Positions 1-64,000 of a stretch of DNA of 64,000 bases are shown in pieces. The notes beneath the pieces were generated by a model. That model was not told the DNA's origin. It ran no database searches and saw only the letters and a list, made by a program, of their open reading frames with translations. The DNA is from Candidatus Saccharimonadota bacterium (GTDB lineage Bacteria > Patescibacteriota > Saccharimonadia > Saccharimonadales > UBA4665): NCBI GenBank assembly GCA_028289125.1, contig JAQGGZ010000006.1, positions 62,001 to 126,000 on the forward strand, written 5' to 3'. Positions within the stretch are counted from its first letter, which is position 1. Every line of letters begins with the position of its first letter. Both the position numbers and the translations under genes were made by a program.

Positions 1-976
1 GCTGGACGGTAATCGATGAATTTGTTGTGACGGCAGCCGACACGAAGAACATGGCCTCGATCGGGTCTTCACTTGGAGCGAAAGTAACGTTCTTCTTGAT
101 TTCGGCCACGCCTTTGATGCGGATGGTGCTGGAGCCGATGCCCTCGATCTCGACGCCTAATTTCTGCAAGAAGTAACAAAGGTCCTGGACCATATAATTG
201 GCGCTGGCAAACTGTAAAATCGTTTCCTCAGGTGTGCGGGCGGCGGCCAGTAAGGCGTTTTCTGTAACGGTGTCGCCGACCTCATACAAGGCGACGCGGC
301 CGGCTGGTTTCTTGTCAACGGTAACATTGTAGTTGCCGGTCGTGGCCACGATGTTGACACCGAATTCCTCCAGCGCGTACAAATGCGGGGTGACCGTGCG
401 GGTGCCGAGCTTACAGCCACCGGCGTAAGGAATCTTGAATTCTGCGTAGTCGTGCAACAGGGAACCGATCAGCATCAGGACGCTACGGGTCTTGCGTGCG
501 GCCTTGCCGTTGATTTTTTTCAGGTTCAGTTCGGCTGGGCGGCGGATTTCGAGATCGTTGCCAGGCAGCCATTTGACCTGGACGCCGAGGCTTTCGAGGA
601 CTTCGATGATACGGTAGACCTCTTCGATGCGAGGGAAGGACTTGAACCGGGTGACGCCTTTGTTGAGCAGGCTGGCACACAGGAGGCCCACAGCCGCGTT
701 CTTACTGGTCTTAAGGGTAATTTCACCGCTGAGTTCATGACCACCCTCGATGCGCAGGTTGGTGGCGGCAGCGCCGCTGATGCTGATCAGCTGCTTGTTC
801 AGAACGTCGCTGATGCGGCCCAGGGTCTCGAGGCTCATGTTCTGCTTGCCATGTTCCATGCGGTTGACCGCGGATTGGCTGGTATTGAGTTTGCGGGCGA
901 ACTCTGATTGGGTTAAGCCGCGTTCTTGTCGTATCTGAGCGATTAACTCGCCGATTTTGTCATTTGTGGTAGGCAT
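1..976 (-). CDS. murA: UDP-N-acetylglucosamine 1-carboxyvinyltransferase (MurA) with N-terminal HTH domain, 3' part outside window
   Basis: MurA transfers enolpyruvate from PEP to UDP-GlcNAc, the first committed step of peptidoglycan synthesis in the cytoplasm. About 325 codons are present and the C-terminus runs off the left edge. Residues 5-65 form a Cro/C1-type helix-turn-helix (GLTQSEFARKLNTSQSAVNR). The EPT fold then begins (NLRIEGGHELSGEI) with the conserved SKNAA substrate lysine near residue 92. The PEP-binding, fosfomycin-sensitive cysteine is present at about residue 188 (YAGGCKLGTR). The start is the only ATG before the HTH and has a TATAAT box 9 bases upstream with no SD. The HTH fusion is unusual compared with the roughly 420-residue classical enzyme; that it binds DNA is inference. 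Confidence 0.93.
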   Translation of the reverse strand, partial: MPTTNDKIGELIAQIRQERGLTQSEFARKLNTSQSAVNRMEHGKQNMSLETLGRISDVLNKQLISISGAAATNLRIEGGHELSGEITLKTSKNAAVGLLCASLLNKGVTRFKSFPRIEEVYRIIEVLESLGVQVKWLPGNDLEIRRPAELNLKKINGKAARKTRSVLMLIGSLLHDYAEFKIPYAGGCKLGTRTVTPHLYALEEFGVNIVATTGNYNVTVDKKPAGRVALYEVGDTVTENALLAAARTPEETILQFASANYMVQDLCYFLQKLGVEIEGIGSSTIRIKGVAEIKKNVTFAPSEDPIEAMFFVSAAVTTNSSITVQ

Positions 977-985
977 AGACCAATA

Positions 986-991
986 ATTATA
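986..991 (-). promoter_or_regulatory. -10 box of murA, near-leaderless
   Basis: A perfect TATAAT lies on the minus strand, 9 bases upstream of the murA ATG, with no Shine-Dalgarno in between. The transcript should start at or within a few bases of the start codon. Confidence 0.6.
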
Positions 992-1099
992 TCACTGTAC
1001 GCATAAACGCAATAGGTTTTTTATAAGCTGCTACAATAGAAATATGATCTAACGAAGCGTATTATTCAGCATAAATCATAATGAATGAGGGAACCACCA

Positions 1100-2383
1100 A
1101 TGGATGATACCGCTATCGCACAACTAATCGCCGCCGAAGAAAAACGTCAACGTGACGGCATTGAACTTATTCCGAGTGAAAACTATGTCAGTCGGGACGT
1201 ACTGACCGCTATGGGTAGCGTCTTTACGAACAAATATTCCGAAGGCTATCCGGGCAGACGCTATTATGGCGGTCAAGAGAACACCGACCAGGTCGAGACC
1301 ATCGCTATCGAGCGTGCCAAGCAGCTGTTCGGGGCCGATCACGCCAACGTTCAGTCGCACTCCGGTGCCCCCGCCAATGAAGCTGTCTATTTCGCCTGGC
1401 TTGAGCCGGGTGATACCGTCCTAGCTATGGATTTGAGCCATGGCGGTCACCTCACCCACGGCAATCCGATGACCCGCTCCGCCAAACTGTACAATTTCGT
1501 CCCCTACAAGATGAAAAACCCAGAGACCGGTGAGATTGATTATGATGAACTGCGCGAGCTGGCCCTCAAGCACAAGCCGAAACTGATTCTGGCAGGCTTC
1601 AGTGCCTACCCGCGCGAGCTGGACTATGCGAAATTCGCGGCTATCGCCCAAGAAGTCGGTGATCAGTGTTTGCTTATGGCCGACATGGCTCACATCGCAG
1701 GCTTGATCGCTGCCGGCGTAGCCAAGAATCCGTTTGACTACGGCTTCCATGTCATTACGACGACCACTCATAAGACGCTGCGTGGTCCGCGTGGTGGCAT
1801 GATTCTCTCCAAGGGCACCGTATCGACACCGTTGAAAGCACCGGAAAAAACCTTGGAAAACATCCCGACGCTGATTGACCGGGCCGTATTCCCCGGCATG
1901 CAGGGCGGTCCTCATGAGCACATCATCGCCGCTAAAGCTGTCGCGTTCCGTGAGGCATTACAGCCGGAATTCAAAACGTATGCTCAGCAGATTCTTAAGA
2001 ACGCCAGCGTTCTGGCCGATGAGTTACAGAAGCGAGGTTTTAAACTGCTGACCGGTGGCACCTCGAACCACCTCATTCTGGCTGACGTCTACAGCAGTTT
2101 CGGCATTGATGGCAAAGTCGTCGAAGAGACCCTCGACAAGATCGGCCTCACGCTGAACAAGAATACAGTCGCCGACGACCCGCTTCCGCCATTCCGCCCA
2201 AGTGGTATTCGCCTCGGCACGCCGGCTCTGACGACCCGCGGCCTCAAAGAAGATGACATGGCTACCATTGCCGAATGGATGCGCCAGGCAATCGACAAGC
2301 GTGAAGATGCTGCGGCGCTCGAAATCTTACGCCGTGAAGTCCGCGATTTTGCGCGGAAGTTCCCCTTACCAAGTGATAGCTAA
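1100..2383 (+). CDS. glyA: Serine hydroxymethyltransferase
   Basis: PLP enzyme that converts serine and tetrahydrofolate into glycine and 5,10-methylene-THF in the cytoplasm. It is about 427 residues, the normal family length. The PLP Schiff-base lysine is in TTTTHKTLRGPRGG at about K225. The N-terminal ENYVSRDVL and the SGAPANEAVY pocket are intact. A start at 1085 is possible, but the ATG at 1100 has GAGG nine bases upstream and is preferred. A TACAAT box near 1032 implies a 5' leader of about 60 bases. It converges with murB, overlapping by a few bases with no terminator between them. It links to folD and folA elsewhere in the window as one-carbon metabolism. Confidence 0.96.
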   Translation: MDDTAIAQLIAAEEKRQRDGIELIPSENYVSRDVLTAMGSVFTNKYSEGYPGRRYYGGQENTDQVETIAIERAKQLFGADHANVQSHSGAPANEAVYFAWLEPGDTVLAMDLSHGGHLTHGNPMTRSAKLYNFVPYKMKNPETGEIDYDELRELALKHKPKLILAGFSAYPRELDYAKFAAIAQEVGDQCLLMADMAHIAGLIAAGVAKNPFDYGFHVITTTTHKTLRGPRGGMILSKGTVSTPLKAPEKTLENIPTLIDRAVFPGMQGGPHEHIIAAKAVAFREALQPEFKTYAQQILKNASVLADELQKRGFKLLTGGTSNHLILADVYSSFGIDGKVVEETLDKIGLTLNKNTVADDPLPPFRPSGIRLGTPALTTRGLKEDDMATIAEWMRQAIDKREDAAALEILRREVRDFARKFPLPSDS

Positions 2384-3414
2384 GGTAACAGTTCCGGTTC
2401 TTGAACAAGTTCGATACTGAACTTCTCTTTGACCGTCTCGACTATCCGGGCCTTGAAAGCCAGTAAATCGGCTACCGTCCTGGCTTTTTCGTTCACCAGC
2501 ACCAAGGGTTGGGCCGGCCATGTCGCCATGCCGGTGGCCTCATCACGGAAATCTTTAAACCCGGCCGACTCAAGCAACCAGGCAGCCGGTATCTTGACCT
2601 TTTCAGGGTCATCAGTCGGCCAGTGCGGTATGTCGGGGTAGGCGACCTGCAAATCGAGTAAGGCATCCTGGTCTATGATCGGATTAGCGAAGAACGAGCC
2701 GCAGTTGGCGGTAGTGGCCGGGTCGGGCAATTTATGGCTACGGATATCGATGACCGCATTCCGAACGACGGCTGGGCCATACTGGGTGATACTGTGCTCA
2801 GTAAAGTATTTCTCGAGAGCCCCATAAAAAGGCGGCAACGGGTTCTGCTTCATCAGATGCAAAGTAATTCCCGTAATCAGGAACCGGCCGCGGTCTTCAC
2901 GGTTGAAACGGCTGGCGCGGTAGCTGAAATTGCAGTCGCTGGCCGGAAGCGTCAGGAAAGACTGGGTCGTCAGGTCGAAGGCTTCAACGCTGACCAATGT
3001 CTGCGAGATATCTTGGCCGTATGCGCCGACGTTCTGGATAGGGGTGGCGCCGGCGGTTCCGGGAACCAGGCTCAACGCTTCAATGCCCGTCAGCCCGGAT
3101 TGGACAGAGCGGGCGACCACGCTGTCCCAGGTTTCACCGGCACCGATGGTCAGATAATGGTTGGTCTCGTCTTCCGCGAAATCTTCATAGCCCATGATGT
3201 TGTTGACTATGATGAGTCCGTCAAAGCCTTCGTCTTTCCAGATGATATTGCTGCCGGTGCCGATCATGATCGGAGGTGTCTGGTGTGTTATGGCCCAGGC
3301 CACGGCCTCAGCCACTTCAGAGCGGGTCTGTACCGAACAGAGGTAGCGGGCAGTTCCGCCTAGGCGCATCGTCGAATACTGGCTCAGGCTGACGTTCTCG
3401 GCGATTTGTAGCAT
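2380..3414 (-). CDS. murB: UDP-N-acetylenolpyruvoylglucosamine reductase
   Basis: FAD/NADPH enzyme that reduces UDP-GlcNAc-enolpyruvate to UDP-MurNAc, the step after MurA. An FAD-binding type-4 domain is seen at the N-terminus (STMRLGGTARYL, GTGSNII). The substrate tyrosine is in YRASRFN, as in type I MurB, the catalytic serine in CGSFFANP, and the C-terminal glutamate in QEPELLP. An ATG also exists at 3423, but it overlaps a perfect TATAAT (3422-3427). The ATG at 3414 sits 7 bases downstream of that box, so a leaderless start there is preferred (344 residues). It shares the intergenic region with the divergent HTH gene at 3474. Confidence 0.95.
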   Translation of the reverse strand: MLQIAENVSLSQYSTMRLGGTARYLCSVQTRSEVAEAVAWAITHQTPPIMIGTGSNIIWKDEGFDGLIIVNNIMGYEDFAEDETNHYLTIGAGETWDSVVARSVQSGLTGIEALSLVPGTAGATPIQNVGAYGQDISQTLVSVEAFDLTTQSFLTLPASDCNFSYRASRFNREDRGRFLITGITLHLMKQNPLPPFYGALEKYFTEHSITQYGPAVVRNAVIDIRSHKLPDPATTANCGSFFANPIIDQDALLDLQVAYPDIPHWPTDDPEKVKIPAAWLLESAGFKDFRDEATGMATWPAQPLVLVNEKARTVADLLAFKARIVETVKEKFSIELVQEPELLP

Positions 3415-3421
3415 GAACTTC

Positions 3422-3467
3422 ATTATAGCGCCTATCCTTGCGCTTGGTTAGCCTGCGGCGTTAAAAT
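3422..3467. promoter_or_regulatory. Divergent promoter region, murB / HTH gene
   Basis: Minus strand: TATAAT at 3427-3422, 7 bases before the murB ATG at 3414. Plus strand: TTGCGC at 3438-3443, 18-base spacer, TAAAAT at 3462-3467, then exactly 6 bases to the ATG at 3474. Neither gene has an SD site, so both transcripts look leaderless. Confidence 0.6.
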
Positions 3468-3473
3468 GAAAGT

Positions 3474-3998
3474 ATGAGCAACCACACGCCATATGAAACG
3501 CTGGGTACGCATCTGCGCCAGATGCGTGAACAACAGCAGGAAAGCCTGGCAGAAGTCAGCGGAGCCGTTGAAATCGATATCGATGCCCTCGAAAGCATCG
3601 AAGCCGGACAAGTCCGCCCGAGCGAAGACATCCTATTATTATTGATCAATCATTTCGATGCCCAGGATCACGAGGCCGTTCGCCTATGGGAACTGGCCGG
3701 CTACGAAGAACCGCCGGTTGATCGCGCGATGCACCCGCACCGTATGCCGACCATGATGATCGTCGCTATCGATGTGCGTACCATGTACAGTGACGGTGTC
3801 CAGATTACGGGTAACGATGCAGGACTCGTCATGCAGTTCATGCAGCAGAGCGCCGCTAACCAGTCAGCGCCGGTTGCCCGTGTTGGCATGAGCTATGACC
3901 AGGCTCAGAAAGTCCTCGAAGCGCTGCAGGCCAGCCTGTTACGCGCCAAGTATATGCGTGGCCCTAAGGGCCTGCCACAACCAAAGAACGACCTCTAG
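3474..3998 (+). CDS. HTH (XRE) protein with DUF3467-like C-terminal domain
   Basis: A 174-residue protein. Residues 8-65 resemble a Cro/C1 HTH (LGTHLRQMREQQQESLAEVSG). Residues about 100-160 match the DUF3467 style (ITGNDAGLVMQFMQQ followed by VARVGMSYDQAQKVLEAL). That domain is usually a stand-alone protein of roughly 100 residues, so the fusion suggests a DNA-binding regulator with an added sensory or oligomerisation domain. Target genes are unknown; the divergent murB promoter is the obvious neighbour. The start is set by the -10 box 6 bases upstream. The 3' end overlaps the convergent gene by 4 bases. Confidence 0.75.
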   Translation: MSNHTPYETLGTHLRQMREQQQESLAEVSGAVEIDIDALESIEAGQVRPSEDILLLLINHFDAQDHEAVRLWELAGYEEPPVDRAMHPHRMPTMMIVAIDVRTMYSDGVQITGNDAGLVMQFMQQSAANQSAPVARVGMSYDQAQKVLEALQASLLRAKYMRGPKGLPQPKNDL

Positions 3999-4573
3999 TC
4001 GGTCGGAATCGCCGTTATGTAGAGCTTGCTCAATTTAGTCTGAATCTCGTTGACTTCGTCGTAGACGTCAGTGCCATTGGCAACCGCATGGCAACTGGCA
4101 CCTTTTTGAATGAAGTAGTAATAATCACCGATGCGTAAAGCCGTGCTTTTGAGGTGAGCTTCCGTCATCGTCTGGCCATACAAAATGTCGCCGGGTTTGA
4201 CATGTAACAGACGGACGTTCGTATTGACGTTGTTACACGCCGGGTAGTCGCGGGCGATGTCGGTCAACCGAGTGTTTGATAAGGCTATGAACGACGGGTT
4301 GGCTTGAATGAGCTCGTGCGAGGTATCCGAAGTTGACACGTCGAGCTGTAGGGCGACTCCCCACTCCGGAATCTTAAGTACGGGTACTGTTTGATGTATG
4401 GTCGATGAGATGCTTGGTGACACTTCGTTCTCGCCCTGGAACCATCGGTAGATAGCGAAAGTGACCCCGCCGAGTACCGCTATGGCTACGAAGGCAGTAA
4501 TAAGCCGGCGCCATTTTGGACGGTTTTTACGGCGGTGATAGGCACGTTCGAAAATAAAATTGTTTTTGGGCAT
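3995..4573 (-). CDS. Hypothetical membrane-anchored protein
   Basis: 192 residues, no recognised family. A basic N-terminus (RRKNRPKWRR) is followed by one membrane segment at about residues 24-44 (LITAFVAIAVLGGVTFAIY). The remaining 145 or so residues should be extracytoplasmic. Two cysteines (DYPACNN and KGASCHA) could form a disulfide. It overlaps the convergent HTH gene. A TATACT box lies about 41 bases upstream of the ATG, with no clear SD. The layout is typical of Patescibacteria surface-anchored proteins of unknown role. Confidence 0.65.
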   Translation of the reverse strand: MPKNNFIFERAYHRRKNRPKWRRLITAFVAIAVLGGVTFAIYRWFQGENEVSPSISSTIHQTVPVLKIPEWGVALQLDVSTSDTSHELIQANPSFIALSNTRLTDIARDYPACNNVNTNVRLLHVKPGDILYGQTMTEAHLKSTALRIGDYYYFIQKGASCHAVANGTDVYDEVNEIQTKLSKLYITAIPTD

Positions 4574-4654
4574 GAGTGACGTTTTTATCTTGATCTTGCT
4601 ATCGCTCAGTATAGCAAACGGGGTAACTCATTCCTACGGCGCTCGACCGGCTGC

Positions 4655-4660
4655 TATAGT
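4655..4660 (+). promoter_or_regulatory. -10 box of DUF1697 gene, leaderless spacing
   Basis: TATAGT, then six bases, then the ATG at 4667. No Shine-Dalgarno is present. Confidence 0.6.
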
Positions 4661-4666
4661 AGTGCC

Positions 4667-5197
4667 ATGAGATATGTGGCCCTACTACGTGGTATCAACG
4701 TCGGTGGTAAGGCGAAGGTAGAGATGCCCCGCCTGAAGCAGTTGTTTGAGAAAGCCGGGTGTACCGACGTTGCGACCTACATCAATTCCGGAAATGTGAT
4801 TTTCAGCGAAGACCGTCTGGCTTCTGAGCTCACGTCATTTCTTGAGACAGCGCTAGAAAAGGAGTTCGGGTTGACGCTCCGTGTGCTTCTCCGCGACAAA
4901 GCGGCTATTGATGGGCTCTGTCACCAGATACCTGACAACTGGCGAAACGACATCGAACAGAAGACCGATGTGCTGTTCTTGTGGGCTGAGGTCAACGATC
5001 CTTCAATCATCGATAAGGTCAAATTCAAACCTGACATCGAGAATGTCCGTTACGTGGACGGCGCGTTGGTCTGGAATATCGCCCGACAAGACGCGAACCG
5101 GGGTAGCAGTATCAAACTGATACAGTCTGACCTGTATCCTTTTATGACGATCCGCAACATCAACACAGTCCGCAAGTTGCAGACGATGATGAACTGA
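4667..5197 (+). CDS. DUF1697 family protein
   Basis: 176 residues with the diagnostic DUF1697 N-terminus (YVALLRGINVGGKAKVEMPRL) and the TYINSGNVIF strand. The family is a small cytoplasmic alpha/beta protein widespread in bacteria, and its function is not established. The C-terminal part (DGALVWNIARQDANRGSS) is also conserved, so the protein looks complete. The start is fixed by the TATAGT box 6 bases upstream. It ends one base before the convergent kinase gene. Confidence 0.85.
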   Translation: MRYVALLRGINVGGKAKVEMPRLKQLFEKAGCTDVATYINSGNVIFSEDRLASELTSFLETALEKEFGLTLRVLLRDKAAIDGLCHQIPDNWRNDIEQKTDVLFLWAEVNDPSIIDKVKFKPDIENVRYVDGALVWNIARQDANRGSSIKLIQSDLYPFMTIRNINTVRKLQTMMN

Positions 5198-5788
5198 CTA
5201 TAAATAACTACGAATAATTTCAACGAGGTCTGCCGCCACCGTTTCGGGTGACTGGCTGCCATCGATCGTATGGGCCGGATGGGTGGCAGCAAGGACGGTT
5301 ATCGTAGGAGTAACATTGGTGACGAAACCGTTTAATCGCTTCGTCACGAAAGCTTCGTTTTCAGCCACATCGCTGGCACGATCAGCCCGTCCGGCCATTC
5401 GCTTACGGGCGATGTCGTCTGACACGTCGATAGAACAGATCGCTCGCACGACTGAGCCGGTGTCATCCAGCGTTTGCTGGAAGCGTGGCAGGCGATCCGG
5501 ATACTGAGGGTACCCATCAATGATAATGATGTCCCGGGGACTGGTCTCGATACATTCTTCAAAGACGCTCGCCAGTAAATCGGCCGGGAGAGGTAAATGT
5601 TGCTTGAGCGTTTCGGCGTGTTCGGCTAATGCCTGGCTAAACCGGGATGGTTTACCATGTAAAGTCCGTAAGCGTAGTTCCTCGCCCATTGAGAAATGAT
5701 AGACGCCTAAGTCTTGTGCTGCCAACTCTGACACGGTCGTTTTACCGGAACCCGGTTTGCCGGACACGAGGAACAGCTGCTTTGCCAT
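5198..5788 (-). CDS. Adenylate-kinase-like nucleoside monophosphate kinase
   Basis: 196 residues, P-loop NTPase of the adenylate kinase superfamily. The Walker A motif is SGKPGSGKTT at the N-terminus. An NMP-binding segment follows (FSMGEELRLRTL), with DGYPQYPDRL in the position of the ADK D-G-(F/Y)-P motif. The LID-like arginines are in RKRMAGRADRASD. It phosphorylates a nucleotide using ATP in the cytoplasm; the substrate cannot be told from sequence. It starts 3 bases after the ABC permease gene, so it is the last gene of that operon. Confidence 0.8.
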   Translation of the reverse strand: MAKQLFLVSGKPGSGKTTVSELAAQDLGVYHFSMGEELRLRTLHGKPSRFSQALAEHAETLKQHLPLPADLLASVFEECIETSPRDIIIIDGYPQYPDRLPRFQQTLDDTGSVVRAICSIDVSDDIARKRMAGRADRASDVAENEAFVTKRLNGFVTNVTPTITVLAATHPAHTIDGSQSPETVAADLVEIIRSYL

Positions 5789-5791
5789 ACG

Positions 5792-6604
5792 TTACGCCTG
5801 ACTTGCCTTCTTGGCGAACATACGGGTCGCCAAAGGTACGGCAATGATCAGTATCAGCAATGACCACGCGACAGCCAGCCACCCGTGGTTACCGATCGGC
5901 TTATCAAGCATGAGGGCACGCACGGCTTCGATTACCTGAGTGATCGGCTGGTTCTCCGCAAAGGCCCGCAGGTACGAATTCATACCTTCGGTCTGCACGA
6001 AGGCGCTGCTGGCAAAAGTCAGCGGGAAGACGATGACGAACGATAGCCACTGCACGGCTTCGACACTTTTGGCCACGACGCCGACTATGGCGGCCAACCA
6101 TGAGAAAGCCAGCGTGAAGAGCAGCAGTATCCCGGCGATAGTCAACCAGTCGATGAGGCTGGCGCTGCTCCGGAAGCCCATGGCGAGCCCGGCCACGAGC
6201 ATGACGACCGTTGAGATCGAGTTTCGCAGCAGGTCTGATACGACATGGCCATTCAGGACGGCCATTTTGCTCATCGGCAAAGAGCGGAAGCGGTCAATCA
6301 GTCCTTTTTGCAGGTCGTTACAGATGGCGATCGCCGTGGTGGTTGAGCCGAATGCGACAGTCTGGACGATGATGCCCGCCATCAGAAAGTTTAGGTACGA
6401 TACCCCGGGCGGCAGCGACCGTGAAATAGCTCCACCGAAGACGGCCGAAAACAATACCAGGAACATGATCGGTTGAAAGAACGTGCCCAACAATTGGTCG
6501 GTGTTGCGTAAAATATGTGTGCTACTCCGCTTGATCATGATCCAGGAATCAGTGAAGAAGGACAGTAATTTTGATTTGTGTTGGAATTCCAGAGCGGCCG
6601 CCAC
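5792..6604 (-). CDS. ABC-2 type transporter permease (DrrB-like)
   Basis: 270 residues with about six membrane segments. It resembles DrrB-type ABC-2 permeases (QLLGTFFQPIMFLVLFSAVFGG; LPMSKMAVLNGHVVSD; FVIVFPLTFASSAFV). It forms the membrane channel for the ATPase encoded immediately upstream. The start is a GTG that overlaps the ATPase stop by one base (TAGTG), so translation is coupled. The exported substrate is unknown; relatives export drugs, lipids or glycans. Confidence 0.88.
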   Translation of the reverse strand: MAAALEFQHKSKLLSFFTDSWIMIKRSSTHILRNTDQLLGTFFQPIMFLVLFSAVFGGAISRSLPPGVSYLNFLMAGIIVQTVAFGSTTTAIAICNDLQKGLIDRFRSLPMSKMAVLNGHVVSDLLRNSISTVVMLVAGLAMGFRSSASLIDWLTIAGILLLFTLAFSWLAAIVGVVAKSVEAVQWLSFVIVFPLTFASSAFVQTEGMNSYLRAFAENQPITQVIEAVRALMLDKPIGNHGWLAVAWSLLILIIAVPLATRMFAKKASQA

Positions 6605-7560
6605 TATTTCTCCTCCTCTTCTACCTTCGCGGTCTTACCGGTCAGTGACAGGAAGACGTCGTCGAGGGTCGGTTTGTGTACCGCCATTGATTCGACATTG
6701 ATCGATCCCTTGGCGAGCTTATCTAGCACGTTACGGACATCCGTATTAGTGTCATTAATCATTATGGTGAGTGACTGTTCCTTGTCGTCGGTGCCAGCGA
6801 CTTCTTTGTTCAGTAGTTTGACGGCGGCTCTCAGTTCATTAGCACTCCTGAAGATAAGTTCCAGCCGGTCCTTGCCGACCTTTGCCTTCAGCTCCTTAGC
6901 GGTACCTTCGGCGATGACTTTGCCGCCGTCGATGACGATGATCTGGTCGGCCAGCTGATCAGCTTCCTCAAGGTATTGGGTGGTCAATAAGATGGTCGTG
7001 CCGTCGGACATCAGCTTCCTGATGATTTCCCACATGGCGATACGTGAACGGGGGTCAAGACCGGTCGTTGGTTCGTCGAGGAAAATGATCGGAGGAGTAG
7101 CGATAAGGCTGACCGCCAAGTCAAGCCGCCGGCGCATCCCGCCCGAGTAGGTCTTAACCGGACGTTCGGCAGCATCGATCAGGTCGAATTCCTCCAGCAG
7201 TTCGCTTGCGCGGCTGTCCGCGCTTGCCTTGGTAAGCCGGTACAGGCGGCCCATCATAATCAGGTTCTCACGGCCGGTCAAAAGTTCATCGACAGCGGCA
7301 GATTGGCCGGTCAATCCGATGACCGATTTAACCTGTTCCGACTGTTTCTTGACGTCATAGCCATGAACAGACACTTCGCCTTCGTCATATTTCAGAAGGG
7401 TACTCAGGATCCGGACGGTGGTCGTTTTGCCGGCGCCATTCGGGCCGAGCAACGCCAGCATGCTGCCCTTTCGGACTTTGAAATCGATACCTTTAAGCAC
7501 TGATGTCTTGCCGTAACTTTTTTTAAGATTAGAGACTTTGATTGCTATTTGTTCGGCCAT
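6604..7560 (-). CDS. ABC transporter ATP-binding protein (DrrA-like)
   Basis: 318 residues. Walker A (GPNGAGKTTT), Q-loop (GLTGQSAAVDELL), ABC signature (YSGGMRRRLDLA) and Walker B (IIFLDEPTTGLD) are all present. The extra C-terminal domain of about 80 residues is typical of DrrA and NodI relatives (LIFRSANELRAAVKLL). The chosen ATG at 7560 has AAGGA seven to eight bases upstream; an ATG at 7587 lacks an SD. It powers the permease encoded downstream. Confidence 0.93.
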   Translation of the reverse strand: MAEQIAIKVSNLKKSYGKTSVLKGIDFKVRKGSMLALLGPNGAGKTTTVRILSTLLKYDEGEVSVHGYDVKKQSEQVKSVIGLTGQSAAVDELLTGRENLIMMGRLYRLTKASADSRASELLEEFDLIDAAERPVKTYSGGMRRRLDLAVSLIATPPIIFLDEPTTGLDPRSRIAMWEIIRKLMSDGTTILLTTQYLEEADQLADQIIVIDGGKVIAEGTAKELKAKVGKDRLELIFRSANELRAAVKLLNKEVAGTDDKEQSLTIMINDTNTDVRNVLDKLAKGSINVESMAVHKPTLDDVFLSLTGKTAKVEEEEK

Positions 7561-7632
7561 GACTGGTTCCTTATTTGTTTCCAGCATACTACTTTAGCCG
7601 CCGGGGGACTAACTCTATAAGATGACGTAGAA

Positions 7633-7661
7633 TTGACAAAATAGCAAAAATAGAGTATAAT
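7633..7661 (+). promoter_or_regulatory. Consensus sigma-70 promoter for surface protein gene
   Basis: Perfect TTGACA (7633-7638), 17-base spacer, perfect TATAAT (7656-7661). This is the best promoter in the window and implies high expression of the LPHTG protein that follows. Confidence 0.9.
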
Positions 7662-7721
7662 GCTGTCTGTAACTAATCATTGAAGCCCTCGAGACCGACT
7701 TCAATAGAAGGAGTTAGGGAA

Positions 7722-8423
7722 ATGAAACGATTATCAGTAGTCGCCAGTGCGACTGTCACTAGTTTAGTGATCGCCGGTTCGATCACCGGTTCGGCATTGG
7801 CGTGGCACCCGAAAGGGACCATTACCAAATCCGTCCAGAACGTTACCGCCAACGGTGCGTTAAGTGCAGCCGATACGGCCGCCACTGCGGTCAGCGCGAA
7901 GCCAGGTGACGTCCTCAATTACGTCATCGTCGTTGCCAACACCGGGGCACTTGCCTCGAACGGCTCCAACGACATGGCCAAGACCGTCCTGACCGATACC
8001 TTACCAGCCGGTTTGGAGTTGGTCAGCGATCCAAGTCAGCGCCAGATTTCTGAAAACCTCGGAACGATCAAACCCGGCGATAAGATTACCAAAACATACC
8101 GGGTCAAGGTAATCGCTACGGCCGATGGCGTCATCGAAAACAAAGCTTGTTTCACCGGTGACAGCACGGTTAACGATAACCCGCAGCGTGGGTGTGACGT
8201 CGCCGACATCAAGGTGACCGTACCCGTTACGCCAGTAACACCGGTTACTCCAGTCACTCCTCCGGCGCCTGTCACGCCCGCACCGGTAGCACCAACACCT
8301 GCTGCACCTCAGCCGGCTGAATTGCCTCACACCGGTACCGGCACGAATATCGTGTTCGGACTGGCCGCTGTATCTAGCATCTTGGGCTACTTCTGGGCTG
8401 AGAAGCGCCGCGCTAACGTCTAA
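7722..8423 (+). CDS. DUF11 surface protein with LPHTG sorting signal
   Basis: 233 residues from the ATG at 7722, which has AAGGAG eight bases upstream. A signal peptide covers about residues 1-28 (TSLVIAGSITGSALA). A DUF11-type beta domain follows (KPGDVLNYVIVVANTG, DTLPAGLELVSD). A Pro/Val/Thr linker then carries VTPVTP repeats. The protein ends in LPHTGTG, a hydrophobic segment and EKRR, a sortase-type cell wall sorting signal. It is probably anchored to peptidoglycan by a sortase such as the one at 45180. It has its own promoter and terminator, so it is monocistronic. Confidence 0.88.
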   Translation: MKRLSVVASATVTSLVIAGSITGSALAWHPKGTITKSVQNVTANGALSAADTAATAVSAKPGDVLNYVIVVANTGALASNGSNDMAKTVLTDTLPAGLELVSDPSQRQISENLGTIKPGDKITKTYRVKVIATADGVIENKACFTGDSTVNDNPQRGCDVADIKVTVPVTPVTPVTPVTPPAPVTPAPVAPTPAAPQPAELPHTGTGTNIVFGLAAVSSILGYFWAEKRRANV

Positions 8424-8441
8424 TCAGGCTGAAGCTATCTG

Positions 8442-8476
8442 AAATGCCCTCTCTCATTTACGGGAGAGGGCATTTT
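8442..8476 (+). terminator. Rho-independent terminator after LPHTG gene
   Basis: An 11-bp stem (AATGCCCTCTC / GAGAGGGCATT) closes a short loop and is followed by TTTT. Confidence 0.85.
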
Positions 8477-8515
8477 GTGTGCAGGCTAGCTTTCGTGTAT
8501 AGTTCGCATAAGATT

Positions 8516-9106
8516 ATGCCAAAAATAGCATTCGGTGACGGTTCTACTTTCTTCCTTCCATCCCGGGCCGGTATTCTAAATTCCGACCTCAAGCAGAAAT
8601 ATCGATATAAATGGTACGTCCGTGTCGCCGCGCTGATCATATACCCGTTGATCAGCGTGCCTATCGTCGCCACGATTTGCGTGATGAGCTGGGCGCGCTT
8701 CGTCAACCCCGTTCCTGATGCAGTGAATTGGCTTGCCGGTTTAGGAGGACTTTTCCTGATCGTTTATCTACTGCCGAACGTACTCTTCAGGCTTCTCATT
8801 AGTTGGAAGGTCGTTATTCCACGCTGGACCTTACCGGCTGAGTCCACGATAACGTACGACAACGGTGCAGCGGCTCGGACCATAACAGGTTACCTCCGGA
8901 CGCAAGGCGTTCACGGATTTGATGAGTCTACTATAGAAAAGCTATTAGCGGAGCGCGATGCCGAAGTACAACAAAGTAACGGTTCACTCGACCCACAGCA
9001 AGCGCTTTATAAGGTGGCCGAACGTAGGGGCATGACCGGGACTGATACCAAGGCTGTCGATATCGGAGAAGAATCGTATCTCCATGAAATCGGCGCTATC
9101 AAGTAA
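8516..9106 (+). CDS. Hypothetical two-TM membrane protein
   Basis: About 196 residues from the ATG at 8516. An in-frame start at 8444 lies inside the preceding terminator and is rejected. Two strong membrane segments are near residues 38-64 (VAALIIYPLISVPIVATICVMSW) and 75-100 (LAGLGGLFLIVYLLPNVLF). The remaining C-terminal half is soluble and acidic. No family is recognised. It converges on the pilus operon with a gap of 7 bases. Confidence 0.6.
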   Translation: MPKIAFGDGSTFFLPSRAGILNSDLKQKYRYKWYVRVAALIIYPLISVPIVATICVMSWARFVNPVPDAVNWLAGLGGLFLIVYLLPNVLFRLLISWKVVIPRWTLPAESTITYDNGAAARTITGYLRTQGVHGFDESTIEKLLAERDAEVQQSNGSLDPQQALYKVAERRGMTGTDTKAVDIGEESYLHEIGAIK

Positions 9107-9113
9107 ATGTGGA

Positions 9114-9407
9114 TTATTCCTGGAAGGGATTACGCCGGGCCTGATCGAATAGGGCCCGTACTTCGACGCTGTTGTCCTGCAGCTGCCTGATCTTGCTGAT
9201 GGTTGCCGGATCGATGTGCGGACTGTTGCTTTTTCCGGAAGCGGCTGACACGGTAGCGGCATCGGGTTCGACGCTGATGGCGGTGCGGACTTGCCACCCG
9301 ACGTAGCCGAAGACGGCAATGACCATCAGTATGAAGATGATGTAGCGTGCTTTGTACAGACGGTTGATGAGCGGTTGCAATTTGTCGATGAGGGTTGAAT
9401 GGTTCAT
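9114..9407 (-). CDS. Small membrane protein at end of type IV pilus operon
   Basis: 97 residues with one membrane segment at about residues 20-40 (YIIFILMVIAVFGYVGW) and an outward C-terminal tail of about 55 residues. It overlaps the pilO-like gene by 4 bases, so it is translationally coupled to the pilus assembly platform. Its position right after PilMNO suggests an extra alignment-complex component. I see no PilP lipobox or homology to support naming it. Confidence 0.65.
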   Translation of the reverse strand: MNHSTLIDKLQPLINRLYKARYIIFILMVIAVFGYVGWQVRTAISVEPDAATVSAASGKSNSPHIDPATISKIRQLQDNSVEVRALFDQARRNPFQE

Positions 9408-10000
9408 GGTTTTACGTACTCGTTTATGACCAGGGTGAACGCGACCTGGTTCAAATTCTTAGCGTTGGGCTGGATGGTTATGCTGGCTACCTGAGCGGTC
9501 CGACGGTTCTTTTCTAGGGCCGATAAGAAAGCCATGAAATTGCCGTACGGTACGGCATCGGTGGGGGCTTGGGTGACCGTGATCGGCAAGGTAAATACCC
9601 CAGTCATGCCTTTGACGGGGGTGACCTGGGTCAGGCCACGTTGGGTCGACGGAGTCTGGCCTCCGAGTGTCGATGCGGCGAAGGTGATCGAGCTTAACTT
9701 ACCGATGCCGTTCTGCCGAGCCAGGTCGACGATCTCACGGACGGCCTGGGCCTGATCCTTATCCTGCGGGACGACCGTCTGGGCGATAATATTCAGATCG
9801 GCATAGTCCCTGAGATCTTTTTTGTCCTTGGTCAGCTGAGCCTGTTTGGCGGTCGTAGCCTGACTGTTGGCTTTCAGACTGGCGAGTTCTTGCGACCGGC
9901 TTTGAAGTAAGACGACAGCCTGACGCGCGCCGAACAGGATGCCAACTACCAAGATGATTAGCAGACTCGTCAGGCCGAAGAATAACTTCTTGCTGTTCAT
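9404..10000 (-). CDS. pilO: PilO-like pilus assembly protein
   Basis: 198 residues. It has an N-terminal membrane segment (FFGLTSLLIILVVGILFG), then a coiled coil (residues 35-65) and an alpha/beta domain, the bitopic PilO architecture. It pairs with PilN in the inner-membrane alignment complex of the type IV pilus. The ATG at 10000 overlaps the pilN stop by 4 bases, which decides the start. The identification rests on architecture and gene order rather than strong motifs. Confidence 0.78.
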   Translation of the reverse strand: MNSKKLFFGLTSLLIILVVGILFGARQAVVLLQSRSQELASLKANSQATTAKQAQLTKDKKDLRDYADLNIIAQTVVPQDKDQAQAVREIVDLARQNGIGKLSSITFAASTLGGQTPSTQRGLTQVTPVKGMTGVFTLPITVTQAPTDAVPYGNFMAFLSALEKNRRTAQVASITIQPNAKNLNQVAFTLVINEYVKP

Positions 10001-10599
10001 TTGGTGGTGGCCTTGTTGTTGATGAATAAGAACGGATTGTCGGATTTGAACAGCGCCTTGATACCGACGGTGCACGGATAAGCGGCGTTCGTCACGTCGG
10101 TACCGCTGGCGCAGCTGATCGAGACAATGTCAGCTTTGGAAAAAATCTGGTTGGCGGGGTCGGCGAGGTTGACCTGGAGCTGGGTGGCGGCGTCGTAGTT
10201 GGCAGTGTTGGCGGTGATGTCGATCGCGCTCGTCGTCTGAGAAATCGACAGGTTGGTCAGGACTGCGTCAGAAGGCATCAGGCTGCCGAGCCGGGTCAGA
10301 AGCTGCGAGAACAGGATTTCTTTGGACAGCACGGTATTCATGAGCTTCAGATTGTTTGACATGTCAGTGATCTGTTTCTCAGTCGCTTTCAAATTCTGAC
10401 TGGCCAGACTGGCTTCAGTCTGACTTATCTCGGTACGGTATGATGCCGCTGAGCGGCCGAGCAGGATAAGTCCGGCCGTCGTCAGTGCTGTCAGACCGAT
10501 GAAGACGCACAGCAGCGCCACGCACCAGTGCAACAGACGATAATTATAGCGGGCGTAACGGAAGCCTTGCTTGATATCCGGAGGAAGCAGGTTGATCAT
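9997..10599 (-). CDS. pilN: PilN-like pilus assembly protein
   Basis: 200 residues. The N-terminal INLLPPDIKQG motif is the conserved PilN segment that docks in the groove of PilM. One membrane segment (VALLCVFIGLTALTTAGLIL), a coiled coil and a C-terminal alpha/beta domain follow. It overlaps pilM and pilO by 4 bases each. Confidence 0.88.
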   Translation of the reverse strand: MINLLPPDIKQGFRYARYNYRLLHWCVALLCVFIGLTALTTAGLILLGRSAASYRTEISQTEASLASQNLKATEKQITDMSNNLKLMNTVLSKEILFSQLLTRLGSLMPSDAVLTNLSISQTTSAIDITANTANYDAATQLQVNLADPANQIFSKADIVSISCASGTDVTNAAYPCTVGIKALFKSDNPFLFINNKATTK

Positions 10600-11678
10600 A
10601 CGAACAGCCCCTGTGGTGAAGCCAGTGCTAAACCGGCGGCAGTGACGTATGACATCCGATCAGCGCCCATGATGTGCTTCAAATGACCAAAATCGACCAT
10701 CGTCGTCATATCAAGGGACCGGACCGGGAGGCGTAACTGTTCGGTCAGCCGTTCGGCCATGCCGGGCATGTTGGCGCCACCACCCATGATGACGACCTGT
10801 TCAATGGCAGGTTCGCTGGTGTAGCGCTGTTCGTAGTAGCGGATCGTGCGGCGGATTTCGCGGACCAACGTCTCAAGGGAAGGAGCGATGGCGCTGACCA
10901 CCTGGTCCTGCACCGGCCCGCTGGCCAGACCGTATTTGCTCTTGAGGATGACCGCCTGGCGTTCTGAGATGCCGAGCGCCTTCACGATGGTCGTCGTCAC
11001 GTCGTCACCGCCGTAAGCCACCGTGCCGGTCACGACAGGCTCGCCGCGGACGATGGTGATGTCGGTACTTTTCGCACCGAAGTCCACCAGCACGGTCGGT
11101 ACGTTTCCCTGCGGGTCACGTGAGAACAGACGGGCACTGGCACCGATGGTGGTGTCGAGCATAACCGTTTCCAGCCCCAGCAACTGCATCAGGACCATGT
11201 ATGAGTCAACGATGGCCTTGGGAACGGCCACGACGAACACCTCAAGGCCATCATCATTCTGGCGCAGGGTTGTGTAGTCAAGGTATAAGTTCTCGATGTC
11301 GGCTGGAATATTCTGTTCGGCGTCGTTGTAGACGGCTTCAGCGATGTCGTGGGCACTCATCAGCGGCAGTTTCACCGCCCGGGTGAGAGCACGGCTGACC
11401 GGAACCGATACGGCGACGCGGCGGGTGCTGACGTCGCCTTCAAGTTCTTGAGAGAACAGTTTATACGCTGACTTGGCAATCAGCTCGGGGCGCACGATCA
11501 CGCCGTCGACGATGGCACTGTCGTCAAAGAGAATAGAGCCATAACCCATCATCCGTGGTATGGCGCGGTCGGTCTCAAATTGGACTACGCGGAGCATGTC
11601 GTGCCCGATATCCAAACCGAACAACGGTTTGTCGCGCAAGACATACGTCCGAGATATGTTATTTTTGGTTGGTTTCAT
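10596..11678 (-). CDS. pilM: Type IV pilus assembly ATPase-like protein PilM
   Basis: 360 residues, actin-like fold. Phosphate-1 motif FGLDIGHDMLRVVQ, phosphate-2-like VLVDFGAKSTDITIV and adenosine motif VVIMGGGANMPGM are all present. It is cytoplasmic, binds ATP and recruits PilN. An SD (AAGGGTGG) lies just before the ATG. A TATAAT at about 11714 could give a sub-operon promoter for pilMNO, separate from the pilin genes upstream. Confidence 0.92.
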   Translation of the reverse strand: MKPTKNNISRTYVLRDKPLFGLDIGHDMLRVVQFETDRAIPRMMGYGSILFDDSAIVDGVIVRPELIAKSAYKLFSQELEGDVSTRRVAVSVPVSRALTRAVKLPLMSAHDIAEAVYNDAEQNIPADIENLYLDYTTLRQNDDGLEVFVVAVPKAIVDSYMVLMQLLGLETVMLDTTIGASARLFSRDPQGNVPTVLVDFGAKSTDITIVRGEPVVTGTVAYGGDDVTTTIVKALGISERQAVILKSKYGLASGPVQDQVVSAIAPSLETLVREIRRTIRYYEQRYTSEPAIEQVVIMGGGANMPGMAERLTEQLRLPVRSLDMTTMVDFGHLKHIMGADRMSYVTAAGLALASPQGLFV

Positions 11679-11728
11679 TCCACCCTTATTTGTGTCACAC
11701 TGCGTTCCCTAGAATTATAGCATACCGC

Positions 11729-13123
11729 TTATGGACCAAAGAGCGGCTGGTAGCTGGTGATCGTCCAGGTTTTGGAACCTGACGTAAGCGTGGTGCCGAA
11801 GATAACGGTGCCCGCGCCACTGAGATCCAACGTCTGACCGGCAACGGCGCCGACATTGCCACTCCCAGCCAATGATAGTTTGCCCCAATATGAGTTAAAT
11901 ATCATTCCCGGTAAGTTGACCGACCCGCCAATTGTTACCGTCTGAAGCGCTTGCGAAGTTTTTAAATCATTGCCGCTAACAGTTGTGCAGTCAGGATTAC
12001 ACGGAGCGCTACTTTTGAAACTGATAAACTGGATTCCCGTGCCGCTAGCATTGGATACTAAGCTCGCCGAACCTCCGACGGTGATGGTGCCGTCTACTAT
12101 GATATTAGGCCGTGTCGTTCCTACCGTATCAGCAACAGTAATCCGTGAAGCTCCACCTATATTCAGGTTGCCCGTAATATATACGTCCCCGCTTATGACT
12201 ATATTACAACTTCCTGCTATGGATACGTTGCCAGTTAGTTTCAATTTAGCAGGCCACGTACGGTTAAAAGGATAAGAATTACATACGTAACTATTGCTGG
12301 TACCTGCGGCGGTGGTGGTAACCGCATTGATATGAGATTGGCGGTCGTAGGTGGGCATGGGTGCGACCGGCGTGGTACAACCGGTCTTCAAGCCGCTCCC
12401 ACCATTGCCTGGCTGAATGTTGTTATTAGGACCAGTGCTCGTTTGCCCGGTAGCACATACCGTTCCGTAGATATACGTGCTGCTTGCAAGACTGATGGGT
12501 TGACTTCCGTCGGCACAAACTTGTGGGTAAGTACTGCCGGGTGATGCCCCGCTTGGGCACGCATTATTTGCAACGAAAACACTGACCGGATTATTATACG
12601 TTCCGATTTTAGCTGAACCTGTCATCTTGATCGTGCCATTGACGTAAACCTGCGAGTTTGTAATTGTGCCGCTGCCGCTGAGGATCAATCCGCCCGCACC
12701 CCCGTAGACCGAGTAACCGCTACTGTTCGTGCCAACGACGATTGCCCGTACCTTTCGGGTAAGGTACGGTGTCGCAGGGCTGGATTGTCGGTACACTTTA
12801 CCGGTAGACTCGATAGTTTTTGATGTGCCATCGCTATTCATGGTGATAGTGGTCGTAAAAGTACCTTTGCCTTGGGAGGCCGTGTCAAAAAATACATTTG
12901 GCGTACTATAACCGGCGAAATTATCATCGACGTTAAGTTGATGAACGGTCTGTTCGATGCCGGCTTCCGCGACTAACAGAGCGTTCTGCTCATAAACCAT
13001 CCGTTTAGTATGTTGATATTGCTGGGTAGACAGTTCAGCGATGCTAACGCCTAAAATACTCAAAAACATAATCATGACCACTGCCGAGACCAGTACGTAG
13101 CCGTGTTCGATACGTTTATTCAT
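11729..13123 (-). CDS. PilX-like pilus-associated protein with large beta-rich C-terminal region
   Basis: 464 residues. The N-terminus (GYVLVSAVVMIMFLSILGVSIAE) is a PilX/GspK-style hydrophobic helix without a classical G/FTLIE motif. The rest is Gly/Ser/Thr/Asn-rich and looks like a right-handed beta-solenoid. It alternates phrases such as GSGTITNSQVYVNG and LAGSGNVGAVAGQT, resembling polymer-forming (bactofilin/DUF342-like) repeats. Several Cys pairs are present. It may sit at the pilus tip as an adhesin; that is inference from position among minor pilins and its size. Confidence 0.7.
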   Translation of the reverse strand: MNKRIEHGYVLVSAVVMIMFLSILGVSIAELSTQQYQHTKRMVYEQNALLVAEAGIEQTVHQLNVDDNFAGYSTPNVFFDTASQGKGTFTTTITMNSDGTSKTIESTGKVYRQSSPATPYLTRKVRAIVVGTNSSGYSVYGGAGGLILSGSGTITNSQVYVNGTIKMTGSAKIGTYNNPVSVFVANNACPSGASPGSTYPQVCADGSQPISLASSTYIYGTVCATGQTSTGPNNNIQPGNGGSGLKTGCTTPVAPMPTYDRQSHINAVTTTAAGTSNSYVCNSYPFNRTWPAKLKLTGNVSIAGSCNIVISGDVYITGNLNIGGASRITVADTVGTTRPNIIVDGTITVGGSASLVSNASGTGIQFISFKSSAPCNPDCTTVSGNDLKTSQALQTVTIGGSVNLPGMIFNSYWGKLSLAGSGNVGAVAGQTLDLSGAGTVIFGTTLTSGSKTWTITSYQPLFGP

Positions 13124-13778
13124 TACGGAATACCATCCTTGTACTATAACTGGCAGAAATTGTCTTAGTGCCAGCTTTCTGGTTCAACGTTATTGCAAGC
13201 TGCACGGATCGGGCGTCTGATGGCGTCACTTGAGTTTCGGTCGCGTCAAAATAGGTGGCCTTAAAGCTTGAAACGCCTGCCGCGACCAGCTTATCAGCAG
13301 GGCAGCTTGAGCTTGCAAAAAACCACGGGCATGTAGTCCACGAGGAGTCATTGTACCAATCGGATTTGATGGTCCGACGATATAAATTGGTTCCATCACG
13401 GAAGTATACGACGGTATGTTTTACGGTTATGTACTTGGCTTGATCACTGTAAATAATATTATTATTTTTGTCTGTCGCTACTTTTGCTAGGACGAGGGTG
13501 CCACTGTTAGATTGCCAGCCAAAACTGTTACCGGGCGCATAATAATCATACCAACGATTATAGTCGTCCACGTTACCCGACATACGGATGTCTTCGCTTA
13601 TGCCGTCAAGTGCGGTCTCGGCCTTGGTGAGGAGGGCAGTGCGTGCTTGCGCCAGAGTCGAGGCTTGGAGCCATTGCACGATAAAGCCGGAAAGCATGAG
13701 TCCTACTACACTCAAAAGTATCATGGAGATAAGCAGCTCAACCAAAGTAAAGCCGAGCTGATTGATTCGGGTTTTCAC
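13116..13778 (-). CDS. Minor prepilin, PilW-like
   Basis: 220 residues. The class III prepilin signal is LGFTLVELLISMILLSVVG with the cleavage glycine and Glu+5. The C-terminal domain contains a Cys pair (TTCPWFFASSSCPAD) that probably forms a disulfide. It overlaps its neighbours by 8 and 4 bases. It probably primes pilus assembly with the other minor pilins. Confidence 0.82.
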   Translation of the reverse strand: MKTRINQLGFTLVELLISMILLSVVGLMLSGFIVQWLQASTLAQARTALLTKAETALDGISEDIRMSGNVDDYNRWYDYYAPGNSFGWQSNSGTLVLAKVATDKNNNIIYSDQAKYITVKHTVVYFRDGTNLYRRTIKSDWYNDSSWTTCPWFFASSSCPADKLVAAGVSSFKATYFDATETQVTPSDARSVQLAITLNQKAGTKTISASYSTRMVFRNE

Positions 13779-14197
13779 TGGCCTTGCCCGAGGCCAATTA
13801 TGCCAATGTTAGAACTAAGAGTAATCGTCTGAGGAGACTTATAATCGGTATACGTAATTGTGACATCCACGCGCCTCAGTTCGGGCAATGGCTGTGTGAC
13901 TGCAACGGTGCCTTTTCTGTCTGCCGGCAAGCTGATAGGCAGTTCGGAGGTAAAGTCGAGGCTACTGCCTGGCACCAATGATTCATATCCCGAGTTACGC
14001 AACATCTCTATCTTGGTGCGGGCTGCCCGGACCGCAATATCGGTGTGCTGACTCTTTACTTCTGTAATCTGCATATTGTAGTAAAGACCTCCGATTGCAA
14101 GGATTACCAAACTCATTATGACCGTCGTGACCATGAGCTCCAACAACGTAAAACCCGATTCACGATGCTTGGGCGATAAGGCAGGGAGGGATGACAT
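13775..14197 (-). CDS. Minor prepilin, PilV/GspI-like
   Basis: About 140 residues from the ATG at 14197. Its prepilin motif is SGFTLLELMVTTVIMSLVIL. An upstream in-frame start at 14248 lies inside the pilA terminator and is rejected. Expression probably depends on readthrough of that terminator, so minor pilins would be made in smaller amounts than the major pilin. Confidence 0.8.
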   Translation of the reverse strand: MSSLPALSPKHRESGFTLLELMVTTVIMSLVILAIGGLYYNMQITEVKSQHTDIAVRAARTKIEMLRNSGYESLVPGSSLDFTSELPISLPADRKGTVAVTQPLPELRRVDVTITYTDYKSPQTITLSSNIGIIGLGQGQ

Positions 14198-14210
14198 GGC
14201 AATATAAGTA

Positions 14211-14244
14211 TAAAACCGCTTGAGCTTTTGCCCAAGCGGTTTTA
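14211..14244 (-). terminator. Intra-operon terminator after major pilin gene
   Basis: A 12-bp stem (TAAAACCGCTTG / CAAGCGGTTTTA) lies 17 bases downstream of the pilA stop codon and just before the minor pilin start. Confidence 0.8.
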
Positions 14245-14261
14245 TCAATCCGATTTTGTTG

Positions 14262-14690
14262 TTAGTTCTTCTGTGTCAGATCAGCGCTGCCAGCGAAGAG
14301 TGACTTGTTGGCAGTAACCGTGTAACCGGTACACGGAGTAGCGCTGTTATCACAGGCACCACCGCTTCCGTTGTCAGGAGTGTACGTGTAATTCGGAGTT
14401 ACGAATTTCGATGCCAACGACGTGTTATTACCGCCGTCAGAACTTGTCATCCAGGTGTTCAGGGCTGCCTGAGTAGTAGGGTAGTTACTATTTGTAGCGT
14501 TGTATTCTCCCAGTTTGTTTTTAACCTGAGATAAAGTTGACTCAGCAGCTGCTTTGTTCGCTTTGTTCTGTGAACCGGAGTAAGCGACAAAAGCGATGGC
14601 AGCCAGAATACCGATGATGATGATAACAATCAACAACTCGATAAGCGTGAAGCCTTTAGATCCTAGTTTGTTTTTTTGGGTAACGTGCAT
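14262..14690 (-). CDS. pilA: Major type IV prepilin
   Basis: 142 residues from the ATG at 14690. The class III signal KGFTLIELLIVIIIIGILAA is canonical, with the cleavage Gly and Glu+5. The pilin domain is about 110 residues with a C-terminal Cys pair (GGACDNSATPCTG). AAAGG precedes the start; an in-frame TTG at 14702 is too close to that SD. A strong dedicated promoter and a terminator directly after the gene mark it as the abundant pilin. The prepilin peptidase PilD and the retraction ATPase PilT are not in this window. Confidence 0.92.
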   Translation of the reverse strand: MHVTQKNKLGSKGFTLIELLIVIIIIGILAAIAFVAYSGSQNKANKAAAESTLSQVKNKLGEYNATNSNYPTTQAALNTWMTSSDGGNNTSLASKFVTPNYTYTPDNGSGGACDNSATPCTGYTVTANKSLFAGSADLTQKN

Positions 14691-14753
14691 AATGAATCCC
14701 AACCTTTCTGTTATGCAATTGTGCCTTTAACGGCAACCTTTAATCATTCCTGT

Positions 14754-14782
14754 ATTATTTCTTATGCTTATCGTATTGTCAA
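14754..14782 (-). promoter_or_regulatory. Dedicated pilA promoter
   Basis: TTGACA (14782-14777), a 17-base spacer and AATAAT (14759-14754) on the minus strand. It lies between pilC and pilA and gives a 5' UTR of about 55 bases. Confidence 0.75.
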
Positions 14783-14785
14783 CGC

Positions 14786-16012
14786 TTATTGTCCGGAGTT
14801 GGACGAAATCTGCGTGATTGGCCCGAAAACACTTATCGCGATCAGTCCGACCAGACCACCTAGGACTACGATCATGACCGGTTCGATGATGGAGGAGATC
14901 GCCCCGACGGCGTCGTCGACTTCTTCTTCGTAGAATTCGGCGATTTTCAGGATTACAGTGTCGGTCTGACCGGTCTCTTCGCCGACGGCCAACATTTGGG
15001 CGACGATAGGGGGGAAGTGCGGGCTCTTCTGAAGCTCGACCGATAACTGGCTGCCGGCTTGGATGGCCCGGGAGCAGTCCAATAATTCTTTTTCGATGAC
15101 GGCGTTGCCTATCGCGCCGGCTGTCGTATCGATGGCATCGATGATTGAGACGCCGGCCCCCATCAGGGAAGCGAAGATACGCGAGAAGCGGGCGATGGCA
15201 GTCTTGGTGATGATGTCCTTCACGGCTGGAATCCGGAGGAGAACACTATGCCAGCGGTAGCGGCCGGCCGGAGTCTTTATATATCGCTTGAAAAGTACGA
15301 CAAGAATCGGTATTCCGACCAGGGCAAATACGATAAAGAACGGTGATTGCATGCCATGGCTGACGCTCAGCAGCGCCCGGGTGTAAATCGGTAGTTCGGC
15401 ACTGCTCATCTCCGTTAGGATGTTACCGATCTTCGGTACGATGAACGTCATCAGGACGAAAAAGGCCACACCGGTGACGGCTGCGATGACGCAGGGATAG
15501 ACCATGGCAGCCTTGATCTTGCTTTTGAGAGCGGCATCTTTCTCTTGCTGGAAGGCGAGGCGTTCCAGGACTCCATCGAGGATACCCCCGGCTTCACCGG
15601 CCCGGACCATGTTGACGTAAATACTCGTAAATACCTTCGGGTGCTTGGCAATTGCGTCGCTCAGGTTGGCGCCACCTTCGACGTCGCTGGCGACTTCTTC
15701 AAGGATAGTCTGAAAACGGGGAGCTTCGCTTTGCTCCTTAAGGATGCTCAGTGAGCGAAGAATCGGCACACCGGCACTGATCATCGTCGAGAACTGTCGG
15801 GTGAACACGACCAGATCACGCGTTTTGACACCGGTTGAACCGGGCATGTTGATGTTAATGTTCATGCCACTGGCCTTGGCGGCTCTGACAAGTACGGGCT
15901 GCAGGTGCTTATGACGCAGGGCTTGGATGGCGGCATCCTTACTATGGGCAGCAATCGTCCCTTTTTGGGTGCGGCCATCCGCGGTCTGAGCTACGAACGT
16001 AAAGTCCGCCAT
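14786..16012 (-). CDS. pilC: Type IV pilus inner-membrane platform protein PilC
   Basis: 408 residues with two GspF/PilC domains. The first contains FTRQFSTMISAGVPILRSL and the second FSRIFASLMGAGVSIIDAI. Three membrane helices sit in the expected places, and the C-terminus carries the EPVMIVVLGGLVG segment. PilC couples the PilB motor to pilin extraction. Its start overlaps the pilB stop by one base (TAATG). Confidence 0.95.
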   Translation of the reverse strand: MADFTFVAQTADGRTQKGTIAAHSKDAAIQALRHKHLQPVLVRAAKASGMNININMPGSTGVKTRDLVVFTRQFSTMISAGVPILRSLSILKEQSEAPRFQTILEEVASDVEGGANLSDAIAKHPKVFTSIYVNMVRAGEAGGILDGVLERLAFQQEKDAALKSKIKAAMVYPCVIAAVTGVAFFVLMTFIVPKIGNILTEMSSAELPIYTRALLSVSHGMQSPFFIVFALVGIPILVVLFKRYIKTPAGRYRWHSVLLRIPAVKDIITKTAIARFSRIFASLMGAGVSIIDAIDTTAGAIGNAVIEKELLDCSRAIQAGSQLSVELQKSPHFPPIVAQMLAVGEETGQTDTVILKIAEFYEEEVDDAVGAISSIIEPVMIVVLGGLVGLIAISVFGPITQISSNSGQ

Positions 16013-17808
16013 TACCGGTCGGACCCTGTGACGCGCATTATTTCCTCAATCGAAGTCTGGCCGCGGAAGGCTTTGATAAAACCGTCCATACGCATGGTAA
16101 TCATGCCATCGCGGACGGCTAAGCCATCCAAGTCTTCGCTTGTAGAGTTCGTGACGATAAGCTTCTGAATGCCGGGGCTATTCTCGAGGGCTTCGTAAAC
16201 CCCGATACGCCCGCGGTAGCCGGCGTGGTTGCAGCTATTGCAGCCACCTTCGTGGGCCCGCCATAAGTGTCGGATTGATTTATCAGTTATTGTAGCCTCG
16301 GCGGTGTCTTCGGTGCCGATACCGGATTGCATGGCTTGTTTTTCAAGCGCGCTCAGTGCGGCGAAGGAACCTTTGACCGGCAAGCGGAAGCTGGCCCTGA
16401 TTTCGGCCAGTGTCGCGGCATCGGGTTCATAGGTCTCGCGGCAATCCATGCACAATTTACGTACTAACCGCTGGCCGATGACGACCCGTACGGTGCTGGC
16501 AATCAGGAATGGCTCGATGCCCATGTCGAGCAGACGCGGCAGACAGGTGGCAGCGTTGTTGGTGTGCAAGGTAGAGAACACCAAGTGTCCGGTCAGGGCG
16601 GCCTGGACAGCCAGGTCGGCGGTCTCGCCGTCACGGATTTCTCCGACCATGATGATGTTCGGGTCCTGACGGAGCAGGGAACGTAAGCCACTGGCGAAAG
16701 TCATGCCAGCCTGCGGGTTTACCTGGGTCTGGTTGACGCCGACGATGCGGTACTCGACCGGGTCTTCGACGGTTGAGATATTGACGGTCGGTTCGTTCAA
16801 CTGGCTGAGGACGCTGAAGAGGCTGGTCGATTTTCCGGAGCCGGTCGGACCGGTGACAAGCACCATGCCGTGGGGTTGCACGATGGCCTGGCGGACACGG
16901 CGTAAGGACTCACCCCAATAGCCCAATTCTTCAAGGGCGGCTGCCTTGCTTGACTCGTCCAAGATACGGATGACGACCTTTTCACCGTCGACGACCGGAA
17001 GGGTAGACACACGCAGTGCATAGACGTGGTCGTTGATTGAAATCTTGAAGCGACCATCCTGCGGTGCGCGGTGTTCATCGATCTTCAGGTTGGCAAGGAT
17101 CTTGATGCGCGACACCAAGGCGCCTAAGACTTTCCGTGGCAGTTTGTTGGCTTCATGCAGTACGCCATCGATACGGTAGCGGACGATGACATTATTTTCA
17201 CGCGGCTCGATGTGGACGTCGCTGGCGTGGCTCTTGACGCCGTAATCGATGATAAGGTTGACGGTCTGGGCGATCGGCGAGTCTTCGGCGACGTCCTGTT
17301 CGTCGACTTCTTCGGGCGTTACTTCTTTGTCTTCGATGGCGATGACCTTGGCAAGCTCGGTGTTGACGTTGGTGTTGTCACCGTATAGTTCGATGGCCGC
17401 CTGGATGGCGCTGGTGGACGCCAGATAGACATGGATCGGACGACCCAGTTGCTTGTGCAGGAAGTTGATAGCCTGAATATCATCCGGATCTTCCATTGCC
17501 ACCTGCACGACGCCATCATCGGCTACGTCGAATGCGACCGCTTCGTGTTGGCGGGCGACTTTTTCGGGAATGATCTTCAGGATTTCTTTAAGGAGTTCGG
17601 ACGGGACAAGGTCGGTGTAGGGTACGTCTATCTCATCGGCATACAGTTTCGTCAGATCGGCTTCACTGATAAGCTCGGTCTCGATAACGACTTCCTGCAG
17701 GCGTTTTTTCTCGGTCTCGGCCTGTTCGCGGGCCGCTTTAAGCTGGCTCGCAGAAAACTGGCCGGCCTGTTTGAGGATCCTCTCGACTGTCGTGTCCGAA
17801 ATACGCAT
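16012..17808 (-). CDS. pilB: Type IV pilus extension ATPase PilB
   Basis: About 598 residues from the ATG at 17808. An N-terminal MshEN/T2SSE-N domain (residues 1-150) precedes the ATPase core. Walker A is GPTGSGKST. The Asp box (TVEDPVEYRI), Walker B (IIMVGEIRDGETAD), His box (STLHTNNAAT) and the zinc-binding CxxC pairs (CMDC and CNSC) are all present. It is cytoplasmic and powers pilus extension. An upstream in-frame start at 17889 has no SD and overlaps promoter-like sequence. Confidence 0.95.
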   Translation of the reverse strand: MRISDTTVERILKQAGQFSASQLKAAREQAETEKKRLQEVVIETELISEADLTKLYADEIDVPYTDLVPSELLKEILKIIPEKVARQHEAVAFDVADDGVVQVAMEDPDDIQAINFLHKQLGRPIHVYLASTSAIQAAIELYGDNTNVNTELAKVIAIEDKEVTPEEVDEQDVAEDSPIAQTVNLIIDYGVKSHASDVHIEPRENNVIVRYRIDGVLHEANKLPRKVLGALVSRIKILANLKIDEHRAPQDGRFKISINDHVYALRVSTLPVVDGEKVVIRILDESSKAAALEELGYWGESLRRVRQAIVQPHGMVLVTGPTGSGKSTSLFSVLSQLNEPTVNISTVEDPVEYRIVGVNQTQVNPQAGMTFASGLRSLLRQDPNIIMVGEIRDGETADLAVQAALTGHLVFSTLHTNNAATCLPRLLDMGIEPFLIASTVRVVIGQRLVRKLCMDCRETYEPDAATLAEIRASFRLPVKGSFAALSALEKQAMQSGIGTEDTAEATITDKSIRHLWRAHEGGCNSCNHAGYRGRIGVYEALENSPGIQKLIVTNSTSEDLDGLAVRDGMITMRMDGFIKAFRGQTSIEEIMRVTGSDR

Positions 17809-17898
17809 ATCGCTTATGTTAGTATACAGTACCGTGCCCACAGTTTTACATTGCATAGCGGAATGACGTATGATAAGCGTAACCACCATTTAGCCACT

Positions 17899-18483
17899 AT
17901 GCCAAGTAAAAAAACAAAAAACACCGATACGATGATAAAACCACTGACCATACCGGTCCGGCATCCCCTGCAACACGCCTCCACACCGATGACCTCCGAG
18001 CCGGTGCCGGTCGAATCCCAGGCGCCGCCGAAAACGGGTATGCGCGTCATTGAGCCTTTGACTGATTTCAAAACTGGTAAGACAGGGGTTACAAAACTGG
18101 GGCCGAAAAAGGTCGTCCCGGTCATCGCGGAAGCCGATGAGGAAACATCGGAACCTGAAGCACCGGCCCCTCAGCCCAAAACGGTCGAAGAATCCAGACA
18201 TGCGACTCACGTTCAGAAAAAAGCCGGACCACAGACTGCTTCGGCAACGCCGGCCGACGATGCCGATGAAAGGGCTGAGCTGATCCAGCAATACATCGAA
18301 AGCGGCCGTTATTATGTGCCGATCAATGCGGTGGCGTTTAAGCGCTCCATCAAAGTCAGCTGGCTTCTTACGTTCGTGATCCTGTTACTGGCTGTCGTGC
18401 TGATAGATCTGATGCTCGACTCGGGTCTTATCATCCTGACACAGAAGATTCCGCACACCCATTTTTTCAACCTGTCAGTGTAG
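17899..18483 (+). CDS. Hypothetical protein with C-terminal membrane anchor
   Basis: About 194 residues from the ATG at 17899; starts further upstream run antisense through pilB. The N-terminal 130 residues are low-complexity, Pro/Glu/Lys-rich and probably disordered. A membrane segment follows near residue 160 (WLLTFVILLLAVVLIDLML). TATGAT at 17869-17874 is a plausible -10 and would give a leader of about 20 bases. No family is recognised. It is divergent from pilB, so the two may share regulation. Confidence 0.55.
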   Translation: MPSKKTKNTDTMIKPLTIPVRHPLQHASTPMTSEPVPVESQAPPKTGMRVIEPLTDFKTGKTGVTKLGPKKVVPVIAEADEETSEPEAPAPQPKTVEESRHATHVQKKAGPQTASATPADDADERAELIQQYIESGRYYVPINAVAFKRSIKVSWLLTFVILLLAVVLIDLMLDSGLIILTQKIPHTHFFNLSV

Positions 18484-18487
18484 CAGG

Positions 18488-18604
18488 CTACTGACGGAGC
18501 CGTATCGCTGCCAGCGAACTGATATACGCCACCGCCATGAACCAGAGCATTACCATTTCGGCAGTGAAGGCGGCGACCGCATTAAGAGCTTTGAGCAGGT
18601 CCAT
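18488..18604 (-). CDS. Possible 38-residue membrane peptide
   Basis: A short open frame that encodes one hydrophobic helix (TAEMVMLWFMAVAYISSLAA) ending in RLRQ. Codon use resembles its neighbours, and the gap would otherwise be empty. There is no SD or clear -10, so it may be a remnant of a longer membrane protein. Confidence 0.35.
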   Translation of the reverse strand: MDLLKALNAVAAFTAEMVMLWFMAVAYISSLAAIRLRQ

Positions 18605-18652
18605 TTGATTATCAAAACAGTAACGGACTTGCAGGGGCGTAGCTGAAATAAC

Positions 18653-19063
18653 TTAGGATGCCGTTATATTAACAAGCCAACCGATACCGAACCTATCGGT
18701 GACCATGCCGAACGTATCACCCCATGAAGCTTTGGTCAGGGGCATGGTCACGGTGCCCCCATCGGAGAGTTTTTTATAATAACCACTCAATTCCGCCTCA
18801 TCATCACCGCTGAGCGAGATGCTGATATTCGCACCTGCGGCAAAGTTCATATCCGCCGGCGTGTCCGATCCCATCAGCACCAGCCCGCTCTCGGTTTCCA
18901 GCATGCCATGCATGATCTTATCGACATCGGAGGGGTCATGAGTGGCGCCAAGATCGCCGAAGGTATTAAGAGTGAGTTTACCTCCGAACACTTCTTTGTA
19001 AAATTCCAACGCTTCACGGGCGTTGTCCCGGAAGCCGATGTAAGGATTAAGTCTTGTTTTCAT
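18653..19063 (-). CDS. VOC/PhnB-like protein
   Basis: About 136 residues from the ATG at 19063, which has GGAGG nine bases upstream. PhnB-type vicinal oxygen chelate fold: NPYIGFRDNAREALEFYKEV at the N-terminus and GWLVNIT at the end, with the central SGDDEAELSGYYKKLSDGG strand. Members are cytoplasmic dimers, and many are annotated as 3-demethylubiquinone methyltransferase-like without evidence. Substrate unknown. Confidence 0.82.
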   Translation of the reverse strand: MKTRLNPYIGFRDNAREALEFYKEVFGGKLTLNTFGDLGATHDPSDVDKIMHGMLETESGLVLMGSDTPADMNFAAGANISISLSGDDEAELSGYYKKLSDGGTVTMPLTKASWGDTFGMVTDRFGIGWLVNITAS

Positions 19064-19154
19064 GCTGTACAACCTCCGCCCTCTATTGATGCTGCAAGTA
19101 TACGCCTGTGCGGATGATTACATGGCAGGAATGATTACATGGCTTGCGATCGAC

Positions 19155-19547
19155 TCATCTGACCGGCCGAACCCCATATCTCTGGAGCAGTGCGAGTAAT
19201 CCCAACGTTGCCGATATGCCGGCGAGGCCGTATGCGGCGTCCATCATATCCGGAGTATTCAGGACAGGCACGATCGCCTCCATGATTATATTCGCTCCGG
19301 CGAGGAGAAGGGCGCATAAGAATATGTACTTCCATGAGACTTTCGTAAGCAGGTTGGTCGCTCCGGCGGCGAACAGTAATAGTGATGATAAGGCAAAATT
19401 TGAAAGGTGACTGCCGATACCGGCAAAGTTCAACAGGCCGCTACTATTACGCTGCAGCATCAGTGTGAGCATCAGAGCGAGTGCTGAGTAATACAGTACG
19501 AAACCCATGGGGGTAAAAGTGTAAGGCGTTTTTATTTTGAGATGCAT
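19155..19547 (-). CDS. Four-TM small membrane protein
   Basis: About 130 residues from the ATG at 19547. Four hydrophobic helices occupy nearly the whole length (FVLYYSALALMLTLML; SNFALSSLLLFAAGATNLL; YIFLCALLLAGANIIMEAI; DAAYGLAGISATLGLLALL). No motif gives a function. It lies between two VOC genes in the same orientation with gaps of 60-90 bases. Confidence 0.6.
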   Translation of the reverse strand: MHLKIKTPYTFTPMGFVLYYSALALMLTLMLQRNSSGLLNFAGIGSHLSNFALSSLLLFAAGATNLLTKVSWKYIFLCALLLAGANIIMEAIVPVLNTPDMMDAAYGLAGISATLGLLALLQRYGVRPVR

Positions 19548-19608
19548 GGCTTCAGTATAGTCGGTGATTATCGGACGGTACAACCTCGCCACAGGCCAGG
19601 ATTCCTGG

Positions 19609-19980
19609 TCAGACGATGTTGCTCACACAGATCCAGTTTTTGGCAGGGTCCTGGAACCAGGCGGCTTCCCCTAAGTCCGGATCCCGCATGATCCCGTATT
19701 CATCGGTTCCCGGCAGCATCGCTATATCGATGCCCGCTTCCTGTAATTGTCGGAGGGTGTCTTCGACGTTTTCCGTTTCAATACCTAAGACCGTTGCGTC
19801 CCACGGCTGATGGTTTTCTTTTTCGTAAATGTTTATTTTTGTCCCTTTTCCAGCCTCCAGCACAAGCTGGCCGGCAGGTTCTTTGACCGGCTTGAAGCCC
19901 AAAATATTCACATAGAACTCCCGTGCTGCCGATAAATCGTCCACGCTAAAGTTCGCGTGTACTGCGTTTGATCCAAGCAT
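19609..19980 (-). CDS. VOC family protein (glyoxalase/bleomycin resistance-like)
   Basis: 123 residues with the single-domain VOC fold: HANFSVDDLSAAREFYVNILGF at the N-terminus, INIYEKENHQPWDATVLGIE in the centre, and EAAWFQDPAKNWICV at the end. The SD AAGGAGG is perfect, nine bases from the ATG. Substrate unknown; relatives include glyoxalases and antibiotic-binding proteins. Confidence 0.82.
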   Translation of the reverse strand: MLGSNAVHANFSVDDLSAAREFYVNILGFKPVKEPAGQLVLEAGKGTKINIYEKENHQPWDATVLGIETENVEDTLRQLQEAGIDIAMLPGTDEYGIMRDPDLGEAAWFQDPAKNWICVSNIV

Positions 19981-20071
19981 AGTGGTATCCTCCTTTACAC
20001 TATGTGGTTCGGGTTGGTTGCGGTCAATGAGATATCAGGCTTATTGGCATGAAAGCCAAGTGTACGCCAAA

Positions 20072-20101
20072 TAAAAAAGCTCAGCTTACTGAGCTTTTTT
20101 A
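20072..20101. terminator. Bidirectional terminator after tRNA-Arg
   Basis: Stem AAAAGCTCAG / CTGAGCTTTT with A/T runs on both sides. It serves tRNA-Arg on the minus strand. Confidence 0.8.
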
Positions 20102-20103
20102 TT

Positions 20104-20180
20104 TGGTACACCCGATAGGATTCGAACCTACGACCTTTGGTACCGGAAACCAACGCTCTATCCAGCTGAGCTACGGGTGC
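20104..20180 (-). tRNA. tRNA-Arg (anticodon CCG)
   Basis: 77 bases including an encoded CCA. The acceptor stem, D arm (AGCTCAGCTGGATAGAGC), seven-base anticodon loop TTCCGGT and T arm (GGTTCGAATCC) all fold. It reads CGG. Confidence 0.95.
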
Positions 20181-20264
20181 ATATCTGTAATAGTTTAGCA
20201 GAACAGAGGGGGCTTTACAGGAGGAATATAATGATTAGCATAACCGTAAGGAAGGAAACGTCGT

Positions 20265-20636
20265 ATGACAATGGCACCGCAAGCACCAACAGGTGAGTTA
20301 AAGTCGGCCCCGCTACAAGCAGAAGAAGCACCGGATCAGCACGTCCGTGAAGCGCTGGCAGCTTACTTCGGAACGGAAGTCATCGTGCAGGATTACGACG
20401 TCTACCTGCGCAAAGATTACAAAGGGCCGGCCTCGGCAAAGGTGCAGGTCGGTGGAGCCATGATCGTCAAGTGTAACGTGATGACCGAAGAAGGACTTGA
20501 GCCGCACGAGCTGGTCGTTGATGACCGGAACCGTCCGTTCGATGATGAGGTGCTTGGCGCCTTAGGTGCCACAGCTAATGCCAACTGGGACGATCCGGAA
20601 CAGCCACGGCATGTCCGGGACTACGGTAACAGTTAA
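20265..20636 (+). CDS. Hypothetical acidic protein
   Basis: 123 residues, not recognised. The N-terminal 25 residues are low-complexity. The remainder looks like a small alpha/beta domain (VREALAAYFGTEVIVQDYDVYLR; GGAMIVKCNVMTEEG). There is no signal peptide or membrane segment. The SD AAGGAAGGA precedes the ATG and a TATAAT box lies at about 20226. It converges with the DnaQ-GIY-YIG gene 3 bases away. Confidence 0.65.
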   Translation: MTMAPQAPTGELKSAPLQAEEAPDQHVREALAAYFGTEVIVQDYDVYLRKDYKGPASAKVQVGGAMIVKCNVMTEEGLEPHELVVDDRNRPFDDEVLGALGATANANWDDPEQPRHVRDYGNS

Positions 20637-20639
20637 GCC

Positions 20640-22073
20640 CTAAACGGGCAGGCCCTGCAATTGTTCCAACGGAAACGGCTTGATCCACAGCTTATCGAGC
20701 TTCGTGTTCAGGAATGACGTCAGGATCTTATAGGTATCGAGGTCGAACGCTTTGTCGTGCATCGTCACGACCGGCTCGCAGTATTCCTGTTGAGTAACCT
20801 CGGCGAGGACGCACCATTGGTCAACGACCAATGCGACTTCTTTGTCGGTGCTGACTTGCTTTTCAAGGACGAGCATCGGGCTCTTGTACGGCCAGGCCTG
20901 CAGGCGTTTACGCTCGAAAGCCATCAGCAGACGCCGGTTGTAATCATCAGCAGACTCTTTGCCGACACAGGCGCCGCGGCAGCGTTTCAGCTGGTGCGAA
21001 AAACATGCGCCTTTCGTTTTCTCTAGTCCGAACAGCTTCGGACAAAGTTCAAAATCCTTGATGATCTGCTCAAACGATTCACGAGCTTTGCCACGCCGTG
21101 GGTAAATTGCCAGGATTGATTCATATTCTGATGGTTCGATGACGGACGATTCTTCCAAGTCGACCGTGACATAGCCTTCGGCATTTTTGGTCTGCCGGGC
21201 CAGAAGCAGCTTTTCAGCCTTACGGAGACGCTTGTTATGCAACGGTTGTAATTCTTTGACGAGCTTCGATTCAAGTAATAATGCCGCCAGCTCACCCGGC
21301 GTTTCTTCGTAGCGGACGTGGTTGATGGCCTGAGCGATCTTGAACTCACTGCTGACGGCGTGATCGTTGCCGAAATGTTGCATGACGCGTTTACGGATAT
21401 TGATACTCTTGCCGACGTATAACGGCTTGCCCTGTTCATCTTCAAATATGTAGACGCCTGAAGTTTCCGGCAGGTTTCTGATGATCTCAGGGGCGATGCC
21501 TTTCGGAATGGCTGGGGAGCGTAACTGTTTGCCGATAGCCGCTGCCACCGTGTCGGTCCCAAACGTCGCGATGACGTGATGCAGGAATTGCCAGAGCACG
21601 TGGGCGTCATCATAAGCGCGGTGCCGATGAACTGCCCGAAAACCGTGCCGCTGGATAAGCGACTCCAGCTTATGGCTGCGTTCTTCCGGGTACAGGGCGC
21701 GTGACAATTTGACGGTACAGACTTGCTTGGGCAGGAATGTCTTGTTGACCCGTTTGAATTCCTGTTTCAGGAACGAATAGTCGAACCGTACATTATGCGC
21801 GACGAATACGGCACCCTCCAGTAAGTCATGCAGCTCGTCGGCGACGGCCGCGAAAGTCGGGGCGTCCTTAAGATCTTCTTGGCGTATACCTGTTAGCCTA
21901 GTAATGAAAGCGGGTACGGGAACGCCCGGATCAATCAATTTATTGAACGTTCGAACAATCTCACCGTTCTCGACGCGGATGGCGCCGATCTCGATGACAT
22001 GTCCGGTGACGTGGCTCATTCCGTTCGTTTCGACGTCAACGAATACGAACGGCCCTCCCTCAAGTATGCTCAT
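20640..22073 (-). CDS. DnaQ-type exonuclease fused to GIY-YIG/UvrC-like nuclease
   Basis: 477 residues. The N-terminal DEDDh exonuclease (residues 8-165) has FVFVDVETNG, HNVRFDYSFL and HRAYDDAHVL. A GIY-YIG domain (residues about 200-280) has SGVYIFEDEQGKPLYVGKS and RKRVMQHF. A UvrC-like cysteine segment follows (CFSHQLKRCRGAC), and the last 90 residues are unassigned. The same order occurs in mycobacterial exonuclease/GIY-YIG proteins thought to act in DNA repair. A TATAAT lies 8 bases before the ATG with no SD, so the message is near-leaderless. Confidence 0.88.
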   Translation of the reverse strand: MSILEGGPFVFVDVETNGMSHVTGHVIEIGAIRVENGEIVRTFNKLIDPGVPVPAFITRLTGIRQEDLKDAPTFAAVADELHDLLEGAVFVAHNVRFDYSFLKQEFKRVNKTFLPKQVCTVKLSRALYPEERSHKLESLIQRHGFRAVHRHRAYDDAHVLWQFLHHVIATFGTDTVAAAIGKQLRSPAIPKGIAPEIIRNLPETSGVYIFEDEQGKPLYVGKSINIRKRVMQHFGNDHAVSSEFKIAQAINHVRYEETPGELAALLLESKLVKELQPLHNKRLRKAEKLLLARQTKNAEGYVTVDLEESSVIEPSEYESILAIYPRRGKARESFEQIIKDFELCPKLFGLEKTKGACFSHQLKRCRGACVGKESADDYNRRLLMAFERKRLQAWPYKSPMLVLEKQVSTDKEVALVVDQWCVLAEVTQQEYCEPVVTMHDKAFDLDTYKILTSFLNTKLDKLWIKPFPLEQLQGLPV

Positions 22074-22081
22074 TACATTCC

Positions 22082-22087
22082 ATTATA
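22082..22087 (-). promoter_or_regulatory. -10 box of DnaQ-GIY-YIG gene
   Basis: TATAAT on the minus strand, 8 bases upstream of the ATG. Confidence 0.55.
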
Positions 22088-22178
22088 AACCATAAACTTT
22101 TCAAGCCGAAAAGTAACAATTTTAACTGCTGAAATTTAGCATAGCTGATTAGATAGATGTATAAGTAAGGAGGACAGC

Positions 22179-22427
22179 ATGTTACCAGATGAGCCGACCA
22201 ATGAAGAGCGACTGGAAGAGGTCGACAATGACGGTGGAACGACGCCATTCCGTCCTCCTGAAGACGTGACTGAACCGGACGATGATACCCATCCGAATAC
22301 TGACAGTGAGATTCAGCCCGAAGAAGTCTACCATGATGGCCTATCGATTGAGGAGCCGAATAAAGCTAATGCCGTATTAGATTATGATCCGGCTAAGGAC
22401 GTACGACAGGATGATATCGAGCAGTGA
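22179..22427 (+). CDS. Small highly acidic hypothetical protein
   Basis: 82 residues, rich in Glu/Asp/Pro, no hydrophobic segment, probably disordered. The SD AAGGAGGA is excellent, so it is translated. No family is recognised. It may belong with the KGG stress gene that follows, though that gene has its own -10. Confidence 0.65.
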   Translation: MLPDEPTNEERLEEVDNDGGTTPFRPPEDVTEPDDDTHPNTDSEIQPEEVYHDGLSIEEPNKANAVLDYDPAKDVRQDDIEQ

Positions 22428-22464
22428 AATAGTTAACAGCATGGGGCAACCAATCCGGTTACGC

Positions 22465-22470
22465 TATAAT
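22465..22470 (+). promoter_or_regulatory. -10 box of KGG gene
   Basis: TATAAT, 31 bases before the ATG, with AAAGGAGG as SD in between. Confidence 0.55.
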
Positions 22471-22501
22471 TGTAAACTTTTAAACAAAGGAGGGTTAGTC
22501 T

Positions 22502-22660
22502 ATGGCAGGAAAGCAAGGATTTGCGTCAATGGATGCTGATAAGCAACGCAGTATCGCTGCAAAAGGCGGTATGGCAAGTCACGGTGGTAGTTTCAAGGAC
22601 AAGGATTTCGCCAGTCAGCAAGGCAAGAAGGGCGGTGCGAAAAGCCGTCGCAACACCTGA
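22502..22660 (+). CDS. KGG-motif general stress protein
   Basis: 52 residues, easily missed because of length. It carries the KGG-type motif twice (FASMDADKQRSIAAKGG and FASQQGKKGG) as in the E. coli YciG/Bacillus GsiB repeat family. These small hydrophilic proteins are linked to general stress and desiccation tolerance in other bacteria. A strong SD (AAAGGAGG) and a terminator follow the normal single-gene layout. Confidence 0.88.
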   Translation: MAGKQGFASMDADKQRSIAAKGGMASHGGSFKDKDFASQQGKKGGAKSRRNT

Positions 22661-22683
22661 TCGTCCATATTTTGACATGAAAA

Positions 22684-22715
22684 AGAGCCGGCTCTCTGCG
22701 TCGGCTCTATTTTTT
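22684..22715. terminator. Bidirectional terminator between KGG and yihY genes
   Basis: Stem AGAGCCG / CGGCTCT followed by a T run on the plus strand and preceded by an A run. The convergent yihY stop codon lies within it. Confidence 0.7.
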
Positions 22716-23645
22716 GACCTTATCAAAACCGCGCTGAAATGATTCCACCAGCTTGGCATAAGGATTGGCGAGTGTGGTGCGGATAATCTTCTGTTTTACG
22801 GCACGCTTTTTCGGTTCAAAGACGACGCCGTGGCTCTCACCATAAATCTTGAGCGCTTCAGCACCTAAAAAGACGATTTGTCCGAAATAGAATACCCATA
22901 GCAATAAGACGATGAGGGCAGCCGCTGCCCCATAAGCGCTGGCTGTACTGTTATGGCCGATAACGAATCCCAGTACCGACTTGCCGATACCAAAAAGTAC
23001 ACCAACGGCCAGGCCGGTCACTAACGCCAGTCGGCGAGGCACCACTACGTTCGGCACCACCCGGTATAACAGGCCGAGCAACAAGCCTATCATCAGCGAG
23101 GAGACGGTGAAGTTGAGAGCCAATAAAGTGATGTGCGGTAAGCCGAACTTGTCTGTTAACGTTTGGCCGGCCGCCGAGACGAGGGCCGACATAACGACCG
23201 ATACTACGACCAGCAGGCTGGTCAGGCAAAGTAATATGATCCCTTTGATCTTGGGCCAGACGATGTTGAAAAATTTGGCTTTGGGGTCAGCCTGGACCTT
23301 GAAGATCTGGTCAAAGCTATTCTGCAACTGCCCAAACAGCCCACTGGCACCGAGTAAGAGGCTGACGATACCGATGGTCAATCCGATTGCGCCCTTGCCA
23401 GTCTGGTGCGTCTTAGCGACGACGTTCTGAATCGTATCAGCGGCCTCAGGACCCAGTATGCTGCTGAGCTGTGATACTAGTTGCCCATTCATAGCCTTGT
23501 CACCGAGCACGAAGCCAGCGATGCTGATTATCACCAGCAACAACGGACCGATCGAAAACAGCGTGAAGTAGGAAAAGGCGGCGCTTAACTGACCGATTCG
23601 GTCTTGACCGTAGGTCGCGAGCAGCTTTTTGATGCCGGTAAACAT
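22707..23645 (-). CDS. YihY/virulence factor BrkB family membrane protein
   Basis: 312 residues with six membrane helices in YihY/BrkB order. Typical segments are QLSAAFSYFTLFSIGPLLLV, LTIGIVSLLLGASGLFGQLQ and FGQIVFLGAEALKIYGE. Long considered ribonuclease BN, the family is now viewed as a transporter or membrane protein of unclear role. It starts 1 base after the 77-residue gene upstream. Confidence 0.9.
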   Translation of the reverse strand: MFTGIKKLLATYGQDRIGQLSAAFSYFTLFSIGPLLLVIISIAGFVLGDKAMNGQLVSQLSSILGPEAADTIQNVVAKTHQTGKGAIGLTIGIVSLLLGASGLFGQLQNSFDQIFKVQADPKAKFFNIVWPKIKGIILLCLTSLLVVVSVVMSALVSAAGQTLTDKFGLPHITLLALNFTVSSLMIGLLLGLLYRVVPNVVVPRRLALVTGLAVGVLFGIGKSVLGFVIGHNSTASAYGAAAALIVLLLWVFYFGQIVFLGAEALKIYGESHGVVFEPKKRAVKQKIIRTTLANPYAKLVESFQRGFDKVKK

Positions 23646-23646
23646 G

Positions 23647-23880
23647 CTATTTCTTTTTGTTTAAGATTTTCTTACCGGTATTGAAGACAGTACCGGCGAT
23701 TTCACCGCCACGTTCCATGACATGACTTAAGTTGTTGATCTTTTCGTCAACCACGGCATGTATCTTGTTGACCTTTGAACGGATAACAAAAACCGCGACT
23801 ACGAGAACAATTACCAGCACGAGCATAATAGCCATGAAGGTGATGCCGATAATATAAAAAGCCGTTTCAAGTCCTGACAT
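23647..23880 (-). CDS. Small single-TM protein upstream of yihY
   Basis: 77 residues with one long hydrophobic helix (residues 8-35) and a basic amphipathic tail (VNKIHAVVDEKINNLSHVM), resembling DUF948-type proteins. The SD AAAGGAG is good. It forms an operon with yihY. Confidence 0.65.
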   Translation of the reverse strand: MSGLETAFYIIGITFMAIMLVLVIVLVVAVFVIRSKVNKIHAVVDEKINNLSHVMERGGEIAGTVFNTGKKILNKKK

Positions 23881-23957
23881 AGGTACTCCTTTAGGGTTAT
23901 TTCAAGCTTTACTGTCCCAATTATAATATGGCAGATTTTATTGCAATGCTAAAATTT

Positions 23958-24428
23958 TCACACCCTTTTCAGGATCTCGTAGACGAAAGTAGTGTCTCCA
24001 TGATGTTGGGGCAAGCTTTTTGACACCATAGCGAACTTTTCGGCCGGTACCTCGGGGAAAAACAAGTCACATTGATAATCCCGGTCGATATGGGTCAGAT
24101 ATAATTCATCGGCGTATGGCAAGGTTTCTGCGTACACCTTGGCTCCGCCGATGGCCCAAACCTCAGGTTGAGTCTTCATAAACTCATGTACGTCATGTAC
24201 GGCAGTGATTCCCTCGGCCTGGAAAGTGTCGTGGCTGAGAACGTAGTTTTGACGGCCGGGTAACGGATGTCCGATAGTGTCGAAAGTGATACGCCCCATC
24301 AGGATCACGCCTCCGAAACGCATGGTCTGCTCTTTGAAATACTGTTGATCGGTTGGTAATCTCCAGGGCAACATACCGTTTTTGGCGATGCCACCTTTAC
24401 TGTCGAGAGCAACTATCAGTCGGATCAC
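23958..24428 (-). CDS. folA: Dihydrofolate reductase
   Basis: About 156 residues. It reduces dihydrofolate to tetrahydrofolate with NADPH. IVALDSKGGIAKNGMLPWRLP carries the substrate-site tryptophan. GGVILMGRITFDTIG and WAIGGAKVY are the NADPH-binding segments. The preferred start is a GTG at 24428 overlapping the folC stop (GTGA), with AGAGGA nine bases upstream. A GTG at 24452 is possible but lies inside folC without an SD. Confidence 0.93.
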   Translation of the reverse strand: MIRLIVALDSKGGIAKNGMLPWRLPTDQQYFKEQTMRFGGVILMGRITFDTIGHPLPGRQNYVLSHDTFQAEGITAVHDVHEFMKTQPEVWAIGGAKVYAETLPYADELYLTHIDRDYQCDLFFPEVPAEKFAMVSKSLPQHHGDTTFVYEILKRV

Positions 24429-25678
24429 TGAGCAGTTTCCTCTTGTAGCCACTGCCGGATTGGTCCGAGCATATAGAAAGAACCTGTCACGAGAATCATC
24501 GGTTCACCGGCTGCTTCTAAACGTTTGATCGCTTTGATCGGATCGGCCTCAACCTCGACGTCGCCCGTATAAGCTTGTTGCTGTAATACGGCCAGCAGTG
24601 TCTCGGCAGGGACGTTTGATTTATGGGCATCTTGACTGGCCTGAAAAGATGTCAAAACGACATGATCGGTCAGCGTGGTTATTGCTTGCATGGCCGGACC
24701 GTACCGCTCGTTACTACCATCGGCAAAGGCGATGGCAACGGCAGGGCGTCGTTCGGGGTACTGGTGCCGTAGGCTTGCCGTCAATGCCTCCATCTTTTGA
24801 GGATTATGAGCACCGTCCAGGATGATCGTACTCGCGCCATGCGTAAACACTTCGAATCGTCCCGGTATGAGCGTTGCGCTGGCAGTATGGATCTCGTCAT
24901 CGGTCAGACCGCTCGGCAAGAAGGATTGAACCACCTGGTAGGCTAAATTGAAATTACGTAGTTGGAAGTCAGGCAGCTCAACCGCATGCTCGGCTCGTTC
25001 GACGATATTGAGGGTGCCTTTTTTTAAATCGAGTCGGTCCTGGACGGTCTGCATGACCTCGTCCGCCTGCTTATACATGAAGACGTGATTGCCTGACTGG
25101 ATGATGCCGGCTTTCTGGGAGGCAATCTCAGCGATCGTATTGCCTAGGACATGAACATGGTCGAGCCCGATGTCGGTAATGACGCAGACCTTGGCCGGAT
25201 TATGCACCGTATTGGTGCCGTCCATAAGCCCGCCTAAGCCCACTTCCACGACGGCAAATTCCACTTTATGTTTCGCAAACTCCCAGTAGGCAAAAGCGAC
25301 CAGCAGCTCGAAATATGTCAGCATGATGCCACTTTCATTAGCGAGCTCCAGAAACTCGCCCAGATCGGCACAAAAGGTTGCCTCTTCCAAGGGTGTGCCG
25401 TCAATCTGGACCCGTTCGTTCAAGGCCATGATGTGGGGGGAAACGGTCAGCCCGACGTGCTTGCCGGCGGCCTGAAGAAGTGCAGCGCAGTAATAGGAAG
25501 TCGAGGTCTTACCCGACGTCCCGGCCACGTGGATGACCTGCATGGTGTCCTGTGGGTTGCCCAGAAAATCCATGAAGGCCGCAATCCGGTCAAGACTATA
25601 GACGTCGCGGCTGCTGAACGGTGGCGGCACGAAGCGTTGCAGTTCATAAAGAGCTTCGTCAAAATTGTGAATCGTCAT
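24425..25678 (-). CDS. folC: Folylpolyglutamate/dihydrofolate synthase
   Basis: About 417 residues, Mur-ligase superfamily. The P-loop is VAGTSGKTSTSYYCAALL. The folate omega-loop region is GLTVSPHIMALNERVQIDG, followed by VVEVGLGGLMDGTN and the C-terminal LDGAHNPQKMEAL. It adds glutamate to folates. Translation is coupled to folA. A GTG at 25699 is an alternative start. Confidence 0.92.
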   Translation of the reverse strand: MTIHNFDEALYELQRFVPPPFSSRDVYSLDRIAAFMDFLGNPQDTMQVIHVAGTSGKTSTSYYCAALLQAAGKHVGLTVSPHIMALNERVQIDGTPLEEATFCADLGEFLELANESGIMLTYFELLVAFAYWEFAKHKVEFAVVEVGLGGLMDGTNTVHNPAKVCVITDIGLDHVHVLGNTIAEIASQKAGIIQSGNHVFMYKQADEVMQTVQDRLDLKKGTLNIVERAEHAVELPDFQLRNFNLAYQVVQSFLPSGLTDDEIHTASATLIPGRFEVFTHGASTIILDGAHNPQKMEALTASLRHQYPERRPAVAIAFADGSNERYGPAMQAITTLTDHVVLTSFQASQDAHKSNVPAETLLAVLQQQAYTGDVEVEADPIKAIKRLEAAGEPMILVTGSFYMLGPIRQWLQEETAQ

Positions 25679-25725
25679 GGCTTTCGGTATCTTTCTCACT
25701 AGTGTTACACTTGAGTATACCGCAC

Positions 25726-25802
25726 GCGCCCGTAGCTCAGTGGATTAGAGTGTTTGGCTTCGAACCAAAAGGTCGCAGGTTCGAATCCTGCCGGGCGTAC
25801 CA
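25726..25802 (+). tRNA. tRNA-Arg (anticodon TCG)
   Basis: 77 bases with encoded CCA. The acceptor stem has a G1-U72 pair. The anticodon loop is CTTCGAA. It reads CGA. Confidence 0.94.
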
Positions 25803-25877
25803 AGTTTGATAATATTTTTTACAGACCATTGATACACATACAGGTACACTCCCCGGGTAACCATCCGAGGAGGAATC

Positions 25878-26495
25878 ATGGAAAACACCGTACCGCTGAA
25901 AGCTCTTATATTAGTCTGTAGCCTGACACCATCTCCGGCGAAGTCATCGAGTGAACATATGGCCAAGCAGATCGCTGCCGAAATGGATAAGTACGGTGTC
26001 ACCAGTACGCTTATACGGGCGGTCGATCATGATATAAAGCCAGGCGTTGAAACGGATATGGGCGAGGGGGACGCCTGGCCGCAGATCCGACGCCAGATGC
26101 TTGAGGCCGACATCCTTCTGATTGCCACGCCGATCTGGGTCGGACACCCGGCCAGCGTCACCCAGCGCATCATTGAACGCCTCGATGCCGAGCTGTCCGA
26201 GACAGATGATGAAGGCCGCTTGCTCACATATGGAAAAGTCGGGGCGGTAGCAGTCGTCGGGAACGAAGACGGTGCCCACCATGTCAGCGCCGAGTTATTC
26301 CAGGCTCTCAGTGACGTCGGCTTTTCTATTCCGGCCGGGGGTCCGGCTTATTGGGTCGGCGAGGCCATGCAGAGCACGGATTATATCGAACTGGAGGAAA
26401 CCCCTGAGATGGTGGCAAAGACTATCAAGACGTTAGCGGCTAACTCCGTGCATCTGGCACGATTTCTAAAGAACAATAATTACCCTGCGGTTTAG
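25878..26495 (+). CDS. Flavodoxin-like NAD(P)H-dependent FMN reductase
   Basis: 205 residues, flavodoxin-like fold: ALILVCSLTPSPAKSSS phosphate-binding loop, ADILLIATPIWVGHPASV and GAVAVVGNEDGAHHVSAELF. Members reduce FMN or quinones in the cytoplasm. GAGGAGG lies just before the ATG. The transcription unit begins after tRNA-Arg and appears to be single. Confidence 0.85.
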   Translation: MENTVPLKALILVCSLTPSPAKSSSEHMAKQIAAEMDKYGVTSTLIRAVDHDIKPGVETDMGEGDAWPQIRRQMLEADILLIATPIWVGHPASVTQRIIERLDAELSETDDEGRLLTYGKVGAVAVVGNEDGAHHVSAELFQALSDVGFSIPAGGPAYWVGEAMQSTDYIELEETPEMVAKTIKTLAANSVHLARFLKNNNYPAV

Positions 26496-26501
26496 GCGTC
26501 C

Positions 26502-27275
26502 TTAGACTACGTCGTGAAGAGGCGGGCCGATTTCAACGTCAGACAAATCTATCGGAGCATATCGCATGAGCGGTCGTAGCTCTTTCTGACTCCTGCTAGC
26601 TAATAATAAATAATTCTGGTTCTGCCAGTCGTCCTGCAAATTTTCGGCCGGAAACAGACCGATATTGTCAAAGGCTGTCTGGAAACCAGCGATCAGGTTC
26701 GTGACGGCCAAGGCGCCCCGCCCGCGCAGCGAACCGATGACGTTCATGGCGATGACCCCGTCGTCCGTCAAATGGTCGGCAAATGCCTTGACGGCTTCGG
26801 CCGTTTTTAGATCGTGGGGAACGGCCAAATCGGAAAAGGCATCGATTACGATCAGGTCGTACCGTGCGTCGGTCTCCTGGAGGAATTGTCGCCCGTCAGT
26901 CAGGAAGCAATGAAACCCCGGCCATTCTTCAAAGCTGAAATACTTGGTAGCTATCTCGAGTAAGACATCATCTGGCTCGAGTACGTCTAAAGAGAAATCG
27001 CCTAGATCCCTGTGCAGACCTTTTGGTAAAGTCATCGCACCCCCGCCGATCAGCAGGCTGCGGGCGGGTTGTAGATTGACACCGAGTTCGAGGAAACGCT
27101 GTACGTATTCGAACAGCAATTCAGGGTTATCATCCAACGCCACACCTGACTGGGCGGCCTCGGTGTCACTTGAAAACAGCACCCGGCTAGGACGGCCACG
27201 GTAAATCGTCTCCACGACCTGATAATGGTCGAAGGCGGTCGTCACGTCGTAAAGGATGTGATGGGTCAGGGACAT
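26502..27275 (-). CDS. Spermidine synthase-like methyltransferase-fold protein
   Basis: 257 residues. A Rossmann domain of the spermidine synthase type (LLIGGGAMTLPKGLHRD; SLDVLEPDDVLLEIATKYF; LIVIDAFSD) is preceded by a short beta domain (HYQVVETIYRGRPSRVLFSS). The catalytic Asp region resembles SpeE, but key polyamine-binding residues cannot be verified by eye. It may be an orphan of this superfamily. A TATACT box lies 6 bases before the ATG. Confidence 0.78.
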   Translation of the reverse strand: MSLTHHILYDVTTAFDHYQVVETIYRGRPSRVLFSSDTEAAQSGVALDDNPELLFEYVQRFLELGVNLQPARSLLIGGGAMTLPKGLHRDLGDFSLDVLEPDDVLLEIATKYFSFEEWPGFHCFLTDGRQFLQETDARYDLIVIDAFSDLAVPHDLKTAEAVKAFADHLTDDGVIAMNVIGSLRGRGALAVTNLIAGFQTAFDNIGLFPAENLQDDWQNQNYLLLASRSQKELRPLMRYAPIDLSDVEIGPPLHDVV

Positions 27276-27281
27276 TTGTAA

Positions 27282-27287
27282 AGTATA
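27282..27287 (-). promoter_or_regulatory. -10 box, leaderless spacing
   Basis: TATACT on the minus strand, exactly 6 bases before the ATG at 27275. Confidence 0.55.
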
Positions 27288-27341
27288 CTACGGTCGCTTG
27301 AGTGGTGTTTAATACCGTTTACGGTTACAATGAAGTTAGAT

Positions 27342-27683
27342 ATGTCATCTCCTGAAGCTTCTGGACCCCCACCCGGCATCAAACCCTTTGAAGAGGATGG
27401 CTCAGTCAATGCTGCCTACTTCCGGGATGTGTATGCCCTAGAACCCGAAGAGGCCGAAGCACCCGTCGAATACGGCGGCCACCGTGGCACGTTCGCCCAG
27501 GCCCTTGAAGATGAAGCCTGCCCGATAGGCGAAGGTTTTAGGGGAATGGTCAGAGACGCCGAGTCTCCTGATGAAGCCCGCCAGCGTGTTATTCAAGGTA
27601 TCAAGGGTATGGCTTTCATCCCCGGCATGGGTGAAGTCACCAAAGCGGTCGTACAGACCCTGGACTACGAAAAAAAAAATTAG
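27342..27683 (+). CDS. N-terminal part of a frameshifted or slippage-dependent acidic protein
   Basis: About 113 residues from the ATG at 27342, rich in Pro/Glu. TACAAT at 27326-27331 is the likely -10. It contains one possible small helical domain (GFRGMVRDAESPDEARQRVIQGIKGMA). It ends at a TAG directly after a run of ten A residues (27670-27679). A -1 shift within that run opens straight into the next frame, which continues to 28822 with the same acidic, Pro/Val-rich style. No family is recognised. Confidence 0.6.
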   Translation: MSSPEASGPPPGIKPFEEDGSVNAAYFRDVYALEPEEAEAPVEYGGHRGTFAQALEDEACPIGEGFRGMVRDAESPDEARQRVIQGIKGMAFIPGMGEVTKAVVQTLDYEKKN

Positions 27684-27763
27684 AATCGGCCTCCGAGCCG
27701 GTTGAGAAAGCTTCTACCCGGGCCGTCATTGAGAGGGACATACCCCAGCCTGTTATCTCCGCG

Positions 27764-28822
27764 GTGCGGCAGATTGAACTGGTGACTTTGACCGAACCGA
27801 CCATCACCGAAGCGCCTGTGACGGCTGAACCGGTAGCGGTTGCGTTAGAACTATCACACCGACCGGAATACCTTGATGAATACGTCCAGCAGAGATTTTT
27901 GGACGAAGCCACGGCTGCCGAAAGCTTGATTGATGTTGCAGAGGATGCACCCGAAACACCGGTGATGACTATCATTCCGAAGCGCCCGGAAGTTCGACCG
28001 GCACCTGCTGCCGTGCTGTCTGAAGTGACAGAGACGATATCCTCAGAGGATTCGCTAGAACAGCCGGCCACGATGGTTGTGGTTGAAGCGCCGGCACAAA
28101 CGGCGGTGACGACTGAGTCCATCGAGGAGTGGCCTGAGGAAGAGGCTGTTTTCATGGTGGAACGCTCAGCTGTCGGGCCGCAGATGACTCCTGTTGAAAT
28201 ATATACGCCGGATGATACGGACATCCGTATAAATGAAATTATCAATGAATTCTATGAAACCGAGGAGTCTCCAACGGAACTGGCCGAGGTAATCGAAAGC
28301 ATGCCGCACGAACCGGATGTCTTATATCTGGAAACGATACCGCCGGATACGGCCCACGTCGCACTGGCAGAGCACTTCGCCGTCCTGCCACCTGAATCGA
28401 TAGAGGTAGTCGAGACAACGGTGATGGCACTGAAAGAACGGCTCAGCGCCTTCGTAGAAACCATAAGGACCGTCGAAGAGTTACAGGACATCCCCGTCGA
28501 AGTCATGGCAGAACTTACAGTGCTTTGTGAGGAATTATTCGAGCAGTTGCGTATCGATTGTCCTCCCGATATGAGGGACACGTATATCAATGCGATCATA
28601 CAGGAACTGCTGCCGGACATTCTGGCGCAGTGCCCGCACGCCGTTGATTTTAATCAGGGTACTCATGAAAGAAAACCGGCCCACCAATTATTGAGCATAC
28701 TGCGCCGGACAAAAACTGATATACAAAGGCACCTGCACAACTGCCTGATCCTAGGTAAGTCCGCGGTAGGCGGCCGGGTCGTCCGCCCGATTCCGTCGAT
28801 GCTCGCCGGGTTTTCAGCCTAA
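27764..28822 (+). CDS. C-terminal part of the same frameshifted acidic protein
   Basis: 352 residues if started at the GTG 27764, but the frame is open back to the A10 run at 27670 and no SD precedes the GTG. The first 230 residues are low-complexity (Glu/Thr/Val/Pro). The last 120 look folded and helical (LKERLSAFVETIRTVEELQD; TYINAIIQELLPDILAQC). It is most simply the downstream half of the 27342 gene, giving a product of roughly 490 residues. No family is recognised. Confidence 0.55.
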   Translation: MRQIELVTLTEPTITEAPVTAEPVAVALELSHRPEYLDEYVQQRFLDEATAAESLIDVAEDAPETPVMTIIPKRPEVRPAPAAVLSEVTETISSEDSLEQPATMVVVEAPAQTAVTTESIEEWPEEEAVFMVERSAVGPQMTPVEIYTPDDTDIRINEIINEFYETEESPTELAEVIESMPHEPDVLYLETIPPDTAHVALAEHFAVLPPESIEVVETTVMALKERLSAFVETIRTVEELQDIPVEVMAELTVLCEELFEQLRIDCPPDMRDTYINAIIQELLPDILAQCPHAVDFNQGTHERKPAHQLLSILRRTKTDIQRHLHNCLILGKSAVGGRVVRPIPSMLAGFSA

Positions 28823-28942
28823 GGCTACATACAGTACGGTGTTACCGTACACCATGCCTGACATACTGACAGGTGGCAAGCTCGTCGAGGTATGATAGGG
28901 TGGTTGCATGGCTACCGCACCGCTGGAAGATCATCGGGCGGC

Positions 28943-30058
28943 TTAAGACTGAGCAGCTTTGCGACCGAACAACCGACGTGGCTTACCCTTGATAAGGATA
29001 TTGTCGAGCATTTCGGCGCTGAACGCGGCCGGTACCTGATGATAGTTAGCGTAGTAAAAGAGTGCAACGTTGATCAGGTTGTTGGCGAATGAACCGACGA
29101 CCGCGATGCTGATGATGACGACCAGGTAGACGATAAGCAAGGCGATTGCAAGCGGCCAGATGCCGGTACTTATAATGGCTATGAACGAGATCCAGAATAC
29201 GACCGAAATCGCCATGTTTATCAGGAACAAAGGTGCGTTGACTGTGACTTTCGCGGTCACGTTCTCACCCCAGGTCTGGCGGAAGAAACGGAATGACTGT
29301 TTGATGGCGGTTGGAGCTCCTACGTCACTCGTCATGATGATCGGTAGGACGAACAGCGTGCCAAGTGCCCAAGCCGTATCAAGGATGAACCGTAATAACC
29401 ATCCGGCGAAACGGATACGCTCTGCGATGAACTGTATGAGCGTTCCGACTATCGAAGCGATCAACGAGTAAACGAATATGGTGACGAATTTTGAACGGGC
29501 CGCTTGGATGTAAACCTTATACGGTTGGCGTTGACCCTTGAAAATATCCAAGATATTGGCAGCCAGGGCTGCCGCGTAGAAATTGATAATGCAGTACGTT
29601 ATCAGATATGAGAAGAAACTTATGACGTACCAGAGAAGTTCGGACGGCTCCTGTCCGGCGGCGTACTGATCGGCCAGGACGTGCACGAACAGGAGGTACA
29701 CCAGGATCCCCATGGCAAGGTTCAGGGCGATGATCCAGACCCAGGTCATCAGAAAATAACGGATCAGATACGGATTGCCGCGCAAGACGTTCAGACTGAC
29801 CTTGAAAAGTATCCAGCCGGTCTTGATGCGGCCGCGTTTTACGCCGTTGGCCTGCGGACCGGTAGCAGCAGGAGCACCCGGGGCTACCGGTGGCATGCCC
29901 GTCGGCATCACACGGGCCTGGACGGCATAAAAGCCTTGTTGGACCTGTTCAGGCGTCCAGCCGGCTGCTAACAGCTGTGTATTGATCTCATCAGCGGTCT
30001 GACCGGTCTGTAACTGGTTATAAATGTAATCGGTGAGCCCGCTGATTGCATCGTTCAT
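28943..30058 (-). CDS. Multi-TM membrane protein with N-terminal helical motif
   Basis: 371 residues. The first 45 residues (YIYNQLQTGQTADEINTQLL followed by AAGWTPEQVQQGF) resemble a short helical motif that occurs at the cytosolic end of many Patescibacteria membrane proteins. A Pro/Ala linker and about six membrane helices follow. The middle region (ILDIFKGQRQPYKVYIQAA) is DUF4013-like in feel, not proven. An extended -10 (TGGTATAAT) lies 11 bases before the ATG. Function unknown. Confidence 0.65.
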   Translation of the reverse strand: MNDAISGLTDYIYNQLQTGQTADEINTQLLAAGWTPEQVQQGFYAVQARVMPTGMPPVAPGAPAATGPQANGVKRGRIKTGWILFKVSLNVLRGNPYLIRYFLMTWVWIIALNLAMGILVYLLFVHVLADQYAAGQEPSELLWYVISFFSYLITYCIINFYAAALAANILDIFKGQRQPYKVYIQAARSKFVTIFVYSLIASIVGTLIQFIAERIRFAGWLLRFILDTAWALGTLFVLPIIMTSDVGAPTAIKQSFRFFRQTWGENVTAKVTVNAPLFLINMAISVVFWISFIAIISTGIWPLAIALLIVYLVVIISIAVVGSFANNLINVALFYYANYHQVPAAFSAEMLDNILIKGKPRRLFGRKAAQS

Positions 30059-30102
30059 TATTAATCAGCATTATACCATGCTTTATAAGCGTAGCAATTA
30101 TG

Positions 30103-30948
30103 TTACGGGATATAGTCGAACGTATCCGGATGTGGTCCGGTCCGACCGGCTTCACCCTGATCCAGGTCATCAGTCTGGGCCATCTGATAGTCAGTCAGTT
30201 CAAAGTCAAAAATGTCGAAGTTCTCTGCCATCCTGGCCGGGGTCGATGATTTAGGAAAGATGATATAACCTTTCTGGATGTGCCAGCGCAAGACGACTTG
30301 TGCCGGCGTCTTGTGGAGCTGGTCGGCAATTGACGTGATCGTCTCGTCTTCTAGAACGCCACCTTGGGCGATCGGTGACCAGGCTTCGATGGCGATGTCA
30401 TGATCATGACAGTAATTGACGACAGCCTGGTTCTGTAGGTAGGGATGGACTTCTATCTGGTTGACCGCAGGGGTGATTTCGGCTTCAAGAGCTAGTCGCT
30501 CCAGGTGATTTACCTGAAAGTTTGACACGCCGATCGATTGGGCCCGGCCGTCATTCATGAACTCTTCCAGGACTTTCCAGGTGCTGACGAAATCGCCGTC
30601 GTAGCGGGTGGGGAGGGGCCAATGGATCAGGAACAGATCGATGTAATCGGTGCCCAGTTTAGTAAGCGTATCCGTGAAGGCCCTACGTGCGGCCTCGGGC
30701 TCATGAAATCCATTATTAAGCTTACTGGTAATAAAGAATTCAGAACGGTCGATGCCCGATTGTCGGATGGCTTCACCGACCTGCTGTTCGTTGCCGTACA
30801 TCTCGGCCGTGTCAAAGTGGCGGTAGCCGACACGGATAGCTTCGGTCACGACTTCGACTGTTTCCGATGGCTCGACTTGGTAGGTGCCGAAGCCCAGTTG
30901 TGGTATTGTCTGGCCGTCATTCAGGTTGATGGATGGGACTGGATTCAT
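30103..30948 (-). CDS. Aldo/keto reductase
   Basis: 281 residues, AKR (beta/alpha)8 barrel. The catalytic tetrad is visible: Asp and Tyr in FDTAEMYGNEQQVGEAI, Lys in FFITSKLNNG and His in LFLIHWPLP. GVSNFQVNHLERL and the NADPH-binding IIFPKSSTPARMAEN complete the set, close to 2,5-diketo-D-gluconate reductases. It reduces carbonyl substrates with NADPH. AAAGGAGG precedes the ATG. Confidence 0.93.
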   Translation of the reverse strand: MNPVPSINLNDGQTIPQLGFGTYQVEPSETVEVVTEAIRVGYRHFDTAEMYGNEQQVGEAIRQSGIDRSEFFITSKLNNGFHEPEAARRAFTDTLTKLGTDYIDLFLIHWPLPTRYDGDFVSTWKVLEEFMNDGRAQSIGVSNFQVNHLERLALEAEITPAVNQIEVHPYLQNQAVVNYCHDHDIAIEAWSPIAQGGVLEDETITSIADQLHKTPAQVVLRWHIQKGYIIFPKSSTPARMAENFDIFDFELTDYQMAQTDDLDQGEAGRTGPHPDTFDYIP

Positions 30949-31021
30949 TGAGCCTCCTTTAGGTTTCAGGACTCAGTGTAAGGAGACTGTTACGGCTTGT
31001 AAGTAAGTAATTTCACCTGGC

Positions 31022-31774
31022 TTAGAGGGATGACCAGGTGAGGTCGAAGATGCTCCGCTGAGAAGCGGCGATTTGCTGGTTCTCTGTGATTACACCGAAG
31101 AATGATTTGCCGAAATCCAAGACCGCCACCTTGTTGCCATAGATATATGTTTCGCTGCTGAAATAGACATCGGGCGGCAATAATTTTGTCTGTCGCAGCA
31201 TGGTGGCGTCGCCGGCGAGCAATGCTTTTCCTTCCGGATTGTCTGCCGCGAGGACACGCATGGGGATATCCTTGTTGACCCGTTCACGGATGAACAGTTC
31301 GTGGGCGGATTCGGTGAATATCTGTTGCTCGGTCTGCTGATTGGTCCACAGCAATACTTCTAGTCGCTCGTCGAGGATATCTTTCCAGACTGCCAGAAGC
31401 CCCTGGCTGCCTTCGTACGTACGGACTCGGGGGCGGGAAGTGGTGGCCTGATGAGCGGCTTGCAGCTCGGGCAGCGCATCCCTGAATGCCAGTACGTTGC
31501 GACCGAGGACGCGCTGTCGGGCCTGGGCCTTACGGAGCAATGTTTCCGGTTCGACGGCGGTAAAAAACTTATGATACGCTTTATGGTCTTCTTCGATCAG
31601 TCCCATTTTCAAGAGTTCGGCCGCCAACAGGTAAGCGGTCGAACGCTGCAAACGGGCGGTCTCGGCGATGGCCGCCAACGGGGCTTCCCCCAGTTGGAGT
31701 GTGGCTTTATAAAACCGGACGTGCTTTTCGCTGCAACCGAGCTCGACGAGAATCTTAGATAAAATCTTATCCAT
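31022..31774 (-). CDS. TrmB-like helix-turn-helix regulator
   Basis: 250 residues. The N-terminal winged helix (LGCSEKHVRFYKATLQLGEAPLA then RLQRSTAYLLAAELLKMGLI) and the following coiled segment resemble TrmB-family regulators common in Patescibacteria and Archaea. The C-terminal domain may bind a ligand (RPRVRTYEGSQGLLAVWKDIL). A TATTAT box lies 7 bases before the ATG. It is divergent from ddl, so it may regulate that operon; this is inference. Confidence 0.78.
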   Translation of the reverse strand: MDKILSKILVELGCSEKHVRFYKATLQLGEAPLAAIAETARLQRSTAYLLAAELLKMGLIEEDHKAYHKFFTAVEPETLLRKAQARQRVLGRNVLAFRDALPELQAAHQATTSRPRVRTYEGSQGLLAVWKDILDERLEVLLWTNQQTEQQIFTESAHELFIRERVNKDIPMRVLAADNPEGKALLAGDATMLRQTKLLPPDVYFSSETYIYGNKVAVLDFGKSFFGVITENQQIAASQRSIFDLTWSSL

Positions 31775-31880
31775 TCATATAATAATAACACCTCAAACTG
31801 CATAAACGTCTAATAAATTTGGACAACTTCTTGATAACAGATAGGGAACAGTTAAAAATATGCCGACTTTAAGAGGCTTT

Positions 31881-31909
31881 TTGTAATCAATCCGTATTCT
31901 CCTCATACT
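31881..31909 (+). promoter_or_regulatory. ddl promoter, leaderless spacing
   Basis: TTGTAA (31881-31886), 17-base spacer, CATACT (31904-31909), then 6 bases to the ATG at 31916. Confidence 0.5.
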
Positions 31910-31915
31910 GTGACT

Positions 31916-32923
31916 ATGCAATCAAGCCCAACCACGTATACGAAACCGGTCATCCTCCTGCTTTTCGGAAGTGATTCACCTGAGCACGACATATCACTAG
32001 TCTCGGCCCGCAACGTCGCCTCAGTCATCGACACGGAGCGGTACGAGCTGTTGCTCGGGTACGTCGACCGTAACCGGCTCTGGCACAAAGTCGATGCCGT
32101 CGAGGCGGACGATACGGGCAAGCTGATGACGCTTATAGACAAGCATGTGGTGGTTGAGGATGCCGTGATCCCAGTCGACGTCGTATTGCCGATCATTCAT
32201 GGGGTATACGGGGAAGATGGAATCGTACAATCCGCGCTTGAGAAGACGAGGCTGCCCTACCTGGGTTCAGATGCGTCTGCTTCGGAAAGGGCTTTTGACA
32301 AGGTCGAACTGAAAGTGTTGCTCGCCGAGAACAGCATCCTGACGCCCAACTGGGAGCTCGTCACAGCCGAAACGTTCCCCGACTCTGACTTACGACGGAA
32401 CCCGTATGTACTGAAACCGGTTAAGGGCGGCTCCAGTATCGACACGTTCATCGTCCATAATCCTGCCCGGGAAACGCATGATTACACCGATGTCTTCGCC
32501 CGCCATGGCCATATGCTGCTGGAGGAACTTATCATCGGTCAGGAAATCACGGTCGGAGTACTTGGCGGGACGGCACTGCCGGTTATCCTGATTATTCCGC
32601 CCGATGGTGAAGAATTCGATTTTGAGAACAAATATAACGGTCGTAGCCAGGAAATCGTCGCGCCTGATACCTTGGCGGCCGGAGTAACGCAACGGGCGCA
32701 AGCCCTGGCAGCTCACATTCATAAACTGAGCAGTCTGAAGCATCTGTCTCGCATCGATATGATCGTAACGCCCGATCACTCAATTTATACACTGGAATGC
32801 AACACGATGCCCGGCATGACCGCCCAAAGTCTGCTACCAAAAGCCGCAGCTGCCAAAGGCTATGATCTGCCGCGGCTGGTCGAAGAGATGATCGGGATGG
32901 TGCGGCATGGAGTTGCAGTATGA
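31916..32923 (+). CDS. ddl: D-alanine--D-alanine ligase
   Basis: About 335 residues, ATP-grasp ligase that makes the D-Ala-D-Ala dipeptide for peptidoglycan. Conserved elements: LLFGSDSPEHDISLVSA, LPIIHGVYGEDG, YLGSDASASERAFDK, PYVLKPVKGGSS, LLEELIIGQEITVGV and ECNTMPGMTAQSLLP. The omega loop has the KY pair (FENKYNG) typical of D-Ala-D-Ala rather than D-Ala-D-Lac enzymes. Its stop overlaps the next start by 4 bases (ATGA). Confidence 0.95.
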   Translation: MQSSPTTYTKPVILLLFGSDSPEHDISLVSARNVASVIDTERYELLLGYVDRNRLWHKVDAVEADDTGKLMTLIDKHVVVEDAVIPVDVVLPIIHGVYGEDGIVQSALEKTRLPYLGSDASASERAFDKVELKVLLAENSILTPNWELVTAETFPDSDLRRNPYVLKPVKGGSSIDTFIVHNPARETHDYTDVFARHGHMLLEELIIGQEITVGVLGGTALPVILIIPPDGEEFDFENKYNGRSQEIVAPDTLAAGVTQRAQALAAHIHKLSSLKHLSRIDMIVTPDHSIYTLECNTMPGMTAQSLLPKAAAAKGYDLPRLVEEMIGMVRHGVAV

Positions 32924-34071
32924 AAGAACTGAACGTATCTTCAGGTGACCTATTACGTCCGATACCCGTCGAGGTGCCCTCGACCGACGGATGGGAAACG
33001 TTGCCGATCGAAGAGAACGACGAACCATTGGTCGCACTCGGGCCGTTTTCACCGAACGACGATATATTTACCAGCTCGGTCTATTATGGTGAGCACAGTC
33101 ATTCCCCATATATCCGGGAAGCGAACCAGCTCGACGGAACTTTGATCACGATGTTTGTCCGGCTAGACGTTGCCGAATCACTGCGGCATGCCCAGTCCCT
33201 GTTACCAGAGCGGCATTATCTCATCGTGCTGGATTCTTATCGGAGTTTCGAAGTACAAAGTGCCTTGTACGAACATTATTACACCCAGCTGGCGGCGATG
33301 CATCCGGACTGGACACCGCAGATGCTTGAAGATGGTACAAAACCATACGTCTCGGCGCCATCGCTCGACCCTGCCAAGCCGTCGCCGCATAACACGGGTG
33401 GTTCTACCGACGTGGCGATATTCGAGTTGCCGGAAGAAGTGGATGAACAGGTGGTGGCCATCAATGATCGCTTGCAGGAGTTGAAGCAAATCATTCCTGC
33501 CGACCCCACGCCGGAGCAGGAAGCTTACGACCCCGACTTGCGAGCGGCGTATCTGCTGGAGATGCAAAAGATCGGGCTTATCAGGCGACATGCAAAATTC
33601 CTTGATTTCGGGGCAAGTTTTGATCATGGGGGCCCATCGGCAGCGGTCAATCACTTCGAGCTGCTCGATCTGGAACGACCGCTTTCAAGCGAGGAACAAG
33701 TGGCGCGCGATAATCGACGGTTGCTGTATAACGCCATGGTCGCAGCCGGCATGCAACCGCTCAAGAGCGAGTGGTGGCATTATAATTCAGGGAAGTCACA
33801 GATGGGCGCACGCTCAGCTGGTCGGGACAGCGCAAGCTATGGCGGTGCTATCATGTCCGAGAGCAATCTGACTCACGAAACGATGCGTACGATGCATCAC
33901 CGAGGTTTGGTCAGGATCCATGAAAGCCTGCTGCAAGGTGATGCTCTACCGGCTTCAGACACGGTCATGGCCGAACTGCTCGCCCTGAACGGAATGGCGC
34001 TGTCTATAGCCGGTGACCCGCGACTGACGCGTCTGCCCCAGGCTGCCGTGATCGCGCCGTCAGCGTTGTAA
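32920..34071 (+). CDS. VanX-like D-alanyl-D-alanine dipeptidase (peptidase M15D)
   Basis: 383 residues, longer than VanX (about 200). Zinc ligands are visible: HNTGGSTDVA (His and Asp, H-x6-D spacing) and the EWWHYN catalytic Glu and His. The substrate arginine is in DSYRSFEVQSALYEHY. It should hydrolyse D-Ala-D-Ala or a related peptide. There is no signal peptide, so it acts in the cytoplasm. A C-terminal extension of about 90 residues is unassigned. It is translationally coupled to ddl, an odd pairing of enzymes that make and cleave the same dipeptide. Confidence 0.87.
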   Translation: MKELNVSSGDLLRPIPVEVPSTDGWETLPIEENDEPLVALGPFSPNDDIFTSSVYYGEHSHSPYIREANQLDGTLITMFVRLDVAESLRHAQSLLPERHYLIVLDSYRSFEVQSALYEHYYTQLAAMHPDWTPQMLEDGTKPYVSAPSLDPAKPSPHNTGGSTDVAIFELPEEVDEQVVAINDRLQELKQIIPADPTPEQEAYDPDLRAAYLLEMQKIGLIRRHAKFLDFGASFDHGGPSAAVNHFELLDLERPLSSEEQVARDNRRLLYNAMVAAGMQPLKSEWWHYNSGKSQMGARSAGRDSASYGGAIMSESNLTHETMRTMHHRGLVRIHESLLQGDALPASDTVMAELLALNGMALSIAGDPRLTRLPQAAVIAPSAL

Positions 34072-34926
34072 GTCGAGGATTTTCTCAGATGTATCGGTGA
34101 TCTCACTGGTGTAAAGAACGGTCAGTACCGTACCGATCAGCGCGGTCAGCATGCCGCCGATAGCCAGGAACGCCAAATGGTGACGCGGCCGATCGCCCAG
34201 CAGTGTCAGCCCGACGAGGGCCGAAGAAACCGTTTCAGCGCTGATCATGATTGCATTGATGATTGAAGCATGGTGGCGCTGCAAGGCGATGGAAAAAAGT
34301 AATATGCCCAGGATTCCGTTAGCCACGAGCGCTACGATCAACGGGTTCATCAAGATCTGCCAATAGGGCGGCGAGAATTCAAGTGCCCGACCGATGATAG
34401 CGGTCCCACCGAGCGCGATGCCTCCAAGGATCGCCAGGGTAAAGGCTCCCCGGTCGCCTTTCAGTCTGACGGCCAAGCTGCCGAGTATAGCCAGCACTAG
34501 TGGCATAACGACGAGCACCCACCGCACGGCCGTGTGCAAGGTCGGCGTATGTTCCGGACCGCCGGCGATCGCTAGCATTACGAGGCCAAGCAGGATGCAG
34601 CCGATCGATGCTATGGCCGCACCTTTGACACGACGACGAAGCAACCAGGCTTCAATGAACACGGTCACTGCGACACTGAAGGCAGCGATCGGTTGGACGA
34701 CGAAGAGTGGCAGGCTTTGTAACGCTACGATCGTCAGTACGAGCGACAGGATGTCCAGGCTGGCTCCGACAAGGTATGGCCAATGCATATAAAGGCGTAA
34801 CAACATGCCGATCTTCAGCGAAGTGGCACTGTCTTCCCGGTCCGCCCCTATCTTTTGCAGGATGGCGGCGATGCCATTAAAGATTGCCACGCCCGTGGCT
34901 GCTGTCAACGCGATGCTCATGCTCAT
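34060..34926 (-). CDS. DMT-superfamily transporter-like membrane protein
   Basis: 288 residues with nine to ten membrane helices and two EamA-like halves. FNGIAAILQKIGADRE and LPLFVVQPIAAFSVAVTVFIEAWLL are typical of DMT/NIPA-type proteins, and NAIMISAETVSSALVGLTLLGDRP is the second-half signature. The substrate is unknown; relatives move metabolites or Mg2+. It converges on the dipeptidase gene with a 12-base overlap. Confidence 0.8.
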   Translation of the reverse strand: MSMSIALTAATGVAIFNGIAAILQKIGADREDSATSLKIGMLLRLYMHWPYLVGASLDILSLVLTIVALQSLPLFVVQPIAAFSVAVTVFIEAWLLRRRVKGAAIASIGCILLGLVMLAIAGGPEHTPTLHTAVRWVLVVMPLVLAILGSLAVRLKGDRGAFTLAILGGIALGGTAIIGRALEFSPPYWQILMNPLIVALVANGILGILLFSIALQRHHASIINAIMISAETVSSALVGLTLLGDRPRHHLAFLAIGGMLTALIGTVLTVLYTSEITDTSEKILDLQR

Positions 34927-34987
34927 CCTTCTATAGTAACAAGCCGGTACAGCTGTCTGGACTGTTATATATCGGCGAACAGTATGG

Positions 34988-34993
34988 TACTCT
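34988..34993 (+). promoter_or_regulatory. Extended -10 box of attenuator leader
   Basis: TGGTACTCT (extended -10 with TG at 34985), then 7 bases to the leader ATG at 35001. Confidence 0.45.
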
Positions 34994-35000
34994 TAAGATT

Positions 35001-35057
35001 ATGTTTGTTTTGACCACTTTCGTTGAAAAGAAGAAGAGCACAAAGCTTCGGCCGTAG
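35001..35057 (+). CDS. Putative 18-residue attenuator leader peptide
   Basis: Encodes MFVLTTFVEKKKSTKLRP and then TAG. It follows a -10 box at leaderless spacing. The last codons and the stop form the 5' arm of a 10-bp helix that competes with the downstream terminator. A Lys-X-Arg motif near the end resembles the +X+ motif of macrolide-responsive stalling peptides. Translation has not been shown; this is a prediction from layout. Confidence 0.5.
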   Translation: MFVLTTFVEKKKSTKLRP

Positions 35058-35111
35058 CGCTCCTGATTTTCATATCTCAAAGGTCCCGCGCTACGGCGAG
35101 GGACCTTTTTT
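35051..35111 (+). promoter_or_regulatory. Attenuator: terminator with competing anti-terminator helix
   Basis: The terminator stem AAAGGTCCC (35079-35087) pairs with GGGACCTTT (35100-35108), followed by T. The terminator loop contains GCGCTACGGC (35088-35097), which is perfectly complementary to GCCGTAGCGC (35051-35060) at the end of the leader peptide. The two helices should exclude each other, as in leader-peptide attenuation. Confidence 0.65.
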
Positions 35112-35133
35112 AATGAGTTGAAAGAAGAAAACT

Positions 35134-36144
35134 ATGTCTAATATCGTTACAAACGAGACGAGCCAGACCAGCTCGATCGGAGCAGCCTGGCCGCCGGAGC
35201 CGGCGCCTTGCGAACGGCTCCGGGGAATCTACACTGACGGCATCCTTGATAGCCAATCGGATTTTGAAGAGTTTGCCGAGGTGTATCACACCTTAGCAGA
35301 AGAAATGAACGCAGGTCGTGCGTATACCCGACTTAGTGTGCGCTGCCTGGCTCAAACGGCCGGTCTGCGCGTACTGACTGAACTGGGCGTACAAACAGAG
35401 GCAGCCATACCGCTGGCGGACGAGCCGGATATCGTTCTGTCATACGTGGGTGCTAACCTGCCACGACGCATTATGGCGCCCGACCGTTTACGTCGGCATG
35501 GCGCCCTGCTGAACGATGTAGTCGGCTCCCGCATGCAGAACCCCGCGGGCCACACTGAATTACTAGCTCGTGCCGGGTATGAAATCAAGATACTGGGCGG
35601 TACGTCCGACCGCGCCGAAGTTGCTACCTTGCTGCCGAAATTCCTGAACATGTACCGCATTTTCGGATACGACGAGCAAGACGTAAAGACTTTGCTGGAA
35701 AGCGATGCCAATACCGTCGTATATTTAGAACATGAAGATCGCATCGTATCGACGGCCATGGCCGAGCAGGCGACCGTGCCGATAATCGGCTTCGGCGATT
35801 TACGCCTAACCGAGATCACGGAGGCTTCGACGTTGCCGGCTTACCGCCAGCGCGGACTGTATAAGGCGGTTTCGGGAGTGCTGACGCAGCGTTTGGTGGA
35901 ACGACAAGCGAGCGACCCGGTCCATGCTGTCTACGGCGAAAGTAACCTGGCCATGCCTGGGGTGCTTATAGCCGCCCATGAGAACGGTCGTCGTTTCAGT
36001 CACTTCGACCGCCAGCGATTCGGTATCACACACCCGGCTTTTGGCATCCTGCCTCAGAACTTTCGGGTAGAAGACGGCCAGGAAGATCGACCTTACAATG
36101 ACTTCGCGGTTTCGTACGTGCCACTCGGAAAGGGCGTGAGATAA
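35134..36144 (+). CDS. GNAT-like acetyltransferase domain protein (AblB-like)
   Basis: 336 residues. The C-terminal half has a GNAT core with the acetyl-CoA-binding motif ATLP-like then YRQRGLYKAVSGVL (R-x-x-G-x-x region), resembling beta-lysine acetyltransferase AblB. The N-terminal 160 residues are unassigned. Substrate unknown. It follows an attenuator, so expression is probably conditional. The weak SD GAAAGAAG precedes the ATG. The stop overlaps the M23 gene by one base. Confidence 0.72.
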   Translation: MSNIVTNETSQTSSIGAAWPPEPAPCERLRGIYTDGILDSQSDFEEFAEVYHTLAEEMNAGRAYTRLSVRCLAQTAGLRVLTELGVQTEAAIPLADEPDIVLSYVGANLPRRIMAPDRLRRHGALLNDVVGSRMQNPAGHTELLARAGYEIKILGGTSDRAEVATLLPKFLNMYRIFGYDEQDVKTLLESDANTVVYLEHEDRIVSTAMAEQATVPIIGFGDLRLTEITEASTLPAYRQRGLYKAVSGVLTQRLVERQASDPVHAVYGESNLAMPGVLIAAHENGRRFSHFDRQRFGITHPAFGILPQNFRVEDGQEDRPYNDFAVSYVPLGKGVR

Positions 36145-36827
36145 TGGCTACCTTCGCTGAGCCACTGCCGGAGTTCTTTGGTCGGTCACGACTGCTCATC
36201 CTGAACTTTGCCGATATCCCCAGCGCCACGCCGGCAGTCGAAAACATCGCAGTTTATTTTGCTGAGATGCAGGACATGGGGCGCGACCCGAAAGCTCCTG
36301 AAAATCGTCAGGCGTTCAATGACAAGCTACTGGCGCAGACCGGGGTACGCTACCTGGTCAGCCGTTACGGTGAAGATCGCCAGTCGATGCTGGCAGGTTC
36401 GTCTATCTACAAAGAAGGTCGCACGATACATCTGGGTGTCGATATTTTTGCTCGCAACCTCGAACCGGTCTTATCACCCTGTGACGGTGTGATCATCCGT
36501 ATCGGGCGGGAGCCGGAAGGGCATAGTTTTGGTAACTATCTGATCATCAAGCCGGATGATCAGTCGTTGCCGTATGTCTTTCTCGGGCACCTAGGGTCTG
36601 AGCACCGTGAACCGGGCAAAGTCAGGACGGGAGACGTGGTAGCACGGCTCGGTGACTATCACGATAACGAGAACGGTGGTTGGTCCCGGCACCTTCATTT
36701 TCAGCTGCTGTCGGCAGGACCGGCCGAGGATGCGGTGCCGGTGGGCTATGCCAGCCGCGCTTCGTTCCCCTCGTTATCCCGACTATATCCTGATCCGCAG
36801 CCGTATATGCCATTACTCTGCCGTTAA
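36144..36827 (+). CDS. M23 peptidase-domain protein without signal peptide
   Basis: 227 residues. The LytM/M23 motifs are present: HLGVDIF (H-x3-D), FLGHLG and HLHFQL (HxH). M23 enzymes are zinc peptidases that cut peptidoglycan peptides, but this one has no signal peptide or membrane segment. It may be cytoplasmic and act on muropeptides or another substrate. It is coupled to the GNAT gene (TAATG) under the same attenuator. Confidence 0.82.
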   Translation: MATFAEPLPEFFGRSRLLILNFADIPSATPAVENIAVYFAEMQDMGRDPKAPENRQAFNDKLLAQTGVRYLVSRYGEDRQSMLAGSSIYKEGRTIHLGVDIFARNLEPVLSPCDGVIIRIGREPEGHSFGNYLIIKPDDQSLPYVFLGHLGSEHREPGKVRTGDVVARLGDYHDNENGGWSRHLHFQLLSAGPAEDAVPVGYASRASFPSLSRLYPDPQPYMPLLCR

Positions 36828-37930
36828 AGCCATTTGGTCTGACGTAGCGAGTGCGCATCCGAAAAGTAAATCTTGGCAGCGACCGACCATAACTGGTGGC
36901 TGTTGCCGCGCGGCGCCACCTTAGGGGTGACTGTCAGTATTTCATGGCCCGTGTCGATATGTGGCACGCATCGCTCAGTTATCCGAGCGATGTCATGCAG
37001 CCCGAACTTCTCACAGCCGTAGTGGATCATCGCTTGCTCGAATACCCATACGACGTAGCCGTGATACGTGTCGCTCAGTGTTTCGCCTATAGCTTGCGGC
37101 GTACACGCTATCCCGGTCACAGTGATGAGGTCTTGTACCCGCCGTTTAATGGCTTCGAGCGGCAGTTGCTTAGCATACCGACGTGGGATATAGGCCAGCG
37201 CGTGCACTTCGTCCGAAGAGACTTGCTCCAACCGGCCGTCGCCGTCTTCTTCTATGCAGAAAGCGTCTTCGCTCATGAATTTAGCGATGCCTGCTGTAAA
37301 CATACGATCCGCCAAATCATGCAAATCGTCCCGCTCCAAAAGGTTCGCCGCTCCTAAGATGCCGCGTGCGACCTGGAAGTGAGCCAAGGCGAAGGTCACC
37401 GGATAGCGAGGCTCCTCTTTGCCGGTTGTACTCGGTACGATCGAATCTTTCCAATATGTAACACGAATTGAATACTGCTCGGCGCCATCGGGGGGCGTTT
37501 CCCAGAAAATATCGTCTTTGAGATGGCTCAAAAGGTAATCAAGGGCGCTTTCGATACTCGCCTGGTGGGTGTTCAGGAATTCTGTCGACTCCCGCTTGTT
37601 CAAGTGTCGCAGGAATTCCAGACCCGTCAGGTACAGAGCGGTCGTATCGCAGGCGTTGTACGTCGTGTAGTAAGGCGCGCGCCAGATGACCCCAGGGTAT
37701 TCATGGTGTATCTTGCCGGGCTCTTCCCCTGTCAGGATATCAATCTTCTTCCCCTGATGCAGATAGCTCATAGCCAACTGGTTGTCTAACAGGTGGTGGT
37801 CGGCCGCGATGATTCCGGAGATGATCGTATCACGGCTGAAATTGCGAGGATAGCCGGGCAAGCCGGCAAAGTAACATGTCATGCCGTCAATCTCGGTCGT
37901 GTACCCGTCGAACAATTCGTGGACTTGCAT
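36824..37930 (-). CDS. Amylo-alpha-1,6-glucosidase-like (GH133 type) enzyme
   Basis: About 368 residues from the ATG at 37930, which has a TACACT box 6 bases upstream. An (alpha/alpha)6 barrel of the glycogen debranching enzyme C-terminal type is suggested by YFAGLPGYPRNFSRDTIISG, PGVIWRAPYYTTYNACDTTALYL and DTYHGYVVWVFEQAMIHYG. It should release glucose from alpha-1,6 branches. It is shorter than full glycogen debranching enzymes (about 700 residues), and the N-terminal domain is missing. Neighbouring GT4 and GH13 genes support glucan metabolism. Confidence 0.8.
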   Translation of the reverse strand: MQVHELFDGYTTEIDGMTCYFAGLPGYPRNFSRDTIISGIIAADHHLLDNQLAMSYLHQGKKIDILTGEEPGKIHHEYPGVIWRAPYYTTYNACDTTALYLTGLEFLRHLNKRESTEFLNTHQASIESALDYLLSHLKDDIFWETPPDGAEQYSIRVTYWKDSIVPSTTGKEEPRYPVTFALAHFQVARGILGAANLLERDDLHDLADRMFTAGIAKFMSEDAFCIEEDGDGRLEQVSSDEVHALAYIPRRYAKQLPLEAIKRRVQDLITVTGIACTPQAIGETLSDTYHGYVVWVFEQAMIHYGCEKFGLHDIARITERCVPHIDTGHEILTVTPKVAPRGNSHQLWSVAAKIYFSDAHSLRQTKWL

Positions 37931-37936
37931 ACTCCC

Positions 37937-37942
37937 AGTGTA
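37937..37942 (-). promoter_or_regulatory. -10 box, leaderless spacing
   Basis: TACACT on the minus strand, 6 bases before the ATG at 37930. Confidence 0.5.
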
Positions 37943-38073
37943 CAAGACCGATGCAAACATGCAGAAACGACATAATGTACCATATCTGTGTGATTTTGGA
38001 AGACCAAAAGTTCACAGCCAGAATCTAATGGTAATGCTATATTTCAAAGTACTTTGGATAAACGGAGACTTTC

Positions 38074-39189
38074 ATGAGAGTTGCAATCGTAGCAGAGCCC
38101 TATGTTCCTATTCCCCCTCAATCTTATGGTGGGATAGAGCAAATTGTTCATCATCTGATTAAAGGCTTGAAAGAGCAAGGTCATACCCCCATACTGCTGG
38201 CTCCGGGTAATTCTAAGGTGGATTGCCGCCTTATACCAACCGTCGACGAAGCATTATATTTCCCGCGTGAAAAAAAGGATATACGGGCCCACACGGCTCA
38301 GGTAAACCGGGCAAATCGCACCACTGAAAAGATTCTTCGCGACTTGTTGCCGGAAATAGATATCATCCATTCCCACGGCTTCGACCTTAAAAAGTTCAGT
38401 ACCTTCCCGAACCTCACGACGCTTCACAATCCGATCGAGTTCGAACAGATCGGCTATTACTCCAAACGCCAGGACCTGTACTACGCGTCGATTTCAAAGA
38501 ATTACCAGGATTCATTTCCCGGCCTCCAGTACGCGGGCGTCGTGTACAACGGGGAAGACCCTGATGATTTTCCCGTGGTAACCCAGCCTGACGATTACGT
38601 TTGTTTCCTCGGACGTTTCGACCGCGACAAGAATCCGCACATGGCTATCAAGCTAGCGCTAAGCCAGGGCATCAAGATCAAACTGGCAGGCAAGATAGAC
38701 CATAAGGGTGAGTCGTATTTTGAAGAAGAAATCGCCCCGTACCTCAAACACCCACTGGTCGAATACCTCGGTGAGCTTGGCTTCAAAGACAAAGTGGAAC
38801 TTATCAGCCACGCTAAGGTCAATCTGCACCCCACAAGCTTCCGGGAACCATTCGGCTTGACCGTCATCGAAGCGGCCTATTGCGGTACGCCGACCATGGC
38901 CATTACCCGAGGCGCCATGCCTGAGCTGATTGAACAAGGCCGCACGGGGCTGCTAGTCGAAGATTTCATTGAGGGATACCACCATCTCAATGAATGTTTC
39001 ACGATGGACCGCGAATATGTCGCTTCGAGGGCACGACAGCTATTCAGTTATAAGACCATGACCCAGCAGTATATCGAAGCCTACGAGCATGTCCTGAGTG
39101 AATTACCGAAGCCGGATTATAACCAGAACTTCCTCAAAAGGTTCGTCCATATCTTTCACCCGTCCGGGTATGTCAAGGCTGGCCACTGA
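38074..39189 (+). CDS. Glycosyltransferase family 4 (GT-B)
   Basis: 371 residues. N-terminal VAEPYVPIPPQSYGGIEQIV is the GT4 acceptor-domain start. The C-terminal domain has CFLGRFDRDKNPHMAI, LHPTSFREPFGLTVIEAAYC (E-x7-E) and a GRTGLLVED sugar-nucleotide-binding end. It transfers a sugar from a nucleotide donor in the cytoplasm; acceptor unknown. GGAG lies 6 bases before the ATG. It overlaps the convergent M23 gene by 17 bases. Confidence 0.92.
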   Translation: MRVAIVAEPYVPIPPQSYGGIEQIVHHLIKGLKEQGHTPILLAPGNSKVDCRLIPTVDEALYFPREKKDIRAHTAQVNRANRTTEKILRDLLPEIDIIHSHGFDLKKFSTFPNLTTLHNPIEFEQIGYYSKRQDLYYASISKNYQDSFPGLQYAGVVYNGEDPDDFPVVTQPDDYVCFLGRFDRDKNPHMAIKLALSQGIKIKLAGKIDHKGESYFEEEIAPYLKHPLVEYLGELGFKDKVELISHAKVNLHPTSFREPFGLTVIEAAYCGTPTMAITRGAMPELIEQGRTGLLVEDFIEGYHHLNECFTMDREYVASRARQLFSYKTMTQQYIEAYEHVLSELPKPDYNQNFLKRFVHIFHPSGYVKAGH

Positions 39190-40189
39190 TAAATGCGCGC
39201 GGGTTAGCGACTTGCCCGTCAATCCGGATTTCAAAGTGAAGGTGCGGACCGGTCGAAACGCCGGTTGTGCCTTCGTAGCCTAATGTCGTAGTGGTGTCGA
39301 CAGCTTGTCCGGTGGTCACGGCAATCGATGCCATATGACCGTAAACCGAGGTCACGCCGTTGCCGTGGTCGACCACGACATGGTTGCCCAGGCCGCCAGT
39401 CCGTTCGACGTCTATGACCCGACCGCTCCGGAAGGCCTTGATAGGTGTGACGTTCGACCGCTTGCCGTCGCTGATGTCGATACCGGTGTGAATCGGTTGG
39501 TAGGGCCATTCGGGCACACCGAATTCGGTCGTGACGGCGCCATGCATAGGCCAGATGGCCTCCTCTGGTTGCGGAGCGGCGGGAGTTGGAGCCTGCAAGG
39601 CTTCTTGGGCCTGGGCGACAGCCGGGGATTTCGGATCGATGATCGGTACGGCGTCGTGATCACCAGGGTGCAGGACGTTATCAACCTTGATCGTACCGGA
39701 TATGGTCTCGACAGTATTTGCCGGGATGATCATCACTGAAACGACGCCTTTAGTTGCGACATGACCGGCCGACTCAAACCCATGTCCGACGCCTTTCGCC
39801 AGAAAACCGGCCGTGTGACCGACGCCGTCCAGCAAAAGGCTGACGGCGTGGAACGTGCTGGAAGTCATTGATTTTCCGCCACCAGCAACGAATGCGCCGC
39901 TGCGGGCCGCCGCGTCCGTCACCGTGTGGGCGGCGTCATATATTCCGGCGTGCGCCGAATCGAGTCCGCGTTCTACGGCGTCGGAAATCACCGTCATGGT
40001 GCCCAAGAGGATATTAGGGCTGTCGGTCAAGCTTGTCATTTGAGGATCGGTCGAATTAGTGTTCGAGTGGGTTCGGGCAGGGCCCAGGGCAAGGATAAAG
40101 GCGGACAGTAGCACCAACCAAACAGCCGCGCCGGCGCCGGCGATAAGAAATCGAAACTTATGGATGACAATGTCTCTGTGCGGGTGCAT
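39173..40189 (-). CDS. Membrane-anchored M23 peptidase
   Basis: 338 residues. One N-terminal membrane segment (FLIAGAGAAVWLVLLSAFILAL), an Ala/Thr-rich region of 170 residues, then a LytM domain with HTGIDISDG (H-x3-D), VVVDHGNGVTSVYGHM and HLHFEI (HxH). It should cleave peptidoglycan cross-links outside the membrane, for division or wall remodelling. It ends in VANPRAFI, a normal LytM end. TATAAT lies at about 40220. Confidence 0.9.
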   Translation of the reverse strand: MHPHRDIVIHKFRFLIAGAGAAVWLVLLSAFILALGPARTHSNTNSTDPQMTSLTDSPNILLGTMTVISDAVERGLDSAHAGIYDAAHTVTDAAARSGAFVAGGGKSMTSSTFHAVSLLLDGVGHTAGFLAKGVGHGFESAGHVATKGVVSVMIIPANTVETISGTIKVDNVLHPGDHDAVPIIDPKSPAVAQAQEALQAPTPAAPQPEEAIWPMHGAVTTEFGVPEWPYQPIHTGIDISDGKRSNVTPIKAFRSGRVIDVERTGGLGNHVVVDHGNGVTSVYGHMASIAVTTGQAVDTTTTLGYEGTTGVSTGPHLHFEIRIDGQVANPRAFISGQP

Positions 40190-40360
40190 GTGATAGGCTC
40201 GCTCTGAAAAAGCTAATTATACACTCATTTTGCAAGGTATGCATCTATAAGAGGTGAGAATCAAAATTGCTTACGTGCCACTAACGAGCGGGTACGTACG
40301 GAGCGTGTCAAATTCCAAAAGTGGCGGCCAACCATTACGTATAAGCCTAGTAACCACGGG
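40190..40360. other. Intergenic region, no gene seen
   Basis: Contains the M23 promoter region near 40220 and no open frame with a start signal. No hairpin or repeat stands out. Confidence 0.5.
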
Positions 40361-40642
40361 CTACCTGAAGAATGATACGACAATGGCAAGAAGCACAATC
40401 AGGCCGAGCAATTTGCGAAAATAGTTCACGCCTGAGGTCATTTCCATATACGCCCAGGCAAAGATGAAGGCGGTACCGAGCTGAGCGAAACCTAGTTTCA
40501 GTGATTCCTGGGTTATCAGTAAGGAGAGTGCTTTAAAAATGATCCACCCCCATAATGCGAAGTTGGGCCATTGCCAGATCACGACGTTGCCGTCCTTGTC
40601 TCTCAAGAACGTGAATCGGGCAGGGGAAGGTGATTCGGTCAT
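40361..40642 (-). CDS. Small three-TM membrane protein
   Basis: 93 residues. A hydrophilic start (FTFLRDKDGNVVIWQWPNF) is followed by three hydrophobic helices. TATAGT lies immediately before the ATG, too close for a normal -10, so the true start or promoter is uncertain. No family assigned; similar small proteins are frequent in Saccharibacteria. Confidence 0.6.
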   Translation of the reverse strand: MTESPSPARFTFLRDKDGNVVIWQWPNFALWGWIIFKALSLLITQESLKLGFAQLGTAFIFAWAYMEMTSGVNYFRKLLGLIVLLAIVVSFFR

Positions 40643-40677
40643 ACTATAAAGAGAGTCGACTATTTCAGAGTAATGCC

Positions 40678-41067
40678 TTAGCTATTGTCGATGGAAGTCT
40701 TGTTAAGCGTATCGCCCGGCTCGGCGGTGGAGTTATTTTTTTCGACAACGCTGTACTCATCTTCCGTAAGGATAACCTTTTCTATCTTATTCACCTGATG
40801 TTTCAGCATCACGATGAAGGCATCGCGATTCTGATGGATTTTCTGATAGATGCTTAGTTTTATTGGAATGCGGGCCTCACAGTTTTCGTCGGAGCATTCA
40901 CATTTGAACTGTAACAGAATGTCATCGCTGCGTACGAGCATAGGATGGCCGTATTCAATGTGGAGCGCGTCGATTTCATCCAGCTTATCACCCACGACTT
41001 CATTAGCCCGCCGGAAAATCATCTCATTTTCTATCTGGCGTCGTTCGGTGACGGATACCTTCTTCAT
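40678..41067 (-). CDS. Hypothetical protein with Cys-rich CxC(x5)C motif
   Basis: 129 residues. A short motif FKCECSDENCEARIPI followed by LSIYQKIHQNRDAFIVMLKH is shared with small actinobacterial proteins in which a C-E-C-S/G-D-x-x-C motif probably binds zinc. No catalytic domain is visible. The -10 box TACTAT lies 6 bases before the ATG. Confidence 0.65.
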   Translation of the reverse strand: MKKVSVTERRQIENEMIFRRANEVVGDKLDEIDALHIEYGHPMLVRSDDILLQFKCECSDENCEARIPIKLSIYQKIHQNRDAFIVMLKHQVNKIEKVILTEDEYSVVEKNNSTAEPGDTLNKTSIDNS

Positions 41068-41073
41068 ATGCTT

Positions 41074-41079
41074 ATAGTA
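41074..41079 (-). promoter_or_regulatory. -10 box, leaderless spacing
   Basis: TACTAT on the minus strand, 6 bases before the ATG at 41067. Confidence 0.55.
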
Positions 41080-41117
41080 GCAGCTTAGGTTACGGATGCC
41101 TCAAAGATATTTGAATG

Positions 41118-41150
41118 TAAAAAAAAGAGGCACGTATTGTGCCTCTTTAA
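41118..41150 (-). terminator. Terminator of predicted small RNA
   Basis: 10-bp perfect stem with a 5-base loop and a T run on the minus strand. Confidence 0.85.
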
Positions 41151-41260
41151 ATCTGGGAAGTCTTGCACCCACAGATGTAGCCTACTAACTAACAAACTAT
41201 CAAAACTTACTAACTCGAACGGCTACATATACTTAACGTGCTGTATCACTTGGACTTCCA
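41118..41260 (-). ncRNA. Predicted small RNA of about 140 nt
   Basis: There is no open frame. It has its own promoter (TTGACG 41294-41289, 17-base spacer, TACATT 41271-41266) and a strong terminator (AAAGAGGCAC / GTGCCTCTTT, then T8 on the minus strand). Two nested helices fold the transcript into one long hairpin: 41253-41259 with 41156-41162, and 41221-41228 with 41175-41182. An asymmetric internal bubble and a loop of about 38 bases rich in GTTAGT repeats lie between. A rod with a central bubble is reminiscent of 6S RNA, but I cannot confirm the family. Confidence 0.62.
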
Positions 41261-41265
41261 TAAAT

Positions 41266-41294
41266 AATGTATCAAGCTGAAAATATATCGTCAA
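41266..41294 (-). promoter_or_regulatory. Promoter of predicted small RNA
   Basis: TTGACG, a 17-base spacer and TACATT. Confidence 0.65.
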
Positions 41295-41320
41295 GACTTT
41301 TTAGTGTAAATCAGCGGCGA

Positions 41321-41357
41321 TGCAGGGGGTAAAGCCATCGTGCACGCTATCGCACCC
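41321..41357 (-). repeat. Interspersed repeat copy A
   Basis: Most divergent copy of a family also at 44144, 44741 and 45101. On the minus strand it reads TGCGATAGCGTGCACGATGG, close to copy B, but it lacks the tRNA-like CCCTCCA end. Confidence 0.5.
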
Positions 41358-41393
41358 GGCGTTGATTCGGCTAAATTGTCTTCTCCGAAGACT

Positions 41394-42449
41394 TTACTGT
41401 ATTTTTTCATTTGGCCGAGCGACCAATTTTTCGGTAGGGTATAAGACCTGCAGAAGATTATCTACGGACTGCTCGACGGTGTATAGGGTTCCGACTGCTC
41501 GTCGTATGGCCTCAGGCAGCGGGCCTTTAGAGATTGCGAGCGCTATACCTTGCGCGAGCGCTTCTGAATCATCTGGTTTTACTAAAATGACACCGCCGCA
41601 ATCAGTTTCCGGCAGACCACCATCGTTCGAGGCTACTACACGGCATCCGGAATGTTGCGCTTCGATGGATACGATACCGAACGTCTCATGCCAGTACTGG
41701 CTATTTGATGGCATTACGACTATATCCTGGACCGCCATAAGTTCCGCCATGGCAGCTGGGGTTTTTCTAGCGGTAATGACTGTTATGTTAGGGTGTGCAT
41801 CTAGTAATAATTTAATGAGCTTCCCCTCAGGCTTATCGGCACCGGCAGTCGTAACTGTAAAGGCAAGGTTGGAATTAGAATAGAGCACATCCCGATGCAG
41901 CGCTTCCAAGAGCGTGTAAACGCCTTTTTGGGCGCTCAGCCGCCCCGCGAACAGTATTCTTACGGCTGCGGTATTATTGTATTCTCGCGTCTGAACAGCA
42001 AAACATGGTTCGGCGAATGGGTAAACTACATGCACCTCGGCGCGTGGCCGAGGAATATAATCTGCCCAAAGTTGAGCAGCGTAGCGACTAGGTGTGATTA
42101 GTGTCCTTCCTTCAAGTGCCTTCAGCATTGCTGGCCGGGCCGCTTCTCGCAGAGGCGGAGGTATGTGCATTATTGCAAAAGCCGGGTTTTTTGTCTTTGT
42201 AGCGCCTGTTTCATCATTTACAAAAATGACGATTCCTTCAAGCGTTGTTATGTCTGCTTCGGTCTGGAGCGCTTTAAAAGGTATGTCAACAAATTCCTCA
42301 CGTCCATCCTGGGTGCCAAGTCCAGTAGTGACGATCCGGGCAGCTACACCGCGGCTGATCAGCTCTCGAACCTGTCCGATGGTGTAGTTTTCGGTACCCC
42401 CTGTCCCTGCGGGTAACCTGGTTCCTGGCGACCAAATAAAGTTAATCAT
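41394..42449 (-). CDS. Glycosyltransferase family 4
   Basis: 351 residues. ILFAGRLSAQKGVYTLLEAL and SQYWHETFGIVSIEAQHSGC mark the GT4 C-terminal donor domain with the E-x7-E-like pair. The N-terminus (SPGTRLPAGTGGTENYTIGQV) is the acceptor domain. Its start overlaps the GH13 gene by 8 bases, so both form one operon. Acceptor unknown; with GH13 it suggests alpha-glucan or trehalose/maltose chemistry. Confidence 0.88.
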   Translation of the reverse strand: MINFIWSPGTRLPAGTGGTENYTIGQVRELISRGVAARIVTTGLGTQDGREEFVDIPFKALQTEADITTLEGIVIFVNDETGATKTKNPAFAIMHIPPPLREAARPAMLKALEGRTLITPSRYAAQLWADYIPRPRAEVHVVYPFAEPCFAVQTREYNNTAAVRILFAGRLSAQKGVYTLLEALHRDVLYSNSNLAFTVTTAGADKPEGKLIKLLLDAHPNITVITARKTPAAMAELMAVQDIVVMPSNSQYWHETFGIVSIEAQHSGCRVVASNDGGLPETDCGGVILVKPDDSEALAQGIALAISKGPLPEAIRRAVGTLYTVEQSVDNLLQVLYPTEKLVARPNEKIQ

Positions 42450-44055
42450 GTGAGACCTGTATCACCACGCCCTCATTGGCCTGAAGTGTTAGGTGACCGT
42501 TCACGGTCGCACCTTCATCCTCGAAGTGGGTCGAGACGACAATAGTGCCTTCAAGGTCATTTATTACAAGCTTTTGATTGAGGTCAGAAAAGTTAAGCAG
42601 CACAAGTAAGATTTCATTTCCCAGACGTCGTTCATAGCTCAAGACGTGCTCATATTTGGTAACCGGCTTGTAACTGCCGTATCGCAGCACACGAGATTGA
42701 TTCCGGAACCGAAGGAGCCGCTTATAGAGGTTGAGTGATGAACTCGGATCTGCTGCTTCGGTGTGAACATTTATTCTCTTGTAGTCATCAGAGACGGGGA
42801 GCCAAGGCGTAGCGGTTGTGAAGCCCGCTTGTGGTGCGTTACTCCACTGCATCGGAGTACGCTCCGGATCGCGGCCGTTTTGTTTACCAGCGAATGGGTC
42901 GCGTATCTTGTCTTGTGAAATGTCAACATCATGCATACCTAGCTCTTCGCCGTAATATATAAACGCCATGCCTGGCAGGGTCAACAACATGACTGCCGCG
43001 GTACGCGCGGCTGCGTTGCCGACACGCGTGGCGATGCGCGACTCGTCGTGGTTTCCGACGGTGTAGATAGGAACGTATCCAGGCTTCATGGCTGCTTGAA
43101 ATGTATCAATAAACCGGCCGAATTCCGGTGCTTTCCAAGGCAGGTATATGCCTTGGAAGTTAAATGGCGCGCTGAGATGCGGATTTACTCCCTGGTAGTA
43201 ACGCAGATACCCGGTGATTTTATCGTCTGTCTCGGGATGTGCTTCGGTAATCATAAAACGATCTTTGTATTCTTCGAGCACGCTGGTCATCTCATTGAGC
43301 CGTTCGAATAAGTGTGGACCATCACGGCTATAGACATGCCTTAGTGACGAGTGATCATATCCCGGGACTGCATCAATGGCATTTTCATCGACAGGGTCGT
43401 CCCGGAATGCCGCATCTTTAGACATCCAATCGACAGCATCGACCCGAAAGCCATCGACACCGCGGTCCAGCCAGAAGCGCATGGCCGACTTCATGGCTTT
43501 CCGGACGGTATCATTATCCCAGTTCAAGTCCGGCTGTTTGGCAAGAAAGCTATGTAGATAGTACTGACCACTTGGCTCGTCCAACTGCCAGGCTGAGCCG
43601 CCAAAGACACTCAGCCAGTTGTTGGGCGGTCCGCCGTCCGCGGCCGGATCGCGCCAGATATACCAGTCCCGTTTATCGCTGGTAGGTGAGGACCGCGATT
43701 CTATAAACCAGGGGTGTTCGTCGGATGTATGATTGGGAACGAAATCGAGTAATACTTTAATAGATCGTTTGTGGGCTTCCACGACTAGTGTTTCCATGTC
43801 CTCCAGGGTGCCAAAAATCGGATCGACATCAGTGTAATTGCTGACGTCATAACCAAAATCGGCCATCGGTGAGGTATAGATGGGTGAAAGCCAGATAGCC
43901 GTAATGCCGAGAGAATCAGGTGTGCCGGCCAAGTAATCGAGCTTATCAATAATTCCTCGCAAATTACCAACGCCGGTGCCTAGGGAATCATTGAAGCTCC
44001 GGGGATATATCTGATAGATTACGGCACCTAGAAGCCATGATTGTGAGTGGTTTAT
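42442..44055 (-). CDS. GH13 alpha-glucosidase family enzyme, non-canonical start
   Basis: About 538 residues. Conserved regions: YQIYPRSFNDSLG, DFVPNHTSDEHPWF, FRVDAVDWM (nucleophile Asp), ITEAHPETDD (acid/base Glu) and TVGNHDESR (Asp). This fits oligo-1,6-glucosidase/alpha-glucosidase enzymes. Homology clearly begins near 44037, upstream of the first TTG codon at 43962, yet the frame has no ATG, GTG, TTG or CTG there before a stop at 44061. An ATA at 44055 lies exactly 6 bases after CATACT and may be the start codon. Confidence 0.85.
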   Translation of the reverse strand: MNHSQSWLLGAVIYQIYPRSFNDSLGTGVGNLRGIIDKLDYLAGTPDSLGITAIWLSPIYTSPMADFGYDVSNYTDVDPIFGTLEDMETLVVEAHKRSIKVLLDFVPNHTSDEHPWFIESRSSPTSDKRDWYIWRDPAADGGPPNNWLSVFGGSAWQLDEPSGQYYLHSFLAKQPDLNWDNDTVRKAMKSAMRFWLDRGVDGFRVDAVDWMSKDAAFRDDPVDENAIDAVPGYDHSSLRHVYSRDGPHLFERLNEMTSVLEEYKDRFMITEAHPETDDKITGYLRYYQGVNPHLSAPFNFQGIYLPWKAPEFGRFIDTFQAAMKPGYVPIYTVGNHDESRIATRVGNAAARTAAVMLLTLPGMAFIYYGEELGMHDVDISQDKIRDPFAGKQNGRDPERTPMQWSNAPQAGFTTATPWLPVSDDYKRINVHTEAADPSSSLNLYKRLLRFRNQSRVLRYGSYKPVTKYEHVLSYERRLGNEILLVLLNFSDLNQKLVINDLEGTIVVSTHFEDEGATVNGHLTLQANEGVVIQVSHD

Positions 44056-44061
44056 CTTTTA

Positions 44062-44067
44062 AGTATG
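44062..44067 (-). promoter_or_regulatory. -10 box of GH13 gene
   Basis: CATACT on the minus strand, 6 bases before the in-frame ATA codon at 44055. Confidence 0.4.
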
Positions 44068-44094
44068 GACTGAAGATGGTGAATATACTAATAA

Positions 44095-44120
44095 AGCGAC
44101 CTTGTTATAACAAGGTCGCT
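44095..44120 (-). terminator. Perfect palindrome, likely terminator after Nudix gene
   Basis: A 26-base perfect inverted repeat (each arm 13 bases, AGCGACCTTGTTA) followed by TTTATT on the minus strand. Confidence 0.6.
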
Positions 44121-44143
44121 AGATAAGATAATATATTTTATTA

Positions 44144-44179
44144 CGGAACTGGAGGGCCGCTATGCACGTTATCGCAACT
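44144..44179 (-). repeat. Interspersed repeat copy B
   Basis: Minus strand: GTTGCGATAACGTGCATAGC and then GGCCCTCCA. The last nine bases equal the 3' end of tRNA-Lys at 47252-47328. Confidence 0.6.
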
Positions 44180-44198
44180 GCAGTAGGAGCAACTCGTC

Positions 44199-44693
44199 CT
44201 ACGATTTATGGTCTTTAATTCGACTGTATTCCTCCATGGTGTTAACGAAACCGCCCGTAAACTTTTCGGGGCTGGTCTCCATTAGCTTCTTTATGTCCTC
44301 TAGCTTCATTGGGATAATTTCTTCTACTTCTTCGTTCGGGACAAACTTCCAGTTTTTGTCTGCTACGCATTCAAAAAGGCCAAACATGTGCAGGTATACC
44401 CTTTCATCAGAATAAAATGTCGAAACGTGAGCCAGTGATTGCTTAATTCCGAGCTCTTCGTCAGCTTCTCGTGCTGCGGCTGTAGGGTAATCCTCGCCTT
44501 TAGAAACGTGGCCTCCCACTGAATGGTCATATAATCCGCCGCTCGTTTTATGGACTTGGACATACAATTCACCGGCCTCATTGAAGACGTATACCGCAGC
44601 AACGCGGTGCAGTTGCTTGTTAGCGTGAGCCGTTGGCTTATCAGTCGTGCCAATGATCCTGTCGTTTTCGTCAATTAGGTCAAATTGTTCCAT
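44199..44693 (-). CDS. Nudix hydrolase
   Basis: 164 residues. The Nudix box is complete (GGHVSKGEDYPTAAAREADE followed by ELGI). The N-terminus (FDLIDENDRIIGTTDKPTAH and QLHRVAAVYVF) is close to IPP-isomerase-like/YfcD-type Nudix proteins. It hydrolyses a nucleoside diphosphate-linked or related substrate. The -10 box TAGAAT is 6 bases before the ATG. It forms a single-gene unit with a repeat and palindrome after it. Confidence 0.92.
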   Translation of the reverse strand: MEQFDLIDENDRIIGTTDKPTAHANKQLHRVAAVYVFNEAGELYVQVHKTSGGLYDHSVGGHVSKGEDYPTAAAREADEELGIKQSLAHVSTFYSDERVYLHMFGLFECVADKNWKFVPNEEVEEIIPMKLEDIKKLMETSPEKFTGGFVNTMEEYSRIKDHKS

Positions 44694-44699
44694 GAGCTC

Positions 44700-44705
44700 A
44701 TTCTA
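44700..44705 (-). promoter_or_regulatory. -10 box of Nudix gene, leaderless spacing
   Basis: TAGAAT on the minus strand, 6 bases before the ATG at 44693. Confidence 0.55.
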
Positions 44706-44707
44706 AC

Positions 44708-44739
44708 AAAAAGACCTCTGAAAAACAGAGGTCTGAAAA
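44708..44739 (-). terminator. Terminator after SemiSWEET gene
   Basis: AGACCTCTG / CAGAGGTCT stem with T5 on the minus strand. Confidence 0.8.
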
Positions 44740-44740
44740 T

Positions 44741-44778
44741 GCTTATGCTTGGAGGGCTATCGTAATGGCTATTGCAAC
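44741..44778 (-). repeat. Interspersed repeat copy C
   Basis: Minus strand: GTTGCAATAGCCATTACGAT, then AGCCCTCCAAGCATAAGC. The second part matches the tRNA-Lys 3' end plus its downstream flank. Confidence 0.65.
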
Positions 44779-44783
44779 AAAAA

Positions 44784-45050
44784 TCAACGTATAAGCAGTA
44801 CAAGTACGATAGCGAATTCAATAAATAATAGCGGAATGTACGTGATTACTAATGGCTTCACTTTATGTTTAATGCTGAAAAGAGCGAATATTCCCGCTTG
44901 GAGTGTATAGAAGGACCAGGTAACAATTGATACGCCCTGTAAATTATCCGCGGTAATAACGCTATATAACTGCGGAAGGGTAACGATCGGCATACAGATA
45001 CCGACCATTGTCGTCAGTTTATCAAGGTTCTTATTTTTATTTTTCCCCAT
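44784..45050 (-). CDS. SemiSWEET-type PQ-loop sugar transporter
   Basis: 88 residues with three membrane helices, the full SemiSWEET length. The PQ motif is in MPIVTLPQLYSV. GVSIVTWSFYTLQAGIFALFS is the second helix. SemiSWEETs act as homodimeric facilitators for sugars. Its location beside GH13 and GT4 genes supports a sugar role. A TATACT box lies 13 bases upstream. Confidence 0.85.
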   Translation of the reverse strand: MGKNKNKNLDKLTTMVGICMPIVTLPQLYSVITADNLQGVSIVTWSFYTLQAGIFALFSIKHKVKPLVITYIPLLFIEFAIVLVLLIR

Positions 45051-45071
45051 AAATATTATTTGTAGTATAGC

Positions 45072-45095
45072 AAAAAACCTCCATCGCGGAGGTTT
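45072..45095 (-). terminator. Terminator next to repeat D
   Basis: AAACCTCC / GGAGGTTT stem and T run on the minus strand. No minus-strand gene ends just upstream of it. Confidence 0.7.
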
Positions 45096-45100
45096 AAAGT

Positions 45101-45138
45101 GCTTATGCTTGGAGGGGCAGCGTAGACGTTATCGCAAC
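45101..45138 (-). repeat. Interspersed repeat copy D
   Basis: Minus strand: GTTGCGATAACGTCTACGCT, then GCCCCTCCAAGCATAAGC. It matches copy C and the tRNA-Lys 3' end and flank. Confidence 0.65.
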
Positions 45139-45167
45139 TTACTTCACTAATATAAATGTGAAATTGC

Positions 45168-45173
45168 TATGAT
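45168..45173 (+). promoter_or_regulatory. -10 box of sortase gene, leaderless spacing
   Basis: TATGAT, then 6 bases to the ATG at 45180. Confidence 0.6.
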
Positions 45174-45179
45174 AAGCGT

Positions 45180-45836
45180 ATGAGCCAAAAAGATATGACA
45201 CCGGCTAACAGGCAAAATTTCGGCTGGGCATATATCTTATTTGGAACCATATTGGCAGCTGTCGCTCTATTCTTATACGTTCATCAGCATATATTAGAGA
45301 CACGGCCACCGATGACATCGTGGTCTGTTCCTTCATCCGTGAAGCCACCGGCAAAGGCAATAAATACATACAGAGTTCCGGCTGACAATCCGAAATACAT
45401 AGCTATTCCAGCAATTGATGTCGGCAAGACCCGGACTATACAGCTTGGAGTGTTGGCCAATGGCTCAATCGCCGTGCCGGACAATATCTACGACGCCGGC
45501 TGGTATGGTGCTAGTTCTAAACCGGGCCAGAATGGCGCGATGTTTGTGTACGGGCATGTTTCCAGTTGGAAGGCGAACGGCATCTTTTATGATCTCAAGA
45601 AACTCAAAGCGGGCGAGACGGTTATTGTCACAAATGGAGCAAACAAAGTTTTTACGTACCGAGTCATCAACATCAAACGATATGCCTATGACAAAGTTGA
45701 CATGGGCCAGGTGTTGGCACCAGTTAATCCTATGATGGCAGGGCTCAACCTAATGACCTGTGCCGGACAAATCATCAAAGGCACCAGCGAGTTTAGCGAA
45801 CGGCTGGTGGTATTTACGAGTTTAGTTAGCTCGTAG
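45180..45836 (+). CDS. Sortase
   Basis: 218 residues. N-terminal membrane anchor (AYILFGTILAAVALFLYVH), then a sortase beta-barrel. Catalytic His in FVYGHVSSW, Cys in LMTCAG and Arg in FSERLVVF are all present. The short loops suggest class E/F-like enzymes. It attaches LPxTG-type proteins to the cell wall outside the membrane. The convergent gene encodes a protein ending in a variant signal (APDTG), probably its dedicated substrate, and LPHTG proteins at 7722, 58849 and 60504 are further candidates. Confidence 0.9.
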   Translation: MSQKDMTPANRQNFGWAYILFGTILAAVALFLYVHQHILETRPPMTSWSVPSSVKPPAKAINTYRVPADNPKYIAIPAIDVGKTRTIQLGVLANGSIAVPDNIYDAGWYGASSKPGQNGAMFVYGHVSSWKANGIFYDLKKLKAGETVIVTNGANKVFTYRVINIKRYAYDKVDMGQVLAPVNPMMAGLNLMTCAGQIIKGTSEFSERLVVFTSLVSS

Positions 45837-47148
45837 TCCTGGATTTATAGACTTTCGCCAGCCCGAGTGCGATACTGACGGTTGCTACAACTGACAACGA
45901 CAGAGCGATCTTATCCGAGCCGGAGGGGGAGCCGTACCCGGTGTCCGGGGCCTTTGGAACGGTGCTAACAACAGGGTTGGCTATAACAGTTGAACTGCCT
46001 CCGGAGTTCACGACGACTGGTGCGGGATCGCTGTAATTCATGACCATAGCTTGCCCGGTGACATTGTCAGCGAACCCAAGATACAGCATGCCATTTCTAT
46101 CTATCTGGAGTGACTCTGAGACAGCCTCATTGTCTGTAAAACCAACGCTGCCAACAACCTGCCAGCTTGTGCCGTCAAACTTCCGAACAGACGCTTTGCC
46201 AGCTTGACTATTATCGTAATACGCCACGTACGGTGTGCCATCGCTCCTAATTGCAAGTGAAGTATATGTTGCTTGAGTACTCGTGACACTACCCCCTACA
46301 GGCACCCAGCTCGTGCCATTAAACTTCATTGCGGCAGCTCGAAAACCGTTGGCTTGGTCTACAAATGCGACATATGGCGTACCGCTGCCGTCTATAGCGA
46401 GTGAAGGATAACTCGTGCCGCCTGTTGTGAACTCTGCGTTTCCTACTGTCACCCAAGATGTACCATCGAATTTCATTACCGTCGCATTACCACTTGTATT
46501 TAAGTCTGAATAAGCTACGTATGGCGTTCCGGTACTGTTTATAGCTATAGAGCCATAATAAACTCCTGCAGAAGAGAACCCGACACTGCCTACCGTCACC
46601 CAAGATGTACCATCGAATTTCTTAACTGTAGCCTCGCCCGCACCTATAGTTAAGTCTCGGTAATACACATATGGCGTACCGCTGCTATCGATAGCCATTG
46701 ATTGGAATTCTGAGGCTCCTGCGGAGATACCGACAGTTCCAACTATCACCCACGAGGATCCATCAAACTTCATTACCGACGTTTTTGTACCATTCGCGAC
46801 ATCCCGATAAGCTACATAGGGCGTTCCGCTGCCATCGACGGCGAGTGATTCAAAGTCTGCTTGGCCGGAGGTAAATCCAGCACTACCAACCGTTACCCAT
46901 GACGAACCGTCAAACTTTTTGACTGTTGCTCCATTTGCAGCATTAACGTCACTATAGGCAATATACGGGGTACCGCTGCTATCCAGTGCAAGTGAAGGAT
47001 TATTAACGACTCCACCAGAAATGCCACCACCACCTACCACTTGCCATGAACTAGCAGCAAGCGCGTTTGGCGTAATGACAAAACTAGCGAACAGAATGCT
47101 CGCTAGTAAGTAACTAGTTTTCCTTTTCCAGTTGTGTTGATGTTTCAT
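45826..47148 (-). CDS. Secreted beta-propeller repeat protein with APDTG sorting signal
   Basis: About 440 residues from the ATG at 47148. Signal peptide (LLASILFASFVITPNALA). About six repeats of roughly 52 residues follow, each with a SLAVDGSGTPYVAY-like strand and MKFDGSSWVTVG, forming a beta-propeller. The C-terminus has APDTGYG, a hydrophobic helix and KSR, a sorting signal variant. It is probably a surface-exposed binding protein anchored by the sortase encoded tail to tail with it (11-base overlap). AAGGG precedes the ATG. Confidence 0.82.
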   Translation of the reverse strand: MKHQHNWKRKTSYLLASILFASFVITPNALAASSWQVVGGGGISGGVVNNPSLALDSSGTPYIAYSDVNAANGATVKKFDGSSWVTVGSAGFTSGQADFESLAVDGSGTPYVAYRDVANGTKTSVMKFDGSSWVIVGTVGISAGASEFQSMAIDSSGTPYVYYRDLTIGAGEATVKKFDGTSWVTVGSVGFSSAGVYYGSIAINSTGTPYVAYSDLNTSGNATVMKFDGTSWVTVGNAEFTTGGTSYPSLAIDGSGTPYVAFVDQANGFRAAAMKFNGTSWVPVGGSVTSTQATYTSLAIRSDGTPYVAYYDNSQAGKASVRKFDGTSWQVVGSVGFTDNEAVSESLQIDRNGMLYLGFADNVTGQAMVMNYSDPAPVVVNSGGSSTVIANPVVSTVPKAPDTGYGSPSGSDKIALSLSVVATVSIALGLAKVYKSRTTS

Positions 47149-47212
47149 TTTTATTTGCCCTTCATAAAGCATATGCTAATACCTACACTCTACTCTTAAG
47201 GTAAAGAAAAAC

Positions 47213-47236
47213 AAAAGACTCCACTTTGGAGTCTTT
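47213..47236 (-). terminator. Terminator of tRNA-Lys
   Basis: AAAAGACTCCA / TGGAGTCTTTT perfect stem. Confidence 0.85.
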
Positions 47237-47251
47237 TATAATGATTATGCT

Positions 47252-47328
47252 TGGAGGGCCAGGAGGGACTTGAACCCTCGACACCCTGCTTAAGAGGCAG
47301 GTGCTCTAACCAGCTGAGCTACTGGCCC
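47252..47328 (-). tRNA. tRNA-Lys (anticodon CTT)
   Basis: 77 bases with encoded CCA. Acceptor stem GGGCCAG / CTGGCCC, anticodon loop CTCTTAA. Its 3' end and flank (CCCTCCAAGCATAA) recur in the repeats at 44741 and 45101. Confidence 0.94.
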
Positions 47329-47404
47329 ACAGATGAAGATGATACCACTTCTGCAACATAATTTAAAGAGGTTTCGTGCAAATCGCTGAAAATCTTGTCC
47401 CTGT

Positions 47405-47410
47405 TATAAT
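47405..47410 (+). promoter_or_regulatory. -10 box of folD, leaderless spacing
   Basis: Perfect TATAAT, 6 bases before the ATG at 47417. Confidence 0.65.
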
Positions 47411-47416
47411 AGTCGT

Positions 47417-48229
47417 ATGAAATTACTCAATGGCGCTGAACTGGCCAGTTATATCAAAGAGCGCCAAGCGAAGCAGGTGCGTGCCCTGCGGCAGGCTGAT
47501 GGCACCGCCCCGAAGCTTGCTATCGTTGTGACGGTCGACCATCCGGCTATAAACATCTATATGCGGATGAAGTCGCGCTATGGCGATGATGTCCTGATCG
47601 ATGTTGACATCCATAAGATCGACCAAGCTGAAGCTGTCGCCACGATCGAGCAGCTTAATAACGATCCGTCGGTGCACGGCATCATTGTGCAGTTACCCCT
47701 CGCCGACCCGTCGCAGACGCAAGAAATCGTCGATCTGGTAGCTCCGGAAAAGGACGTTGATGCGCTTGGCGTTAACGCGGTCTTCGAACCGGCCACGCCG
47801 CTCGCCATTATGTGGCTCCTGGCGGGCTATAACATAAATCTGCCTGGCAAGAATATTGCCCTTGTCGGCCGCGGCCGCTTAGTGGGCGCTCCTTTAGAAC
47901 GGCTGATGCAGGCATCCGGATTGGAACCGACCGTCATCGACAGTCAAACCAAGAATACCTCCGAGATTCTACAGGATGCCGACATCGTCATCACCGCCAC
48001 CGGTAAACCGGGACTTATCAAAGAAAGCGATATCAAATATGGCGCCGTCGTCGTCGACGCCGGCGTGGCCGGAGAGCAGGGAAAAACGGTCGGAGACCTG
48101 GACGAGGCTATCTACCAACGCGATGATCTGACGATAACACCCAAAAAGGGCGGCGTCGGCCCGCTGACTATTTGTGCCTTATTCGACAATGTCATCCGGG
48201 CAGCCCGCGATACCGTAACCCGCCCTTAG
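47417..48229 (+). CDS. folD: Methylenetetrahydrofolate dehydrogenase/cyclohydrolase
   Basis: 270 residues. It interconverts 5,10-methylene-, methenyl- and 10-formyl-THF. The active-site Lys is in the Y-x3-K motif IYMRMKSRYG. HGIIVQLPLADP, DVDALGVN, the Rossmann segment NIALVGRGRLVGAPL (normally GRSxxVGxP, here GRGRLVG) and the PKKGGVGPLTICAL end are conserved. It overlaps murD convergently by 4 bases. Confidence 0.94.
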   Translation: MKLLNGAELASYIKERQAKQVRALRQADGTAPKLAIVVTVDHPAINIYMRMKSRYGDDVLIDVDIHKIDQAEAVATIEQLNNDPSVHGIIVQLPLADPSQTQEIVDLVAPEKDVDALGVNAVFEPATPLAIMWLLAGYNINLPGKNIALVGRGRLVGAPLERLMQASGLEPTVIDSQTKNTSEILQDADIVITATGKPGLIKESDIKYGAVVVDAGVAGEQGKTVGDLDEAIYQRDDLTITPKKGGVGPLTICALFDNVIRAARDTVTRP

Positions 48230-49488
48230 GCCAGGCTATTCACCGCAGCCTTGAACTGGTCGCCTTTGTCTTCGAAATCTTTCCACAGCAGATAGCTGGG
48301 AGCGGCCGTGCTTAACAATACGACTGAGCCGTCCGGGCTGTGACGAGCGGCAAACGAGACGGCTTCTTCCATGGAGGTGGTCTCAAAAATCTGAGGCTGA
48401 TAGTTGCTCGGTAAGGCAGCCTTCATCTTGTCAGTCGTTTCGGGAAACAGGACCAGGTGAGGAATCTTGTCGGCAGCGACCTGCTCCATAAGAGCCGAAA
48501 AATCATAATTGCGATCCTGCCCACCGAGCAGCAGACAACCGATCGGACCGATATTTTCTCGTATCGCTGTCAGGCTGGCCATAGTGGATTCCGGTGTCAT
48601 GCCGATGGCGTCATCAACATAGGTGCGGCCATGCACGGTGGCGACAATTTCCATGCGGTGCGATAGTGGCTGATAACTTTTGATAGCCTCCACGATGACG
48701 CTGTCATCAACATCAAACTGACGGGCAATTTCTCGAGCGACGAGTGCGTTGAGCCGATTATGTTCGCCGAATAGTTGTGCGCCTTCAAGCGACAATGGGT
48801 CCTGAGGATTGATCGGTATCGTGCGACATACAGCGCCATTGACCCATTCCTGCAGGGCAGGGAAGGCGGGGTTGTATATGAAGACATCGTCCGCCGCCGC
48901 AAAGCGCATGATGTTGTGCTTATCTTCCCAATACTGGTCGATCGAGCCGTGCCAATCGGAGTGGTCATTATAAAGGTTGATACAGGCAGAAATATGCGGG
49001 CTGATTTTCAAATCAGATAACTGATAACTGGAAAGCTCCAGTACGAAAACCGTCTCAGGGGTTGCCTCATCCAGCGCCTTGAAAGGTGACACGCCGATGT
49101 TTCCAGCCAGCACGGCCGGCTTTCCAGCGGCTTGTAATATGTGCGCCGTCAGGCTGGTGGTAGTGCTCTTGCCTTTGGTACCCGTGATGCCTACGAGCGT
49201 CAGGTTGTTAGCCCGCGCCAGTTCAAAGAATATCTGCATCGGGGTGATATAGGGAACCGGCATTTCACGACCCGGTATGCCCTCGTTCTTTATAAAAACG
49301 GTCTTGGCGGTATCGTATGCGAGCAAGAAGTCTAAAGGTTTTTCACCGGCTTGCTTATCGACGGCCGTAAAGCTTGCCAGCGAAGCATGGCGAGTCAGAA
49401 ACTCCCGGATGCCTTCGAGAGCCCGGCCTTTACCGGCGCCGACGAAGACGACGTCTTTGCTGGTGAATTGATCAAGCGACCACGTCAT
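48226..49488 (-). CDS. murD: UDP-N-acetylmuramoyl-L-alanine glutamate ligase (MurD or MurD2 type)
   Basis: 420 residues, Mur ligase family. ATP loop: GITGTKGKSTTTSLTAHIL; FVLELSSYQLSDL; the C-terminal domain has PLSHRMEIVATVHGRTYVDD. It adds glutamate to UDP-MurNAc-L-Ala. Because it is coupled by a 4-base overlap to a MurL-like gene, the substrate may be L-Glu (MurD2) rather than D-Glu; sequence alone by eye cannot settle this. Confidence 0.92.
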   Translation of the reverse strand: MTWSLDQFTSKDVVFVGAGKGRALEGIREFLTRHASLASFTAVDKQAGEKPLDFLLAYDTAKTVFIKNEGIPGREMPVPYITPMQIFFELARANNLTLVGITGTKGKSTTTSLTAHILQAAGKPAVLAGNIGVSPFKALDEATPETVFVLELSSYQLSDLKISPHISACINLYNDHSDWHGSIDQYWEDKHNIMRFAAADDVFIYNPAFPALQEWVNGAVCRTIPINPQDPLSLEGAQLFGEHNRLNALVAREIARQFDVDDSVIVEAIKSYQPLSHRMEIVATVHGRTYVDDAIGMTPESTMASLTAIRENIGPIGCLLLGGQDRNYDFSALMEQVAADKIPHLVLFPETTDKMKAALPSNYQPQIFETTSMEEAVSFAARHSPDGSVVLLSTAAPSYLLWKDFEDKGDQFKAAVNSLA

Positions 49489-50843
49489 GCCTTCACCTGA
49501 TCTGCCAGGATAGTATCGATCGACGAGGCCAGCTCGGCCGGTATGGCAGAATCGTCCGCCGGACGGAGTAGCGCTTCAGTTGCCTCGGCCAGTAATGCCT
49601 GTTGAAAGACGCCCCGCTGCTCAGCTATCTTTGTCAAAGCGGCGTCACGGTATTTGTTCTGCTGATATGCGAGGCCCAACGACAGCCGTAACTCTTCGAC
49701 GGTGCCGACACAGTCCAAGGGCGGTTCGCCTTCCAAGCCGATCAGCCTCAGGAACAACGGTTCAAGAGATGCTTCGTCAAGGAAGTTACTGCCGAAGATA
49801 CGGGCCAGATCTGTTTCGGCCAACCAGGGCGACAGGAGGATGAAGCTGCTGAGGCTCTTGGGGCTTTCCAGACTCCAGCGGCTATTCGGGCGGCGCCCGG
49901 GATCGATGCGGAAAACATAATTGTCACTCGTGAAGACCTCGAAGTAGTCAGGATACTGCGCGAAGACTTTGGCAACGGCAACCGAACTCAGGCGACGGAT
50001 GGCACTGAAATAGGTCGTCGCGGGGTCGATATAGCGATGGACGTACCGTTGCAGCTGTTGCTCAAACTCGAAAGATTTGCTCCATTGGTGATTGACCGAT
50101 GATTCGTTCCATTCAATGCGTGGCGTACTGGCACTGGCTTCATTGCCGACCACGACGTAGCGTTTGTCTGACGCAATCGCAAGAACGGTGCCGACCAATC
50201 CGAAGATGAGAGATATCGGCACATGGCCCTTATAGGCACCTGGCGATTCCTGGACGACGAGAAGCTGTGGGTCGAGCCGCCGTTCGACGACATGCAGCGC
50301 GATACCCATGACTTGCGCGACACTCTGTGTCTGGCCGAGCTGTTCGCCGGTAGCCATGACGAAGCCTTCCAGCTCTGAGATGACTTGTTTGAGAGTTTCG
50401 CCGGCTACGACCGAATCTTTGCCTCCACCGATACCTAACAGGGCACCATGTTTGACGCCGGTAGGACTCGCGAGTGGTAACGCCTGTCCTGACTGAGGCT
50501 GGAATGTTGCCAACCGATCCTTCGACAGCTTATTAACGTACAAGAACTCTCCGAGGCCGTGTTCCCACACCTGGTTCCAGAAGGCTGCCTCATCAGCGTC
50601 CATCTCGTACGGGTGGATCAGAGCCGGCGGCACGAATATCTTGAAATAGCTGACACCCAGCGCTAAATGGAGGCCACGAAGCGCTCGCTCAATCGATTCG
50701 TTCTCGGGTAGGGCCACCGGAAAGGTGAGGGTCTCGGTAAAATCATACGACTTGCCATCGTGATTCAGCGCGTACGAAAACGCTACCGATCGTCGGCTTT
50801 CGTCGAGTGCGTATGATTTGTAAGTAAACGTATCGGTCTGCAT
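49485..50843 (-). CDS. murL: MurL-like UDP-MurNAc-L-Ala-L-Glu epimerase
   Basis: 452 residues. It matches the general features I recall for MurL: an N-terminal beta-rich domain (FSYALNHDGKSYDFTETLTF), GVSYFKIFVPPAL, and a central GIGGGKDSVVAGETLK nucleotide-binding loop of the PP-loop/ATP type, followed by VVGNEASAS. In Xanthomonas, MurL epimerises the L-Glu added by MurD2 to D-Glu, replacing glutamate racemase MurI. The direct overlap with murD supports this role. Identification is by memory of the family, not a search. Confidence 0.75.
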   Translation of the reverse strand: MQTDTFTYKSYALDESRRSVAFSYALNHDGKSYDFTETLTFPVALPENESIERALRGLHLALGVSYFKIFVPPALIHPYEMDADEAAFWNQVWEHGLGEFLYVNKLSKDRLATFQPQSGQALPLASPTGVKHGALLGIGGGKDSVVAGETLKQVISELEGFVMATGEQLGQTQSVAQVMGIALHVVERRLDPQLLVVQESPGAYKGHVPISLIFGLVGTVLAIASDKRYVVVGNEASASTPRIEWNESSVNHQWSKSFEFEQQLQRYVHRYIDPATTYFSAIRRLSSVAVAKVFAQYPDYFEVFTSDNYVFRIDPGRRPNSRWSLESPKSLSSFILLSPWLAETDLARIFGSNFLDEASLEPLFLRLIGLEGEPPLDCVGTVEELRLSLGLAYQQNKYRDAALTKIAEQRGVFQQALLAEATEALLRPADDSAIPAELASSIDTILADQVKA

Positions 50844-50851
50844 CAGCGTCG

Positions 50852-51226
50852 TTACGTTAATGCCCCAAGCTGTTTCTTAACGAGTTCGGCGACCTGCCGT
50901 GGCGTCATGTCCGCCTTTAAGATAATGGCGGCAACGTCAAGTTGACGTAGCCGCTCAGGAATTTCTTGTTCACCCTTGTTGGTCAGGATCACGACCTTGA
51001 TTGATTTGCCCCATGAGGTGGCGCGTAGTTGCTCCAGCATCTCGTCGCCATTCATCTCGGGCATCATCAGGTCGAGCAGGATGATATCAGGTTTCATCGA
51101 TTCGCAGAGCTTCAGGCCGAGGATGCCGTTTTCGGCGGTGTCGACAGTGAAGTTTTCGGCTTCAAATTTGAATCGATACATTTGTGAAATTGCTAGGTCG
51201 TCTTCAATGATTGCAATTTTGGTCAT
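50852..51226 (-). CDS. Stand-alone response regulator receiver domain
   Basis: 124 residues, CheY-like fold only. Acidic pocket KIAIIEDDLAISQMY, phosphoacceptor Asp in DIILLDLMMPEMNG, Thr in VVILTNK and Lys in IILKAD. There is no output domain, so it signals by protein interaction. It lies 9 bases downstream of... the paralogue's transcription order places it after the 51246 gene, with a 19-base gap. Confidence 0.93.
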   Translation of the reverse strand: MTKIAIIEDDLAISQMYRFKFEAENFTVDTAENGILGLKLCESMKPDIILLDLMMPEMNGDEMLEQLRATSWGKSIKVVILTNKGEQEIPERLRQLDVAAIILKADMTPRQVAELVKKQLGALT

Positions 51227-51245
51227 AGCTCAACTATACGGTTTT

Positions 51246-51620
51246 CTACTCTGTTTGTCCAAGCACTTCACGCACGATTGCGAGTACCTGCGTCGGGGTG
51301 TAATGGGCCTTGATGACATACCGGTCAATATTCAAAAAACGAAGCATGGATGGTGCTTCGTCCTTGCTCAGATTGGTCAGTATAATCACTTTGAGGTCTT
51401 CGCCCCACTCTTCCTGTCGTACCCGCTGGAGCATCTCGTCGCCGTTCATCCGTGGCATCCGTATGTCTACCAGGGCCAGCTCCGGCTGGAAGTCTTTGAT
51501 CAGTTTGAGGCCACTTGAGCCGTCATAAGCCACTTGCACGTCATAGCCACTCAGCGCCAGTTTGCTCTTGTAGAGCATATTGATCGCCGTATCGTCTTCG
51601 ATGATGGCTATCTTTTGCAT
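51246..51620 (-). CDS. Second stand-alone response regulator receiver domain
   Basis: 124 residues, paralogue of the 50852 protein with shared phrases (MNGDEML, RQEEWGEDLKVIILTN versus RATSWGKSIKVVILTN). Phosphoacceptor Asp in ELALVDIRMPRMNG, Lys in YVIKAH. Tandem duplication is likely. The hybrid-free histidine kinase at 54034 is a possible partner. Confidence 0.93.
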   Translation of the reverse strand: MQKIAIIEDDTAINMLYKSKLALSGYDVQVAYDGSSGLKLIKDFQPELALVDIRMPRMNGDEMLQRVRQEEWGEDLKVIILTNLSKDEAPSMLRFLNIDRYVIKAHYTPTQVLAIVREVLGQTE

Positions 51621-51746
51621 TATATGGTTCTTGTCCTGCTAGTGTTGTATCACAGAACATCAGCATAATCCACCAATCCCACGCCTTGTCACTACGGCAG
51701 GATTAACATTTACAAAATATACTGTATAATAAAGCAAATACCCCCT

Positions 51747-51944
51747 ATGGAAGAACTTGACTTCGATACCCTATTCAAAGAGATGACCCGGTCAGTAGAG
51801 GAGGAAATCCAAGCTGATCGGGAGCGACGTGCTAAAGATGCATGGCAATCTGAGGCCCGTCCTGTTCCAGAGGGCCTGATCCGTGAGGGAATCCCCCTCG
51901 GGCACATCGCCTTCATGGGCGATTACGAAAACCCCAACGAGTAA
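51747..51944 (+). CDS. Small hypothetical charged protein
   Basis: 65 residues, highly charged helix (FDTLFKEMTRSVEEEIQADR), no hydrophobic segment. TATAAT lies about 20 bases upstream, with no SD. Unrecognised. Confidence 0.55.
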   Translation: MEELDFDTLFKEMTRSVEEEIQADRERRAKDAWQSEARPVPEGLIREGIPLGHIAFMGDYENPNE

Positions 51945-51980
51945 GTCGTAAAGGGCTTATGGTTTTAGGCAAGTATTTCA

Positions 51981-52009
51981 TTGCGTTCCCCGCCCTTAAA
52001 TGCTACTCT
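51981..52009 (+). promoter_or_regulatory. Promoter of short transcript
   Basis: TTGCGT (51981-51986), 17-base spacer and extended -10 TGCTACTCT (52002-52009, starting with TGC). Confidence 0.5.
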
Positions 52010-52015
52010 CCAATC

Positions 52016-52083
52016 AGTTAGATCTTTTCCAGAACAGCAAGACGTGCCAATCCCTAGACCGGGGCCGGCACGTCTTTTTTGTT
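52016..52083 (+). ncRNA. Possible short RNA (about 65 nt)
   Basis: A promoter at 51981-52009 is followed within about 70 bases by a strong terminator (AAGACGTGCC 52039-52048 / GGCACGTCTT 52067-52076, T run) and no open frame. The next gene has its own promoter after the terminator, so this looks like an independent small transcript. Confidence 0.45.
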
Positions 52084-52104
52084 GAACTTTATACAAGCAT
52101 AATC

Positions 52105-52133
52105 TTGACATATAATAAAGGTTATGCTAAAGT
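52105..52133 (+). promoter_or_regulatory. Strong promoter of GNAT gene
   Basis: TTGACA, 17-base spacer, extended -10 TGCTAAAGT. The ATG at 52134 directly abuts the -10, so translation must begin further downstream. Confidence 0.7.
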
Positions 52134-52160
52134 ATGACTACCGTAAAGGTACCACAATTT

Positions 52161-53339
52161 ATGTCTACAGATTTATCTATCTATCCCCATCCCGAACAGG
52201 GACCACGCGATGACGATCAGTTTAACATGGTCATCGGTGAGCCGGAATTTGCACCTGTCGCTTTTATACCCGAAGCCCGCACCGGCCAGGAAGTCCTGAG
52301 TATGGCGGTCGGCGCAAGCGTCGAAGTCGTCGACATCGTTTCACCACGAACTGAAGCCTTGGCAGCGGACAACACCCGCCACCTTACGGTCGTGCGTACC
52401 ACCGTCGAGGACTGCTACGCTGAAACAGCCATTGCAGAAGCACCGATCGCCCCGGCGATAGCCGTGACGGCCCCTGAGCTCGTCGTAGATACCACCGTCG
52501 AGCGGAAAGAAACGGCCCCAAAATTCAAACTCCGCGCCGCGACCGAACAGGATATTGACGCCATCGTCGATGTCGATATGAAGAGCTTCTCGGCCGTGTA
52601 TGCCGGTTACGACCAGGACCCGGAGACGTTACGGGCAGAACTGACCGAAACCTTCCGAGGTCGCTTTGAAAAAGTCGGCGGCGGCTGGATGCCTGTCCTT
52701 GAAAAGGATGGTGAGATCGTCGGCTTCATGACATGTTGCCCAACCAATAAGACGCCTGATGAATTCAAATCATGGGAAGACACGACCGATAACGGTACGC
52801 TTGAAAACACCTATGACCCAGACGGTAAGAATATCTATGTGGTAACCCTTTCTGTCCTGCCTGAAGGCTCCGCCGGTAAGGACATGCTATTTGCCGACCA
52901 GATCGGTAAGATGATGCGCGAGGGCTATGAATGTGGCTTCTTTGAAAGCCGTATGCCTGGGATGCGCTCATGGCTGAACCGCCAGATGAAGAAGTCTGGC
53001 CGCGAAATCGATGATTTGTCGACCGAAGAAAAAGATGCGTTCGCCGAGCAGTACTTTAACCTCAAGTCAGTCGTCGGTGGCAAAGAAGTTCGCTACGATC
53101 GTCTGCTACGCCTGTACGAACGGGTTGGGTGTAACTGTATAAAGATGGTGCCTGATGCTTATCAGGACGAGCCTTCGATGAACTACGGTGTCGTCTGTGT
53201 CTACGACGGCCAAGAACTGTTCGACGGTAGTGTGTTACCGTTCAAATTACCTCAGAACCGATTGACTCGATGGGCAGCCGGTGGGCTGATGCAGTTAGCC
53301 GCCCGGTCTCCTAAGGCCACCAATAAGTTCTTCAACTAG
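52161..53339 (+). CDS. GNAT acetyltransferase-like protein
   Basis: About 392 residues from the ATG at 52161 (AAAGG upstream). An N-terminal low-complexity region of about 115 residues precedes a GNAT-like domain (FKLRAATEQDIDAIVDVDMK; GGWMPVLEKDGEIVGFMTC; IYVVTLSVLPEGSAGKDMLF). The usual RxxGxG/A acetyl-CoA loop appears as PEGSAGKDML. The C-terminal segment is unassigned. It forms an operon with the 53349 gene (9-base gap). Confidence 0.72.
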   Translation: MSTDLSIYPHPEQGPRDDDQFNMVIGEPEFAPVAFIPEARTGQEVLSMAVGASVEVVDIVSPRTEALAADNTRHLTVVRTTVEDCYAETAIAEAPIAPAIAVTAPELVVDTTVERKETAPKFKLRAATEQDIDAIVDVDMKSFSAVYAGYDQDPETLRAELTETFRGRFEKVGGGWMPVLEKDGEIVGFMTCCPTNKTPDEFKSWEDTTDNGTLENTYDPDGKNIYVVTLSVLPEGSAGKDMLFADQIGKMMREGYECGFFESRMPGMRSWLNRQMKKSGREIDDLSTEEKDAFAEQYFNLKSVVGGKEVRYDRLLRLYERVGCNCIKMVPDAYQDEPSMNYGVVCVYDGQELFDGSVLPFKLPQNRLTRWAAGGLMQLAARSPKATNKFFN

Positions 53340-53348
53340 GTTGCTCCA

Positions 53349-53990
53349 ATGTCTTATCCTGAAACCCCAGAACCCTTTGACGGAATACCGATAGAACCGA
53401 TAGAGCCGGAAGCTTTTATGGCACCGGTCTATGACATCGGAACAGGGAAGCCGGTAGAGTTTGTCGAGCCGACGGTGCACAATGAATCAGTTGAGCCGGC
53501 TGAGGCCGATCGACCGGGCTTTTTCAAACGCTACCGGGGCCGATTAGCGCTCGGTGCCTTTGCGGTCAGTATGGGCGCGACGCTCGCCTTCAATCCGTTG
53601 GATGAGACGCTTCAAGATATCAAACAGGAAGCACCTGCGGTCGCTGCGGAAATGCTCGCAATGGAAGCCCTGTGGCTCGGTGGCGCCGCCATGATGGTGT
53701 CGGCCGTCGGCGGGGAAGTTAAGAATCCTCTGAAACTGAAGCAGCAGATTCCCGCCCTGGCGCAACGTGCCAATGACAGCAAGCTGTTCAAGGCCGGCTT
53801 CGTAGTCAATACGGTCGGAGCCGTCGGTGAATTCGTGGCCCCGGCGATAGCCGTGACAAGCCATCTGCCGGTGGAATCCTGGGGCGTCTTAATGCCATCC
53901 CTTGTCGACCTGGGTATAACCATCGCCGTACGACGGGCAATCACCCAGGGAGTTCGGGACAACGTGGCTGATACCTCGGGTGAAAGCTAA
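53349..53990 (+). CDS. Hypothetical membrane protein
   Basis: 213 residues. The first 60 are Pro/Glu-rich; the remainder has three or four hydrophobic segments (LALGAFAVSMGATLAF; EALWLGGAAMMVSAVGG; AGFVVNTVGAVGEFVAPAIAV). Both it and the GNAT gene carry acidic low-complexity N-termini, suggesting a functional link. No family recognised. Confidence 0.6.
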   Translation: MSYPETPEPFDGIPIEPIEPEAFMAPVYDIGTGKPVEFVEPTVHNESVEPAEADRPGFFKRYRGRLALGAFAVSMGATLAFNPLDETLQDIKQEAPAVAAEMLAMEALWLGGAAMMVSAVGGEVKNPLKLKQQIPALAQRANDSKLFKAGFVVNTVGAVGEFVAPAIAVTSHLPVESWGVLMPSLVDLGITIAVRRAITQGVRDNVADTSGES

Positions 53991-54033
53991 AGCAGTTTGC
54001 CCTCGGCCGTAAAAAGCATTACCATGTAGAGTA

Positions 54034-56214
54034 ATGTGGCTTAGCGTCGGTGTCGCGATATTGGTGGTTCTTAACATATTCATGGCCAGCTTCGTGCTGG
54101 CCCGCAAAGCCGACAAGGTCAACACCTATTTTGCGGCTTTCACATTTACGGCTGCGCTGTGGATGGTGGCTAACTATATAGGATCTAATTTCAAGCAACT
54201 GGCAGTCGCCGGCCATTTCGCGCATGCGGATTTCATGCTCGGTATGGTGGCGATTTATTTTTATTGGATGTTCACCCTGGTCATTTTGCAGCGGTCGAAC
54301 AAGCGCTCACATCTGGCTAAGTGGCAATATAGCCTGCGGCGCTATTTCTTAGTCGCTATCATCCTAGGTATCGTAAGCACGCTTTTACCGTCAGCACTGT
54401 CTATTACGTACCATGATCATGCCACCGTCCTTGGATATGGACCATTGTTTGCTTGGTATGTGTTGGTGGTCGGTGTGTTGGCTTGCCTGGGGGTCTGCAA
54501 CATGGCGCTGGCATCCCGATACGCGAAGGATAAGCTGAAGCAACAGATCAGGTTGATGTCGACCGGCCTGGCGACAGGTGTCGTTCTGATAATCTTTGCC
54601 AATATCATCGTGCCGGCGTTGACTGATTCGTCCGGCATCAACCTGCTGGCAGGTAACGCCTCCTACCTTGGGGTCGTGGTACTTGCATCGTGCATCTTCT
54701 ATGCGATCATCAGGCATCGCCTGTTCGACCTCCGTCTCTTCGTGGTGCGGGCCGTGGCCTACTCACTGACGCTCGGAGTCGTGACGTGCATTTACCTGCT
54801 GTTGATCGTCATCGTCGGTACCCGGATGCTCCACATAAACCTTGACGCCGTCAGTACGATACTAAGTCTGTTCGCCGCACTGCTGCTGTTGGTGTGTTAT
54901 GAGTTCGTTAAGAACGGCTTCAACAAGTTCACTAACCGGCTGTTTTTGCGAGACTATTACGAGCCGCAGGAGGTCATCGACCGCTTGAGCAACGTCATGG
55001 TCGGTGCAATCAACGCCGACGAAATCGAACAGCAGAGCAAGGCCATCCTGCAGTCGGCCATCCGGACGAGGGAATTAAATTTTTGGCTGAGTGACGAGCA
55101 TCCGTTCAAGCCGAAGATGGCGCTCGATAAACTGTTCAAAAAGACCGATACGAATATCCTGGTGCTCGATGAAGTCGATGGTCATGACGATATCGTCAGC
55201 GACCTGCAAGCCGAGAATATCGCCGTAGCCGTCAGGCTGCGCACCCAGCGTGATGATTTGGGCTACATCACCTTGGGCTTCAAGCAGTCGGGTCAATCAT
55301 ACAATAGCCGCGACAAGCGGCTGCTGAGCATTGCCGCCGACGAAATCGCGTTGACATTGCAGAACGCCCTGCACTTCGAAGAGATCCAGAACTTCAACCT
55401 TACCCTTCAGCAGAAGATTACGGACGCCACCAAGCAGCTGCGTAATACCAACAAGCGTCTGAAGTCGTTAGACGAGACCAAAGACGACTTCATCAGTATG
55501 GCCTCTCACCAGTTGCGTACGCCACTAACCTCCGTAAAAGGCTATATAAGCATGGTATTAGAAGGCGATGCTGGTACTATAACGCCACTCCAGCGCCAGA
55601 TGTTGAACCAGGCTTTCATCAGCTCTCAGCGGATGGTTTTCCTGATCGCCGATCTGTTGAACGTGTCTCGCCTGAAAACAGGGAAGTTTATCATCATGCC
55701 GTCTGAGACCGATCTGAGTGCTATCATCACCGAAGAATCTGATCAGTTACGCGAGACGGCTGAGGCCCGGCAGGTAAAAATCAAATTCGACCCGCCAAAG
55801 AATTTCCCAAAGGTGATGGTGGACGAGACCAAGACGAGGCAGGTGGTCATGAACTTCATGGATAACGCTATCTATTACACCCGTCCGGGCGGGGAGGTCA
55901 CCCTGACCCTGTCAGAGACGCCGAACACGATAGAACTGCGCATCAAGGATAACGGTATCGGTGTGCCTAAATCAGAGCAACACCATCTGTTTACGAAGTT
56001 CTACCGGGCAAATAATGCCCGCCAGGTACGCCCTGACGGAACCGGTTTAGGCCTTTTCATGGCACGTAAGGTGATCGTGGCCCAAGGGGGTACTATCATC
56101 TTCGAAAGTCAGGAAGGCAAGGGGAGTACGTTCGGATTCAGTCTGGACAAGAAAGCGGTGCTGGCGCCGAGCGATAAAAGCGAGGGAAAAACAGAGACAG
56201 TTACCGTAAGGTAG
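54034..56214 (+). CDS. Membrane sensor histidine kinase
   Basis: 726 residues. About nine N-terminal membrane helices (residues 1-295) of the 7TM-histidine-kinase type, a GAF-like region (about 320-440), a coiled coil, then HisKA with the phosphoacceptor His at about 492 (FISMASHQLRTPLTSVKGY). The HATPase domain has the N box (VVMNFMDNAIYYT), G1 (IKDNGIGVP) and G2 (GTGLGLFMARKV). It probably phosphorylates a receiver such as the two at 50.8-51.6 kb. TACCAT lies 8 bases before the ATG, with no SD. Confidence 0.93.
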   Translation: MWLSVGVAILVVLNIFMASFVLARKADKVNTYFAAFTFTAALWMVANYIGSNFKQLAVAGHFAHADFMLGMVAIYFYWMFTLVILQRSNKRSHLAKWQYSLRRYFLVAIILGIVSTLLPSALSITYHDHATVLGYGPLFAWYVLVVGVLACLGVCNMALASRYAKDKLKQQIRLMSTGLATGVVLIIFANIIVPALTDSSGINLLAGNASYLGVVVLASCIFYAIIRHRLFDLRLFVVRAVAYSLTLGVVTCIYLLLIVIVGTRMLHINLDAVSTILSLFAALLLLVCYEFVKNGFNKFTNRLFLRDYYEPQEVIDRLSNVMVGAINADEIEQQSKAILQSAIRTRELNFWLSDEHPFKPKMALDKLFKKTDTNILVLDEVDGHDDIVSDLQAENIAVAVRLRTQRDDLGYITLGFKQSGQSYNSRDKRLLSIAADEIALTLQNALHFEEIQNFNLTLQQKITDATKQLRNTNKRLKSLDETKDDFISMASHQLRTPLTSVKGYISMVLEGDAGTITPLQRQMLNQAFISSQRMVFLIADLLNVSRLKTGKFIIMPSETDLSAIITEESDQLRETAEARQVKIKFDPPKNFPKVMVDETKTRQVVMNFMDNAIYYTRPGGEVTLTLSETPNTIELRIKDNGIGVPKSEQHHLFTKFYRANNARQVRPDGTGLGLFMARKVIVAQGGTIIFESQEGKGSTFGFSLDKKAVLAPSDKSEGKTETVTVR

Positions 56215-56656
56215 CTTATGCTTAATATTGACAATTTAGCAAGAAAATGCTAATATGTGCTCATCCTATTTTACGGATGTGGAGAACTGTTCCGTGACCG
56301 GGCAGTGACCAGGGTGGGGCAACCTACTTTAGCCATTGTCACCGGGAGTCCGCTAGACGAGGGGTCCTTTGACAAATCAGATCATTATAGACCATCAGCA
56401 CGCTGATCAGGGCAGACCATGCTCTATGACGTTTGCGTTATAGGGTGTGGTCTGCCTTGGTTGAGTGGCCGTCGAGTCCTATGGGCTCCGACTGCTCCCG
56501 CGTGCAGATGTAACGCTTTTTTATTGCTATTTCGTGCTCCCTCAGAAGGACGTGGCAACCTGGGTATTGATACAGTATCCGGCTTGTCACGTCCTTCGGG
56601 ATTTGTGATTTCGTGCTCTTCGAGTATGTCCACCCCCTTCCACAGAGAGAGGCACC
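56215..56656. other. Structured intergenic region at left edge of GC-rich island
   Basis: A strong promoter (TTGACA 56228-56233, 17 bases, TAATAT 56251-56256) leads into about 400 bases without a convincing gene. Two long hairpins stand out: 56409-56458 (11-bp stem AGGGCAGACCA / TGGTCTGCCTT with an inner helix) and 56545-56597 (14-bp stem, GAAGGACGTG / CACGTCCTTC core). The phrase TTTCGTGCTC recurs around the second hairpin. It may be a long structured 5' UTR or a non-coding RNA. Confidence 0.5.
56228..56256 (+). promoter_or_regulatory. Strong promoter upstream of GC-rich island
   Basis: TTGACA, 17-base spacer, extended -10 TGCTAATAT. Confidence 0.75.
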
Positions 56657-58330
56657 ATGTCCGCACCCAGCTCTTCGGGAACCCGTGTGGCTCCCACCAG
56701 GAGCTCACAGCGCCGCTGGCGTATTCGTATCTTCTGGAGTGTCGCCGCTCTGATCGCCCTCGTGGTGCTCATCGTGGCTGGCAACACCATGGACACGACG
56801 CCCAACAGCGCTTCAGCCAGCGACACGTCCACGTCGGCCTCTTCGAGCTCGACGACCACGGACGACGTTGACACGGACAGTGACTCTGGTGACGACGCAG
56901 GCGACACCGCCGGCACCGACACCCAGGTTCACTTCCTGAGCAACGACGCCACGCCCGGCAGCAACAACTTCGGGCCGGCCGTCGACTGTTCGGACGCCAA
57001 CGACTGCCTCGTGCAGCTGGAGGCGATCGATCGTCAGGACCCGCTGCACTTCGCCGTGGATGAAGCGTTCGCCAAGGACGGCCTCCAGATGTCCCTCGCT
57101 TCGGCGCAGGAGCAGGCGGCCTACTACGCGAACCACCACGACGAGTGGATGACGGCGGTCGACGACTTCGTGTCGAAGATCGACAACATCAGGCTCAGCA
57201 ACGATCGGCACTTCTACCGGACGCTCGGGATGATCCCCGCTGCCGATGGCGAGATGCCGACGTTGTTCCGTGCCACGGAAGGCTTCGCGGCCGGCAAGGT
57301 TTTCGTGTTCACCTACAACGGTGAGACGCGCAAGCTGCGCCTGGCGTGTGGTTTCCAGCCGGAAGAGTCCATCACGGTCCAAGGTCCGATCGCCGTCCAC
57401 ACGGTGACCGAGATCGTTCCGCCCACCCCGCAGACGCCTGAGACGCCGCCCACGACGGACACCCCGCCGTGCACGCCGATCGCGCACCTGCAGGCCAACG
57501 AGCAGTACACCGACAGCACCCGCTGCCAGGTTCGGACGATCGTCCAGCCGCCGCAGGAGTGCACCCCGATCGTGCCTTTGCCGGCTGGTCAGCACTACAC
57601 GTCGGATGACCGATGCAACATCGCGCCCAACCCGCCGGTCGAGTGCACCCCGATCCCGTCCCCGGGCGAGGGTTACACGACGACCGACAACGGTTGCACC
57701 TGGACGCCGCCTTCGTCCCCGCCGTGCACGCCTATCCCCTCACCGGGCTCCGGCTACACGACCACGGACAACGGTTGCACCTGGGTTCCGCCCGTCACGC
57801 CGCCGTGCACCCCGGTGCAACTGCCGGCCGCCATCGGGTACCACTACACCGATGACACGCACTGCTCGTACGAGAAGGACGACTCCAACACCTGGGACTG
57901 CCAGCAGAACGGTGGCCCGAATTGCCCGGCTAACCCGGTCATTCAGCCCCCGCTGGTTCCCGGCAACGACGCCCAGGAAGAGGCCATGCAGCCCGCTCCC
58001 GTCACGGCGCCTGTCGTCCTGGACCCCGGTCCCGGAGCTGGTTCGCCGCCGCCTGCCGAGTCTTCGGACAACGGATACGTCCCCCCCGCCGAAACTGGTG
58101 GAGCGGCGCCCGGTGGCAGCACGGTGGATGATGGTGGCACGGTCGTCGTTGCACAGCCTGACCCGGTGATCCCGGACCCGGCACCCTGCACGACCTGTGG
58201 CTCTTCTTCCGGTGACTCGGGTTCTTCGTCTTCGGGCGACGACTCCGGTTCCACCGGTTCCTCTGGTAGCGATGCGACCACCCCCAGTGGCGCTACCAAC
58301 GCTGGCGACCCCGGGACCCCCCAGGGATAA
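56657..58330 (+). CDS. Secreted/anchored protein with Cys-Pro repeats, foreign base composition
   Basis: 557 residues. One N-terminal membrane helix (IFWSVAALIALVVLIVAGN), a Ser/Thr/Asp linker, a domain at about 95-260 (FLSNDATPGSNNFG; HFAVDEAFAKDGLQMSLASA), then about five repeats of roughly 27 residues built on PPCTPIPSPGxGYTTTDNGC, and a Pro/Gly/Ser-rich C-terminus. Each repeat has two Cys. Codons end mostly in G/C, unlike neighbours. SD is GAGAGAGG. Extracellular stalk or adhesin is a guess; no family recognised. Confidence 0.75.
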   Translation: MSAPSSSGTRVAPTRSSQRRWRIRIFWSVAALIALVVLIVAGNTMDTTPNSASASDTSTSASSSSTTTDDVDTDSDSGDDAGDTAGTDTQVHFLSNDATPGSNNFGPAVDCSDANDCLVQLEAIDRQDPLHFAVDEAFAKDGLQMSLASAQEQAAYYANHHDEWMTAVDDFVSKIDNIRLSNDRHFYRTLGMIPAADGEMPTLFRATEGFAAGKVFVFTYNGETRKLRLACGFQPEESITVQGPIAVHTVTEIVPPTPQTPETPPTTDTPPCTPIAHLQANEQYTDSTRCQVRTIVQPPQECTPIVPLPAGQHYTSDDRCNIAPNPPVECTPIPSPGEGYTTTDNGCTWTPPSSPPCTPIPSPGSGYTTTDNGCTWVPPVTPPCTPVQLPAAIGYHYTDDTHCSYEKDDSNTWDCQQNGGPNCPANPVIQPPLVPGNDAQEEAMQPAPVTAPVVLDPGPGAGSPPPAESSDNGYVPPAETGGAAPGGSTVDDGGTVVVAQPDPVIPDPAPCTTCGSSSGDSGSSSSGDDSGSTGSSGSDATTPSGATNAGDPGTPQG

Positions 58331-58848
58331 GCCGACTGGCTGTGAGATTTTTTCACGGTTAGTGAGGAAGAGATGTGACGACTAAGGTCAGTTGGATCCG
58401 GTGGTGCAAACCTCGGAAGTAATCCACTGGCTGTATCGTCGCACCAAAATCACCAAATCGGGAGACCGATGCAATAAACAAGGCGTTGCAAGCGCAGGAC
58501 GGTCTTCGGGACGAAAATGGTTGTCGGCCTATGCCTTCATACTTACATTTTCAATAAACCCCCAAGACCGTCCTGCCGCAACACCCCCTGATGACTTGTA
58601 ATGATCTGATTTATCATATGCGTCCCACCGCCGGCAGGCCGTAGGTGAACATTAACAATTCGGGCAATGGACAAACATAAGCATAAGATTGACATATTGT
58701 AAGTTTTATGCTAAAATCTGGCAATCATTAGGAGTTTGCCGCGGGTGGGTTGAAAAGCGACACGGTCACTAACGTCGTTTAACAATTCAATACCGTCAAC
58801 TTCAAATATTGCCAACCGGTACGTAAATTTTAATCAAGGAGGTGTGAA
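58331..58848. other. Intergenic region right of GC-rich island
   Basis: No gene with start signals. It holds a long-range hairpin (13-bp perfect stem GCAGGACGGTCTT 58494-58506 / AAGACCGTCCTGC 58564-58576, loop about 57 bases) and, at 58689, a strong promoter for the next gene. A poly-T after 58349 may terminate the island gene. Confidence 0.5.
58689..58717 (+). promoter_or_regulatory. Strong promoter of DUF11/PKD surface protein
   Basis: TTGACA (58689-58694), 17-base spacer, extended -10 TGCTAAAAT. AGCATAA upstream and TTATGCT overlapping the -10 form an inverted repeat with a 19-base gap. The 5' UTR is about 125 bases. Confidence 0.8.
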
Positions 58849-60285
58849 ATGAAACTTTCACGTCTGTTCAACAACCTCCCTAAGCGTCTCGCAACGGCTG
58901 CCATCCTGGCCCTCGCATTCACGTTTCCTGTCGCTGCTTCAGCTGCCCAGGCCGTGACCATCGAAGGTTCCATGGGCGTCGCCAACGTTACCGCTGGGGA
59001 CACACAATACCAACACAACGTAAATGCCAGCTATAACCAAGTCGTTAAGCTGCAGGTTTACTACCACAACCGCGAAAACCCGGACTCCGGTAAGATCGCA
59101 GAGAACGTCCGCGTCAAGATCGACATTCCTACGACTGCCGGTAAGACTCAGACTCAGACCGCTACCATCAGTTCTGACAACAGCAACACCGTAACCAGCC
59201 AGACGACTGTCAACCTGGACCGCAGTGACGCTTACTTGCAGTACATCCCTGGTACCGCCGTCTGGCGCCACAACACTGGTACCAACGACAACCTGAACAT
59301 CGTCAACACGACCGTTTCGGATGCTATCGTTACCAGTGGCCAGGGCCTCGTCCTTGAAGACGAGAAGCCATGCTACAACTTCGCCGCTACCGTCACGGTA
59401 ATGGCCCGCGTTATGGTTCCTGGCACCAAAGTCGTCAAGCAGGTCCAAAAGGCCAGCGAAACCGGTAAGTGGGCAACCACGAACACCGCCAACCCTGGCG
59501 ACACCCTCAAGTACATGATTACCTACGAAAACACTGGTAACACGACTGCTAAGAACGTCATCGTCCGTGACAACTTGCCACCGAACATGACCTACGTCAA
59601 GGGTACGACTGTTGTCACCAACAGCAACAACCCGACCGGTGCCAAAGACACCACTGATGCGGTTACCGTTAACGGTATCCTGATCGGTGACTACGCTCCA
59701 GGCGCTAAGGCTTACGTCGTTATCCAAGTCAAGGTTGCTGATGCTGCCAAGCTCGTTTGCGGTAACACCCGCTTCACGAACGTCGGTATCGCCCACCCGA
59801 AGGGTACTCCTGAGTACTACAACACGGCTTACACCGATGTTAACAAGAAGTGTGACACCACTCCGTCGACTCCGGTCTACACCTGTGATGCCTTCACGCT
59901 GACCCCTGGTGCTGACCGCAAGGTCACTGCCAAAGTCACGAAGTACACCGCTACAAACGGCGCTACTTTGAAGACCGTTACCTATGACTTCGGTGATGGT
60001 TCGGCCCCAGCTACCCGTAACTACGGTACCGCTGTCGACCACACCTACGCCAAGGCAGGTAACTACACTGTCACTACCAGCTTACTGTTCTCCGTAAACG
60101 GTACTGACAAAGTCGTAAAGAGCCAGACCTGCGCTAAGCCGGTCAGCTTCACGACTGGTACGCCGGTAGCTCCTACCGAGCTGCCACACACCGGTCCTGG
60201 TGACATGATCGCCCTGTTCGCAGGTACGAGCCTCGTCGCCGCCATTGCCCACCGTTTGTTCGCTCGTCGTCGTGTCAGCTTATAA
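58849..60285 (+). CDS. DUF11/PKD surface protein with LPHTG sorting signal
   Basis: 478 residues. Signal peptide (LALAFTFPVAASAAQA). An N-terminal beta domain, a DUF11 domain at about 205-300 (NPGDTLKYMITYENTGNTTA; DNLPPNMTYVKG), a PKD-like domain at about 375-425 (YDFGDGSAP, HTYAKAGNYTVTTSL), and LPHTGPGD plus a hydrophobic helix and ARRR. It is wall-anchored by sortase. The SD AAGGAGGTG is near perfect and the promoter strong, so it is probably an abundant envelope protein. Confidence 0.9.
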   Translation: MKLSRLFNNLPKRLATAAILALAFTFPVAASAAQAVTIEGSMGVANVTAGDTQYQHNVNASYNQVVKLQVYYHNRENPDSGKIAENVRVKIDIPTTAGKTQTQTATISSDNSNTVTSQTTVNLDRSDAYLQYIPGTAVWRHNTGTNDNLNIVNTTVSDAIVTSGQGLVLEDEKPCYNFAATVTVMARVMVPGTKVVKQVQKASETGKWATTNTANPGDTLKYMITYENTGNTTAKNVIVRDNLPPNMTYVKGTTVVTNSNNPTGAKDTTDAVTVNGILIGDYAPGAKAYVVIQVKVADAAKLVCGNTRFTNVGIAHPKGTPEYYNTAYTDVNKKCDTTPSTPVYTCDAFTLTPGADRKVTAKVTKYTATNGATLKTVTYDFGDGSAPATRNYGTAVDHTYAKAGNYTVTTSLLFSVNGTDKVVKSQTCAKPVSFTTGTPVAPTELPHTGPGDMIALFAGTSLVAAIAHRLFARRRVSL

Positions 60286-60387
60286 CAGGCCTCAAACCTG
60301 TGCATAAGCGGTAGTAAAAAGTACAATAATGTGCTATGCTTCCCACTAGTAACGAGCATGACTGACCGCTCCGAACAAACTCTTTGA

Positions 60388-60430
60388 AGATCCCCCGCCT
60401 ATCTGGCAACAGAGCAGCGGGGGATTTTCT
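60388..60430 (+). terminator. Terminator after DUF11/PKD gene
   Basis: ATCCCCCGC / GCGGGGGAT stem with TTTT after it. Confidence 0.75.
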
Positions 60431-60444
60431 ATATCAAGTAGGTA

Positions 60445-60473
60445 TTGACTTTTATTAACATTAGTGGTATGAT
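60445..60473 (+). promoter_or_regulatory. Promoter of PKD surface protein
   Basis: TTGACT, 17-base spacer, extended -10 TGGTATGAT. Confidence 0.75.
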
Positions 60474-60503
60474 GTGCTTGTAAACATCTGGGAGGTGTCA
60501 TAC

Positions 60504-61856
60504 ATGAATCTATTTACTCGTGTGAAGAGCCAGTTCGCTGGTTTCAGCCGCATGACCAAGACCGTCGCTCTGACCGCTGTTCTTATGACAGCTGCCGCCG
60601 GCGTCGCTTTGTCTACTAGCGGTGGTTCGAAAGCTGTCGAAGCTGCCAACTGTACCAATAACGACATCATCAAGTGTGGTGCCAGTACCCCGGCTGACTT
60701 CATCGCTAAAACAAATGCTAACGCGACCGGCGACCTGCCGGCGATCTATGCCGACTACGGCCTGGTCAACAGCCAGTTCGGCAAGTTCGTTTCGACCGCA
60801 AAGATGGGTACCGCCATGCGTGACGGCCGCATCGTCGTCGACGGCATGACCGTCGCTACCGACACCTCAAGTATCGGCCGCACCGGCTTCAGCTACAGTC
60901 ACCCGAAGACCATCGGCGGTAAGACCTACTATGAGAGTAAGACCACTGACGTTCAGAAGAGCGATATCCCGGTCATGGTCATGTTCGACGACAAGGGTGT
61001 CATGCAGTTCGCTGTCCTGACCGCTTGTGCCAACCCGATCAATGGTAAGCCGGTAACTCCCAGCTACAGCTGTGACCAGCTTAACAAGACAGCTGTCCCC
61101 GGCAAGCTGAACACTTACCAGTTCAGTACCAAAGCTTCTGCCGCCAACAATGCCACTGTCACCAAGGTCGTCTACGACTTCGGCGACGGTACCAAGGTTG
61201 AAAAGACTAACCCGGCTGAAGTCGTCGAGCACACCTACAGCCAGCCTGGCAACTACGTCGCTCAGGTCACCGTGTCCGTCAAAGTTCCTGGCAGTGAAGT
61301 AACCGTTACGTCAGCCAACTGTAAGACTCCGATCAAAGTCCAGGTTCCTTTCTTCCGCTGTGTCCAGCTGGCCGGTGTCATCGTCGACCAGTCGAAGCGC
61401 CAGTACCAGTTCACGACTACCGCCAGCTTCGGCAACGGCGCCACCTTCAAGAGTGCCAGTGTCGACTACGGTGACGGCACCAAGGACGACAATCTGACTC
61501 TTGTCGATAACAAGACGATTACGGTCAACCACACCTACGCGAGTGCCGGCAGTTACACTGTCACTGCCACCCTGGTCTGGAACGACGGTATCAAGGACCA
61601 GAGCGTTACCTGTACCGCTAAGGTAACCCCTGAACAGCCTCCGGTCTCTGAGTGTAAACCAGGTGTCGCGGTGGGTAGCCCTGAGTGTTCTCCTTGTGAG
61701 TTCAACAGCAACTTGCCATCCAACTCCCCTCAGTGCGTACCGGCTGAATTGCCTCACACCGGTACCGGTAGCACCATCGGCCTGTTCGCAGGTGCCACCC
61801 TCTTCGGTGGACTCGGCCACTTCATTCTGAAGCGCCGCTACGCCTCCCAGGCATAA
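60504..61856 (+). CDS. Two-PKD surface protein with LPHTG sorting signal
   Basis: About 450 residues from the ATG at 60504 (GGGAGGTG upstream). Signal-like N-terminus (AVLMTAAAGVALSTSGGSKA), an N-terminal domain (ADYGLVNSQFGKFVS), two PKD domains (VVYDFGDGTKVEK, HTYSQPGNYVAQVTV; ASVDYGDGTKDDN, HTYASAGSYTVTATL), a Cys-rich linker and LPHTGTG with helix and KRR. It is paralogous in design to the 58849 protein. Wall-anchored by sortase; role unknown (adhesion or S-layer-like). Confidence 0.9.
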   Translation: MNLFTRVKSQFAGFSRMTKTVALTAVLMTAAAGVALSTSGGSKAVEAANCTNNDIIKCGASTPADFIAKTNANATGDLPAIYADYGLVNSQFGKFVSTAKMGTAMRDGRIVVDGMTVATDTSSIGRTGFSYSHPKTIGGKTYYESKTTDVQKSDIPVMVMFDDKGVMQFAVLTACANPINGKPVTPSYSCDQLNKTAVPGKLNTYQFSTKASAANNATVTKVVYDFGDGTKVEKTNPAEVVEHTYSQPGNYVAQVTVSVKVPGSEVTVTSANCKTPIKVQVPFFRCVQLAGVIVDQSKRQYQFTTTASFGNGATFKSASVDYGDGTKDDNLTLVDNKTITVNHTYASAGSYTVTATLVWNDGIKDQSVTCTAKVTPEQPPVSECKPGVAVGSPECSPCEFNSNLPSNSPQCVPAELPHTGTGSTIGLFAGATLFGGLGHFILKRRYASQA

Positions 61857-61876
61857 ACCTCCCAGGTACATCCAAA

Positions 61877-61906
61877 AGAACCCCTCATAGCAGGGGTTCT
61901 TTTTTG
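61877..61906 (+). terminator. Terminator after PKD gene
   Basis: AGAACCCCT / AGGGGTTCT with T run. Confidence 0.85.
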
Positions 61907-61907
61907 A

Positions 61908-61913
61908 TACAAT
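61908..61913 (+). promoter_or_regulatory. -10 box, leaderless spacing
   Basis: TACAAT, 6 bases before the ATG at 61920; it directly follows the terminator. Confidence 0.55.
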
Positions 61914-61919
61914 GCCGGT

Positions 61920-62495
61920 ATGACTACATTTCGTGACCGCTCAAAACTGTATCAAATCTTATTATTCGGCTTGCCGATACTGGCGATCATCCTGGTAGTC
62001 ATGGCGGTCGTGGTTCTACAGGGGCGCTCTTCGGAAGTTCCCCCGAAAGGGTTCGGCGATGAAGTGACGCCGAGCACCGCGCAGAAGCTGGCAGTACCGG
62101 CTTTGCAACGTAATGCGCGTAACGTCGCCGCCGCTACGGATGCCAATAACCTTATGACGTCACTGATGGAATATGTACATAACAATAGTGGTAAATTGCC
62201 GGAATCCATCAAAGCGAATGAGACGACCGATGAATTCATGATCTGCGGTTACAGCTGCGGCGAAACGACTCCTTCCGCCGTCAAGTTACGGCATTACAAG
62301 AACTCGACATCGGCTGTGTCCTTTCAGAATTATAGTGAGGGTCTACAGGTGACCGGCCTGGATGTGATGTACATCGTGCCGAAGGCCAGCTGTGACGATA
62401 ACGGCCAGATTATCGCCGGATCGAGCCGCTCGCTGGCCGTGTTGTATGGCAATGAGTCCGGTACTGGCGTTGTCACGAAGTGTGTCGCTAGTTAG
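61920..62495 (+). CDS. Membrane-anchored pseudopilin-like hypothetical protein
   Basis: 191 residues. A long N-terminal helix (LPILAIILVVMAVVVLQG) and a C-terminal soluble domain with three or four Cys (MICGYSCGET, KASCDDNGQ). It lacks a G/FTLIE motif, so it is not a classical prepilin. Unknown function, outside the membrane by prediction. Confidence 0.65.
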   Translation: MTTFRDRSKLYQILLFGLPILAIILVVMAVVVLQGRSSEVPPKGFGDEVTPSTAQKLAVPALQRNARNVAAATDANNLMTSLMEYVHNNSGKLPESIKANETTDEFMICGYSCGETTPSAVKLRHYKNSTSAVSFQNYSEGLQVTGLDVMYIVPKASCDDNGQIIAGSSRSLAVLYGNESGTGVVTKCVAS

Positions 62496-62656
62496 AGGTT
62501 CCATTTTTCGAGAGGATGTGGTATAGTCGGTATCTGTTAGCGGTGCCAAACTTGCTATAAAGGGGCCTTATGGCTCGGGCCTCATATCCTACGGATATAT
62601 GCCCAAATGCTCGGAACATGATTCCACGCGAGCATGTCATCGCGTTCCTGCGCTTT

Positions 62657-62731
62657 GGCCTCATCGTCTAACGGTTAGGACACCGGGTTTTCATCCCGGC
62701 AATCGGAGTTCGATTCTCCGTGAGGTCACCA
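62657..62731 (+). tRNA. tRNA-Glu (anticodon TTC)
   Basis: 75 bases with encoded CCA. Acceptor stem GGCCTCA / TGAGGTC, anticodon loop TTTTCAT. An extended -10 (TGGTATAGT) near 62520 may drive it. Confidence 0.94.
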
Positions 62732-62771
62732 AAGAAAAGAGCCCAGCCGCAAGGTTGGGCTCTTTTCTTTG
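62731..62771 (+). terminator. Terminator after tRNA-Glu
   Basis: 15-bp stem AAAGAAAAGAGCCCA / TGGGCTCTTTTCTTT. Confidence 0.85.
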
Positions 62772-62815
62772 GGTTTAATAATGAGTCGGGCTTAGTACTT
62801 TAGACTGAGGTCAAA

Positions 62816-62844
62816 TTGCAAAATGAAAGAAATTATGGTATAAA
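62816..62844 (+). promoter_or_regulatory. Promoter of 62854 gene
   Basis: TTGCAA, 17-base spacer, extended -10 TGGTATAAA, then 9 bases to the ATG. Confidence 0.65.
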
Positions 62845-62853
62845 TTAACTATA

Positions 62854-63189
62854 ATGGCTTATGAAAAACCATATCCAGGCGCAGTCGACCCAGATCCTGC
62901 TGTATTCCGCCAGCTGGTTTCTTCGGGTGAGCTGATATGTTTTAGGCTTATATCCCTTAGTAATCCAGATGCGATGTATGGAGAGGCATATTTAAAAAAG
63001 AGCAGTAAAAATAATCCTCCCGGTATACGTGAGCAAATGCTCGAATCATTAGCGACAGTAGCGATGGAATACTCGCCTCCTTTGCTAGTCCGTGAAATGA
63101 TTGCTGACACTACGGTTGACCATCAGCCCGAAGATATATTGGCCGGAACCGACGGCGCCGTCGATCAGAATGATTTCAGCGGAACATGA
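62854..63189 (+). CDS. Hypothetical protein between tRNA-Glu and its decayed copy
   Basis: 111 residues, soluble, unrecognised (PGAVDPDPAVFRQLVSSGEL; IREQMLESLATVAMEYSPPL). Base composition is lower in GC than neighbours. It lies between the intact tRNA-Glu and a degenerate copy, a context typical of inserted or duplicated DNA. Its last codons overlap the start of the duplicated segment. Confidence 0.6.
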   Translation: MAYEKPYPGAVDPDPAVFRQLVSSGELICFRLISLSNPDAMYGEAYLKKSSKNNPPGIREQMLESLATVAMEYSPPLLVREMIADTTVDHQPEDILAGTDGAVDQNDFSGT

Positions 63190-63222
63190 TTTCATGCAAG
63201 CATATTCTGTTCATCCGACTAA

Positions 63223-63297
63223 AGTCTGACCGTACAATGGTTAGGATACTGGGTTTTCATCCCGGCAATCGTAGTACGACGGCGAGTGCCATGCGCA
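63223..63297 (+). pseudogene. Degenerate tRNA-Glu copy
   Basis: Aligns with tRNA-Glu at a constant offset of 566 bases. It keeps GGTTAGGA, the anticodon arm and GGGTTTTCATCCCGGCAATC but has lost both acceptor strands and the T arm pairing. The similarity extends about 45 bases upstream (GGAACATGATT..., offset 568), so the flank was copied as well. Confidence 0.75.
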
Positions 63298-63373
63298 GGA
63301 ATTAATTCCAAGCATGACGTGCAGGCGCAGAGCTCCAGCCATATTCGACTGAGATTACCCACTCATTTTTTGC

Positions 63374-63379
63374 TATCAT
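63374..63379 (+). promoter_or_regulatory. -10 box, leaderless spacing
   Basis: TATCAT, 6 bases before the ATG at 63386. Confidence 0.5.
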
Positions 63380-63385
63380 GCATCC

Positions 63386-63868
63386 ATGCTAATTTTTATC
63401 AGCGGCAGCATAAATGCCGGCAAAACGACCACGTCAAAAGTCTTAGCCGAGAGGCTGGGCTGGCCACTTATAAATGTAGATGACCTGACGGATAAGGTTG
63501 AGGGCTTCGATATATACACGCACTTGGATCTGGCAATGGATCTGGCCATAGTGGCTATCAATGAGGCCGCCAAAAATAACAAAAATGTCGTAGCAAATTT
63601 CGTAGTGAGAAAAGAAGACTACGAAAGAATGGAGCATGAGATACACGCCCATCCTCAGGTTTTCATAACGCTCAGCCCTTGCCTCGAGATCGCCCAGAGC
63701 CAGAGAGGTGACCGTGTGTTAACTACATGGGAAATAAAACGTATCAAGGCGCATTATGATGACGGCATCGCGGCGCCAGAGTACGGGTATGTTATCGATA
63801 ATTCCCATTTGACGGTTGAAGAAACCGTTGCGGAAATCATGTCGATAATTGCCGAGGCCGCTCATTGA
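63386..63868 (+). CDS. P-loop kinase-like protein
   Basis: 160 residues. Walker A is ISGSINAGKTTTSK. A shikimate-kinase/chloramphenicol-phosphotransferase-like fold follows: PLINVDDLTDKVEGFD, NVVANFVVRKEDYERM, FITLSPCLEIAQSQRGDRVL. It should phosphorylate a small molecule with ATP; substrate unknown. Confidence 0.78.
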   Translation: MLIFISGSINAGKTTTSKVLAERLGWPLINVDDLTDKVEGFDIYTHLDLAMDLAIVAINEAAKNNKNVVANFVVRKEDYERMEHEIHAHPQVFITLSPCLEIAQSQRGDRVLTTWEIKRIKAHYDDGIAAPEYGYVIDNSHLTVEETVAEIMSIIAEAAH

Positions 63869-63892
63869 AGCAGCAGTATGGACCCAAAGTGG

Positions 63893-63898
63893 TACGAT
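63893..63898 (+). promoter_or_regulatory. -10 box, leaderless spacing
   Basis: TACGAT, 6 bases before the ATG at 63905. Confidence 0.5.
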
Positions 63899-63904
63899 AG
63901 GCGT

Positions 63905-64000
63905 ATGAAAACACTCGATATCGATTGCCTGGGCTATTCTGTAAAAACTGACGTGTATGAAGGTAGTGAAGGTCCGATAATTCTTTCACTTATCGGCCGG
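63905..64000 (+). CDS. Start of a gene cut by the window end (possibly alpha/beta hydrolase)
   Basis: The 32 codons present begin MKTLDIDCLGYSVKTDVYEG and continue with a hydrophobic strand ending LSLIGR. The pattern of a strand, a short charged turn and a second strand resembles alpha/beta hydrolase N-termini. The start is supported by the -10 box 6 bases upstream. The rest is outside the window. Confidence 0.5.
   Translation, partial: MKTLDIDCLGYSVKTDVYEGSEGPIILSLIGR

Follow-up and report, generated by a model that had tools for sequence, protein, structure and literature searches.

Saccharibacteria, whose genomes measure about 1 Mb, are minute bacteria that live with other bacteria as parasites or symbionts. 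In one such genome four repeats in a single orientation alternate with genes downstream of a tRNA-Lys gene, which raises the question of how these genes came to be lined up there and by which enzyme. The window, that is the whole stretch of DNA analysed, comprises 64,000 nucleotides (C5:62001-126000) of an 874-kb genome that is 89% complete (G000). All genomes considered here are assemblies, many of them fragmented. The locus is organised as follows, in window positions and starting from the tRNA side:

47417..48229, plus strand: folD-like gene, conserved backbone neighbour on the tRNA side (synteny with tRNA-Lys)
47252..47328, minus strand: tRNA-Lys(CTT), the attB-like anchor (ARAGORN; Rfam tRNA, 72 bits)
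45110..47251, minus strand: cassette 1, 2142 bp, which starts right behind the tRNA CCA and runs through site D (site-matrix boundaries)
47213..47237, minus strand: terminator hairpin in the head of cassette 1, directly 3' of tRNA-Lys (sequence; terminator test of heads)
45826..47172, minus strand: secreted repeat protein, 448 aa (translation; beta-propeller-type Pfam matches)
45180..45836, plus strand: sortase, 218 aa (PF04203, 4e-18)
45110..45138, minus strand: site D, recombination-type, GTTGCGATAACGTCTACGCTGCCCCTCCA (41.3 bits against the site matrix; E 1.3e-6 with the own-genome model)
44750..45109, minus strand: cassette 2, 360 bp, one gene (site-matrix boundaries)
45075..45095, minus strand: terminator hairpin in the head of cassette 2 (sequence; terminator test)
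44784..45050, minus strand: SemiSWEET sugar transporter, 88 aa (NF037969, 1e-10, under its cut-off)
44750..44778, minus strand: site C, recombination-type, GTTGCAATAGCCATTACGATAGCCCTCCA (35.6 bits against the site matrix)
44150..44749, minus strand: cassette 3, 600 bp, one gene (site-matrix boundaries)
44712..44734, minus strand: terminator hairpin in the head of cassette 3 (sequence; terminator test)
44199..44693, minus strand: Nudix hydrolase, 164 aa (PF00293, 1.5e-13)
44150..44178, minus strand: site B, recombination-type, GTTGCGATAACGTGCATAGCGGCCCTCCA (35.0 bits against the site matrix)
41328..44149, minus strand: cassette 4, 2.8 kb, farthest from the tRNA (interval from site B to site A)
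44096..44119, minus strand: terminator hairpin in the head of cassette 4 (sequence; terminator test)
42442..44022, minus strand: GH13 alpha-glucosidase/alpha-amylase-type enzyme (PF00128, 1e-139)
41394..42449, minus strand: GT4 glycosyltransferase (PF00534, 3e-20)
41328..41356, minus strand: site A, decayed on the right, GGTGCGATAGCGTGCACGATGGCTTTACC (13.9 bits against the site matrix)
40678..41067, minus strand: conserved backbone gene of no assigned function, beyond the distal end of the array (relatives in G001 and G038)

The alternation of genes with four minus-strand repeats of the same orientation, first described in the initial annotation, was borne out by the sequence and by the alignment, in which sites A–D can be superimposed without gaps as 29-mers. 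The 29-bp consensus is GTTGCGATAGCGTCTACGATGGCCCTCCA, and its final 9 bases are the 3' end of tRNA-Lys. The tRNA-Lys(CTT) end GGCCCTCCA represents the shared half of the recombination site. This nine-base end is intact in site B, carries one change each in sites C and D and is lost in site A, which retains the left 23 bases and reads CTTTACC instead of CCCTCCA at its tRNA-like right end. The site score declines away from the tRNA, from 41 bits in D to 36, 35 and 14 bits in C, B and A, respectively. Sites C and D had been read as an element joined to the tRNA-Lys 3' end and its downstream flank; the junction with the tRNA end stands, whereas the AGCATAA following CCCTCCA is not a tRNA flank in the strict sense and belongs to a recurrent type of cassette head. 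The head motif AAGCATAAGC was found, with at most two mismatches, in 28/162 cassette heads versus 1.9% of background positions, and the sequence 3' of the window tRNA-Lys is itself the head of the first cassette. An Rfam scan of the region gave the tRNA as the sole match above threshold.

The proposed search for the consensus in related genomes uncovered a widespread family of sites. A pattern search detected them in 33 of the 93 genomes of the family, with 0 matches for a control pattern, and a sequence model detected them in 84 of the 393 genomes of the order, distributed over 59 of 151 genera. In a phylum-wide sample sites were present in 6/380 genomes, all in the same class; one site-bearing genome lies outside the order, in another family of the class, and contains five sites behind tRNA-Lys. 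In other genera, too, GTTGCGATA-type sequence followed by a copy of the tRNA-Lys end is present downstream of tRNA-Lys. A weight matrix built from 69 sites identified 102 sites at 14 bits or more in 0.57 Mb of real sequence and no match at that threshold in the same sequence reversed. The tRNA half was required in the search pattern because the short pattern without it yields only noise (52+69 matches versus 87+82 in the control). The similarity of sites inside one genome is barely above chance, with 6.3 versus 7.0 differences in 22 nt.

These sites are positioned strictly with respect to the tRNA. Of the sites counted near 52 tRNA-Lys genes, 134 lie 3' of the tRNA on its own strand, 3 lie upstream and 2 belong to the opposite strand; the loci in this count were mostly picked for having sites, but side and strand were not selected. 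Both tRNA-Lys(CTT) and tRNA-Lys(TTT) serve as anchors, and over all loci the site score declines only weakly with distance from the tRNA (p 0.039). The site family, its anchoring and its orientation are direct results of these searches. The largest array, in G043 (L363), contains about 22 sites in 18 kb. In the same genome the 20-kb stretch that holds the array has 43% G+C versus 50% beyond. Terminators do adjoin the repeats, and one might read the latter as ordinary transcription terminators or as chance matches. The initial annotation had foreseen that a terminator repeated across the genome would undo its reading; however, the repeats of this genome are confined to the tRNA-Lys array (CCCTCCAAGCATAA has 3 copies in all 874 kb, all of them at the window array), the reversed controls gave no match, and orientation and position relative to tRNA-Lys are strict. 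This explanation can practically be dismissed.

The comparison of relatives indicates that the contents of the arrays change while their surroundings persist. The folD-like gene has relatives in 52/60 genomes, and its adjacency to tRNA-Lys is kept in many of them. At the other side, the gene at 40678-41067 has relatives of 78% identity in G001 and 69% in G038, both just past the distal end of the array, and the DNA homology with G001 (L125) covers 40680-41312 and ends beside site A. Between these conserved flanks the contents of G000, G001 and G038 are entirely different, as had been anticipated for gene content varying among relatives, and none of the cassette genes of the window was found in the G001 and G038 arrays. 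The genes of the window have their relatives elsewhere. The sortase, whose closest NCBIfam model is that of class F (NF033748, 7e-29, under the cut-off of the model), has a 61% relative in a cassette of G038 flanked by two sites (L350), and its neighbour of 448 aa combines a signal peptide with a C-terminal APDTG, a hydrophobic segment and a basic tail, as in substrates of sortases. SemiSWEET relatives sit in cassettes of G089 and G153 (L355 and L364), and Nudix relatives in arrays of G068 (L206, L207), with a shortened copy in G130 (L212). The nearest relatives of the GT4 gene are in Saccharibacteria (three assemblies among the best) and Actinomycetes (loci L004-L057).

At the DNA level we distinguished 13 groups of related cassettes, which recur in other genera and at other positions, with homology that begins at the base after CCA. 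Both the boundaries of the cassettes and their sharing between genomes are thus observed directly. A Phd/VapC cassette lies directly behind tRNA-Lys in one locus (L130:312), and an 81% relative lies behind an array site in another (L214:10483). In G071 and G082, the best such pair within one genus, some cassettes are common at 98-99% and others differ. Although no pair of strains differing by a single cassette was available, we are highly confident that gene-cassette arrays arise by site-specific integration at tRNA-Lys. Repeated integration at a tRNA 3' end and an integron-like array with a non-standard site had been put forward as two readings of the locus; both are supported, as a single system. 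Viral contigs contained neither a site nor a relative of the recombinase described below, hence no vehicle was found.

Sites and tRNAs bound 162 cassettes with a median length of 779 bp, 86% of which are shorter than 2 kb. One open reading frame is present in 93 of them and two in 39, mostly corresponding to one gene or a toxin-antitoxin pair. The 283 cassette proteins fall into 228 clusters, the most recurrent being toxin-antitoxin pairs of the RelB/RelE type (8 loci) and of the Phd/VapC type (5 loci); the remainder are diverse and include Nudix and HAD hydrolases and transporters, with few matches to defence families. These features bear on the possibility that the arrays are scar tissue, in which successive elements carrying a large serine recombinase (LSR) entered tRNA-Lys and decayed to remnants between att sites, without cassettes ever having moved as small units. 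Complete LSR elements, 5.6-11.5 kb long and terminated by the same site, do exist at tRNA-Lys, a fragment of an LSR gene adjoins tRNA-Lys in G065, and accretion with cis-mobilizable elements is known at streptococcal tRNA-Lys (PMC5704250). Of the cassettes themselves, most bear no trace of descent from a decayed integrative conjugative or mobilizable element. Against the scar-tissue view, the cassettes are compact, uniform and filled by an intact gene or toxin-antitoxin pair. Furthermore, the same compact cassette is found in different genera at different positions, which is not expected from independent decay. We consider such an origin of the arrays unlikely.

Many cassettes also carry a transcription terminator in their head. 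It was detected within the first 100 bases of 63/162 cassettes versus 2.9% of background positions, in 28/45 of the heads adjoining a tRNA and in all 4 cassettes of the window; the head terminators are a matter of observation. An insertion right after CCA severs the tRNA from its terminator, and a terminator-bearing cassette therefore restores the unit; that this restoration is the purpose of the head terminators is our inference. Terminators of the tRNA that have been displaced to the distal end of the array are clear in single loci only (L127, L348 and L351), and they are weak as a general argument because cassettes carry such hairpins too.

With regard to the enzyme, a tyrosine recombinase had been suggested initially, but an LSR is the better candidate, though it is absent from this genome. 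In G129 tRNA-Lys is followed by a gene for a 557-aa LSR (PF00239), the 3' end of which overlaps the tRNA, by other genes and by a cassette-type site. The same arrangement was located at tRNA-Lys in G068 and G076, and also in G041, which belongs to another family, and each of these four fully visible LSR elements ends in a cassette-type site. Including G052 and G348, six genomes have an LSR gene at tRNA-Lys. In a tree of 32 LSRs these six, all near the query and with genes that overlap tRNA-Lys, group in a single clade with 100/100 support, and other clades overlap the tRNAs for Asn, Gln, Pro, Trp, Gly and more. What is demonstrated is one LSR clade that occupies tRNA-Lys and whose elements terminate in the cassette-type site. 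No cassette-type sites or arrays were seen in the fetched loci with LSRs at other tRNAs. All six carriers of a Lys-clade LSR are among the 84 site-bearing genomes, for which our own calculation, uncorrected for kinship, gives about 8e-5 by chance. Conversely, the Lys-clade LSR was not found in 78 of these 84 genomes, including that of the window with its 89% completeness. The only serine recombinase of the latter falls outside the clade, and the surrounding 16 kb that were retrieved revealed no tRNA. Reconstruction of attP for the four LSR elements did not reveal any inverted repeat marking the half-sites of the recombinase. In the absence of a recombination assay the assignment is inferred and not shown, and we consider it probable that the enzyme is an LSR of the tRNA-Lys clade.

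Two other kinds of enzyme have to be weighed. Most genomes, with or without arrays, encode one tyrosine recombinase, which is XerC/D-like in G000, and it could be proposed that this chromosomal protein recombines the sites, as happens with the dif-like sites of mobile elements. It is the sole tyrosine recombinase in the array-bearing G000, G004, G005, G025, G001 and G021, and the sites can be parsed as an 11+6+12 layout; nevertheless genomes that lack arrays have this recombinase just as well, the arms of the site are not mutual inverted repeats, the shared part is a tRNA end and not a dif-like spacer, and only the LSR clade matches both the target and the ends of the elements. A role of Xer is consequently very unlikely. 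Even less tenable is a divergent true integron whose IntI and attC escaped recognition. Its cassette organisation, toxin-antitoxin cassettes, single insertion point and large gene diversity would fit, but no IntI is present, since the G000 tyrosine recombinase reaches 136 bits with TIGR02249, whose cut-off is 265, and fits XerC/D better. The sites had been described as unlike the attC core, and in agreement with this A–D contain no GTTRRRY/RYYYAAC boxes and the consensus site forms no stable hairpin. Integron membership was rejected with the failure of both the IntI and the attC tests. A secondary-structure reading of the site was also dropped, with consensus folds of -3.4 and -2.5 versus -5.4 kcal/mol for shuffles.

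Thus, we propose, with a probability of roughly 0.77, that the array consists of small cassettes integrated at the tRNA-Lys 3' end, most likely by an LSR of the tRNA-Lys clade. In this mechanism a circular cassette would carry one site, formed by a left arm (about GTTGCGATAGCGTCTACGAT), the core GGCCCTCCA and its own head, in which a terminator is often present. With a crossover in the core, the cassette head would come to lie directly behind the tRNA, which would regain its sequence together with a terminator, and the left arm and core would remain at the far end of the cassette, ahead of the earlier content. Repeated rounds would generate the succession tRNA-cassette-site-cassette-site in a single direction. 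The LSR may arrive on larger elements with the same site and move the cassettes in trans. We infer, rather than show, a circular intermediate, a crossover inside the core, the role of the LSR as enzyme and any present activity. Regarding the crossover position, site D (CTGCCCCTCCA) and the sites of G032 (TAGCCCCTCCA) depart from the tRNA just before CCCTCCA while the tRNAs are intact, suggesting that the exchange takes place within CCCTCCA, provided that these differences predate the insertion.

The gene-cassette system is real and widespread and, in our view, unreported: we found no description of it in the open-access literature on integrons, tRNA integration and serine recombinases in these bacteria, subscription papers and preprints not being covered. 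Roughly one in five sampled genomes of the order holds such a store of exchangeable genes, among them those for surface proteins and the accompanying sortase, for sugar transporters, for nucleotide hydrolases and for toxin-antitoxin pairs, and the arrays offer a defined place to seek strain-specific adaptation in Saccharibacteria. If driven by the LSR, as is probably the case, the system represents an unreported route by which Saccharibacteria collect genes, and it suggests that cassette arrays can arise from an LSR and a tRNA end without an integron integrase. LSRs with matched tRNA-end sites could furthermore serve as integration tools. The broader claim, which we judge to be evenly balanced between true and false, is that of a separate class of cassette platform independent of integrons, defined by an LSR, double-stranded sites made up by half of a tRNA end and tRNA-Lys as the platform, with movement in trans among Saccharibacteria and cassettes kept long after the loss of the enzyme.

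Among known systems, SCC islands depend on Ccr large serine recombinases, insert at the 3' end of a conserved gene (rlmH) and form tandem elements, some of them without a recombinase. The present arrays share the inferred enzyme class, the targeting of a conserved gene at its 3' end, the tandem units and the units lacking a recombinase; the target, however, is tRNA-Lys and not rlmH, the median cassette size is below 1 kb compared with tens of kb, and the recombinase does not qualify as ccrA/B/C, the NCBIfam Ccr models being among the nearest to the LSR at 67 bits versus a cut-off of 900. Integrons, in particular sedentary chromosomal ones, share several features with these arrays: a single platform, small cassettes that mostly hold one gene and all point the same way, a recombination site 3' of each gene, and diverse contents with scattered toxin-antitoxin cassettes, the latter as described for the V. 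cholerae superintegron (PMC11551772). The platform here is the 3' end of a tRNA gene (134 versus 5 sites), a functional analogue of attI and not attI itself, the sites contain the tRNA end, and many cassettes bring a terminator. In tDNA islands the tRNA 3' end is duplicated at the far end of the insert, as in the present case. Such islands are usually made by tyrosine integrases (PMC4383910), whereas here LSR genes overlap the tRNA 3' end and related LSR groups occur at many tRNAs. The streptococcal accretion islands at tRNA-Lys are formed by repeated integration at its 3' end, and their elements keep att sites without an integrase (PMC5704250). Tandem integrase-less elements bounded by att sites at one target, a feature of CIMEs and accretion islands, occur here too, although accretion islands involve tyrosine recombinases and decayed ICEs and IMEs, in contrast to compact cassettes in arrays of up to about 22 sites. 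By analogy, the system may be considered to resemble SCC islands in enzyme class and accretion islands in layout, with gene-sized cassettes and a putative LSR acting at a tRNA.

The first bases of the cassettes, directly behind the CCA of the tRNA or of the preceding site, carry a recurrent head motif. The sequence GCTTATGCTT stands immediately after CCA in 42 of the 162 cassette heads delimited, and its reverse complement, AAGCATAAGC, occupies the same position in 28 (up to 2 mismatches allowed in both cases), against a background below 2%. The window offers three examples of this motif (GCTTATGCTT / AAGCATAAGC):

47242-47251, head motif
45100-45109, head motif
44740-44749, head motif

A copy of the motif was also found at another tRNA. 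In locus L127 the 3' end of tRNA-Arg(TCG) (11071-11147, minus strand) is duplicated 148 bases past the gene (CGGGTGTACCA), and the copy is followed by GTTCGCTTATGCTTG, the head motif, hinting, from sequence alone, at a similar event at tRNA-Arg.

A position at a tRNA 3' end appears to be the norm for the large serine recombinases (LSRs) of these bacteria. At the loci L331-L345 and L382-L391 the LSR gene typically ends within a tRNA gene of the opposite strand, the tRNAs being those for Asn, Gln, Pro, Trp, Gly, Arg, Tyr and Met, largely in a clade-specific manner. An LSR of a second, unrelated group likewise overlaps tRNA-Lys(CTT) in genome G017 (L347:12660-14393); a single weak site of 18.6 bits was seen in this genome, on a different contig (L346:5709). 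In the left arm of the site consensus the weakest conservation falls at positions 6, 12, 15 and 18, and the antisense strand (TGG AGG GCC ...) is in frame with the LSR end. Given this spacing of 3 or 6 and the matching frame, the left arm might once have encoded an LSR C-terminus.

Some arrays contain tRNA-Lys(TTT) genes themselves, one in genome G082 (L202:1640-1715) and two in G052 (L353:10213-10289 and 11861-11937) with one cassette between them, reflecting either tRNA genes carried as cassette parts or assembly effects.

Regarding the cargo in the window, one cassette pairs a surface protein that bears a PDTG-type sorting signal with a sortase encoded on the opposite strand (the two genes span 45180-47172); the sortase and its probable substrate thus move as one unit. 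The product of the GT4 gene (41394-42449, minus strand) shares 52-63% identity with actinomycete proteins over almost its full length, which suggests, as far as sequence comparison can indicate, gene transfer between Saccharibacteria and Actinomycetes.
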